NCBI GenBank assembly: GCA_025353585.1
Contig: JANXOM010000321.1
Coordinates: 1 to 35,312 of the forward strand
Direction of reading: 5' to 3'
Length of the DNA stretch: 35,312 nucleotides
Source of the DNA: Deltaproteobacteria bacterium
Lineage (GTDB): Bacteria; Myxococcota_A; Polyangia; Haliangiales; Haliangiaceae
The stretch's first letter is position 1; each line of letters starts with the position of its first letter. Positions 1 through 35,312 of this stretch are shown piece by piece. Position numbers and translations under genes: made by a program. The notes below the pieces were generated by a model. That model ran no database searches. It was not told where the DNA came from and was given only the letters and a program-made list of their open reading frames with translations.

Positions 1-464
1 CCCCCCCCGACTCCGTCAACAACTTCCAGGCGCGCGACGCGATCCGCCACGAGTGGACGGGGCCCATCACCTGCGCGAGCCCGCGTCGCCACATCTGGGG
101 CGGCCCGCCGCAGGAGATCGCGGCGCAGCCCGGCTTCCAGCCGCTGGGCGTGCAGCCCGCGACAGATCTCGCGTTCGCCCCGCGGAACCAGATCGCGCTG
201 CCCGAGGTCGTGAAGCGCGACGTGCCGGAGATCGACGTGCACGCGAGCCTGTCCGCTGCCTCCACGCCGACGCAGCTCGACGCGTCCTCGACGCCGCCCG
301 CGTCCGACGCCACGAAGCCGACCCCGCCCACGCCGCCGGCCCCGCCCACCGCGACGAAGACCGGCTGCGGGTGCGCGACCGCGGGCGATGGTGATGTGCT
401 CGCGGGGGGCCTGCTCGTCGGGGCCACGTTGCTCGCGGGTCGGCGTCGCCGCCGCCGCGGTTAA
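1..464 (+). CDS. DUF2330 family protein with MYXO-CTERM-like tail, 5'-truncated (copy A)
   Basis: C-terminal part of a DUF2330 protein; the reading frame starts at base 3 and the gene begins outside the window. The visible part has the family's end-of-domain segment (NNFQARDAIRHEWTG, then PITC and WGGPP), also present in the three following genes. A Pro/Thr-rich linker follows, then TGCGC, a hydrophobic stretch and a run of arginines. That tail matches the MYXO-CTERM pattern, which in myxobacteria is thought to be recognised by a myxosortase and to lead to surface display. Copy B follows after 20 bases with its own Shine-Dalgarno sequence, so A is probably the first or an early gene of the operon. 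The molecular function of DUF2330 is not known. Confidence 0.85.
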   Translation, partial: PPDSVNNFQARDAIRHEWTGPITCASPRRHIWGGPPQEIAAQPGFQPLGVQPATDLAFAPRNQIALPEVVKRDVPEIDVHASLSAASTPTQLDASSTPPASDATKPTPPTPPAPPTATKTGCGCATAGDGDVLAGGLLVGATLLAGRRRRRRG

Positions 465-484
465 CTTCGAAGAGGGGAATCAGG

Positions 485-1999
485 ATGAGGATCAAGCTCG
501 GACTTGCCGCCGCCGTCGCGGCCTGCACGCTCGTCCCCGCCACGGCGGGTGCCTTCTGCGGCTTCTACATCAACGGCGCCGGCGGCGAGATGTTCAACAA
601 CGCGACCCAGGTCGTGCTGATGCGCCAGGGCACCCGCACCGTCCTGTCGATGCAGAACAACTACCAGGGGCCGCCCGCCGACTTCGCGATGGTCGTGCCC
701 GTGCCTGTGGTCCTGCACGAGGCCGACGTCAAGACGCTGCCGAAGGAGGTGTTCGCCAAGGTCGACACGATGGGCGCGCCGCGCCTGGTCGAGTACTGGG
801 AGCGCGACCCGTGCGCCGCGGACGAGGTCGAGCGCGCCTATCCGATGATGATGCCGAGCGCGCCGGCGCCCGAAGGAGCCTCGGCGGACTCGGCCGGCGG
901 CCACGGCGTCACGATCGAGGCGAAGTTCGCCGTCGGCGAGTACCAGATCCTGATCCTCTCGGCGAAGGACTCGACCGGCCTCGACGCATTTCTGCGCGAG
1001 CAGCACTACCAGATCCCCGCCGGCGCCGAGCCGCTGCTCCGCCCGTACGTGGACAGCGGCATGAAGTTCTTCGTCGCGAAGGTCGATCCGAAGAAGGTCC
1101 ACTTCGCCAACGGCCAGGCCCAGCTCTCGCCGCTGCGCTTCTTCTACGACACCGAGGAGTTCGCGCTGCCGATCCGCCTCGGCCTCGCGAACAGCGCCGG
1201 CACGCAGGACCTCGTCGTCAACATCATCGCGCCGGACCAGCGCTACGTGCTCGCGAACTACAAGAACGTCACGATCCCGACGAACATCGACGTCAAGGAC
1301 GCCGTCCGCACGCGCTTCGGCGAGTTCTACGCGGCGCTGTTCGACCGCACGGTGCAGCAGAACCCCGGCGCCATCGTGACCGAGTACAGCTGGGCCGCGA
1401 GCTCGTGCGATCCGTGTCCGGGCCCCACGCTCGACGGCGACGACTTTGCCACGCTCGGCGCGGACGTCCTCGGCAACAACAACTTCTACGACTTCACGCT
1501 CACCCGCCTCCACGCGCGCTACGGCAAGGACGGCGCGCCGAACGACCTCGTGTTCAAGGCCGCGCCGCCGATCGTCGGCGGTCGCGAGCAGCGCGGCCCC
1601 GGCGGCGAGCTCGAGCACGGCGCGCACCCCGACGCGCAGAACAACTTCCAGGGGCGGTACGCGATCCGGCACGCCTGGACCGGCCCCATCACGTGCGCCG
1701 CGCCGCACCGCGGCCGGTGGGGCGGGCCGCCGGATCGGCAACAGCTCGCCGACGGGACCGGCCCCCGGCCCGCCCTGAACCTCGCGTTCGCCCCGCGCGG
1801 CCAGATGGCGCTGCCCGACGTCGTCGCGCAGGACGTGCCCGAGCTCGGCGTGCACCCGGGCGTCCCGCTCCCCGGCGGCGCGGGCTTCCGCTCGAAGGAA
1901 GGCTGCGGCTGCGAGACCTCCGATTCCAGCTCCACCGGCGGCCTCGGGCTCGCCGGGCTCACCGTCCTCGTCCTCCGTCGCAAGAAGGGATCGTCATGA
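485..1999 (+). CDS. DUF2330 family secreted protein, MYXO-CTERM-like (copy B)
   Basis: A 504-residue DUF2330 protein. The N-terminus is a clear signal peptide (MRIKLGLAAAVAACTL..., predicted cut after AGA), followed at once by FCGFY, the start of the mature domain. Cysteines shared with copies C and D lie in FCGFY, in a DPC motif, in CDPCPGP near residue 310 and in PITC. The tail is short: GCGCE, a Gly/Leu-rich stretch and RRKKGSS, a MYXO-CTERM-like sorting signal. The ATG at 485 is preceded by a purine-rich AAGAGGGG, one of the few good Shine-Dalgarno sites in the window. The stop overlaps the start of copy C by 4 bases (ATGA), implying translational coupling. Role is unknown; location is most likely the outer surface. 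Confidence 0.92.
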   Translation: MRIKLGLAAAVAACTLVPATAGAFCGFYINGAGGEMFNNATQVVLMRQGTRTVLSMQNNYQGPPADFAMVVPVPVVLHEADVKTLPKEVFAKVDTMGAPRLVEYWERDPCAADEVERAYPMMMPSAPAPEGASADSAGGHGVTIEAKFAVGEYQILILSAKDSTGLDAFLREQHYQIPAGAEPLLRPYVDSGMKFFVAKVDPKKVHFANGQAQLSPLRFFYDTEEFALPIRLGLANSAGTQDLVVNIIAPDQRYVLANYKNVTIPTNIDVKDAVRTRFGEFYAALFDRTVQQNPGAIVTEYSWAASSCDPCPGPTLDGDDFATLGADVLGNNNFYDFTLTRLHARYGKDGAPNDLVFKAAPPIVGGREQRGPGGELEHGAHPDAQNNFQGRYAIRHAWTGPITCAAPHRGRWGGPPDRQQLADGTGPRPALNLAFAPRGQMALPDVVAQDVPELGVHPGVPLPGGAGFRSKEGCGCETSDSSSTGGLGLAGLTVLVLRRKKGSS

Positions 2000-3690
2000 C
2001 TCGCATCGTTCTCGCCACTGCTCTCTTCGGCGCGCTCTGCGCGCTGCCGGCTCGCTCCGACGCGTTCTGCGGCTTCTACGTCGCCGGCAGCAACGAGGCC
2101 ATGTTCAACGACGCGACGCAGGTCGTGATGATGCGCGAGGGCACGCGGACCGTGCTCGCGATGCAGAACGACTACAAGGGCCCGCCGCAGGGCTTCGCGA
2201 TGGTCATCCCCGTGCCGACCGTGCTCCACGAAGGCGACGTCAAGACGCTGCCGCGCGAGGTCTTCGCGCACGTCGAGCAGATGGGCGCGCCGCGCCTCGT
2301 CGAGTACTGGGAGGAGGACCCGTGCGCGCCGGTGGTGAAGTACGACCGGTTTCCCAGCGCAGCGGCGGTCGGGATGGCCGCGCAGAGCGACGCGGGCGGC
2401 AAGGACGCGCGCCGCGGCGTCACGATCGAGGCGCAGTTTGTCGTCGGCGAGTATCAGATCCTGATCCTCTCGGCGAAGGACTCGACCGGCCTCGACGCCT
2501 GGCTCCACGACCAGCACTACAACATCCCCGCGAACGCCGAGCCCCTGCTGCGGCCGTACGTCGAGAGCGGGATGAAGTTCTTCGTCGCGAAGGTCGATCC
2601 GAAGAAGGTGAAGTTCGTCGATGTCCCCGCACCGCCATCCGGCGGTGCTTCGCCCGGGGCGTCCCCCGGGCTCGTGCGCCGCGCCGCGCTCTCGCCGCTG
2701 CGCTTCCACTACGACGCCGATGACTTCGCGCTGCCGATCCGCCTCGGCCTCGCGAACAGCTCCGGCACGCAGGACCTCATCGTCAGCATCTTCGCGCCGC
2801 ACCAGCGCTACGACGTGGCGAACTACAAGAACACGACGATCCCGACGAACATCGACGTCGTCGACCGCGTGAAGGGCAAGTTCGGCGCGTTCTACGCCGC
2901 GCTGTTCGACCGCACCGTCGCGCAGAACCCTGGGTCGGTGATCACCGAGTACGCCTGGCAGGCCACCGGATGCGATCCGTGCCCGGGGCCGATGCTCGCC
3001 GCGAACGAGCTCGCGACCCTCGGCGCGGACGTCCTCGGCGGCAGCAAGGGCAAGCCGGCGCCGCTCGCCGACATGATGGACCTCGTGCTGACGCGCCTCC
3101 ACGCGCGGTACGGCACGGATATCACGAACGACCTCGTGTTCAAGCAGGCGGCGCCGATCGTCGGCGGGCGTGAGTTCGTCACGGACGGCGCGACGGGCAA
3201 GCTCGAGGAGGGCGCGCGGCCTGACTCGATCAACAACTTTCAGGGCCGCTACGCCATTCGCCACGAGTGGACGGGCCCCATCACCTGCGCGCAGCCGACC
3301 CGCCACCGCTGGGGCGGGCCGCTCGACAACCAGCCCGCGCCGCCGACGCAGCCCGCGACGAACCTCGCGTTCCAGCCGCGCAACGAGATCGCGCTGCCGC
3401 AGGTGGTGCTCCGCGACCTGCCGGAGATCGGGATCAAGTCCGAGGCGCGCGGCGCGACGCTGACCGCCGACTCGACGAAGCCGGCCGCGCCGACCACGCC
3501 GACGAAGCCCACGAAGCCCACGAAGCCCAGCGACCCGACCGCGCCCGTCGACAAGGACGCCCCGAAGCCACCCGCCGCGAAGACCGGCTGCGGCTGCGAT
3601 TCGAGCGATCCCGGCAGCTTGGCGGCCGGGCTCGCCGCCGCCGCGACGCTGGTGCGGCGCCGTAGACCGCGTGCGAAGACGGCACGTTGA
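1996..3690 (+). CDS. DUF2330 family secreted protein, MYXO-CTERM-like (copy C)
   Basis: A 564-residue paralogue of copies B and D, starting inside the stop of B. It has a signal peptide (MTRIVLATALFGALCALPA...) and then FCGFYVAG. The core aligns along its whole length with B, but C carries an extra Pro/Gly/Ser-rich insert of about 17 residues before LSPLRF (around bases 2620-2680). A long linker near the end contains repeated KPT/TPTKP units, then KTGCGC, an Ala/Gly/Leu stretch and RRRR. The linker differs in length and composition from those of A and B, as expected of a flexible stalk to a membrane or surface anchor. The conserved cysteines (FCGFY, DPC, CDPCPGP, PITC) are all present. Function unknown; envelope location inferred. 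Confidence 0.92.
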   Translation: MTRIVLATALFGALCALPARSDAFCGFYVAGSNEAMFNDATQVVMMREGTRTVLAMQNDYKGPPQGFAMVIPVPTVLHEGDVKTLPREVFAHVEQMGAPRLVEYWEEDPCAPVVKYDRFPSAAAVGMAAQSDAGGKDARRGVTIEAQFVVGEYQILILSAKDSTGLDAWLHDQHYNIPANAEPLLRPYVESGMKFFVAKVDPKKVKFVDVPAPPSGGASPGASPGLVRRAALSPLRFHYDADDFALPIRLGLANSSGTQDLIVSIFAPHQRYDVANYKNTTIPTNIDVVDRVKGKFGAFYAALFDRTVAQNPGSVITEYAWQATGCDPCPGPMLAANELATLGADVLGGSKGKPAPLADMMDLVLTRLHARYGTDITNDLVFKQAAPIVGGREFVTDGATGKLEEGARPDSINNFQGRYAIRHEWTGPITCAQPTRHRWGGPLDNQPAPPTQPATNLAFQPRNEIALPQVVLRDLPEIGIKSEARGATLTADSTKPAAPTTPTKPTKPTKPSDPTAPVDKDAPKPPAAKTGCGCDSSDPGSLAAGLAAAATLVRRRRPRAKTAR

Positions 3691-3698
3691 ACGTAGCC

Positions 3699-5240
3699 AT
3701 GCGCTCCCTCCTGCCGAAGCTCGCCCCCGCCCTCGTCCTCGCCGCGCTCGCCGGAGGCGCGCGCCCGGCGGACGCCTTCTGCGGGTTCTACGTGAGCGGC
3801 ACGGGCGGCAAGATGTTCAACGACGCCACCGAGGTCGTCCTCATGCGCGAGGGCACGCGGACCGTGCTCGCGATGCAGAACGACTACAAGGGGCCGCTCG
3901 AGGACTTCGCGATGGTCGTCCCCGTGCCGGTCGTGCTGCACGAGGGCGACGTCAAGACGCTGCCGAAGACGGTGTTCGACCACGTCGACTCGCTCGGCTC
4001 GCCGCGGCTCGTCGAGTACTGGGAGCAGGATCCGTGTCCCGAGCCGCGGCCGCCGATGCGGTACCGGATGGCGGAGGGGGCGAGCGGCGGGTACGCCCCG
4101 GCCTCGCCGGCCCCCTCGAAGTCGGCTCCGACGGTGAAGGTCGAGGCGCAGTTCGATGTCGCCGAGTACCAGATCGTCATCCTGTCGGCGACCGAGGCGA
4201 CGGGCCTCGAGGACTGGCTGCACGCGAACCACTACAAGATCCCGGCCGGCGCCGAGCCGCTGCTGCGGCCGTACGTCGAGGCGGGGATGAAGTTCTTCGT
4301 CGCCAAGGTCGATCCCAAGAAGGTGCAAATCGTGGAGGGCCACGCCGCACTCTCGCCGCTGCGCTTCCACTACGACAGCGAGGACTTCCAGCTCCCGATC
4401 CGCCTCGGCATGGCGAACTCGTCGGGCACGCAGGATCTCGTCATCAACATCCTCTCGGCCGCCAAGCGGTACGAGGTCGCGAACTACAAGAACGCGCTCA
4501 TCCCGACGAACTTCGACGTCAAGGACAGCGTCCGGCAGCGCTTCGGCTCGTTCTACACGGCGCTCTTCGACAAGACCGTGCAGGCGAACCCGGGCGCGGT
4601 CATCACCGAATACGCGTGGAGCGCGAAGCCGCAGTACCACTGCGATCCGTGCCCCGAGCTCGACGTGAACCAGGCCGATCTCATGTCGCTCGGCGGCGAC
4701 ATCGTGGGCGGCGCGATCGCGCAGGGCACGTTCGTCATGACGCGCCTCCACGCGCGCTACGGCACGAAGGACATGAAGGACGACCTGCGCTTCCGCGAGG
4801 CCAAGCCGATCACCGGCGGGCGCGAGGTGTGGACGAAGACGGGGATCGAGTACGGCGCGGCGCCCTCGGAGGAGAACTACTTCCAGGCGCGCTACGCGAT
4901 CCGCCACTGGTGGACGGGCAAGATCGCGTGCAAGAACCCGCAGCGCGGCGTGTGGGGCGGGCCGCCGGATGGGGGCGACACGCAGGTCATCGCCGCGAGC
5001 AAGGTGGCGTTCGCGCCGCGCGGCAAGGTCTCCGTGCCGGACGTCATCGGGCGGGACTTGTGGGAGATCGGGCTCAAGAAGACGCGCCCGGCGCCCGCAC
5101 CCGCACCGGCGCCCAAGATCCCGCCGGCCGCGACCCCGGCCGCGCCCAAGGGAGCCAAGGGCGCGCTCTCGTTCGGCGCCGGGCTGTTCGGCGCGCTCGC
5201 GCTGCTCGGCGTCGGCTCCGTGCTGCGGAAGAAGCGATAA
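3699..5240 (+). CDS. DUF2330 family secreted protein lacking the cysteine sorting motif (copy D)
   Basis: Fourth DUF2330 paralogue, 513 residues from the ATG at 3699. A TTG at 3687 would overlap the stop of copy C and add four residues; ATG is preferred because it gives a compact signal peptide (MRSLLPKLAPALVLAALAGG...). The mature protein begins FCGFYVSG and keeps DPC, CDPCPE and IAC. Unlike A-C, the tail has no GCGC: after a Pro/Ala-rich linker it goes straight to a hydrophobic stretch (FGAGLFGALALLGVG) and LRKKR. It may therefore be anchored as an ordinary C-terminal membrane protein, or be unprocessed. The cytochrome gene begins 4 bases after its stop. Function unknown. Confidence 0.9.
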   Translation: MRSLLPKLAPALVLAALAGGARPADAFCGFYVSGTGGKMFNDATEVVLMREGTRTVLAMQNDYKGPLEDFAMVVPVPVVLHEGDVKTLPKTVFDHVDSLGSPRLVEYWEQDPCPEPRPPMRYRMAEGASGGYAPASPAPSKSAPTVKVEAQFDVAEYQIVILSATEATGLEDWLHANHYKIPAGAEPLLRPYVEAGMKFFVAKVDPKKVQIVEGHAALSPLRFHYDSEDFQLPIRLGMANSSGTQDLVINILSAAKRYEVANYKNALIPTNFDVKDSVRQRFGSFYTALFDKTVQANPGAVITEYAWSAKPQYHCDPCPELDVNQADLMSLGGDIVGGAIAQGTFVMTRLHARYGTKDMKDDLRFREAKPITGGREVWTKTGIEYGAAPSEENYFQARYAIRHWWTGKIACKNPQRGVWGGPPDGGDTQVIAASKVAFAPRGKVSVPDVIGRDLWEIGLKKTRPAPAPAPAPKIPPAATPAAPKGAKGALSFGAGLFGALALLGVGSVLRKKR

Positions 5241-5244
5241 CACC

Positions 5245-7470
5245 ATGCGCGCCGCGGTCGCTGTCATCGGGTTCGTCGGGCTCGTCGTCGTGGCCGCCGC
5301 GTGTGGCGGCGAGCCCGGCGCGACCGGGCCGGCGCCGGCCACGCAGACCGCGGCCCTCGCCGCGATCGCGGCCCGCCTGCCGCGCGTGCCGGGCGAGCAC
5401 GCGCCGAGCCTGGTGCAGATCGATCGCACGGGCGCGGTCGCCATGACGGACACGACCGAAGGCGCGGCGCTCGCGGATGTCGACAGCTGCGCGACGTGTC
5501 ACCCCGACGCGGCGAAGCAATGGTCCACGAGCGCGCACTCGTTCGCCTCGTTCGGCAACCCGATCTACCGCGTCAACGTCGAGCTGGCGCGCACGCAGCT
5601 CGGCAAGGACGCGAGCCAGCACTGCGGCGGCTGTCACGACATGCCGCTCATGATGGACGGCCTCATGACGGTCGACGCGCCGGTCCCCGCCGCGGACCTG
5701 CGCGCGCACAGCGGCGTCACGTGCCGCCTCTGCCACGGGATCGAGAGCGTCACGAAGGACGGCAACGGCAGCTACGTCTGGGCCGCCGCGCCGATGGACG
5801 CGCCGGTGCTCGGCGACGCCGCGTCGATCGCGAAGCACAAGGCGCAGGCGAGCGTGAAGAAAGTCGGCACCGAGCTCTGCGTCGGCTGCCACCGCGGGTT
5901 CCTGTCGCCCGACATGGGCGACGCGATGCCCGTGCACCTGTCCGGCCTCGACGAGCCCGGCGCGTGGCGCAGCTCGGCGTGGACCGGCAACGGCATCGCC
6001 CGCGTGGACAAGGTCGAGAAGAAGACGTGCATCGATTGCCACATGGACCGCGAGCCGGCTTCGAAGGAGGAGCTCGGCGCGAAGGCGGGGACGCTCGCGT
6101 CGCACCGGTTCGTGGGCGGGCACACGTGGATGGCGTCGATGCGCGGCGACGCCGAGCACCTGGCGCGCACGCAGGCCAAGCTCGCGGGCGCGGCGTCGAT
6201 CGACGTCGCGGGGGCGCTGATCACGGATCCCGAGACGCACGGACCGCGCTGGTTCCTGCCGGCGGAGACGGCGCCGGTGGTGCCCGGCCAGCGGCTCGCG
6301 CTCGACGTCGTGGTGCGGAACCTGCTCGTCGGCCACCGGTTCCCCGGCGGGGTGCTCGACATCCAGGACACCTGGGTCGAGGTGGAGGTGGCGACGGCGG
6401 ACGGCAAGCGCCTCGCCGCGTCGGGGCTGACGCACGCGGCAGATCCGAAGGACGAGGACGCGCACGTGCTGCGGACGCTCGTGGTGGACGAGCACGGCGA
6501 GGTGCTCGAGGAGCACGAGATGGCGAAGATGCGCACGCAGATCGCGACGCAGACGCTCGCGGCGCGCGAGGCGCAGGTGATCCGCTACGCGCTCGACGTC
6601 CCGGCCACGCTCGGCCCGGCGCAGCTGCCGCTGACGGTGACGGCGCGGCTCCGCCACCGGAGCCGGACCCTGCAGATGCAGGCGACCGTGTGCGCGGCGG
6701 CGCGGACGGCGGAGGGCAAGGCGTTCATCGCGGGCGCTCGCGGCGCGCGCGACGTGGAGCTCGACCCGTGCAAGGCGCAGCCGGTGACGCTCGTCGCCGA
6801 GACGAAGGTGCAGATCGGCGCCGGCGCCGTGACGACGAGCCCGCGGCCGGCGTGGGAGCGCGACTACGAGCACGGCATGGCGCTCGTGAGCACGGTCAGC
6901 GAGCGGCTCGAGGAGGCCAAGGCGGTGCTCGAGGCCGCGCTCGCCCTCGCGCCGGATGCGCGGGCGCGCGCGATGGTGACGGTGCAGCTCGGCTGGGTGG
7001 CGTCGAAGCAGGGGCGGGTCGACGACGCGCTCGCGCTGGTGGCGCAGGCGCGCGCTCTCTTGCCCACGCCGGGCCCGGCCGTGCTCGACGCGATCGCCGC
7101 CGATGCGCTCGCGCGCGTGTGGCGCTGGGACGAGGCCGCGGCTCCGGCGCGCGCGTGCACCGAGCGGGCGCCGCAGAGCCAGGCCGCGTGGGTCCAGCTC
7201 GCCCGCGTCCTCGGCTCGACGGGCGACAACCGCGGGGCCCTCGCCGCCGCGACGACGGGCCTCGAGCTCGCCCCGCGCGATCCGGATCTCCTGCGCTCGC
7301 AGGCCACCGCGCTCGCCGGGCTCGGCCGCTCCGAGGCCGCCGCGGCGCTGAACGCCTACGACCGCTTTCGCTCGCCCGATAACTCCGCCGAGCTGCGCAT
7401 CCAGTGCGCCGGCGAGCACTCGCGCTGCGCCCGCGAGCGCGAGCAGGGCCACACGCACTTGCTGCGCTAG
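5245..7470 (+). CDS. Pentaheme c-type cytochrome lipoprotein with C-terminal TPR repeats
   Basis: A 741-residue predicted lipoprotein (hydrophobic N-terminus ending VVAAAC, lipid Cys at residue 20). Five CxxCH heme c motifs are visible: CATCH (82-86), CGGCH (127-131), CRLCH (160-164), CVGCH (212-216) and CIDCH (262-266), spaced as in cytochrome c554-like proteins. Additional histidines (for example in SAHSF and GGHTW) could be distal ligands. Residues about 310-510 form a beta-rich region with VGHRFPGG, a motif I associate with multiheme cytochromes of this type. From about 555 to the end there are three to four TPR-like helical pairs (ARAMVTVQLGWVASKQGRVDDALAL and similar). It starts 4 bases after the DUF2330 copy D, so the two are probably co-translated. 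Likely periplasmic or outer-membrane electron transfer; partner and substrate are not evident. Confidence 0.88.
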   Translation: MRAAVAVIGFVGLVVVAAACGGEPGATGPAPATQTAALAAIAARLPRVPGEHAPSLVQIDRTGAVAMTDTTEGAALADVDSCATCHPDAAKQWSTSAHSFASFGNPIYRVNVELARTQLGKDASQHCGGCHDMPLMMDGLMTVDAPVPAADLRAHSGVTCRLCHGIESVTKDGNGSYVWAAAPMDAPVLGDAASIAKHKAQASVKKVGTELCVGCHRGFLSPDMGDAMPVHLSGLDEPGAWRSSAWTGNGIARVDKVEKKTCIDCHMDREPASKEELGAKAGTLASHRFVGGHTWMASMRGDAEHLARTQAKLAGAASIDVAGALITDPETHGPRWFLPAETAPVVPGQRLALDVVVRNLLVGHRFPGGVLDIQDTWVEVEVATADGKRLAASGLTHAADPKDEDAHVLRTLVVDEHGEVLEEHEMAKMRTQIATQTLAAREAQVIRYALDVPATLGPAQLPLTVTARLRHRSRTLQMQATVCAAARTAEGKAFIAGARGARDVELDPCKAQPVTLVAETKVQIGAGAVTTSPRPAWERDYEHGMALVSTVSERLEEAKAVLEAALALAPDARARAMVTVQLGWVASKQGRVDDALALVAQARALLPTPGPAVLDAIAADALARVWRWDEAAAPARACTERAPQSQAAWVQLARVLGSTGDNRGALAAATTGLELAPRDPDLLRSQATALAGLGRSEAAAALNAYDRFRSPDNSAELRIQCAGEHSRCAREREQGHTHLLR

Positions 7471-8132
7471 CCGGCTCGTCGGAGCCGACCCTTCCGAGAT
7501 CCGCACGAAGGCGAGATCCGCGTGGCGGTCCGGCCGGCGGGCTCGCAGGCGCGCGCCCGTCGAGCGGATGTGTCGTGAGCGCTCGCCGCTCGCGGAGACT
7601 TCCCGGTCGAGGATCGGCTCGGTCCGGCTTCGGTGTTCCTCATCATGTCGCCCGAGCGGCGCTTCGCGGCGGACCCTCCGCTGCGCGTCAGCGGCACCGA
7701 CCGTCCGTCGCTCCTGCCCGAGCGCCGGCTCGAGTCCGCGTCCACGACCGGTGGCGCGACATCCGTGGCCCGCGACAAGGGCAAGGAAGCCAAAGCTCGG
7801 GTGCTCCGCGCAGGTCCTCGTGGAGGGCCGCACCGGCTCGCGAGCGCGCCTGCTTCGTCCGCTTCGAAGCCCAGGTGCATGTGCGTCCGCTGGATGCTGG
7901 CGTGCACGATCCGGAACGCCGAGCGCGCGGCGAAGACCCGCGGCGCCCGGTCGACCGCGGGATAGCACTTCCATCGGCGGAGCCCGCCGCCGACCCGCTC
8001 GACGCGGACCCCCACCCGCGCGCACGCGGCCGCTGTGATCGCCGCGCGCCTGCGATGCGGCTCGGACGTGCGCGCGTTCGTCTGCTCGCGGCCCGCGTTC
8101 TTGCGCTCGCCGCCGTGGGCGTCGAGCACCAT
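7467..8132 (-). pseudogene. Decayed REP-associated tyrosine transposase (RAYT, Y1/HUH)
   Basis: On the minus strand a frame from ATG at 8132 reads KNAGREQTNARTSEPHRRR, then RVGVRVERV and FRIVHASIQRTHMHLGFEAD. This order resembles RAYT transposases: a GRPR/K-like start, a HPVHVTLRV-like strand and FR(L/V)VHFS(V/I)QxNHxHLxVEA, whose HxH is the HUH metal motif (here HMH). The expected middle part with the catalytic Tyr is not found in this frame. A faint HDEEHR in the neighbouring frame and RTATR...GRLRRAG at the end suggest frameshifts or deletions. Its stop lies on the CTAG shared with the stop of the cytochrome gene. No transposase activity is expected. The alternative is chance similarity in a GC-rich antisense frame. 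Confidence 0.5.
7472..7487 (+). terminator. Small hairpin just after the cytochrome stop
   Basis: CGGCTC-GTCG-GAGCCG forms a perfect 6-bp stem with a 4-base loop one base after the stop codon. No T-run follows, so it is at best a weak terminator or an mRNA-end stabiliser for the DUF2330-cytochrome operon. Confidence 0.3.
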
Positions 8133-8579
8133 CTCCGTCGCAGGCTGCGCCTCGCCGCGCTGACATCCGACGATAGCTAACTTGATTGCGCCGATATATT
8201 TCTTGGACCGTTTGTACGTCGACCGCGTCGGCGCAGAACCGGTGGACGGTGCCGGCCCCGCGGACAACCGCCCGGACGCCGCGGAAGACCGCGAGCGCTC
8301 GGGCGTGTGGTTGCCCGCTGGAGGACCGCGCGCGACGCCAGGATTCCCGCCGGGCGGTCCTCCACACGCCCCACAGGCCCGCCTCCCGACCCCCAACCTT
8401 CGGGTTTCTCGGATCGCAGAGACGGAACGTCGAGTCCATCGCGCTCGTCAATGACGGTTCGGCTTCTCTGCTCTGCCGAAACGTTTGGGGCGGGGCAACA
8501 GGGCCTGTGCGCGTCGTGAAGAACGGCCCGGCCGCGCTCGCTGCGCCCGTGATGCAGTTGTTCAAGGCGACGACGGGTG
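8133..8579. other. Gene-free stretch upstream of the persulfide dioxygenase gene
   Basis: About 450 bases with no coding region I can support. It holds an AT-richer patch near 8172-8222, unusual for this window, the large inverted repeat at 8301-8371, a small stem TTCGGC/GCCGAA near 8458-8480, and the promoter-like sequence before 8591. The open frames running through it look like random GC-rich frames. Confidence 0.5.
8301..8371. repeat. Long imperfect inverted repeat (REP-like hairpin)
   Basis: Left arm GGGCGTGT (8301-8308) plus GGAGGACCGC (8320-8329) pairs exactly with right arm GCGGTCCTCC (8354-8363) plus ACACGCCC (8364-8371): 18 base pairs, with an 11-base bulge on the left side and a 24-base apical segment. 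No T-run follows, so a terminator is unlikely. It lies about 170 bases upstream of the transposase remnant. RAYT enzymes act on REP hairpins, so a relic of such an element is a reasonable guess. Confidence 0.55.
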
Positions 8580-8585
8580 TAGGGT
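8558..8585 (+). promoter_or_regulatory. Promoter of the persulfide dioxygenase gene, probably leaderless
   Basis: TTGTTC (8558-8563) and TAGGGT (8580-8585) are separated by 16 bases, as in a sigma-70 type promoter. The GTG start at 8591 lies 5 bases after the -10 element, so the transcript would begin at or next to the start codon. Confidence 0.45.
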
Positions 8586-8590
8586 GTCGC

Positions 8591-9640
8591 GTGATCTTCG
8601 AACAGATCCGTTCGGGCGGGTGCCTGTCGTATGTCATCGGGTGCGAGGAGACGCGCGCCGGGATGATCGTCGATCCCGCGCTCGGCCAGATCGACCGCTA
8701 CCACGCGCTCGCCGCCGAGCGCGGCCTGCGCATCCACTACGTCGCCGAGACGCACACGCACGCCGACCACTTCTCCGCGGCGCGCGAGCTCGGGCGCCAG
8801 CTCGGCGCGCGCATCGTGATGCACCGGCTCGCGGCCGCGCCGTTCGCCGATGTTCGCGTCGATGACGGCGAGACGATCGCGTGCGGCAAGCTCCGCGTCC
8901 GCGTGGTCCACACGCCCGGGCACACCGAGGACTCGTGCTGCCTCGTGCTCCCCGATCGCGTCCTCACCGGGGACACGCTCCTCATCGGCGGCACCGGCCG
9001 CACGGACCTGCCGACCGGCGATCCGCACGCGCTCCACGCGAGCCTGTTCGACAAGCTCCTCCGCCTCGGCGACGACCTCGCCGTCTACCCGGCCCACGAC
9101 TACAAGGGCCGCACGGCCACCACGATCGGCGCCGAGCGCGCGAGCAACCCGCGCCTCCAGCGCCGCGAGCAGGGCGAGTTCGTCGCGATGATGCGCGCGC
9201 TCGACCTCGCGATGCCCGAGCACCTGACCGAGGCGCTCCGCACGAACCGCAGCGGCGGCAAGACGGTCGCCCAGCTGATCGCCGAGGCCTCGCGCGACAT
9301 CTCCTTCATGAGCATGGAGGAGGTCCGCGAGCGCATCGCGGCGGGCGGGGCCGGCGACCTCGTGCTCCTCGACGTCCGCGAGCGCGACGCCTTCGACCGC
9401 GGCCACCTCCCGGGCGCCCGCCACATCTCGCGCGGCCAGCTGGAGCTGCGGGTGGACCGCGAGCTGCCCGATCCCACCGCCCGGATCCTCGTGTACTGCC
9501 AGATTGGCCGCATTTCGACCCTCGCCACGGCTACACTCCGGCAAATGGGCTACGCGAGAACAGTGGCGCTCGATGGCGGGTACGAGGCGTGGTGCGCGGC
9601 CGGGTTCCCGACCGACGGCGGCGGGGCGGTGCGGGCGTGA
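8591..9640 (+). CDS. Persulfide dioxygenase-like metallo-beta-lactamase fold protein fused to rhodanese
   Basis: A 349-residue two-domain protein. Residues 1-240 are a metallo-beta-lactamase fold of the ETHE1/persulfide dioxygenase type: THTHADH (H55, H57, D59, H60), HTPGH (H111), GDTLLIGGTGRTDL (D128) and YPAHD (H169). Residues about 242-345 are a rhodanese domain with LLDVRE, GHLPGA and the catalytic-loop cysteine C303 in VYCQIGR. Such fusions oxidise glutathione or low-molecular-weight persulfides to sulfite and move sulfane sulfur, in sulfide detoxification. The GTG at 8591 is chosen because homologues begin at this point (MIFEQ..SGGCLSY) and because the -10-like TAGGGT lies just before it; an ATG at 8552 is in frame but would sit upstream of that promoter. 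Cytosolic. Its stop overlaps the next gene by 4 bases (GTGA). Confidence 0.88.
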   Translation: MIFEQIRSGGCLSYVIGCEETRAGMIVDPALGQIDRYHALAAERGLRIHYVAETHTHADHFSAARELGRQLGARIVMHRLAAAPFADVRVDDGETIACGKLRVRVVHTPGHTEDSCCLVLPDRVLTGDTLLIGGTGRTDLPTGDPHALHASLFDKLLRLGDDLAVYPAHDYKGRTATTIGAERASNPRLQRREQGEFVAMMRALDLAMPEHLTEALRTNRSGGKTVAQLIAEASRDISFMSMEEVRERIAAGGAGDLVLLDVRERDAFDRGHLPGARHISRGQLELRVDRELPDPTARILVYCQIGRISTLATATLRQMGYARTVALDGGYEAWCAAGFPTDGGGAVRA

Positions 9641-10245
9641 TCGCGCTCGCGCTCCTGATCGATGGAACCGCAGCGCCCTCCGGCGCCGCTGCTGGCGTGG
9701 GCCAAGGCCACACCATCGACGCCGCCACCCTCGCGGACGATGACCCGCCGCCATCGGCGCCGGCCAGCGTGCCGCTGACGGTGACCGTCGCGCCGGGCCT
9801 GGCGTGGGGCTACTTCTCCGGCGACAACATCGCCCCGGGCTCGTCGCCGGCCCTGCTCGCCGACGTCGGCTATCGCACCGACGAGCACACCGCGATCGGC
9901 GTGCACCTGTCGCTCGCTCACCTGTCCGGCACGTACATGCAGGACGCGCTCGCCGGCGGCGCGCGGCTGGCATACGACTACACGCCCATCTTTGTCGGCG
10001 CGTTCGCGCGTGGCGAGACGATGAACGGCTTCCTCTGGGCCGAGATCGCCCTCGGCCTCCACGTCGACGACTACCACGACCAGTTCGGCACGAGCTGGAG
10101 CGCGGGGCTCGGCGTCTCGCTCACCGGCGGCCTCGACGTCTACCAGCGCGGCCCGGATCGCGTCGGCATGTACCTCGGCGTCGAGAGCGAGCTGCAGGGT
10201 CAGTCGTACGAGACGTTCATGGCCGGCGTCGCCTACCGGCGCTGA
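9637..10245 (+). CDS. Small outer-membrane beta-barrel-like protein
   Basis: A 202-residue protein whose GTG start overlaps the stop of the persulfide dioxygenase gene. After a short hydrophobic start (MIALALLIDGTAAPSG...) and a Pro-rich stretch come alternating amphipathic strands typical of 8- to 10-stranded outer-membrane barrels: LTVTVAPGLAWGYF, PALLADVGYR, AIGVHLSLAHLSG, FLWAEIALGLHV, AGLGVSLTGGLDVY, GMYLGVESEL and a final AGVAYRR. The signal peptide is weak, so the true start could differ. I do not recognise the family. The link to sulfur metabolism is by position only. Confidence 0.65.
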   Translation: MIALALLIDGTAAPSGAAAGVGQGHTIDAATLADDDPPPSAPASVPLTVTVAPGLAWGYFSGDNIAPGSSPALLADVGYRTDEHTAIGVHLSLAHLSGTYMQDALAGGARLAYDYTPIFVGAFARGETMNGFLWAEIALGLHVDDYHDQFGTSWSAGLGVSLTGGLDVYQRGPDRVGMYLGVESELQGQSYETFMAGVAYRR

Positions 10246-10253
10246 GCGAACCG

Positions 10254-10637
10254 CTACTGCGCGGCGACGTGCTTGATGTACGCGTCGGGCGTCAGCAGCT
10301 CTTCGATCTCGCTCGCCTCGGTCGGCTCGAGGTCGATCATCCAGCCGCCCGCGTACGGGGCCGTGTTGACCTGCTCCGGCGTGTTCTTGAGCGCCGCGTT
10401 GACCGCGACGACCTTGCCGGACACCGGCGCGTAGAGGTCGGACACGCTCTTGACGCTCTCGATCGTCCCGAAGCGCTGGCCCTTCGTCACGAGGTCACCC
10501 TCCTTGGGCAGGTCGACGAGCGTGATGTCGCCGAGCTGGTCGACGGCGAACTGCGTGATGCCGACGCGCCAGGACGTGCCTTGCGCGCGGAGCCACTCGT
10601 GATCGGAGGTGTAGCGGAGATCGGTGGGATAGGTCAT
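10254..10637 (-). CDS. gcvH: Glycine cleavage system H protein
   Basis: A 127-residue lipoyl carrier of the glycine cleavage system, which shuttles the aminomethyl group between the P, T and L proteins. It starts MTYPTDLRYTSDHEWL, typical of GcvH, and carries the lipoylation site in GTIESVKSVSDLYAP (K63), followed by SGKVVAVN and NTAPYAGGWM. Length is normal for the family. It begins 11 bases after the gcvT stop, in the same direction, so the two are probably co-transcribed. No gcvP or lpd is seen; the next gene downstream is on the opposite strand and converges after 8 bases. Cytosolic. Confidence 0.96.
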   Translation of the reverse strand: MTYPTDLRYTSDHEWLRAQGTSWRVGITQFAVDQLGDITLVDLPKEGDLVTKGQRFGTIESVKSVSDLYAPVSGKVVAVNAALKNTPEQVNTAPYAGGWMIDLEPTEASEIEELLTPDAYIKHVAAQ

Positions 10638-10648
10638 AGGGCGCTCGC

Positions 10649-11764
<1,116 letters not shown>

Positions 11765-11771
11765 GGCGGCG

Positions 11772-11777
11772 AAGCTA
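11772..11777 (-). promoter_or_regulatory. -10-like hexamer before gcvT
   Basis: TAGCTT on the minus strand, 7 bases before the gcvT ATG and immediately after the stop codon of the preceding gene. It fits the TAnnnT-plus-short-gap pattern seen at other starts here and could give a leaderless internal transcript. Confidence 0.3.
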
Positions 11778-12778
11778 TCACTCTACGAGCGTGTGCGTCT
11801 TCGTCACGCGCGGATCGCGCTCGCGGCGCCCGATCTCGAAGTGCGCCGTGCCGTGCGCGGTGAGCAGGCGCTCGGTGCGCCAGCCGCGCCACATGCGTCG
11901 CGAGATCACGAGCCGCGCGTCGCCGATCTCGGTGTTCGCGCAGTAGAGGCGCGTGCCGTCCGGATCGACGTACGGCGCCTCGATCAGCTGCTCGGGCCGG
12001 CACGTCAGCTCGCCGGTCACGCGGGTGGTGGAGCCGTGCGCGGAGAACGCGACGCGGCCGAGCTCCCAGCCCGAGCGGTTGCCGAGCACGTGGCGGAACT
12101 GGTTCAAGCGCAGCGGCTCGCCGTCGAGCTCCATCGCGACGAGCGTCAGGGTCGGCAGCGTGACGCCGCCCCGCTGGAGCCGCGCCCCGAGCAGCTCGAG
12201 GACCGTGCCGTCGGGGTCATCGTCGAACGCCGCGCAATGCGCCCAGGTCCACGCGTACGCGTGCTTCTTGCCCCACAGGTGCGTCTGGCCGAGCGGGGCG
12301 TCGGTGAACGTGAGGTGCTCACCGTCGACGACGAGCTCGCCGTGCAGCGGGACGCGCGGGTTCGGCGTCTGCACCGTGGTGTCACCGAGGCCGCCCCGCG
12401 CGTACATGAGGTCCGGGAGCTGGTGCAGGGCGCGCGCCGCGGGCAGCCAGCTCAGGTCCCAGCGAACGTCGTGGCCGTCGGCCGCGAGCGAGCCGCGCGC
12501 CTGACCGTGGCGGAGCTCCGCGTCGCCGAGGACGAGGCGAAACGGCAGCGTCTCCCCGGTGGTCGGCTCGGTCGGGTAGCGGCGGTGCACGCCGAACGTG
12601 CGCGCCGGGTCGCGCGGGTCGAAGCGCGCGAACCAGAGCTCGCTGTGGCCCGCCTCGATCACGTGGCGGAGCCAGAAGCCCTGGCCGGTGCCGGGATGGT
12701 TCCACGTCAGGTACCAGACCTCGTACCCGCCGCGGCGGCGGAGGTTCAGCGCCTCGGTGCCCGGGGTGCTCGGGGGGC

Positions 12779-12782
<4 letters not shown>
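11778..12782 (-). CDS. Lipocalin-like protein (AttH/CrtC-superfamily candidate)
   Basis: A 334-residue protein rich in Trp and beta strands: GGYEVWYLTWNHP, GFWLRHVIEAG, ELWFARFDP, then TWAHCAAFDDD in the middle and WRTERLLTAHGTAHFEIG near the end. No signal peptide or membrane segment. The combination of a GFWLRY-like strand with a W-AHC/D motif at mid-length recalls the AttH/hydroxyneurosporene-hydratase/tocopherol-cyclase-like double-lipocalin fold, whose members bind or modify lipids and isoprenoids; this is a fold guess and no catalytic residue is assigned. Its ATG overlaps the stop of the SDR gene (ATGA), so the two are co-translated and probably act on the same, likely lipophilic, substrate. 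Confidence 0.6.
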
Positions 12783-13597
<815 letters not shown>

Positions 13598-13603
13598 GCC
13601 CGC

Positions 13604-13609
13604 ACCCTA
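13604..13609 (-). promoter_or_regulatory. -10-like hexamer before the SDR gene
   Basis: TAGGGT on the minus strand, exactly 6 bases before the SDR ATG and with no Shine-Dalgarno sequence between. Predicted transcription start at or next to the ATG. No convincing -35 element. Confidence 0.35.
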
Positions 13610-13636
13610 CCACCACCTTGTGATACGACTCGCGAC

Positions 13637-14230
13637 ATGAAGAACCCGACCCTGACGACGATCGTGTCAGCGCTGATCCTGAGCGTCTTTGTTGCTTGCG
13701 GTGCGTCGTCGTCCGAGGTGAAGGGCGCGAAGCAAGCGCACTACAAGGGCGACAAGATGGCGCTGTTCACCAGCGTCAAGGACGCGGTCAGCGCGAAGTA
13801 CAAGATCGAGAAGGTCGACGAGCCGAACCTGACGGTCCAGACGATCGGTCGCTGGTACACGCCGGAAGGCCTCGCGGCGAGCGAGCGCGGCGACATGCGC
13901 GACGTCCCCGACCGCAGCATCAACATCGTGTACGCGGTGACGCTCCACCCCGACGGCGATGCGTGGGTCGTGCAGATCACGCCGGCGTACCTGCGCTTCT
14001 TCGCCGGCCGGCCGAACCCCGACAAGCTCACGCCCGATGACCCCAGCCTCCCGGGCTTCGCGTTCGGCAAGGCGGACGCGCTCGCGGTCGACATCCACGA
14101 GGCGCTCAAGGCGAACGAAGTGCAGACGATCCCGGCGGCGGTGCCGGCCGGTAACGCCGTGCCGGCGACGCCGGGCCCCGCGCCGAGCGAGCCCCCGACG
14201 GGCGCGCCGGGCGGCGGCGGCGGCTACTAG
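13637..14230 (+). CDS. Predicted lipoprotein of unknown function
   Basis: A 197-residue protein with a lipoprotein signal (hydrophobic LTTIVSALILSVFVAC, lipid Cys at residue 21). The body (about residues 35-165) has KMALFTSVKDAVSAKYKIEKVDEPNLTVQTIGRWYTPEG followed by a long acidic/aromatic segment, resembling small envelope lipoproteins with an alpha-beta sandwich of the kind that contains a two-stranded IGRWY sheet. The last 35 residues are Pro/Ala/Gly-rich and end GGGGGY, a low-complexity tail. Divergent from the SDR gene with only 39 bases between them. The Nudix gene begins 3 bases after its stop. I do not recognise a named family. Confidence 0.8.
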   Translation: MKNPTLTTIVSALILSVFVACGASSSEVKGAKQAHYKGDKMALFTSVKDAVSAKYKIEKVDEPNLTVQTIGRWYTPEGLAASERGDMRDVPDRSINIVYAVTLHPDGDAWVVQITPAYLRFFAGRPNPDKLTPDDPSLPGFAFGKADALAVDIHEALKANEVQTIPAAVPAGNAVPATPGPAPSEPPTGAPGGGGGY

Positions 14231-14233
14231 GTC

Positions 14234-14932
14234 TTGGCTGATCCTGACGTCGTGGGCCTGAACGTTGTCGGCCTGATCGTCGACGGCGACGAGCGGGTCG
14301 GCGAGGGCGGCTTCCTCGCGCTGCGCCGGCTGCGCTTGCGCAACCGGCGCGCGGATGGGAGCGCCTCGGCGCCCTACGTGAGCGACGCGGTCGCGCGGCC
14401 GTACGGGCAGGACGCGGTCGTGGTCGCGATCTACGCGCGCGGCGCGGATGGGGCGGTGCGCGTGCTGCTGCGCGAGGGGCTGCGGCCCACGATCGGGCTG
14501 TGTCGCGATGCCGAGCGGGCGCCGCTGCCGGAGCCGCCGCCATCGATCTGGTTGACCGAGCTCGTCGCGGGGATCCTGGAGGTAGGCGACCGGGGCGAGG
14601 CGGGGCTGCGGGCGCGGGCCGCGGCGGAGACGCTCGAAGAGGGCGGGTTCGTGGTGGACCCGGCGGCGATCGCGCTGCTGGGCGCGGGGATGCTGCCGTC
14701 GGCGGGGTGCCTCACGGAGAAGCTGTACTTCACCGCGGTGGACGTGGACCCGGCGGCGCAGGTGGCGCTCGCGGGGGACGGATCGCCGATGGAGGAGGGC
14801 GCGCGGACGGCGTGGCGCGGGCTCGACGAGGCGATCGCGGCGTGCGTGCGCGGCGAGATCTGCGATCTGAAGACGGAGCTCGGGCTGCGTCGGCTGCGCG
14901 ATGCGCTGGCGGAACAGCTGAACAGACACTGA
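14234..14932 (+). CDS. Nudix hydrolase with imperfect Nudix box
   Basis: A 232-residue protein from TTG at 14234, 3 bases after the lipoprotein stop; the start is uncertain because TTG is rare here. It resembles ADP-ribose/GDP-mannose pyrophosphatase-type Nudix enzymes: DAVVVAIYARG...RVLLREGLRP, then WLTELVAGILEVGDRGEAG and AETLEEGGF. The Nudix box normally reads GX5EX7REUXEEXGU. Here the helix reads AETLEEGG, with the Arg of RE replaced by Ala and one extra residue between the GE and that position, so the metal-binding Glu residues are largely kept but the motif is not canonical. Later segments (MLPSAGCLTEKLYFTAVDV) match the P-A-G-x-T-E-x-x region of this family. Probably hydrolyses a nucleoside diphosphate linked to another group; substrate unknown. 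Confidence 0.75.
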   Translation: MADPDVVGLNVVGLIVDGDERVGEGGFLALRRLRLRNRRADGSASAPYVSDAVARPYGQDAVVVAIYARGADGAVRVLLREGLRPTIGLCRDAERAPLPEPPPSIWLTELVAGILEVGDRGEAGLRARAAAETLEEGGFVVDPAAIALLGAGMLPSAGCLTEKLYFTAVDVDPAAQVALAGDGSPMEEGARTAWRGLDEAIAACVRGEICDLKTELGLRRLRDALAEQLNRH

Positions 14933-14947
14933 ACAGGCACTGAACAG
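14918..14947. repeat. Three 11-bp direct repeats upstream of the methyltransferase gene
   Basis: CTGAACAG occurs at 14918-14925, 14929-14936 and 14940-14947, spaced exactly 11 bases, about one helical turn. The first two units are CTGAACAGACA and CTGAACAGGCA. The array begins inside the end of the Nudix gene, spans its stop codon and ends 31 bases before the methyltransferase ATG. It could be an operator for the restriction-modification genes, or a simple tandem duplication of the Nudix 3' end. Confidence 0.6.
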
Positions 14948-14978
14948 ATTTGTCAGACCGGCGTGTGAAGGTGCACGC

Positions 14979-15716
14979 ATGGACGGAGCGAACTTCCACC
15001 TCGCACAAGGAGACGCGGTCGAGTGGCTGCGCAGGCTGCAGCCGGAATCGGTCGATCTGATGGTGACGGATCCGCCGTACGAGTCGCTCGAGAAGCATCG
15101 GGCGATCGGCACGACCACGCGGCTCAAGCACAGCAAGTCCTCGAGCAACGACTGGTTCGCGATCTTCAGGAACGAGCGGTTCCCGGAGCTGTTCGCCGAG
15201 GTCTACCGCGTGCTGCGCAAGAACAGCCACTTCTACCTGTACTGCGATCCAGAGACGATGTTCGTGGCCAAGCCGGTCGCAGAGACCGCGGGCTTCAAGT
15301 TCTGGAAGCCGATCATCTGGGACAAGAAGTCGATCGGGATGGGATACCACTACCGCGCACGCTACGAGTGCATCCTCTTCTTCGAGAAGGGGAAGCGAAA
15401 GCTCAGCGACCTGGGCGTGGCGGACATCCTCGAGCAGAAGCGCATCAACGGCGGCTATCCGGCCGAGAAGCCGCCCGAGGTGAGCGAGGTGCTCATCAAG
15501 CAAAGCTCGGTCCCCGGTGACGTCGTGGTCGATCCGTTCATGGGCTCGGGGTCGGTCGGCGTCGCGGCGACCGGGCTCGGGCGGACGTTCCTCGGCAACG
15601 ACATCTGCGCGGAGGCGGTCGACATCACGCGCTCGCGGCTCCGCGATGGCGGGGCGACCGAGCTCGGCACCGTGCCGACCGCGAGCACGGCGGGGCAGCT
15701 CGGGCTGCGCGTCTGA
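14979..15716 (+). CDS. DNA methyltransferase, N6/N4 type, probably type II
   Basis: A 245-residue site-specific DNA methyltransferase of the DNA_methylase N6/N4 family. Catalytic motif IV is DPPY (residues 31-34), preceded by LMVT, and the AdoMet-binding motif I is DPFMGSGSVG (185-194) near the C-terminus. This order (IV before I) is that of beta-class enzymes. DPPY favours adenine-N6 over cytosine-N4, without excluding the latter. The segment ESLEKHRAIGTTTRLKHSKSSSNDW after DPPY recalls other small methyltransferases. A GAAGG 8 bases before the ATG may serve as ribosome binding site. The PD-(D/E)XK gene follows after 21 bases; I infer a restriction-modification pair. Recognition sequence unknown. 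Confidence 0.9.
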   Translation: MDGANFHLAQGDAVEWLRRLQPESVDLMVTDPPYESLEKHRAIGTTTRLKHSKSSSNDWFAIFRNERFPELFAEVYRVLRKNSHFYLYCDPETMFVAKPVAETAGFKFWKPIIWDKKSIGMGYHYRARYECILFFEKGKRKLSDLGVADILEQKRINGGYPAEKPPEVSEVLIKQSSVPGDVVVDPFMGSGSVGVAATGLGRTFLGNDICAEAVDITRSRLRDGGATELGTVPTASTAGQLGLRV

Positions 15717-15737
15717 CGTGCACACCGAGGTCGCGGC

Positions 15738-16217
15738 ATGACCCCGATGTCTACGATGACCGGCAACCAGTACCGCGACCTCATCGCGGCGTACGTGCTG
15801 CACAACTACGCGCCGCACGGCATCGTGGTCTACCGCGAGGTGAACCTCGGCAAGACGATCATCGGCAAGGACCGCCAGATCGACGTGTTCGTGGTGCGGC
15901 CGAGCGATCAGAAGGCGCTCGCGATCGAGTGCAAGTACCAGGACGCGCTCGGCAGCGTCGACGAAAAGATTCCGTACGCGCTCGATGACCTCGAGGCGCT
16001 CTGGGTGCCCGGCTGCCTCGTGTACGCAGGTCGCGGCTGGTCGAAGGGCGTGCTGCACTTGCTGGAGGCGTCGCGGCTCGCCGCGCACTGCCAGCCGGAG
16101 CGGCCGCTCCTCGCGCGCGGCCGAGCGACACGCGAGCTCGACTACTTGCTCGCGGCCACGTTCGGGTTCTGGGAGCAGATCCTGCCCGCGGCCAAGCGCA
16201 TGAAGCGCGTCCCCTGA
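15738..16217 (+). CDS. Small PD-(D/E)XK nuclease-like protein, candidate restriction enzyme
   Basis: A 159-residue protein with the core of a PD-(D/E)XK nuclease: Glu34 in YREVNLG, KDRQIDVFVV (Asp49 at the start of the second core strand) and ALAIECKYQ (E64-C-K66) on the third, followed by a helix with DEKIPYALDDL. ECK with the upstream Asp is the usual metal-binding set. In-frame ATGs at 15738, 15747 and 15756 are all possible; the first is used. It follows the DNA methyltransferase by 21 bases in the same direction, so a type II restriction endonuclease is the most economical reading. A repair or mobile-element nuclease is the alternative. It is small for a full type II enzyme and no separate target-recognition domain is visible. 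The 95-bp repeats begin 11 bases after its stop. Confidence 0.7.
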   Translation: MTPMSTMTGNQYRDLIAAYVLHNYAPHGIVVYREVNLGKTIIGKDRQIDVFVVRPSDQKALAIECKYQDALGSVDEKIPYALDDLEALWVPGCLVYAGRGWSKGVLHLLEASRLAAHCQPERPLLARGRATRELDYLLAATFGFWEQILPAAKRMKRVP

Positions 16218-16296
16218 CCGAGCGGCGCTGAGCCCGCGTCGTCGCGGGCGATCTCCTCCGGACAGGCGCCGGCGGCGGAGCCGACAAGCCGATCGA

Positions 16297-16325
16297 CAGA
16301 GACCGCGATTTTTTCGCGGTCTCTG
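16297..16325. terminator. Hairpin in repeat unit 1
   Basis: CAGAGACCGCGA (16297-16308) and TCGCGGTCTCTG (16314-16325) form a perfect 12-bp stem around a TTTTT loop. It lies between converging genes; symmetric, so it could end transcription from both sides. Confidence 0.5.
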
Positions 16326-16391
16326 AGCCCGCGTCGTCGCGGGCGACCTCCGCCGTACAGGCGCCGGCGGCGGAGCCGACAAGCCGATCGA

Positions 16392-16420
16392 CAGAGGCCG
16401 CGATGTATTCGCGGTCTCTG
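16392..16420. terminator. Hairpin in repeat unit 2
   Basis: Same stem as in unit 1 with one G-U pair (CAGAGGCCGCGA against TCGCGGTCTCTG) and the loop changed to TGTAT. The stem is kept although the loop is not, suggesting selection on structure. Confidence 0.5.
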
Positions 16421-16444
16421 AGCCCGCGCCCCTCCTGGGTTAAC

Positions 16445-17872
<1,428 letters not shown>

Positions 17873-17898
17873 GCCTTGGTTGTAGATGGCCGCAGCCC

Positions 17899-19392
17899 CT
17901 AGGGCAAGCAGCGGCCGCTCGCCACGTTGCACGAGAGCCGCGACCACGGGCCCGTGCTCGGCTGGGCGTCGATGACGGTGGGGCACTGCGCGTCGGAGGT
18001 GCACTTCTGCACGCACTCGTTCTCGGCCAGGTACGTGGTGCAGAGGTAGGCGTCCCCGAGGGCCGCGCAGTCGCTGTCGCCGGCGCAGCTCGGCTCGCAG
18101 GTCTCGCGCGTGTCGGCGTTCGTCACGAAGAAGAAGCTCGGGCACGTCAGCCCGGACGCGCAGTCCGACTGGCTGTCGCACGCGCCGCCCGCCGGGACGG
18201 TGCGGTCGCCATCGATGTCGACGCACGCGCCCGCCGTGCACGCGCCGCGGAAGATCTGATTCCGCGCCTCGGCAGCGCAGTCCGCGGCGCTCGTGCAGCC
18301 CGCGCCGAGGGTCCGCGCGGCGCTCAGCGTGTACGCGACGGGCGCGGGGTCGGTCGCCGACGAGAACTCCGAGACGCGCGCGTAATACGTGCCGACGGGC
18401 AGGTACGTCAGGCGGACGGTCTCCGGGTGATCCCAGTACGAGAGCCCGAGCTGCTCGCCCGTGGCCGAGAACAGCTCGAGGTCGAGGTTCCGGGGGCCCG
18501 TCCACGCGAGCTGGAAGTCCCACGTCTCCCCGAGCGTCTCGACCGTGAACGCGACGTAGTCGGACTCGCCCCTCGGCGCCGCGCACATCGAGCCGGCGAG
18601 GCTCGCGTGGCCGCCGGCATCGACCGCGAGGAGCGCCGCGCCGGCCGGGCCATCATCGGCGGGCTCGCGAGCGTCGTCGGTCGTGCACCCGGTCGTGCTC
18701 GCGACGCAGGCGTTCGTCGCCGGATCGCAGACCGGGAGGTCGGCGCTCGGGCAGTCGAAGCTCGACGCGCACGCGACGCACTGGCCGTCGAGGCAGGCCG
18801 GGGTGGCGCCGCCGCACGCGCTGGTGGCCCCGTCATCGCGGCACTCTTCGGCGTACGCGTCGAGCGTGAAGGTGCCGTCATGGGGCGCGGTCGACTCGTA
18901 GTAGTCGACCACGACGTAGACCTCGGCCGCCGGGGCAACGAAGCGCCCGACCTCGCTGTGGCCGGAGCTGTCGTCCTCGAACAGGAGGCACTGGCTCGAG
19001 GTGGGTCCCGTCACGGAGGCGCAACCGGTCACGACATAGAAGGCGAGGTCGGCGGCCGAGCTCAGGTGAACGAGGTACGGCTTGCCGGCCACGAGGCCGG
19101 TCAGGTGCACGACGGTGTCCGGGCCGGCGGACTCGACGCCGAACGCCGCGTCGATGGTGGCGCACTGCGTGGGGGCGGTCAGGTCTGCGCCGGCGATCGC
19201 GCCTTCCACGTGCGCGGGTACGACGTTGCCAGGGGCGTCGAACTTCGCGCAGGCCGCAAAACTCGGCGGGCTGTCGATGCGGGCGTCCGCGAGCGGCGGG
19301 GCATCCGGGGTGGACGGGGTGGTCCCGCCGCCGCACGCGCCCGCGGTCGCCGCGAAGGCGAGCAGCAGCGCAGCGCGGGACACCGATGACAT
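17899..19392 (-). CDS. Cysteine-rich lipoprotein with PPC-like beta domains
   Basis: A 497-residue predicted lipoprotein: signal [16 protein letters not shown] with lipid Cys at residue 20, then [13 protein letters not shown], a flexible stalk. Two beta-sandwich segments resemble the pre-peptidase C-terminal (PPC) type: one around [18 protein letters not shown]...[22 protein letters not shown], one around [21 protein letters not shown]...[13 protein letters not shown]. Between and after them are Cys-rich modules of the form [23 protein letters not shown] and CTSDAQCP, common in myxobacterial surface lipoproteins. No catalytic domain. ATG at 19392 is preferred to an upstream ATG at 19443 because it starts the signal peptide and has TAGGTT 8 bases before it. 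Function unknown; the envelope location is likely. Confidence 0.85.
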
Positions 19393-19885
19393 CGGGACCC
19401 AACCTAGCGGCGTGGCGGGCGATCGGCCGAAGAACTGGCTCACAGACAGTGGCGGCGGCTGCGGCGCGGTGGTCTCAGGCCGTGCGCAGGCCGATCAGGA
19501 CGACCGCGAGGCCGTTGCCTCCCCGTTCCGGACCGAGTGGCCGCCCGCGGCGCGCCGCTTTCGTTCACCTCGATGCGACCCGGCGCGCTGTCGCAGGGCT
19601 ACCGCCGCAGCGGGCCGCGCTGCGTGCCGCGGAGCACTCTTCGCGTGACAACGCGGTCGCCCTTGGCGATCGGGTCGCAGATCGCGACGGTGAGGACGGG
19701 CAGGGCGGGCCGCAAGACCTGCTCGAACAGGGCGCGCCGCCCGGCCGCACCGGACGGCATCCCCGGCGCGGCGGCGCGGTTGACGAAGTCGGGCGCGGGG
19801 AGCTCGGCCTGACCTCGGGACCGCGCGCGACGGCTCGACGGCTCATCCGAAGCCGGAGCCGGAACCGGAACCGCGACGGTCCGCC
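19393..19885. other. Gene-free stretch between the lipoprotein and HAD genes
   Basis: About 490 bases. I find no frame with recognisable protein features on either strand; all open frames are arginine-rich and look random. It holds the promoter-like TAGGTT at 19401-19406 and, near 19850-19876, a short GC-rich microrepeat of CCGGAR/CCGGAA units. It may contain decayed coding DNA, but nothing can be named. Confidence 0.5.
19401..19406 (-). promoter_or_regulatory. -10-like hexamer before the Cys-rich lipoprotein gene
   Basis: TAGGTT on the minus strand, 8 bases before the ATG at 19392; no Shine-Dalgarno sequence. Fits the pattern of likely leaderless starts. Confidence 0.35.
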
Positions 19886-21018
<1,133 letters not shown>

Positions 21019-21022
<4 letters not shown>

Positions 21023-22089
21023 GACTGCGCGGGCTCCGTGGTGATCCGCTTGCGGCGGCCGTTGCGCTCGTCGAGCTCGGCGATCGCGCGCCCGATCTCC
21101 GCGTTGAGCCCGCCCGCCAGCGTCTTGTGCGCGAGCTTGATCGCGTTCGTCACCGCGCGCGCGTTGCTGCGCCCGTGCGCCTTGATGAACGGGTGCTGGA
21201 AGCCGAGGAGCGGCGCGCCGCCGTACTGCTGCCAGTCCGTCAGGACCTTCAGTTGATCGATCGCCGAGCCGAGCGCGAGCAGGCCGAGCCGCCACGCGAG
21301 CCGCTCCTTGTGCGCGTAGCGCGCGAGCCGGACCACCGTCTCGCTCACGCCCTCGAGCATCTTCAGCACCACGTTGCCCACGAAGCCCGACGTCACGATC
21401 ACGTCCGCGACGCCGCGCGGGATATCGAGCCCCTCCACGTTGCCGATGAAGTTGATGTCCGTCGCCTCGAGCAGCTGCGCGTGCGCCGCGACCACCGCGG
21501 CCGGGCCCTTGCCGGCCTCGGTCCCGTTCGAGAGCAGCGCCACCCGCGGGCTGCGGTTCTTCGACACGAGCTTGGCGTACGCCGAGCCCATCAGCGCGAA
21601 GGACACGAGGTCGTCGGCCGTGGCGTCGATCGTGGCGCCGACATCGAGGATCAGCGAGAACGGATCGTCCTTCTCTCCGCGGCGCAGCTCCGTCGGGTAG
21701 ACCGCGGCCAGGGCCGCGCGCGTCACGCCGGGGACCAGCTTCCAGCTCCGCGCGCACGCCATGATGCTCGCGCCGGTGTTCCCGGCGGACACCAGCGCGT
21801 CGCCCTCGCCGCGCGCGACGAGATCGGCCGCCACGAGGATCGACGCCTCGGGCTTGGCCGCCAGCGCCTCGGCCGGCTTCTCGTCCATGTCGATCCACGT
21901 CGGGGCGTGGTGGACGCGCACGCGCGCGCCGTCGTGGCGCATGCGCGGCAAGAGGCGGCCGAGGGCGGAGGCATCTCCAACGAGGATGATCTCCGCGCCC
22001 GTGAGCCCCAGCGATGCTTCGGCCGCGCCCTGGACGATCTCGTCCGGCGCGTGGTCGCCTCCCATGGCGTCGACCACGATGCGGTGCAT
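21019..22089 (-). CDS. plsX: Phosphate acyltransferase PlsX
   Basis: A 356-residue PlsX, which makes acyl-phosphate from acyl-ACP for the first acylation of glycerol-3-phosphate (with PlsY). Family features: RIVVDAMGGDHAP at the start, GDALVSAGNTGA, LDVGATIDATADDLVSFALMG, VALLSNGTEAGKG, NFIGNVEGLDI, DVIVTSGFVGNVVLKMLEG, and GGAPLLGFQHPFIKAHGRSNARAV. ATG at 22089 is used because it starts the conserved first strand; an in-frame upstream ATG adds 12 residues without similarity. CATGCT lies 6 bases before the ATG. Not next to fabH or rpmF as in many bacteria, but divergent from polA and coupled to the HAD-like gene. Membrane-associated enzyme of the cytosolic face. Confidence 0.96.
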
Positions 22090-22132
22090 GCGCGGAGCAT
22101 GCCACGGTTGGCGACCGCCTCGCACGGGGTCG

Positions 22133-22148
22133 CGTGCCGGACGGCACG
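22133..22148. promoter_or_regulatory. Palindrome between plsX and polA
   Basis: CGTGCCG-GA-CGGCACG is a perfect 7-bp inverted repeat in the roughly 100-base space between the divergent plsX and polA starts, a plausible operator for either gene. Confidence 0.3.
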
Positions 22149-22174
22149 ACGACCCGCTCGGCTTGGGCTTGAGT

Positions 22175-22180
22175 TATGGT
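22175..22180 (+). promoter_or_regulatory. -10-like hexamer before polA
   Basis: TATGGT, 9 bases before the GTG start of polA, with no Shine-Dalgarno sequence between and no clear -35. Confidence 0.35.
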
Positions 22181-22189
22181 CCGCGCCCG

Positions 22190-24949
22190 GTGCCGGAGCG
22201 CCTCTACATCGTCGACGGGCACGGCTACGTGTTCCGGGCCCACTACGGGCTCATGAACATCTCGCGCGGCGAGCGCAAGGAGGTGCGCCTGTCGACCGCC
22301 GAGGGCATGCCCACGGGCGCGCTCTACGTGTTCACGCGCATGCTGATGCGCCTCGAGGAGGACACGGCGCCGGAGCGGATCGTCGTGGTGTTCGACGACA
22401 AGTCCGGCCGGAAGACCTTCCGCGCCGAGATGTACAGCGAGTACAAGGCCACGCGCAAAGCGCCGCCCGAGGAGCTAGCGGTCCAGATGGAGTTCTTCGC
22501 CCCCATCGTCGAGGCCATGGGCTGGCCGGTGATGGCCGTCGCGGGCGTCGAGGCGGACGACGTCATCGCCACCCTCGTCGTCGAGGCGCGGAAGAAGGAC
22601 TGGGAGGTCGTCGTCTACAGCGCCGACAAGGACATCATGCAGCTCATCGGCGACCACGTGTCGATGATCGATGCGCTGCACCAGAAGACGTACACGCGCG
22701 ACGAGGTCATCAAGAAGATGGGCGTGCCGCCGGAGAAGATTCCGGACTTCCTCGCGCTCGTCGGTGACACCAGCGACAACATCCCGGGCCTCAAGGGCGT
22801 CGGCGACAAGACCGCCGCGACCCTGCTCGCGAACTACGGCACGCTCGACGCGCTGATCGCGGCGAACCCGACCGTCCCGCGCATCGCCGTCAAGCAGCCG
22901 TTCGGCGACCCCGAGCAGCTCGCCCGCGTGAGGCTGTCGCGCGCCCTCGTGGAGCTGCGCCGCGACGTGCCGCTGCCGATCCCGCTCGAGGAGCTGAAGG
23001 CGCGCGACTGGGATCTTCCGCGCCTCCACCAGATGTTCACGGATCTCGAGTTCCAGGTCCTCGTCGAGAAGGTCAAGATGCGGATGCCGCCCGACGACAG
23101 CCTCGTCGTGGTCGCCGCGCCGGAGATGACGGCCGTCGTCGCCGTCGCCGCGCCGACCGAGACGCGTATCGTCACGCGCAAGGACGCGCTCGGCGAGCTC
23201 GCGATCGCGGCGAAGCGGGCGAAGCGAATGGCGATCATGGTGGAGCTCGATCCCGAGCGCATCGATCGCGCGCACATGGTCGCCGTCGCGATCGCCGTCC
23301 CTGGCCAGGCGCCGGCGTACGTCCCGCTCGGCCATCGCTACATCGGGGCGCCCGCGCCGCCGCTCGCCGCCGATCTCGCGCCGCTGTTCGCCGTGCTCGC
23401 CGATCCGCATGTCGAGAAGGTCGCGCACAACGGCAAGGAGATCATCCGCGCGTTCGCGGACCTCGGCGTCGTGGTCGAGGGCATCACCGAGGACACGATG
23501 CTCGCGGCGTTCCTGCTCGATCCGACGGTCTCGGCCGAGCCCGGCGAGGACGTCGTCCAGCGGCTCGGCGGCATCACGCTGCCGGCGCGCGCGAGCCTCG
23601 CGGGGCGCGGCAAGACGAGCCTCGAGGGGGTGGAGGTCGAGCGCGCGGCGCAGTGGGTCGGCTCGATCGCCGGCGCGCTCCTCCCGATCGCCGACCAGCT
23701 CCCGGCGCGGCTCGCCGAGGGCGGGCTGCATGCGCTCTATCGCGACATCGAGGTGCCGGTCGCCGCGCTGCTCGCCGACATCGAGCGCGTCGGCATCCAC
23801 ATCGACACCGCCGTGCTCAAGGGCCTCTCCGACGAGGTCGCCGCGAAGCTCGCCACGCTCGAGGCCACGATCTACGAGCACGCGGGCGGCGAGCTGAACA
23901 TCGGCTCGCCCAAGCAGCTCGGCGAGCTCCTGTTCGAGAAGCTCGGCCTCGAGACGAAGGGCGTCCGCCGCACGAAGACCGGCTGGACGACCGAGGCCGA
24001 CACGCTCGAGACCCTGCTCGACGCGCATCCGATCATCGCGCCGATCCTCGAGCACCGCGAGATCAGCAAGCTGAAGGGCACGTACCTCGACGCGCTGCCG
24101 CCGCTCATCTCGCCGCGCACGGGCCGCGTCCACACCACGTTCAACCAGGTCGTCGCGGCGACCGGGCGCATCTCGTCGCAGGACCCGAACCTCCAGAACA
24201 TCCCGATCCGCAGCGAGCTCGGGCGCAAGATCCGGCGCGCGTTCGTGGCCGCGCCGGACCACGTGCTGATCGCGGCGGACTACTCCCAGATCGAGCTGCG
24301 GATCTTGGCCCACCTCAGCGGGGATCCGCTGCTCAGCGCGGCGTTCCGCGACCGCATCGACGTGCACACGCAGACCGCGGCCGAGGTCTTCTCCGTCGCG
24401 CGCGAGGACGTGACCACGGAGCAGCGCCGCATCGCGAAGGCCGTGAACTACGGGCTGTCGTACGGCCAGAGCGACTTCGGGCTGGCGCGCGCGCTCGGCG
24501 TGCCGCGGACCCAGGCCGCCGAGTACAGCAAGCGGTACTTCCAGCGGTTTCCGTCGATCCACAAGTTCATGGATGACGTGGTCGCCGTCGCGCGGGCGCA
24601 GGGCGGGGCGCGGACGATGCTCGGGCGCTGGCGGCCGATCCCCAATCTGATGAGCAAGTCGCCGCAGGCGCGGCACGCGGCGGAGCGCGTCGCGCAGAAT
24701 ACGCCGATGCAGGGCGCTGGCGCCGACATCATCAAGCTCGCGATGCTCGCGACCGCGCGCCGGATCGCGGCCGAGGGCTGGCCCATCCAGATGCTGCTCA
24801 CCGTGCACGACGAGCTCGTGTTCGAGGCGCCGCCGGACCTCGCGGCGACGGCCGGGCCGATCTTGAAGGGCGAGATGGAGCGCGTCGTCGAGCTCAGCGT
24901 GCCGCTCGAGGTCGAGATCGGGATCGCGAAGACCTGGGCGGACGCGTAG
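22190..24949 (+). CDS. polA: DNA polymerase I, proofreading site degenerate
   Basis: A 919-residue family A polymerase for repair and Okazaki-fragment processing. The N-terminal 5'-nuclease domain is intact: YIVDGHGYVFRAHYGL, SEYKATRK, EADDVIATL, SADKDIMQLI, GDTSDNIPGLKGVGDKTA. The 3'-5' exonuclease domain (about 325-500) keeps its length but not its catalytic Asp residues: the E. coli Asp355, Asp424 and Asp501 positions are Met350, Ile418 and Ile, while Glu352 remains. Polymerase motifs: A DYSQIELR (Asp697), B KAVNYGLSYGQ with Tyr754 at the E. coli Phe762 position, C VHDELVFE (H873, D874, E875). GTG at 22190 starts the protein at the conserved first strand. Sits divergent from plsX and converges on the DUF695-like gene across a hairpin. 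Confidence 0.97.
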   Translation: MPERLYIVDGHGYVFRAHYGLMNISRGERKEVRLSTAEGMPTGALYVFTRMLMRLEEDTAPERIVVVFDDKSGRKTFRAEMYSEYKATRKAPPEELAVQMEFFAPIVEAMGWPVMAVAGVEADDVIATLVVEARKKDWEVVVYSADKDIMQLIGDHVSMIDALHQKTYTRDEVIKKMGVPPEKIPDFLALVGDTSDNIPGLKGVGDKTAATLLANYGTLDALIAANPTVPRIAVKQPFGDPEQLARVRLSRALVELRRDVPLPIPLEELKARDWDLPRLHQMFTDLEFQVLVEKVKMRMPPDDSLVVVAAPEMTAVVAVAAPTETRIVTRKDALGELAIAAKRAKRMAIMVELDPERIDRAHMVAVAIAVPGQAPAYVPLGHRYIGAPAPPLAADLAPLFAVLADPHVEKVAHNGKEIIRAFADLGVVVEGITEDTMLAAFLLDPTVSAEPGEDVVQRLGGITLPARASLAGRGKTSLEGVEVERAAQWVGSIAGALLPIADQLPARLAEGGLHALYRDIEVPVAALLADIERVGIHIDTAVLKGLSDEVAAKLATLEATIYEHAGGELNIGSPKQLGELLFEKLGLETKGVRRTKTGWTTEADTLETLLDAHPIIAPILEHREISKLKGTYLDALPPLISPRTGRVHTTFNQVVAATGRISSQDPNLQNIPIRSELGRKIRRAFVAAPDHVLIAADYSQIELRILAHLSGDPLLSAAFRDRIDVHTQTAAEVFSVAREDVTTEQRRIAKAVNYGLSYGQSDFGLARALGVPRTQAAEYSKRYFQRFPSIHKFMDDVVAVARAQGGARTMLGRWRPIPNLMSKSPQARHAAERVAQNTPMQGAGADIIKLAMLATARRIAAEGWPIQMLLTVHDELVFEAPPDLAATAGPILKGEMERVVELSVPLEVEIGIAKTWADA

Positions 24950-24950
24950 C

Positions 24951-24973
24951 CGGTTCGTGCAATGCGCGAACCG
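24951..24973. terminator. Bidirectional terminator-like hairpin between polA and the DUF695-like gene
   Basis: CGGTTCG (24951-24957) pairs with CGAACCG (24967-24973); inside, GC-AAT-GC extends the stem across one mismatch. It fills exactly the space between the two convergent stop codons. No long T-run, so its strength is unclear. Confidence 0.55.
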
Positions 24974-25546
24974 TCAGCGTGAGCCAGTCGCGCGGCGCTT
25001 CGGCTTCGCCTTCGGGAGCGGTCGCGTCGTGGCCTTGGCTTTCGCCCTGGCCTTCGTTTTCGGCTTCGCCTTCGCGGCGGGCTCTGTCGTCTTCGACCTC
25101 TTCGTGCGCAGCCCCGAGCCGTCCTGCTTCGGCAGCTTCTTCGCCTGGTCGAGCAACTCGCGCATCGTGCGGTACTCGCCCCAGGCTGGATCGCGGTCGT
25201 CGTAGAAGCCGAGCGCGCCATCGAACGGCGCCAGCTGCGCGACGAGATCGCCGGGCTCGGCGTCGCCGTACAGATACAGGAAGAACGAGCCATCCTCGAT
25301 GCGGACGCCCACGAACACCCAGCCGAGCGCGTCGCACGCCTTGGCGAGCCACGCCTCTTCGAACTCCGCGAGTCGGCGGTACGCCGCTGCCCCCGGCAGC
25401 TTCGACATCTCCGTCGTCGCGTACGGCATCTCCACGACGAAGATCGTGGCGAGCGCGCGGCGCGGCTTCATCTCGCGGATGCGAAAGATCGCCGCCTCGC
25501 CGTCGTCACGCTTCGCCTCCACGATGTGCCAGCTCTCCGCGCTCAC
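24974..25546 (-). CDS. DUF695-like protein with lysine-rich C-terminal tail
   Basis: A 190-residue protein. Residues about 5-140 resemble the DUF695 domain: SWHIVEAKRDDGEAAIFRIREM, YATTEMSKLPGAA, FEEAWLAKACDALGWVFVGVRIEDGSFFLYLYG and YDDRDPAWGEYRTMRELL. The last 50 residues are almost only Lys, Ala, Pro, Thr and Arg (AKAKPKTKARAKAKATTR), like the tails of histone-H1-like or nucleoid proteins. DUF695 has no agreed function; the tail suggests binding to nucleic acid or polyanions. GTG start at 25546, 6 bases after a TAACGT hexamer, without a clear Shine-Dalgarno sequence. Divergent from egtB with 134 bases between. No signal peptide; cytosolic. Confidence 0.75.
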   Translation of the reverse strand: MSAESWHIVEAKRDDGEAAIFRIREMKPRRALATIFVVEMPYATTEMSKLPGAAAYRRLAEFEEAWLAKACDALGWVFVGVRIEDGSFFLYLYGDAEPGDLVAQLAPFDGALGFYDDRDPAWGEYRTMRELLDQAKKLPKQDGSGLRTKRSKTTEPAAKAKPKTKARAKAKATTRPLPKAKPKRRATGSR

Positions 25547-25552
25547 GCCGCC

Positions 25553-25558
25553 ACGTTA
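25553..25558 (-). promoter_or_regulatory. -10-like hexamer before the DUF695-like gene
   Basis: TAACGT on the minus strand, exactly 6 bases before the GTG start at 25546. Confidence 0.35.
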
Positions 25559-25562
25559 CCGC

Positions 25563-25574
25563 GGATCGCGATCC
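25563..25574. promoter_or_regulatory. 12-bp palindrome in the DUF695/egtB intergenic region
   Basis: GGATCGCGATCC is a perfect palindrome just upstream of the likely -10 of the DUF695-like gene; possible operator. Confidence 0.25.
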
Positions 25575-25603
25575 ACGCTTCCATGATCCTGACGCTTCGG
25601 GCA

Positions 25604-25620
25604 GGTGCGACAGACGCACC
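25604..25620. promoter_or_regulatory. Inverted repeat upstream of egtB
   Basis: GGTGCG-ACAGA-CGCACC, 6-bp arms with a 5-base spacer, about 45 bases before the egtB -10-like hexamer. Possible regulator site for the ergothioneine genes. Confidence 0.3.
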
Positions 25621-25664
25621 GCGCAGAACCGAGCTTTGCGAACGGCACGCACGCTGCACCGGGG

Positions 25665-25670
25665 TAGGGT
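25665..25670 (+). promoter_or_regulatory. -10-like hexamer before egtB
   Basis: TAGGGT, 10 bases before the GTG at 25681. An in-frame GTG at 25672 is closer but would lie upstream of the expected transcription start. Confidence 0.35.
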
Positions 25671-25680
25671 CGTGGTCATC

Positions 25681-26928
25681 GTGACGCAGCCGGGCAACAT
25701 TCCCCGCTTCGAAGCCGTGCGGGCCCGCACGGTGGGCCTCTGCGCCGCGCTATCCCCCGAGGACGCGCAGCTCCAGTCGATGGCGGACGCGAGCCCCGCG
25801 AAGTGGCACCTCGCGCACACCACCTGGTTCTTCGAGACGTTCGTCCTCGCGCCGCTCGGCGTCCCTGCCGTCGACCCGCAGTTCACGTTCCTGTTCAACA
25901 GCTACTACGAGGCTGCGGGCCCGCGCGTGGAGCGCGCCCGCCGTGGGCTGATGTCGCGCCCGGCGCTCGCCGAGATCGCCGCATACCGCGCCGAGGTCGA
26001 CCGGCGCGTCGCCCACGCGCTCGTCGAGGGCCGCGCCGATGCCAGCGTCGTCGAGCTTGGCCTGCACCACGAGCAGCAGCACCAGGAGCTGATGCTGATG
26101 GACGTGAAGCACGGCCTCGCCACGCAGCCGCTGCGCCCCGCGTACCGCGATGACCTCGAGCGTGCGCCGGGCGAGGTCGATGCGCTCCGGCCGCTGACGT
26201 GGACGCAGCACGCCGGCTGCATCACGCAGGTCGGCGCGGACGCGGCCGGCTTCGCGTTCGACAACGAGCGCCCGCGGCACCGCGCGCTCGTCGAGTCGTT
26301 CGAGCTGGCGTCGCGGCCTGTCGCGAACGCCGAGGTCCTCGCGTTCATCGCCGACGGCGGGTATCGGGACCCGGCGCTGTGGCTGTCCGACGGGTGGGCC
26401 ACGGTCCAGCGCGAGCAGTGGACCGCGCCGCTGTACTGGGAGCGGGCGAGCGGCGGCGGCTACGAGCTGTACGACCTCGCGGGCGTGCGCGCCGTCGAGC
26501 CGAGCGAGACCGCGTGCCACCTGTCGCTGTACGAGGCCGATGCCATCGCGCGCTGGGCCGGCGCGCGGCTGCCGACCGAGGCCGAGTGGGAGTACGCCGC
26601 GAGCACGGCGGAGCTCTCGCGCGGCCACTTCGCCGACGACGACCGTCTCCATCCGCGGGCCGCCCGCGCCGGCGAGCTCCTCGGCGACGTCTGGCAATGG
26701 ACCGCGAGCGCCTACGCGCCGTACCCGGGGTTCCGGCCGCTCGCCGGCGCGCTGGGCGAGTACAACGGCAAGTTCATGTCGGGCCAGGTCGTCCTGCGCG
26801 GTGGCTCGTGCTTCACGCCCCGCGATCACGTCCGCGCGAGCTACCGCAACTTCTTCCCTCCTTCGGCGCGCTGGCAGATGAGCGGCGTGCGCCTGGCCCG
26901 AGACCCTGGACGAGGAACTGCCCCATGA
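25681..26928 (+). CDS. egtB: Hercynine oxygenase EgtB (ergothioneine sulfoxide synthase)
   Basis: A 415-residue non-heme iron enzyme that joins hercynine to cysteine or gamma-glutamylcysteine with oxygen to give the sulfoxide precursor of ergothioneine. The N-terminal DinB-like domain carries KWHLAHTTWFFE (His46 as likely ligand) and HHEQQHQELMLMD (His130, His134), the 3-His iron site of EgtB. The C-terminal half is the formylglycine-generating-enzyme-like fold: ERPRHRALVESFELASRPVANAEVLAFI, ARLPTEAEWEYAA, GDVWQWTASAYAPYPGF, RGGSCFTPRDHVRASYRNFFPP, RWQMSGVRLARD. GTG start follows a -10-like TAGGGT. Its stop overlaps egtD by 4 bases (ATGA). No egtA, egtC or egtE is present, so the thiol donor cannot be told from context. 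Confidence 0.95.
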   Translation: MTQPGNIPRFEAVRARTVGLCAALSPEDAQLQSMADASPAKWHLAHTTWFFETFVLAPLGVPAVDPQFTFLFNSYYEAAGPRVERARRGLMSRPALAEIAAYRAEVDRRVAHALVEGRADASVVELGLHHEQQHQELMLMDVKHGLATQPLRPAYRDDLERAPGEVDALRPLTWTQHAGCITQVGADAAGFAFDNERPRHRALVESFELASRPVANAEVLAFIADGGYRDPALWLSDGWATVQREQWTAPLYWERASGGGYELYDLAGVRAVEPSETACHLSLYEADAIARWAGARLPTEAEWEYAASTAELSRGHFADDDRLHPRAARAGELLGDVWQWTASAYAPYPGFRPLAGALGEYNGKFMSGQVVLRGGSCFTPRDHVRASYRNFFPPSARWQMSGVRLARDPGRGTAP

Positions 26929-27896
26929 TGACGTCACCGCAGCAGAAGGCCGGCCCGAGCGCGCCCCCGCAGTCGCTCCCCGCCGACGACGATGTCCTCG
27001 CCGGGCTGCGGGCGCCCCACAAGCGGCTGCCATGTCGCTTGCTCTACGACGCGGCCGGCGCGCTGCTCTTCGAGAAGATCTGCACGCTGGATGCGTACTA
27101 CCCGACGCGTACGGAGGTCGCGCTCCTCCGCGCCCACCTGCCGGTCATCGCGAGCCACGTCGGCCCCGACGCGCGCGTGATCGAGCCCGGCAGCGGCGAG
27201 GGGATCAAGACGCGCGAGCTCCTGCACGCGCTGACCGCGCCGTCGTGCTACGTGCCGATCGACGTCGCGGTCGATCAGCTGCAACATACGGCGGCGGCCC
27301 TGCGGCTCGAGCACCCGGGGCTGGACGTGCAACCGCTCACCGCCGATTACACGCTGCCATTCGAGCTCCCCGTGCCGCAGCACGCGTGGAAGACCACGCT
27401 CGTCTTCTTCCCGGGCTCGACGATCGGCAACTTCGATCCGGCCGGGGCGCGGGCATTCCTGGCCACGTTCGCGCGGCACGCCGGGCCGGGCGGGCTGTTA
27501 CTCCTCGGCGCGGATGCGACGCGCGAGCCCGCGACGCTCCTGCGCGCCTATGACGACGAGGACGGCGTGACGGCCGCGTTCGACAAGAACGTGCTCGCGC
27601 ACGTCAACCGCGTCCACGGCGCGACGTTCGACCTCGACACGTTCGAGCACCGCGCGGTGTGGAACGCGGCGGCGTCGCGCGTCGAGATGCACCTCGTCAG
27701 CAAGATGCGGCAGATCGTGCGCGTCGGCCGCGAGGTCGTGTCGTTCCGCGCCGGCGAGCCCATCGTCACCGAGCATTGCTACAAGCACGCGCCGGCCGCG
27801 ATGCAGGCGCTGCTCGCGAGCGCGGGCTGGAAGGTCCGCCAGGTGTTCACCGCACGCGAATTCCCCATGCGCCTCTGGCTCTGCGAAGTTGCGTGA
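26925..27896 (+). CDS. egtD: L-histidine N-alpha-methyltransferase EgtD
   Basis: A 323-residue SAM-dependent enzyme that trimethylates histidine to hercynine, the first step of ergothioneine synthesis. Visible features: DAYYPTRTE (Tyr59), VIEPGSGEGIKT (SAM site), FFPGSTIGNF (Asn169), AYDDE (Tyr209), RVEMHLVSK (Met255) and VTEHCYKH (Glu283). These match the histidine-binding residues Tyr56, Asn166, Tyr206, Met252 and Glu282 of the mycobacterial enzyme. The position of its Ser284 is Cys285 here, an unusual exchange at the imidazole pocket. Two adjacent ATGs (26925, 26928); the first overlaps the egtB stop. Co-translated with egtB. Cytosolic. Confidence 0.95.
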   Translation: MMTSPQQKAGPSAPPQSLPADDDVLAGLRAPHKRLPCRLLYDAAGALLFEKICTLDAYYPTRTEVALLRAHLPVIASHVGPDARVIEPGSGEGIKTRELLHALTAPSCYVPIDVAVDQLQHTAAALRLEHPGLDVQPLTADYTLPFELPVPQHAWKTTLVFFPGSTIGNFDPAGARAFLATFARHAGPGGLLLLGADATREPATLLRAYDDEDGVTAAFDKNVLAHVNRVHGATFDLDTFEHRAVWNAAASRVEMHLVSKMRQIVRVGREVVSFRAGEPIVTEHCYKHAPAAMQALLASAGWKVRQVFTAREFPMRLWLCEVA

Positions 27897-27917
27897 GCCC
27901 CTCCGGCTGGCGGACCG

Positions 27918-28790
27918 CTAACGAAGCGACCCAGCGACGCCGCCCGTGACCGCGAAGTCGGACAGGTCGCGCGAGCCGCTGTCCAGCGGAAGCACCAGCG
28001 CGACGTAGGGGTGGATCGTCCCCTGCGTCAGGCGCACCGCCAACGCGAGGTCGACCAGGGTCGAGCGGCTGCCGGCGTTATCGTCGAACGAGTGCGTGAT
28101 GCCGAGCTCGGCCGTCAGCGCCACGGCGCTCGTCTGCACGCCGACGCCGCCGCCGACGGTGACCACCGGCTTTGCCGTGTCCCCCGCGCTGTTGGACAGG
28201 TCGACGTCGAGATCGAGGTCGCCGCGCGCGAACACCGCGCCGTGCCTGAGGATCGGCGAGGCGCCGAGCCGGAGCGAGAAGCCGGGGACCGCCTGCGCGA
28301 GATCGCGCGGCCGGGCGATCTCCAGCGCGACGATGTTCGCGAGCGCGTTGTCCTTCGACGCGGTCGGCAGCACGAGCCCGGCGTGGAGGATCACCCCGAG
28401 ACCGGGCTTGCTCGTGGCGAGCGCGTACAGCGCCCCGAGCTCGACGCCTCCGAACGCCGTCACGCTCTTGGTGTCGCCGATCGGCGTCGAGCTCCCGCCG
28501 ATGTAGTCGAGCGGGACGCTCAGGTAGCCGCCGATGTGCGACGCCGGATCCACGTAGCGCGCGTCGAGCTCGAACGCGAGGATCGTATTGCTGTCGACGA
28601 ACGGCGTCGTGCTCTTCGTCGCCGGGTACGTCAGCTGGAGGTTCATGACGGACGCACCGTCGAGGCGATCGAGGGTGGCGAACGGCGCGGCCAGCTCGGC
28701 CGGATCGCCGCCGTCGGCGCGGGCCGAGCCGACCGCAGCCACGATGGTCGCGAGCGCAGCGGCGAGCACGGACGCGGGGCGCAGGGTCAT
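27918..28790 (-). CDS. Outer-membrane beta-barrel-like protein
   Basis: A 290-residue protein with a signal peptide (MTLRPASVLAAALATIVAAVGSARA). The mature chain is a series of amphipathic strands separated by polar turns: TILAFELDARYVDP, IGGYLSVPLDYIGG, TAFGGVELGALYAL, GLGVILHAGLVLPT, SLRLGASPILRH, KPVVTVGGGVGVQ, VALTAELGITHSF, LALAVRLTQG, YVALVLPLD and a final VTGGVAGSLR. This is the pattern of a 10- to 12-stranded outer-membrane barrel. I do not recognise a named family. ATG at 28790 is chosen for the signal peptide and has CATCAT 6 bases before it; an upstream ATG at 28841 would add an arginine-rich stretch. Converges on egtD with 21 bases between. Confidence 0.75.
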   Translation of the reverse strand: MTLRPASVLAAALATIVAAVGSARADGGDPAELAAPFATLDRLDGASVMNLQLTYPATKSTTPFVDSNTILAFELDARYVDPASHIGGYLSVPLDYIGGSSTPIGDTKSVTAFGGVELGALYALATSKPGLGVILHAGLVLPTASKDNALANIVALEIARPRDLAQAVPGFSLRLGASPILRHGAVFARGDLDLDVDLSNSAGDTAKPVVTVGGGVGVQTSAVALTAELGITHSFDDNAGSRSTLVDLALAVRLTQGTIHPYVALVLPLDSGSRDLSDFAVTGGVAGSLR

Positions 28791-28842
28791 CGCGGCATGA
28801 TGCCCGAACCGCGCCCGGCGGCGCGTGGCACAGCGCGGCAAG

Positions 28843-30237
28843 TCAGACGCCGAGGCGAGTCGCCGCCGTCGCCGCGGCGGCGCGCAGCAGCGGCATCACG
28901 GCGTCGGCCACGCGTGGCGGCATCCCGTGCGCCTCGTCGATCCCCACGTAGGCGCGCGCCGTCGCGGGCACGTCCACCGGCCCGACCGCGCGCGCGTACG
29001 CGGCCAGCCGCGGCCCGCCGCCGCCGGCCGCGAGCGTCAAGGTCATCGCGAGCCGCGCCTCGGTCGGGCTTCCGACGCACTCGAACGGCGAGTGCTCGGC
29101 GAGGCCCAGGAGCTCGCGAAACCAGCGCTCGTTCGCCGGGTTCTCGGACAGCGGCGCGCCGAACGTGGCCTGCACGATGTCCGCCGGCAGGTGCGCCGCG
29201 AACTGCAGCCAGACGTACGCGCACTTCGCGCACGCTCCGCACCATGGCTTCTTCAAGTTGCACGAGTGCGTCAGCGGCGCGAGCGCCGCGTCGCGCGTCA
29301 GGAGCTCGAAGATCACCTCGTCGTGGATCGGCTGCAGCAGGCTGAAGTAGCGGACGTTCGCCAGCAGGTGCGCGCGCACGTAGCGATCGAGCAGTTGCTC
29401 GGCGGCCCAGCCCTTGCCCCACTGGTGGTTGACCTCCTCGCCGGTCGCCGCCCAGTGCAAGTTGCCGGTGTTCGCGCTGTGCTCGTGCCCGACGACGAGC
29501 CCCGTGTAGCCCCGGGCGAGCGCGAGGGGCAGGGCCGCGAACACCGACGCCGGCGTCTCGGCCGCCAGCAGCGACGACACGCCGAGCGAGGGCCGCAGGC
29601 GCGCGACGGGCGAGTCGAGGAAGTCGTCGTAGATCCACTGCCGCTCGGCCCGGACCCTGGCCGTGGCGCCGGCCACTCGATCGAGCAGGGCGTGTTGCGG
29701 CTCGGCCGGGCCGTAGATCGAGTGCGCGTAGCCGAGCGTCGCGAACGGGAGGCGCGCGTGCTCGAGGAGACGGAGCGTCACCAGGCTGTCCTTGCCGCCG
29801 CCGCAGAACGCGAGCAGCTCGGTCGCGCCGGGCGTGACGGGGACGGCGGCGACCGCGGGCGCGTCGGCGGGAGCGTCGCCGGGAGCGTCGATGAACACGG
29901 GCCCGTGGTAGTCGGGCAAGCCGTGCTCCCAGCGCCACTGGGCCCAGACGTTGCGAAACACGGCCGACCACAGCGCCACGAGCTGCGGCGTGGCGTGGCG
30001 CGCGTAGCGGCCGAGCGCGATGGCGTCCGGACGCAGGCTCGCGACGCTGTTGATCTGGAACAGGGCGACGTGGACGGCGATCCGCTCGAGGAGCTCGTCG
30101 CCGTGCTGACGCGCCAGCTCGTGCAGATCGAGGTCCTCGTACCAGATGGTCACGTGGAAGCGCAGGTCGTCCACCGCGCACGTGATGGACAGGTTCTCGC
30201 GCGCGCGATGGACCTCGACGAGCCGCAGGATGCGCAC
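28843..30237 (-). CDS. PP-loop ATPase, QueC/MurL-like, candidate UDP-MurNAc-dipeptide epimerase family
   Basis: A 464-residue protein with an N-type ATP pyrophosphatase (PP-loop) signature LLAFCGGGKDSLVTLRLLE (GGGKDS at 146-151), followed by GHEHSANTGN (250-259), GEEVNHQWGKG, RYFSLLQPIHDEVIFELL and a cysteine cluster C326...C333-GA-C336-AK-C339 in the CGACAKC region, probably a zinc site. This order resembles MurL, which converts the terminal L-Glu of UDP-MurNAc-L-Ala-L-Glu to D-Glu, and is related to QueC-type enzymes. MurL usually works with a MurD2 ligase; no such gene is in the window, so the role is a candidate only. GTG at 30237 has TACGGT 6 bases before it. Divergent from the TPR-zincin gene; ends 52 bases before the outer-membrane-like gene. 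Cytosolic. Confidence 0.75.
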   Translation of the reverse strand: MRILRLVEVHRARENLSITCAVDDLRFHVTIWYEDLDLHELARQHGDELLERIAVHVALFQINSVASLRPDAIALGRYARHATPQLVALWSAVFRNVWAQWRWEHGLPDYHGPVFIDAPGDAPADAPAVAAVPVTPGATELLAFCGGGKDSLVTLRLLEHARLPFATLGYAHSIYGPAEPQHALLDRVAGATARVRAERQWIYDDFLDSPVARLRPSLGVSSLLAAETPASVFAALPLALARGYTGLVVGHEHSANTGNLHWAATGEEVNHQWGKGWAAEQLLDRYVRAHLLANVRYFSLLQPIHDEVIFELLTRDAALAPLTHSCNLKKPWCGACAKCAYVWLQFAAHLPADIVQATFGAPLSENPANERWFRELLGLAEHSPFECVGSPTEARLAMTLTLAAGGGGPRLAAYARAVGPVDVPATARAYVGIDEAHGMPPRVADAVMPLLRAAAATAATRLGV

Positions 30238-30243
30238 GCGCGG

Positions 30244-30249
30244 ACCGTA
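30244..30249 (-). promoter_or_regulatory. -10-like hexamer before the PP-loop gene
   Basis: TACGGT on the minus strand, exactly 6 bases before the GTG start at 30237. Confidence 0.35.
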
Positions 30250-30292
30250 GCCCACCCGCGCCCGAAAGGTCGCGCCGGGGCGCCGCGGAGGG

Positions 30293-30298
30293 TATCCT
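30293..30298 (+). promoter_or_regulatory. -10-like hexamer before the TPR-zincin gene
   Basis: TATCCT, 11 bases before the ATG at 30310; the GGAGGG just upstream is too far from the ATG for a Shine-Dalgarno sequence. Confidence 0.35.
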
Positions 30299-30309
30299 AT
30301 GGGCCGCTC

Positions 30310-31593
30310 ATGCGCCGGTTCGCCCTCGCCGCCGTCCTCGCTGCCGCCGCGTGCGGGAGCGAGCCCGTGGCCCCGCCGCCGCCGCCCGCGGGCCCGCCCG
30401 GCGCCGCGCTGCACGCGGGGAGCGGCGCGGCCGCGACCATCGCGCCGAAGGGCGGGCTCGTGGAGGGCGCCGCGCTGCGCCCGCACAAGGAGGAGGCCGT
30501 CGTGGAGTGCCCGGCCATCATCGCCGACAACGCCGACGACGACGCCCGCCTGTCCGCCCTCCTCGACGCCGGCAACGCCCAGCTCGACGTCGCTGCGTAC
30601 GCCGCCGCCTGGACCTGCGCTGATCGCGCCGCCGATCTGGCGCCCCAGTCCGTCGAGGCCCACCACATCCGGGCCGCCGCGCTCGCCGCGCTCGGGCGCG
30701 ACAGCGAGGCCCAGATGGCGTACGCGCTCGCGCTCGCCCTCGACCCCGACGACCCCGAGACGCTGCGCGCCGTCGCCGATTTCTATGTCAACGGCAAGGG
30801 CGAGCACGGCCGCGACGCCGTCCGCCTCGGCCTCGAGCTCGCCCAGCGCGGGAGCCGCCGGGCCGCCGCGCGCCGCCACCGCGCGCCGACGCTGGCCGCG
30901 GATCTCGCGTTGCTCGAGGCCCAGGCGCTCGACGACCTGGGCCGCAGCGACGAGGCGCTGATCCGCGTGGACGCCGCGCTCCGCCTCGCGCCCGGCCGCG
31001 CCGACGCGCTGCACGAGAAGGGCGTCGCGCTGTTCGACCTGTCACGCTTCACCGAGGCGAAGGCGGTGCTGACGAAGGCCGTCGCGCTGCAGCCCGAGGA
31101 CGCGTACACGCACCAGATGCTCGGCCTCGCGCTCGAGGGCCTCGGCGAGCAGCCCGCCGCCGACGCCGAGCTCGCGCGCGCGATCCAGCTCGCGCCGGGC
31201 GAGCTGACGGTGCCCGTGACGATCTCGCCGGCCGACTTCCAGGCCGAGGTCGACGGCGTCATCGCGTCGCTCCCCGCGGCGCGCCGCGCCCACGTGCTCG
31301 CCTCGAAGGTCGAGATCGCCGACCTCCCCCTCGCGGCGGATCTCGCCGCCGTCACGCCGCCGTTCCCGCCGACGATCCTCGGCCTGTACCGCGGGCCCGT
31401 CGGGCGCGGGGCGGGCGCGGCGCCGGAGGCGGGCGACGAGCCGACGTCCATCGTCCTCTATCGCAAGAACCTCGCGCGCGCCGTGAAGTCGCGCACCGAG
31501 CTGAGCGAGCAGATCCGCGACACGCTGCTGCACGAGATCGGTCACCTCGAGGGGCTCGACGAGGATGACCTGCGCCGGCGCGGGATGGAGTAG
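30310..31593 (+). CDS. Lipoprotein with TPR repeats and C-terminal zincin-type metallopeptidase motif
   Basis: A 427-residue predicted lipoprotein: MRRFALAAVLAAAAC with lipid Cys at residue 15, then GSEPVAPPPPPAGPP, a proline-rich stalk. From about 75 to 300 there are several TPR-like units (LDAGNAQLDVAAYAAAWTCADRA, ALAALGRDSEAQMAYALALALDPDD, ALHEKGVALFDLSRFTEAKAVLTKAVALQPED and the next). The last 110 residues form a compact domain ending LLHEIGHLEGLDEDDL (HEIGH at 408-412), like the small PF06262-type zincins (HExxH near the C-terminus). The fusion of TPRs and a zincin on a lipoprotein is unusual, as this zincin type is generally a short cytosolic protein. The histidine-kinase gene starts 3 bases after its stop. 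Peptidase activity is not proven. Confidence 0.8.
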   Translation: MRRFALAAVLAAAACGSEPVAPPPPPAGPPGAALHAGSGAAATIAPKGGLVEGAALRPHKEEAVVECPAIIADNADDDARLSALLDAGNAQLDVAAYAAAWTCADRAADLAPQSVEAHHIRAAALAALGRDSEAQMAYALALALDPDDPETLRAVADFYVNGKGEHGRDAVRLGLELAQRGSRRAAARRHRAPTLAADLALLEAQALDDLGRSDEALIRVDAALRLAPGRADALHEKGVALFDLSRFTEAKAVLTKAVALQPEDAYTHQMLGLALEGLGEQPAADAELARAIQLAPGELTVPVTISPADFQAEVDGVIASLPAARRAHVLASKVEIADLPLAADLAAVTPPFPPTILGLYRGPVGRGAGAAPEAGDEPTSIVLYRKNLARAVKSRTELSEQIRDTLLHEIGHLEGLDEDDLRRRGME

Positions 31594-31596
31594 ACG

Positions 31597-33432
31597 ATGG
31601 GGCAGCCGGTGGTGGAGTCGCTGCACAGCCTCGAGGCCGCGCTCCGGCGCGAGCAGAAGAAGGTCGCGCTCGTCCAGGAGGTGTCGCGCGCGCTGTCGTC
31701 GGAGGGCGACCTCGATTCCTTGCTCGAGCTGATCATGCAGAAGGTCACGGAGTTGATGGAGGCGGATCGCTCCACCCTCTATCTCCTGACCGAGGACGGC
31801 AGCCAGCTGTGGTCGAAGGTCGCGCAGGCCGACGCGCCCGGCGAGACGGTGATGATCCGGCTCCAGGTCGGCGATGGCGTGGCGGGCTGGGTCGCGCAGA
31901 CGCGCGAGGTCGTCAATATCCCGGACGCGTACGCCGACCAGCGGTTCCAGCCCGCATTCGACCTCAAGTCCGGGTACCGGACGAGGTCGATCTTGGGCGT
32001 GCCGATGATGGGCTCCCAGGGCGCGATGGTGGGCGTGCTGCAGGTGCTCAACAAGGCGGACGGGCCGTTCACGCGGCCCGACGAGGAGCTGATGCTCGCG
32101 CTCGGCAGCCAGGCCGCGATCGCGATCGAGAACGCGCGGCTGTACCACTCGCTCGTCACCCAGAACCGCGAGCTGTCGCGCGCGCGGCGGGACCTCGAGC
32201 GGCGGACGCGCGAACTCAACGCCCTCTACGAGGTGGAGAAGGAGCTGTCGGCGGCGCTCGACCTCGACGATCTGCTCTCGCGCATCCTCGCGCAGGCGAT
32301 CACGGTGCTCGGCGGCGGCGCGGGCTCGATCGCGCTCGTCGAGCCGGACGGGGCGCTGCGGTTTCGCACGGTCCAGGGCCCCGCAGCGCCGCGGCTGATC
32401 GCGCGCCTCCTGCCGCACGGCACCGGGCTCCTCGGCTGGTCGATCGCGCACCGGCAGCCGCTCGTCATCGACTCGCCGGCCTCCGATCCCCGCCACGCCG
32501 CCGACGTGGCGGCGGAGATCGGCGTGCGCCCGCAGCACCTCATGGTGGCGCCGGTGATCGACGGCGACGACGTGATCGGCGGCATCGAGATCGTGGACCA
32601 GCGCCGGCAAGTGCGCGACGGCGTGACCGACGCCGACGGGCCGTGGGGCGACGATGATCTCAAGCTGCTCGTGCTCATCGCGGCCCAGGCGGCGAGCGCG
32701 ATCGGCCTCGCGCGCCGGCGCAGCGAGCAGAGCAACCGCGACCGGCTCGCGTCGATCGGCCAGATGCTCGCGGGCCTCCTGCACGACCTCAAGACGCCGA
32801 TGACGATCATCTCCGGCTACTCGCAGCTGATGGCCGCGTCCGACGAGGCCGAGCAGCGCGACAAGTACGTCGAGCAGATCCAGCGGCAGTTCGACCTGAT
32901 GGCGGGCATGACGCGGGAGGTCCTCGCGTTCGCGCGCGGCGACACCGATCTCGTCCTCCGCAAGGTCTACTTGCACCGCTACATCGAGGAGCTCGCCACG
33001 CAGCTCGGCGCGGCGACCGCGGGGCGTAACATCGACTTCGAGATCGAGGCGAAGTTCGACGGCGTCGCGTTCTTCGACGAGCAGAAGCTGATGCGTGTGT
33101 TCCATAACCTCACGTCGAACGCGATCGACGCGATGCCGGACGGCGGGCACCTGCGCGTCACCGTCGACAAGGACGGCGAAGATCTCGTGTGGAGCGTGCG
33201 CGACACCGGACCCGGCATCCCGCCCGAGGTGCACGCGAGGATGTTCGAGCTGTTCGCCACGGGCAAGAAGGGCGGGACCGGCCTCGGGCTCGCGATCGTC
33301 AAGAAGGTGGTCGACGATCACCGCGGGTCGATCCGCTGCGACACGGGGCCGAGCGGCACGACGTTCGTCCTCCGGCTGCCGATCGCGCGCAGCGTGGACA
33401 CGGGCTCGCACGTCGCGCTCGCCGCGGAGTGA
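31597..33432 (+). CDS. Soluble double-GAF sensor histidine kinase
   Basis: A 611-residue histidine kinase without signal peptide or membrane segment. Coiled-coil start (residues about 8-35), GAF 1 (about 36-185: LLELIMQKVTELMEADRSTLYLL, GVAGWVAQTREVVNIPDAY, SILGVPMMGSQGAMVGVLQVLNK), a coiled-coil linker, GAF 2 (about 215-375: LLSRILAQAITVLGGGAGSIALV, LLGWSIAHRQPLVIDSPA), then HisKA with the phospho-acceptor His396 in LLHDLKTPMTIISGY and an HATPase domain with NLTSNAIDAM (N box), DTGPGIP (G1) and GGTGLGLAIVKK (G2). Ligand of the GAF domains unknown. The stop overlaps the start of the ABC ATPase gene (GTGA), and no receiver domain gene is adjacent. The sigma-54 regulator about 14 kb away has no kinase partner beside it; a pairing would be a guess. 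Confidence 0.93.
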   Translation: MGQPVVESLHSLEAALRREQKKVALVQEVSRALSSEGDLDSLLELIMQKVTELMEADRSTLYLLTEDGSQLWSKVAQADAPGETVMIRLQVGDGVAGWVAQTREVVNIPDAYADQRFQPAFDLKSGYRTRSILGVPMMGSQGAMVGVLQVLNKADGPFTRPDEELMLALGSQAAIAIENARLYHSLVTQNRELSRARRDLERRTRELNALYEVEKELSAALDLDDLLSRILAQAITVLGGGAGSIALVEPDGALRFRTVQGPAAPRLIARLLPHGTGLLGWSIAHRQPLVIDSPASDPRHAADVAAEIGVRPQHLMVAPVIDGDDVIGGIEIVDQRRQVRDGVTDADGPWGDDDLKLLVLIAAQAASAIGLARRRSEQSNRDRLASIGQMLAGLLHDLKTPMTIISGYSQLMAASDEAEQRDKYVEQIQRQFDLMAGMTREVLAFARGDTDLVLRKVYLHRYIEELATQLGAATAGRNIDFEIEAKFDGVAFFDEQKLMRVFHNLTSNAIDAMPDGGHLRVTVDKDGEDLVWSVRDTGPGIPPEVHARMFELFATGKKGGTGLGLAIVKKVVDDHRGSIRCDTGPSGTTFVLRLPIARSVDTGSHVALAAE

Positions 33433-34166
33433 CGGTGACAGCGGCGCCGCTCCTGGAGCTGCGGGCGGTCGACAGGGCGTTCGGGGCGCGCGCGGCCGTG
33501 GCGGGCGTGTCCTTGACGGTCGCGGCGGGGGAGGCGGTGCTCCTCGTCGGGCGAAACGGCGCGGGGAAGACGACGCTCCTGCGCGTGGCCACGGGCTACC
33601 TGGACGCGGACGCGGGCGACGTGCGGATCGGCGGTGTCGACCTGCGGGTCGACCGCGCGCGGGCGCAGGCCGGCGTCGGGTACCTGCCGGAGCACGCGCC
33701 GGCGCCGCCGGAGCTGACGGTGACCGAGGCGCTGCGGGCGCGCGCGCAGCTCAAGCGCGTGGCGCGGGCGGCGGTCGCGGCGGAGGTCGCCCGCGTGATC
33801 GCGGCGGCGGATCTCGCGAGCGTGGCGACGCAGCGGGTCGCGACGCTCAGCAAGGGCTTCCGCCAGCGCGTGGGGCTCGCGGATGCGCTGCTCGGCGCGC
33901 CGCGGCTGCTCGTGCTCGACGAGCCGACGAGCGGGATGGATCCGATCCAGGTGCGCGACCTCCGCGAGCGGTTGCAGCGGGTCATCGGCGAGGACCGCGC
34001 GGTGATCGTGTCGAGCCACGCCGTGGCGGACCTCGAGGCCCTGGCGACGCGCGTGGTGGTGCTGCGCGCGGGGCGGGTGGTGGCCGACGGGCCCGTCGCG
34101 GCGCTGCGGGGCGCGGGTACGCTGGAGGCGGCTGTGGTGGCGCTGCTCGGCGAGGGGCCCGCGTGA
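33429..34166 (+). CDS. ABC transporter ATPase, gliding/ABC-2 type
   Basis: A 245-residue ABC ATPase. Walker A GRNGAGKTT, Q-loop region VGYLPEHAPAPPELTVTEAL, signature LSKGFRQR, Walker B LLVLDEPTSGMDP, and SSH as the H-loop. The LSKG(F/Y)RQR signature and PEHxPLYxxLTV-like region are typical of ABC-2/Gld-type exporters (GldA-like). GTG at 33429 overlaps the kinase stop; a second GTG at 33435 is possible. The permease follows with another GTGA overlap, so kinase, ATPase and permease are co-translated. Cytosolic, on the membrane; energises the GldF-GldG-like permease below. Confidence 0.9.
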   Translation: MTVTAAPLLELRAVDRAFGARAAVAGVSLTVAAGEAVLLVGRNGAGKTTLLRVATGYLDADAGDVRIGGVDLRVDRARAQAGVGYLPEHAPAPPELTVTEALRARAQLKRVARAAVAAEVARVIAAADLASVATQRVATLSKGFRQRVGLADALLGAPRLLVLDEPTSGMDPIQVRDLRERLQRVIGEDRAVIVSSHAVADLEALATRVVVLRAGRVVADGPVAALRGAGTLEAAVVALLGEGPA

Positions 34167-35312
34167 GGACGGCGCTCCGCGTCGCCCGCGGCGAGCTGCG
34201 GCTGATGCTGCGCGCGCCGGTGATCTTCGTCGTGGGCGGGCTGTTCCTCGTGGTGCAGGGCGTCGCGTTCGCCGCGCTCGTGGGAGCGATGTCGGACACG
34301 CGGCGGCCGGCGCCGCTCGGCGCGCTGCTCGAGAACCAGCTCGCGGGGACGCTCTTGACGTGGGTGCTCGAGCTCGTGGTGCTCGCGCTCCTCGGGATGC
34401 GGAGCGTCGCCGACGACAAGCGCGGCGGCGGCTGGGAGAGCCTCCTGACGGCGCAGGTCAGCGAGCGCGCGGCCATCGTCGGTAAGTGGCTCGCCGCGGT
34501 CGCGATCTACGCGCTCCTGTGGCTGCCCACGCTCGCGTACTTTGCGGTCGTGGCGGCGTTCCGCGGCGACGCGGGCACGTGGGATCTGCCGACGATCGCA
34601 TGCGGCTACGCGGGCGCGATCGCCATCGGCGCGGCGCTACTGGCGTGGGCGATCGCGGCGAGCGCGGCGACGTCGAGCTCGCTCGGGGCGGGCGCGCTGG
34701 CCTTCGCGCTCTTGATCGGGTTGTTCCTCGTGGGCGAGCTGCCGGCGCTGTGGCCGGATCTCGCGGTCGATCATCCGGCGCTGGCGAGCGGGCTCGCGCA
34801 GGTCTCGCTCCGCGCGGTCGCCGGGAGCTTCGCGCGCGGCGAGGTCGGCCTGCCGGAGGCGGTGCGGCTCGCCGCGCTGGCCGCCACGGGGCTGTCGCTG
34901 GCGATCGCGATCGCCTGCGCGGGGCGGCGACGGGCGGGGGAGGTGCGGCGCCGCGTGGGCGCGACGGCGCTGGTCGCGATCATCGGCGTCACGGCGAGCG
35001 GGCTCGCGGCGCGGCACCCGCGGCGGTGGGACGTCAGCGCCGACGGCCGCAGCTCGCTCGATCCGGCGACCCGCGACCTGCTCGCCGCGCTCCCCGGGCC
35101 GGCGACGCTGACGATCGTGGCGCCGACGATCGGCGGGCTCGAGCCGGTGTACGCCGAGGTCGCGCGGGTGGCGGAGCGGATGGCCGAAGCCGGGCCCGTG
35201 ACGGTGCGGCACGCGGATCCGGCGACGGTGCCGGGCGGGCTCGCCGCGGTGGCGCGCGCGGCCGGCGTGGTGCCGGGCGACCTGGCGTCGAACGGCGCGG
35301 TCGTCGTCGAGG
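34163..35312 (+). CDS. GldF-GldG-like fused ABC permease, 3'-truncated
   Basis: 383 codons are visible before the window ends. GTG at 34163 overlaps the ATPase stop (GTGA). The first about 255 residues form a six-helix ABC-2 permease: a helix with VIFVVGGLFLVVQGVAFAAL, ENQLAGTLLTWVLELVVLALLGM, DDKRGGGWESLLTAQV (the cytosolic segment typical of GldF), AAVAIYALLWLPTLAYFAVVAAF, AIAIGAALLAWAIAASAAT, GALAFALLIGLFLVGEL. After another hydrophobic helix (VGATALVAIIGVTASGLAARHP) the chain continues RRWDVSADGRSSLDPATRDLLAALPGPATLTIVAP, which is the start of a GldG-like substrate/auxiliary domain (compare R.DLT...SLS..T...L). So this is a GldF-GldG fusion, cut by the window edge. Exports an unknown substrate or works in gliding/secretion machinery. 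Confidence 0.85.
   Translation, partial: MRTALRVARGELRLMLRAPVIFVVGGLFLVVQGVAFAALVGAMSDTRRPAPLGALLENQLAGTLLTWVLELVVLALLGMRSVADDKRGGGWESLLTAQVSERAAIVGKWLAAVAIYALLWLPTLAYFAVVAAFRGDAGTWDLPTIACGYAGAIAIGAALLAWAIAASAATSSSLGAGALAFALLIGLFLVGELPALWPDLAVDHPALASGLAQVSLRAVAGSFARGEVGLPEAVRLAALAATGLSLAIAIACAGRRRAGEVRRRVGATALVAIIGVTASGLAARHPRRWDVSADGRSSLDPATRDLLAALPGPATLTIVAPTIGGLEPVYAEVARVAERMAEAGPVTVRHADPATVPGGLAAVARAAGVVPGDLASNGAVVVE

Follow-up and report, generated by a model that had tools for sequence, protein, structure and literature searches.

DUF2330 proteins and a predicted pentaheme cytochrome lipoprotein are conserved gene partners in many myxobacteria

A partnership between DUF2330 proteins and a pentaheme c-type cytochrome is well supported in myxobacteria, where the coupling of the two genes is real, old, and, on the simplest reading, was formed more than once. 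The explanation we favor, to which we give about an even chance of being correct, is a myxobacterial envelope electron-transfer module in which exported DUF2330 proteins partner with interchangeable redox proteins. The Pfam entry for DUF2330 (PF10092) does not give a function, and a literature search, with subscription papers mostly outside its scope, found no paper that names the family.

The window, meaning the whole stretch of DNA that was analyzed, is a contig of 35,312 nt from a draft genome of 8.0 Mb. A DUF2330 array lies at its start, with all genes on the + strand:

3..464, + strand: DUF2330 copy A, a 3' fragment whose 5' part is off the contig; MYXO-CTERM tail containing GCGC
485..1999, + strand: DUF2330 copy B, 504 aa; PF10092 match at 1.1e-50; MYXO-CTERM tail
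1996..3690, + strand: DUF2330 copy C, 564 aa; PF10092 match at 3.4e-55; MYXO-CTERM-like tail scoring below the cut-off
3699..5240, + strand: DUF2330 copy D, 513 aa; PF10092 match at 1.7e-55; adjoins the cytochrome gene
5245..7470, + strand: pentaheme c-type cytochrome, predicted lipoprotein (Cys20); five CxxCH motifs; Cytochrome_C554 and TPR matches

The original prediction described at least four DUF2330 paralogs arranged head to tail. Translation confirmed the order, and the spacing is indeed tight at 20 bp between A and B, -4 bp between B and C (an ATGA overlap), and 8 bp between C and D, or -4 bp if the alternative TTG at 3687 is the start of D. The array as sequenced comprises three whole copies and one contig-edge fragment. 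Copies B, C, and D score 172.8, 187.6, and 188.7 bits with PF10092 (gathering score 24.7). Fragment A had no PF10092 match in the Pfam search, and it is 45-63% identical to the three whole copies. Conserved cysteines had been attributed to every copy, which is true of the FCGFY, DPC, and CDPC motifs in B, C, and D. The ITC motif is present in B and C, is replaced by KIAC in D, and is the only part represented in A. As predicted, the last DUF2330 copy lies 4 bases from the gene for a cytochrome/TPR protein with five CxxCH motifs. A sequence scan found no terminator-like site on the + strand between these two genes; a promoter scan, which is uninformative for this DNA, found no promoter. The 182-residue product encoded at 9697-10245 has no Pfam match.

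Conservation of this arrangement was assessed among relatives of the host organism. PF10092 is present in 27 of the 30 genomes of the window's GTDB family, and the cytochrome query has hits at E 1e-3 in all 30, although many of these are weak and generic. For the family count, pieces of one gene were merged, and 34 cytochrome loci were recognized. All rest on a piece above 130 bits except one, a 44-bit piece located at a contig edge. These were compared with 129 DUF2330 hits, excluding the second pieces of split hits. By coordinates, DUF2330 is immediately upstream at 27 of the 34 cytochrome loci, and at two more (L044 and L110) it is truncated by the contig edge. Three of the other five end at a contig end (G009 C101, G004 C94, and G012 C656), one is a short C-terminal piece covering residues 648-741 (G001 C219), and one is interrupted by a stop (G014 C71).

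A wider scan of genome contigs confirmed 331 stretches, from which the best 80 were taken, and its counts thus cover the closest relatives only. These stretches form 79 loci, of which 77 were analyzed (L157 and L202 had no called cytochrome gene), with genes called by a custom codon-position script rather than a standard gene finder; 24 of the 77 constitute a near group that overlaps the family assemblies. The organisms among these best 80 stretches include Plesiocystis pacifica, Enhygromyxa salina, Nannocystis poenicansa, and Polyangium, and the others are myxobacteria or carry less exact names. At 44 of the 77 loci the cytochrome gene is immediately preceded by a DUF2330 gene in the same orientation, with gaps of -4 to 323 bp, including 31 at no more than 20 bp and 14 that overlap. 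Linked pairs are present in P. pacifica (L190), E. salina (L172/L177), and N. poenicansa (L182). A conserved neighborhood of DUF2330 with a multiheme gene, on which the original prediction depended, is therefore found both in the family and in this wider set.

When neighboring genes were clustered, DUF2330 was found in 46 of the 77 loci (22 of 24 near, 24 of 53 far), with the offset of -1 in 44. Among the 16 largest clusters, the other neighbor families with a fixed offset all come from one and the same clade (7 to 12 loci each), and the only additional large cluster, of 40 loci, shows no constant offset. One neighbor in that clade occupies the -1 position in 12 loci; in L082, from another set with the same gene order, that gene encodes an MlaE permease.

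The linkage is not universal. No DUF2330 gene lies directly upstream at 33 of the 77 loci, five of which have no upstream sequence. DUF2330 is downstream of the cytochrome gene in L210 and 1,639 bp distant in L199, and the genes are unlinked in the Polyangium loci L164, L168, and L169. Viewed from the DUF2330 side within the family, 27 of 92 loci precede a cytochrome gene and 65 do not, some of the latter being at contig ends. Some family DUF2330 loci adjoin other genes, such as those for VIT/VWA proteins. The joint role envisaged in the original prediction is partly supported, by a neighborhood that is kept, by genes that co-occur, and by a cytochrome that has been re-paired; the link from the DUF2330 side is partial.

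Co-occurrence was evaluated in 188 Myxococcota genomes with cut-offs of at least 170 bits for PF10092 and at least 164 bits for the cytochrome, both set after the lists had been viewed. PF10092 reaches its cut-off in 39 genomes and the cytochrome in 27. DUF2330 is present in 25 of the 27 cytochrome genomes compared with 14 of the 161 others (Fisher p 5e-19, a value that ignores relatedness). At the search thresholds the corresponding counts are 32 of 34 and 81 of 154 (p 1.5e-6, again ignoring relatedness). The 27 cytochrome genomes span 13 families, 12 of which include a genome with both genes. The five sampled cytochrome genomes of genus g10 have both genes, but apart from each other, and two genomes (G032 and G196) carry the cytochrome with only weaker DUF2330 matches.

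A second pairing was encountered in the host genome itself. On contig C62 (L106), a 642-residue protein gene of a distinct DUF2330 subtype, here called type 2, overlaps a cytochrome gene by 1 base. Its product matches PF10092 at 1.3e-26 and scores 22.1 bits with the MYXO-CTERM model. Five type-2 partners were aligned, and these share 22-25% identity with copy D. An EGF-like appearance of type-2 proteins was considered and set aside, as L106 has no Pfam EGF match. The six cytochromes paired with type-2 proteins form a clade (FastTree support 0.999) that nests among the type-1-paired cytochromes of the genus (support 0.87, midpoint root). The simplest reading of these trees is that the cytochrome was duplicated inside the genus and then came to adjoin an already distinct DUF2330, such that the pairing would have arisen at least two times. 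We regard this re-pairing with a distinct subtype as the best indication that the cytochrome depends in some way on the DUF2330 domain itself.

It is quite improbable that the two genes are neighbors through descent or shared regulation alone, with no joint work; the 33 unlinked cytochrome loci and the 65 DUF2330 loci that lack a cytochrome agree with such a view, but the second pairing involves a different DUF2330 subtype, the genes co-occur even where they are apart, and DUF2330 holds its -1 offset though the flanks vary.

The cytochrome has its CxxCH motifs at residues 82, 127, 160, 212, and 262, giving a heme region of 82-266. Pfam matches are to Cytochrome_C554 (2.9e-09) and TPR, and a structural model (pLDDT 91.5) places a beta-rich domain at about 317-524 and TPR helices at about 536-730. 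An alignment of 35 of 39 cytochromes has five CxxCH motifs in 34 of its 35 rows, as in the window protein; the L086 protein has four plus one motif with wider spacing. Five histidines outside these motifs (98, 198, 287, 364, and 471) are invariant in the 35 proteins, which is the count that five bis-His hemes need. This conservation would suit a pure electron carrier.

The best PDB match of the cytochrome model in Foldseek is 5ze8, the pentaheme c552 of Thermochromatium tepidum (E 8.1e-10, TM 0.56 by target length). The superposition has an rmsd of 12.0 over 487 columns, and the fold match is therefore partial. A profile of the first part of the protein also matches 5ze8 (1.9e-08, best stretch 89 positions), as well as cytochrome c554 and MccSep, and part of the beta domain, of the GHxxPxG type, aligns weakly to 5ze8 and to MccSep 9wt9. 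In the cable-bacteria paper, the pentaheme cytochromes (PHCs) of these organisms are grouped with Geobacter ExtKL and Gsu2801 and are reported to have structural homology to c552, whose role that paper gives as unknown (PMC11976967). The window cytochrome shares with this family five CxxCH motifs and a c554-like N-terminal region. It differs from it in the extra TPR arm and the DUF2330 gene partner, and sequence similarity is weak; the ExtKL model NF040886 gives 15.8 bits, short of its curated cut-off of 250. The protein thus resembles a PHC with an added TPR arm.

Several observations concern where these proteins may reside. The putative lipid site of the window cytochrome, Cys20, was assigned from a lipobox recognized by eye, and a loose lipobox pattern is found in 59 of 92 cytochromes, some of whose starts are uncertain. 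According to a study of Myxococcus lipoproteins, Ala at +7 is conserved in those of the extracellular matrix and Lys at +2 in those of the inner membrane (PMC3222651). Residue +7 after Cys20 is Ala in the window protein. Among the 59 loose lipobox matches, Ala is found at +7 in 19, compared with 13 at +2, 10-11 at +4 to +6, 8 at +8, and 12 at +11, and none has Lys at +2. The excess of Ala at +7 and the lack of Lys at +2 provide a weak hint that the cytochrome has an outer location.

MYXO-CTERM-like tails had been predicted for the DUF2330 proteins, and this description fits the upstream copies better than it fits D. The MYXO-CTERM model TIGR03901, for which 20 bits is the cut-off, gives A and B 27.2 and 22.9 bits, and C falls short at 17.5 bits although its tail cysteine is present. 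Copy D has no match and no tail cysteine, and it ends in a hydrophobic helix followed by RKKR. The tails of A and B combine a cysteine, a hydrophobic helix, and an Arg-rich end, as do those of established MYXO-CTERM/myxosortase proteins. In contrast, most of the cytochrome-adjacent type-1 copies sampled in the genus (9 of 13, D included) lack the tail cysteine; all 15 copies that precede another DUF2330 gene there have it. Likewise, the upstream copy of L100 scores 27.7 bits with the MYXO-CTERM model and its cytochrome-adjacent copy has no match. In the tree, D clusters with ten like copies, forming a clade of 11 D-type copies, and six cytochrome-adjacent copies of genus g6 are likewise separate from the upstream copies, which are the ones that expand.

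Conserved cysteines of the motif are required for TraA to be cleaved by myxosortase (PMC11980579), and D is accordingly predicted to remain on its own helix. As a general rule, the idea of helix retention does not hold: it fails for the four adjacent copies of the genus that do carry the cysteine and for most other genera, and tree labels assign a tail cysteine to 30 of 41 adjacent type-1 copies.

The DUF2330 family itself offers few direct clues. Alignment of 65 of 87 listed DUF2330 proteins yielded 59 type-1 and six type-2 rows. For the AlphaFold2 model of copy D (pLDDT 84, pTM 0.80), Foldseek finds nothing in the PDB at E 0.001, and a search with its sequence gave nothing better than E 0.66. 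The best PDB match, baculovirus p35 (E 0.011, TM 0.33 by target), was not accepted as a homolog. DUF2330 proteins have no heme motif, and a flavinylation motif occurs in just 4 of the 65 rows, two of these in tails.

The residues that are conserved could point to other relationships between the partners. Of the 59 type-1 rows, 98-100% have cysteines C28, C113, C315, C318, and C411, and H351 is invariant in them. One explanation for the cysteines is that the cytochrome serves DUF2330, acting as a redox factor for the folding or disulfide control of what would be ordinary surface proteins, and the seven DUF2330 copies ahead of one cytochrome in L116 would fit this arrangement. In our judgment, however, five hemes and a TPR arm seem excessive for a maturation factor. 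Moreover, the six type-2 rows lack C411 and CDPC, yet five of them have a cytochrome of this very kind as their partner. We therefore regard this explanation as unlikely.

The same cysteines and H351, together with the placement of DUF2330 beside a multiheme protein, might instead reflect metal handling rather than respiration, in which the cytochrome would reduce or accept a metal or heme that DUF2330 binds at the surface. This possibility also seems doubtful to us, as no third family recurs with linked pairs among the 16 largest neighbor clusters, which carry no functional annotation, and DUF2330 has no significant fold match and hence no match to a metal site.

The partner found in another clade fits a redox role. 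The highest-scoring DUF2330 clade (at least 235 bits) comprises nine genomes, and in eight of them an NQR2/RnfD-family gene adjoins DUF2330, the exception being G102. This partner matches PF03116 (NQR2_RnfD_RnfE) above its cut-off, a likeness it shares with RNF/NQR membrane proteins. Unlike them, it has no flavinylation motif, given as [ST]GA[ST] in PMC8238504: the motif is absent from all six DUF2330-linked RnfD-like proteins, so the redox role of this partner is uncertain. No second Rnf gene was noticed alongside on informal inspection. An apparent RnfD-DUF2330 fusion (L217/L051) reads as one 727-codon frame, yet it has an internal start and a signal peptide and may be two genes. Three proteins of this clade were checked for a MYXO-CTERM tail and none matched; the tails look different. 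PF03116 has no match in five genomes with the cytochrome pair, and none of 11 genomes carries both the cytochrome and an RnfD-like gene, an exclusion that is not significant (p 0.17). Across the 188 genomes, one or the other is present in 35 of the 39 with full-length DUF2330, compared with 3 of the 149 others.

Other neighbors were considered and were not adopted as partners. DUF2330 adjoins a VIT/VWA gene in L236 and aligned homologs in L241, L242, and L135. Kinship between DUF2330 and VIT, suggested by a similar PVP/PLP motif, was rejected because the hhalign probability is below 1%, although the VIT profile used, built from 4 sequences, is shallow. A 214-residue five-heme protein (Pfam Cytochrome_C7), which we take to resemble ActA of alternative complex III, is encoded near DUF2330 in L236 and L241. 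It was not counted as a coupling, since it is 475 bp away or behind two genes on the opposite strand.

How the preferred electron-transfer module might operate can be outlined. The five hemes of the cytochrome lipoprotein would pass electrons within the outer envelope. DUF2330 proteins would be exported, the upstream copies being anchored at the surface via the MYXO-CTERM cysteine. The cytochrome-adjacent copy would be a dedicated partner that, in this genus, mostly remains held by its membrane helix. DUF2330 proteins are probably bound by the TPR arm and may position the cytochrome and connect it to an electron source or acceptor. In the other clade, an RnfD-family membrane protein would replace the cytochrome. 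The gene order and its conservation, the co-occurrence, the second pairing, and the kind of cytochrome are observed; co-transcription, physical contact, and localization, as well as electron flow, its direction, its acceptor, and the chemistry of DUF2330, are what we infer, and so are the surface electron transfer or metal handling that the original prediction proposed. Porin-cytochrome conduits such as MtrCAB and Ext similarly rely on multiheme lipoproteins, for which an outer-envelope location is also proposed here, but inspection, short of a dedicated barrel scan, recognized no porin or barrel gene beside the DUF2330-cytochrome pair. A more ambitious view, which we consider less likely than not, is that DUF2330 proteins are exported partners in electron transfer of a class not seen before, with a fold new to the PDB, that they dock interchangeable redox modules (a pentaheme-TPR cytochrome in some myxobacteria and an RnfD-family protein in others), and that their tandem copies create a surface redox layer.

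The conserved partnership provides a concrete hypothesis for DUF2330 and a small set of genes on which it can be tested. The pairing suggests that many myxobacteria have an envelope redox system that has not been described, and the presence of one or the other of two redox partners beside a single exported family constitutes a natural experiment.

A gene with a VIT/VWA domain adjoins a different DUF2330 (PF10092) copy at four loci, as identified by Pfam for L236 and by alignment A3 for L241, L242 and L135. At the locus L217 (6542-8725), a domain resembling the NQR2/RnfD family of membrane proteins and DUF2330 are encoded in a single open frame of 727 codons, which keeps an internal signal peptide. 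In three loci from one genus (L276, L277 and L278), a gene for an FKBP-type isomerase precedes DUF2330, which is followed after about 3 bp by a gene for an ABC transporter-type ATPase; Pfam matches for one example of each provided these two identities.

Three further genes of the window lie 3' of the pentaheme cytochrome gene (5245-7470):

8507-9640, metallo-beta-lactamase and rhodanese domains (Pfam), downstream of the cytochrome
9697-10245, 182-residue product
30310-31593, protein combining TPRs and a zincin-like metallopeptidase domain (PF06262)

The metallo-beta-lactamase and rhodanese domain pair is also located 3' of the cytochrome in L100 and L101. A Pfam search of the 182-residue product returned no match; by eye, its sequence reads like a candidate small outer-membrane barrel. 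In genus g6 (L112, L114, L116 and L117), the cytochrome is followed by proteins of 111-150 and 296-315 residues, and the one larger protein of this type tested (L079) matches HTTM.

The type-2 DUF2330 proteins paired with a cytochrome (L106:5546-7474, L102, L104, L105 and L111) carry 29-32 cysteines before the tail, and no Pfam domain accounts for the cysteine-rich part of the L106 protein.

Two loci hold interrupted or truncated genes:

L123 (genome G014, contig C71, 78820-80249), cytochrome copy broken by a stop
L129 (genome G000, contig C117), DUF2330 gene truncated at the edge of its contig

The PF10092 search of 30 genomes of the GTDB family found no DUF2330 match on the contig carrying L123. 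At L129, the cut gene comes after a permease-like gene, an order also found upstream of other arrays. The L129 gene may supply the 5' portion that the window array lacks, but the ends of the two contigs share no overlap.

Follow-up and report, generated by a model that had tools for sequence, protein, structure and literature searches.

A predicted LexA/PafBC-type promoter element before a methyltransferase-nuclease gene pair in Kofleriaceae-type bacteria

According to the usual view, restriction-modification genes are under the control of small regulators of their own, and some of these systems are controlled by the methyltransferase itself. Control of type II systems by C proteins is described in the accessible part of a review (PMC3874152).

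DNA-damage operators have been described in several bacteria. LexA of M. xanthus shifts boxes of the form CTRHAMRYBYGTTCAGS, and only five genes are reported as directly LexA-repressed in the available part of that study, which names no methyltransferase (PMC9705874). The text at hand of the M. xanthus DdiA paper contains none of the terms 'SOS box', 'LexA box' or 'consensus' (PMC12288472). The mycobacterial recA promoter P1 is independent of LexA and RecA and dependent on PafBC, and the portion of the source available gives its consensus as tTGTCRgtg-8nt-TannnT (PMC5656591). In Caulobacter the LexA operator is GTTC-N7-GTTC, and the Vsr-like endonuclease gene vsrA is suspected to be under LexA control, with a suspected box inside its ORF, according to the accessible sections of the report (PMC12907096). 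As far as those sections go, the suspected LexA control of vsrA is the nearest precedent met for the locus described here. In the open-access literature, myxobacteria included, the titles and abstracts among the matches listed contain no methyltransferase-nuclease pair that is damage-regulated by LexA or PafBC.

The gene pair and the element before it

The locus lies in a window of 35,312 bases, by which the whole stretch of DNA analysed is meant, and comprises the following features.

14234..14932, plus strand: Nudix-like ORF, with its stop in repeat copy 2
14918-14925, 14929-14936 and 14940-14947, plus strand: three copies of CTGAACAG with an 11-bp period
14909..14944, plus strand: three weaker LexA-matrix matches ahead of the core, with starts at 14909 (11.56 bits), 14917 (10.88) and 14928 (11.89)
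14939..14956, plus strand: conserved LexA-like box, here ACTGAACAGATTTGTCAG, the top match of the lexA + imuA matrix in the 35-kb window (16.06 bits)
14950..14958, plus strand: TTGTCAGAC, candidate P1 (RecA-independent, PafBC-type) promoter box, overlapping the right half of the LexA-like box
14967..14972, plus strand: -10 element GAAGGT, separated by 8 nt from TTGTCAGAC on its left and by 6 nt from the ATG on its right
14979..15716, plus strand: DNA methyltransferase (N6_N4_Mtase, E 2.5e-34), the predicted regulated gene
15738..16217, plus strand: PD-(D/E)XK nuclease (PDDEXK_11, E 3.3e-38), 21 bases past the methyltransferase stop

The methyltransferase and nuclease genes are adjacent, as in a Type II restriction-modification arrangement, and the nuclease is probably part of the same operon. 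The pair is termed restriction-modification-like here, restriction by it being putative. Residues D49, E64 and K66 of the nuclease are invariant in eight aligned sequences (the window and seven homologues). A nuclease stands beside the methyltransferase in 31 of 55 loci, a count in which some regions are seen twice and several loci end too soon, and the record titles of these loci include Myxococcota, Acidobacteria and a cyanobacterial MAG. The arrangement occurs in 0 of the 15 gammaproteobacterial loci, again with several of the 55 loci ending too soon.

Some further peculiarities of these genes were observed. An intein-like insert, CLGP(D/E)T...VTHNC, follows WKP(I/L)IWDK in frame within the methyltransferase ORF of seven of the 16 relatives (G002, G003, G004, G005, G009, G010 and G028). 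Some of these inserts are short and some longer; in two of them Pfam gives a sub-threshold Hint_2 match and, in the longer one, also LAGLIDADG_3 and Intein_splicing. The window copy has no such insert. After the nuclease gene, 16228-16428 is a 95-bp tandem repeat (2.1 copies, 94% matches), the first copy of which contains a strong hairpin, AGAGACCGCGA...TCGCGGTCTCT. Three approximate 15-bp repeats (CCTGAACGTCGTCGG) occupy 14243-14287 at the start of the Nudix-like ORF.

The Nudix-like ORF itself shows weak likeness to its namesakes, with an NCBIfam ADP-ribose diphosphatase match far below the cut-off (E 2e-4) and no match in Pfam. A Nudix homologue is present in four of the 55 methyltransferase loci, many of which extend 1.5 kb or less upstream; these four represent two genomes each seen twice, in one of which the homologue is directly adjacent to the methyltransferase and in the other about 1 kb away. 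Since the homologue is rare and the element stays beside the methyltransferase, the overlap with the Nudix stop looks incidental, and a Nudix-gene duplication finds no support.

The methyltransferase has matches at E < 1e-50 in 17 of the 35 genomes of the order, namely this one, 13 of the same genus and three of the same family. Many of the loci L042-L080 are the same regions as genome loci already counted and do not enter the 15 relatives a second time, and the promoter of G008, where the methyltransferase is split over two contigs, is represented by L174. The gene is preceded by ACTGAAC-RGA-TTGTCAGAC-N8-nAnnnT or a close variant in 15 of 16 Kofleriaceae-type relatives, with ACTGAAC-RGA-TTGTCAG or a one-base variant directly before it likewise in 15 of 16. 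When aligned, the 15 relatives all read CTGAAC-(RGA)-(T/C)TGTCA..-N8-nAnnnT, and the start codon (ATG or GTG) follows exactly 6 nt after the element in ten of them and 7-9 nt after it in the other five. Element columns average 2.03 bits in the 15 relatives against 0.18 for 28 upstream columns, although the result is more fairly put as a fit to the element in 15 of 16 relatives, because the aligned rows were picked by a pattern covering part of it. Outside that pattern, the A (position 2) and the T (position 6) of the -10 hexamer are invariant in the 15 relatives, and a TG pair stands ahead of the -10 in 14 of 15. In G020, the sixteenth relative, the promoter reads TGTCACAG-N8-GAGGCT-N6-ATG, and CTGTTCACATGTTCAGC spans its ATG. 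In the window, the conserved element of the 15 relatives corresponds to the third repeat copy, with a spacer of four bases (AGAT) before TTGTCAG compared with RGA in all 15 relatives; the strict element pattern has 0 matches in this genome, whose core carries one extra base. The element is treated as a real regulatory element, every functional step of which is a prediction.

Homologues outside the family were also inspected. At 12 methyltransferase loci that are 66-75% identical (L047, L049-L059), the LexA matrix described below finds no promoter match. Two of these, from Archangium (L047 and L051), read by eye TGTCATAC-N8-TACGCT upstream of the gene. Three loci with Acidobacteria titles (L052, L053 and L054) were seen by eye to share GTGACCTAG(C/T)CTGTCA upstream of the methyltransferase, followed 13 nt after TGTC by TAGAAT or TACAAT, which is one base off the P1 spacing. 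Rheinheimera faecalis L060 has a perfect E. coli-type LexA box, CTGTATTCTTATACAG, at 2937-2952, with 3 bp between it and the ATG predicted at 2956. The expected number of such boxes is about 0.02 for 15 loci of 100 bp each and 0.08 for 400 bp each. The other 14 of the gammaproteobacterial homologues (15 including one Legionella) have no perfect box within 400 bp, and a box with one mismatch lies within that distance at L071 and L072. One perfect box in 15 loci thus establishes no general rule, and the L060 box is a speculative hint that this methyltransferase family came under damage control on separate occasions.

The LexA-like and P1-type halves

The element was scored with a LexA matrix built from lexA and imuA promoter sites only. 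A lexA start was found in 28 of 30 LexA-family loci (L114 and L115, other LexA-like proteins in which the regex gave no lexA start, were left out), and all 28 have two GTTCAG sequences 18 bp apart. These are CTGAAC boxes on the other strand and in most cases have a TTGACA promoter beside them. Among the imuA loci, 16 of the 21 displayed have CTGAAC in the examined slice, several as CTGAAC-N4-GTTC or CTGAAC-N4-GNNCAG. The remaining five were left out of the matrix: the slice lies inside the gene in L142 and L151, the site is out of range in L159 and L147 has GTTCAG. Four of the five have CTGAAC or GTTCAG before the gene, L144 being the sole omitted locus with neither 6-mer in front. L152, L154 and L155 are outside the displayed set, and L160 and L161 matched RecA, not ImuA.

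This matrix gives its highest score to the element in all 15 relatives that carry it (18.6-22.5 bits) and to the box over the start codon in G020 (18.81 bits); a putative operator matching the lexA operator of the lineage lies near the gene start in 16 of 16 relatives and in the window. The score of the window is lower because of the extra base in its core, and ranks 2-4 in the window all fall in the same cluster as the third copy (14909, 14917 and 14928). Among 139,702 background positions outside the matrix set, one scores 16 bits or more, and 0 of 1000 column-permuted matrices attain the observed median, figures that are to be read with the bias of the left half of the matrix in mind, since its training sites were chosen for exact CTGAAC or GTTCAG. 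As this site is ranked first by a matrix derived solely from lexA and imuA, the left part of the element is probably the LexA (SOS) half-site of the lineage. In its right half the box has TGTCAG where a palindrome would have GTTCAG, and this half may be conserved solely on account of the P1 box.

LexA is encoded in the genome (LexA_DNA_bind, 85.9 bits). Pattern scans of this genome covered 8,004,328 bases in 437 contigs, about 90% complete. The LexA scan with up to two mismatches gave no enrichment (22 matches against 25 in the control), and its one-mismatch matches are three, lexA and imuA, which are known SOS genes, and L117. The upstream region of recA1 has just one CTGAACAAATGTTCGG, which is distant, and the second recA locus has no such site close to the start. 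L117 is a gene with no Pfam or NCBIfam match, where a LexA-matrix site of 21.3 bits adjoins TGTCAGAC-N8-TAGGGT, and may be regarded as a candidate member of the damage regulon in this genome. A near-palindromic ACTGAACAAACATTCAG (LexA-matrix 22.3) was also seen at L037:2982-2998, in another family of the order.

The right half and the downstream hexamer, TTGTCAGAC-N8-GAAGGT, fit the P1 consensus in the box, the spacing and the A and T of the -10, and depart from it in the first T of the -10, where the window and 14 of 15 relatives have G or C. In imuA, TGTC stands at the same spacing before TACTGAAC in nine of 18 loci, all from the genus of the window, and there the LexA (CTGAAC) box covers the -10, apart from the TGTC box. 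The LexA-like and P1-type modules lie apart in imuA and in G020, and the lexA boxes accompany a TTGACA promoter, so that one module can be separated from the other; the remaining methyltransferase promoters have them fused. The P1-type pattern TTGTCRG-N10-TANNNT occurs at six places in this genome against 0 in the control. One of these is followed by recJ (401.2 bits, cut-off 396.9) with the same 6-nt gap to the start codon, another by a DprA-like gene (152.8 bits, cut-off 191.15), and the other four have no obvious repair gene downstream; neither the recJ nor the dprA site has a strong LexA-matrix match. The genome encodes a PafC-like WYL protein (HTH_PafC 86.8 bits, cut-off 32, with WYL and WCX) and, next to it, a second WYL protein with WYL and a sub-threshold HTH_PafC match (20.2). 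A sigma-70 promoter and terminator scan of 14850-16500 found nothing.

The element also occurs before other genes. With up to one mismatch, ACTGAACRGATTGTCAG is present at 16 places in 28 genomes, and its reversed control at none. The methyltransferase follows at 14 of these places, and the other two lie directly ahead of RadA/Sms (L183; 401.3 bits, just under the cut-off of 403.05) and of a radical SAM protein of the PA0069 family (L182; 391.5 bits, above the cut-off of 360). The composite CTGAAC-N3-TTGTCAG has 16 exact places in 28 genomes against three in the reversed control, of which 12 belong to the methyltransferase, one to the same radical SAM gene and one to a recG-like ORF in this genome (L201), which is partial, cut by the locus end and matches at E 2.9e-69, below the model cut-off. 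The last two, L193 inside an ORF and L194 before a kinase-like ORF, look like chance.

Predicted control of the pair and the repeat array

It is likely, judging from the promoter comparisons, that the methyltransferase and the PD-(D/E)XK nuclease belong to a DNA-damage regulon, with LexA as their repressor and PafBC as their activator. As long as the cells are undamaged, LexA would occupy the CTGAAC half-site or half-sites and extend over the TTGTCAG box that overlaps them. Once damage occurs, LexA would cleave itself under stimulation by RecA and so free the site. PafBC with RNA polymerase would then initiate at the promoter TTGTCAGAC-N8-GAAGGT, and the resulting mRNA would begin at or beside the ATG at 14979 and is possibly leaderless. 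Binding of LexA and PafBC to the element, and induction of both genes, are what we infer from the sequence. Since only five genes are directly LexA-repressed in M. xanthus, a wider LexA regulon in this lineage is put forward as our own suggestion.

The three repeats at exact 11-bp steps were correctly recorded in the earlier note, with starts at 14918, 14929 and 14940, as was the stop of the upstream ORF (14234-14932), the TGA of which sits in copy 2. Read on the minus strand, 14918..14947 is GTTC-N7-GTTC-N7-GTTC, and TRF calls an array at 14918-14948 (period 11, 2.8 copies, 90% matches). CTGAAC-N5-CTGAAC has two matches in the genome, overlapping and both in the array, against 0 for the reversed-pattern control. 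The bare signature GAAC-N7-GAAC-N7-GAAC was tried and dropped as uninformative, with four places in the genome against one in the control. The earlier note had also taken the repeats for an operator of the methyltransferase and proposed to look for them in relatives. An operator before this gene is indeed conserved there, in the form of the third copy, whereas copies 1 and 2 have no counterpart, 0 of the 15 element-bearing relatives have the triple array, and the likely regulators differ from the one suggested. The note's own refuting condition, repeats missing or variable in relatives, counts against the array and not against its third copy. The triple 11-bp array occurs in this genome only and is a private elaboration of a conserved site.

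Tandem duplication of an 11-mer is a plausible origin of copies 1 and 2, and there is almost an even chance that this duplication is neutral and that only the third copy with its P1 box is functional. This account concerns the array and is compatible with the promoter reading given above. The absence of the array from all 15 relatives speaks for it, as do the near-perfect period of 11 and the LexA-matrix scores of copies 1 and 2, which reach just 10.9-11.9 bits. Against it, three of the 15 relatives have an extra half-site 10-13 bp upstream of the core, as an inverted GTTCAG in L014 and L015 and as CTGAAC in L024. The number expected for 15 loci of 35 bp each is about 0.22 (on a post-hoc background estimate, P about 0.0015), which suggests selection for more half-sites and LexA contacts. 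Extra half-sites at 11-bp steps might then, speculatively, offset the core spacer that is one base longer here, or strengthen repression. Taken further, the fused element would wire the pair into both damage circuits, and LexA would here read a triple 11-bp direct-repeat operator as in alphaproteobacteria. This combined reading is rather unlikely. The listed lexA and imuA sites of this lineage have no 11-bp direct repeats, so that a LexA reading of the array stays speculative. If true, the combined reading would mean that operator geometry can change by the addition of half-sites.

A narrower alternative holds that the P1/PafBC-type promoter alone matters and that CTGAAC is part of an extended activator site and not a LexA site. 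The two Archangium loci would suit it, as the P1-like sequence seen there by eye has no LexA-matrix match with it. It is nonetheless improbable in view of the same separations that make the modules distinct, namely the imuA CTGAAC box on the -10 and away from TGTC, the G020 promoter with its LexA-like box over the ATG instead, and the lexA boxes beside TTGACA.

Self-repression by the methyltransferase through the repeats, as the earlier note had it, is known for some restriction-modification methyltransferases, and the element is seldom met before other genes, with 14 of its 16 places before this one. It is nevertheless very unlikely. The box is shared with the lexA and imuA promoters, radA, the PA0069-type radical SAM gene and the recG-like ORF and is thus not an operator specific to a C protein or methyltransferase of the system, so that LexA and PafBC are the likelier regulators. 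The 12 outside-family loci, for all their identity, lack a matrix match at the promoter, and Pfam gives methyltransferase families only in the protein. That the repeat is a functionless product of chance is scarcely credible, as its third copy is kept beside the start codon in 15 relatives, even though three copies of CTGAACAG, for which 0.47 are expected in the window, also arose in one of 100 window shuffles.

Comparison with described systems

If the LexA/PafBC control proposed here is correct, a system that cuts DNA may be deliberately raised upon damage to the chromosome, which poses the question of its purpose: it might shield DNA that has been repaired, act against DNA entering the cell, or bring about cell death. 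In our view the likeliest is that induction would serve to methylate newly repaired DNA or to arm the cell against incoming DNA, as repair synthesis leaves unmethylated sites. The fused element would also offer a route to a wider damage regulon in Kofleriaceae-type bacteria.

The element resembles the M. xanthus SOS box, as far as the available text describes it, in its CTGAAC/GTTCAG half-site, in the 4-base spacer and in the presence of the box in the lexA promoter. It differs in its right half, TGTCAG, and in this genome also in a spacer that is one base longer and in two more half-sites at 11-bp steps. With mycobacterial P1 it shares TTGTCAGAC, the 8-nt spacer and the A and T of the -10, in a genome that has a PafC-like and a second WYL protein. 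Unlike that of P1, its -10 starts with G or C here and in 14 of 15 relatives, and its TGTC box is joined to a LexA half-site.

The minus-strand copies have the same 11-bp direct-repeat geometry as the Caulobacter operator, twice overlapping, and the sections available of the Caulobacter report likewise link a methylation-related nuclease to the SOS response (PMC12907096); vsrA is, however, a Vsr-like gene and not a methyltransferase-nuclease operon. The adjacent DNA methyltransferase and PD-(D/E)XK nuclease recall type II restriction-modification, from which the locus is set apart by its predicted control by DNA-damage regulators of the host. Two DNA-damage control systems apparently meet here on one promoter outside actinobacteria.
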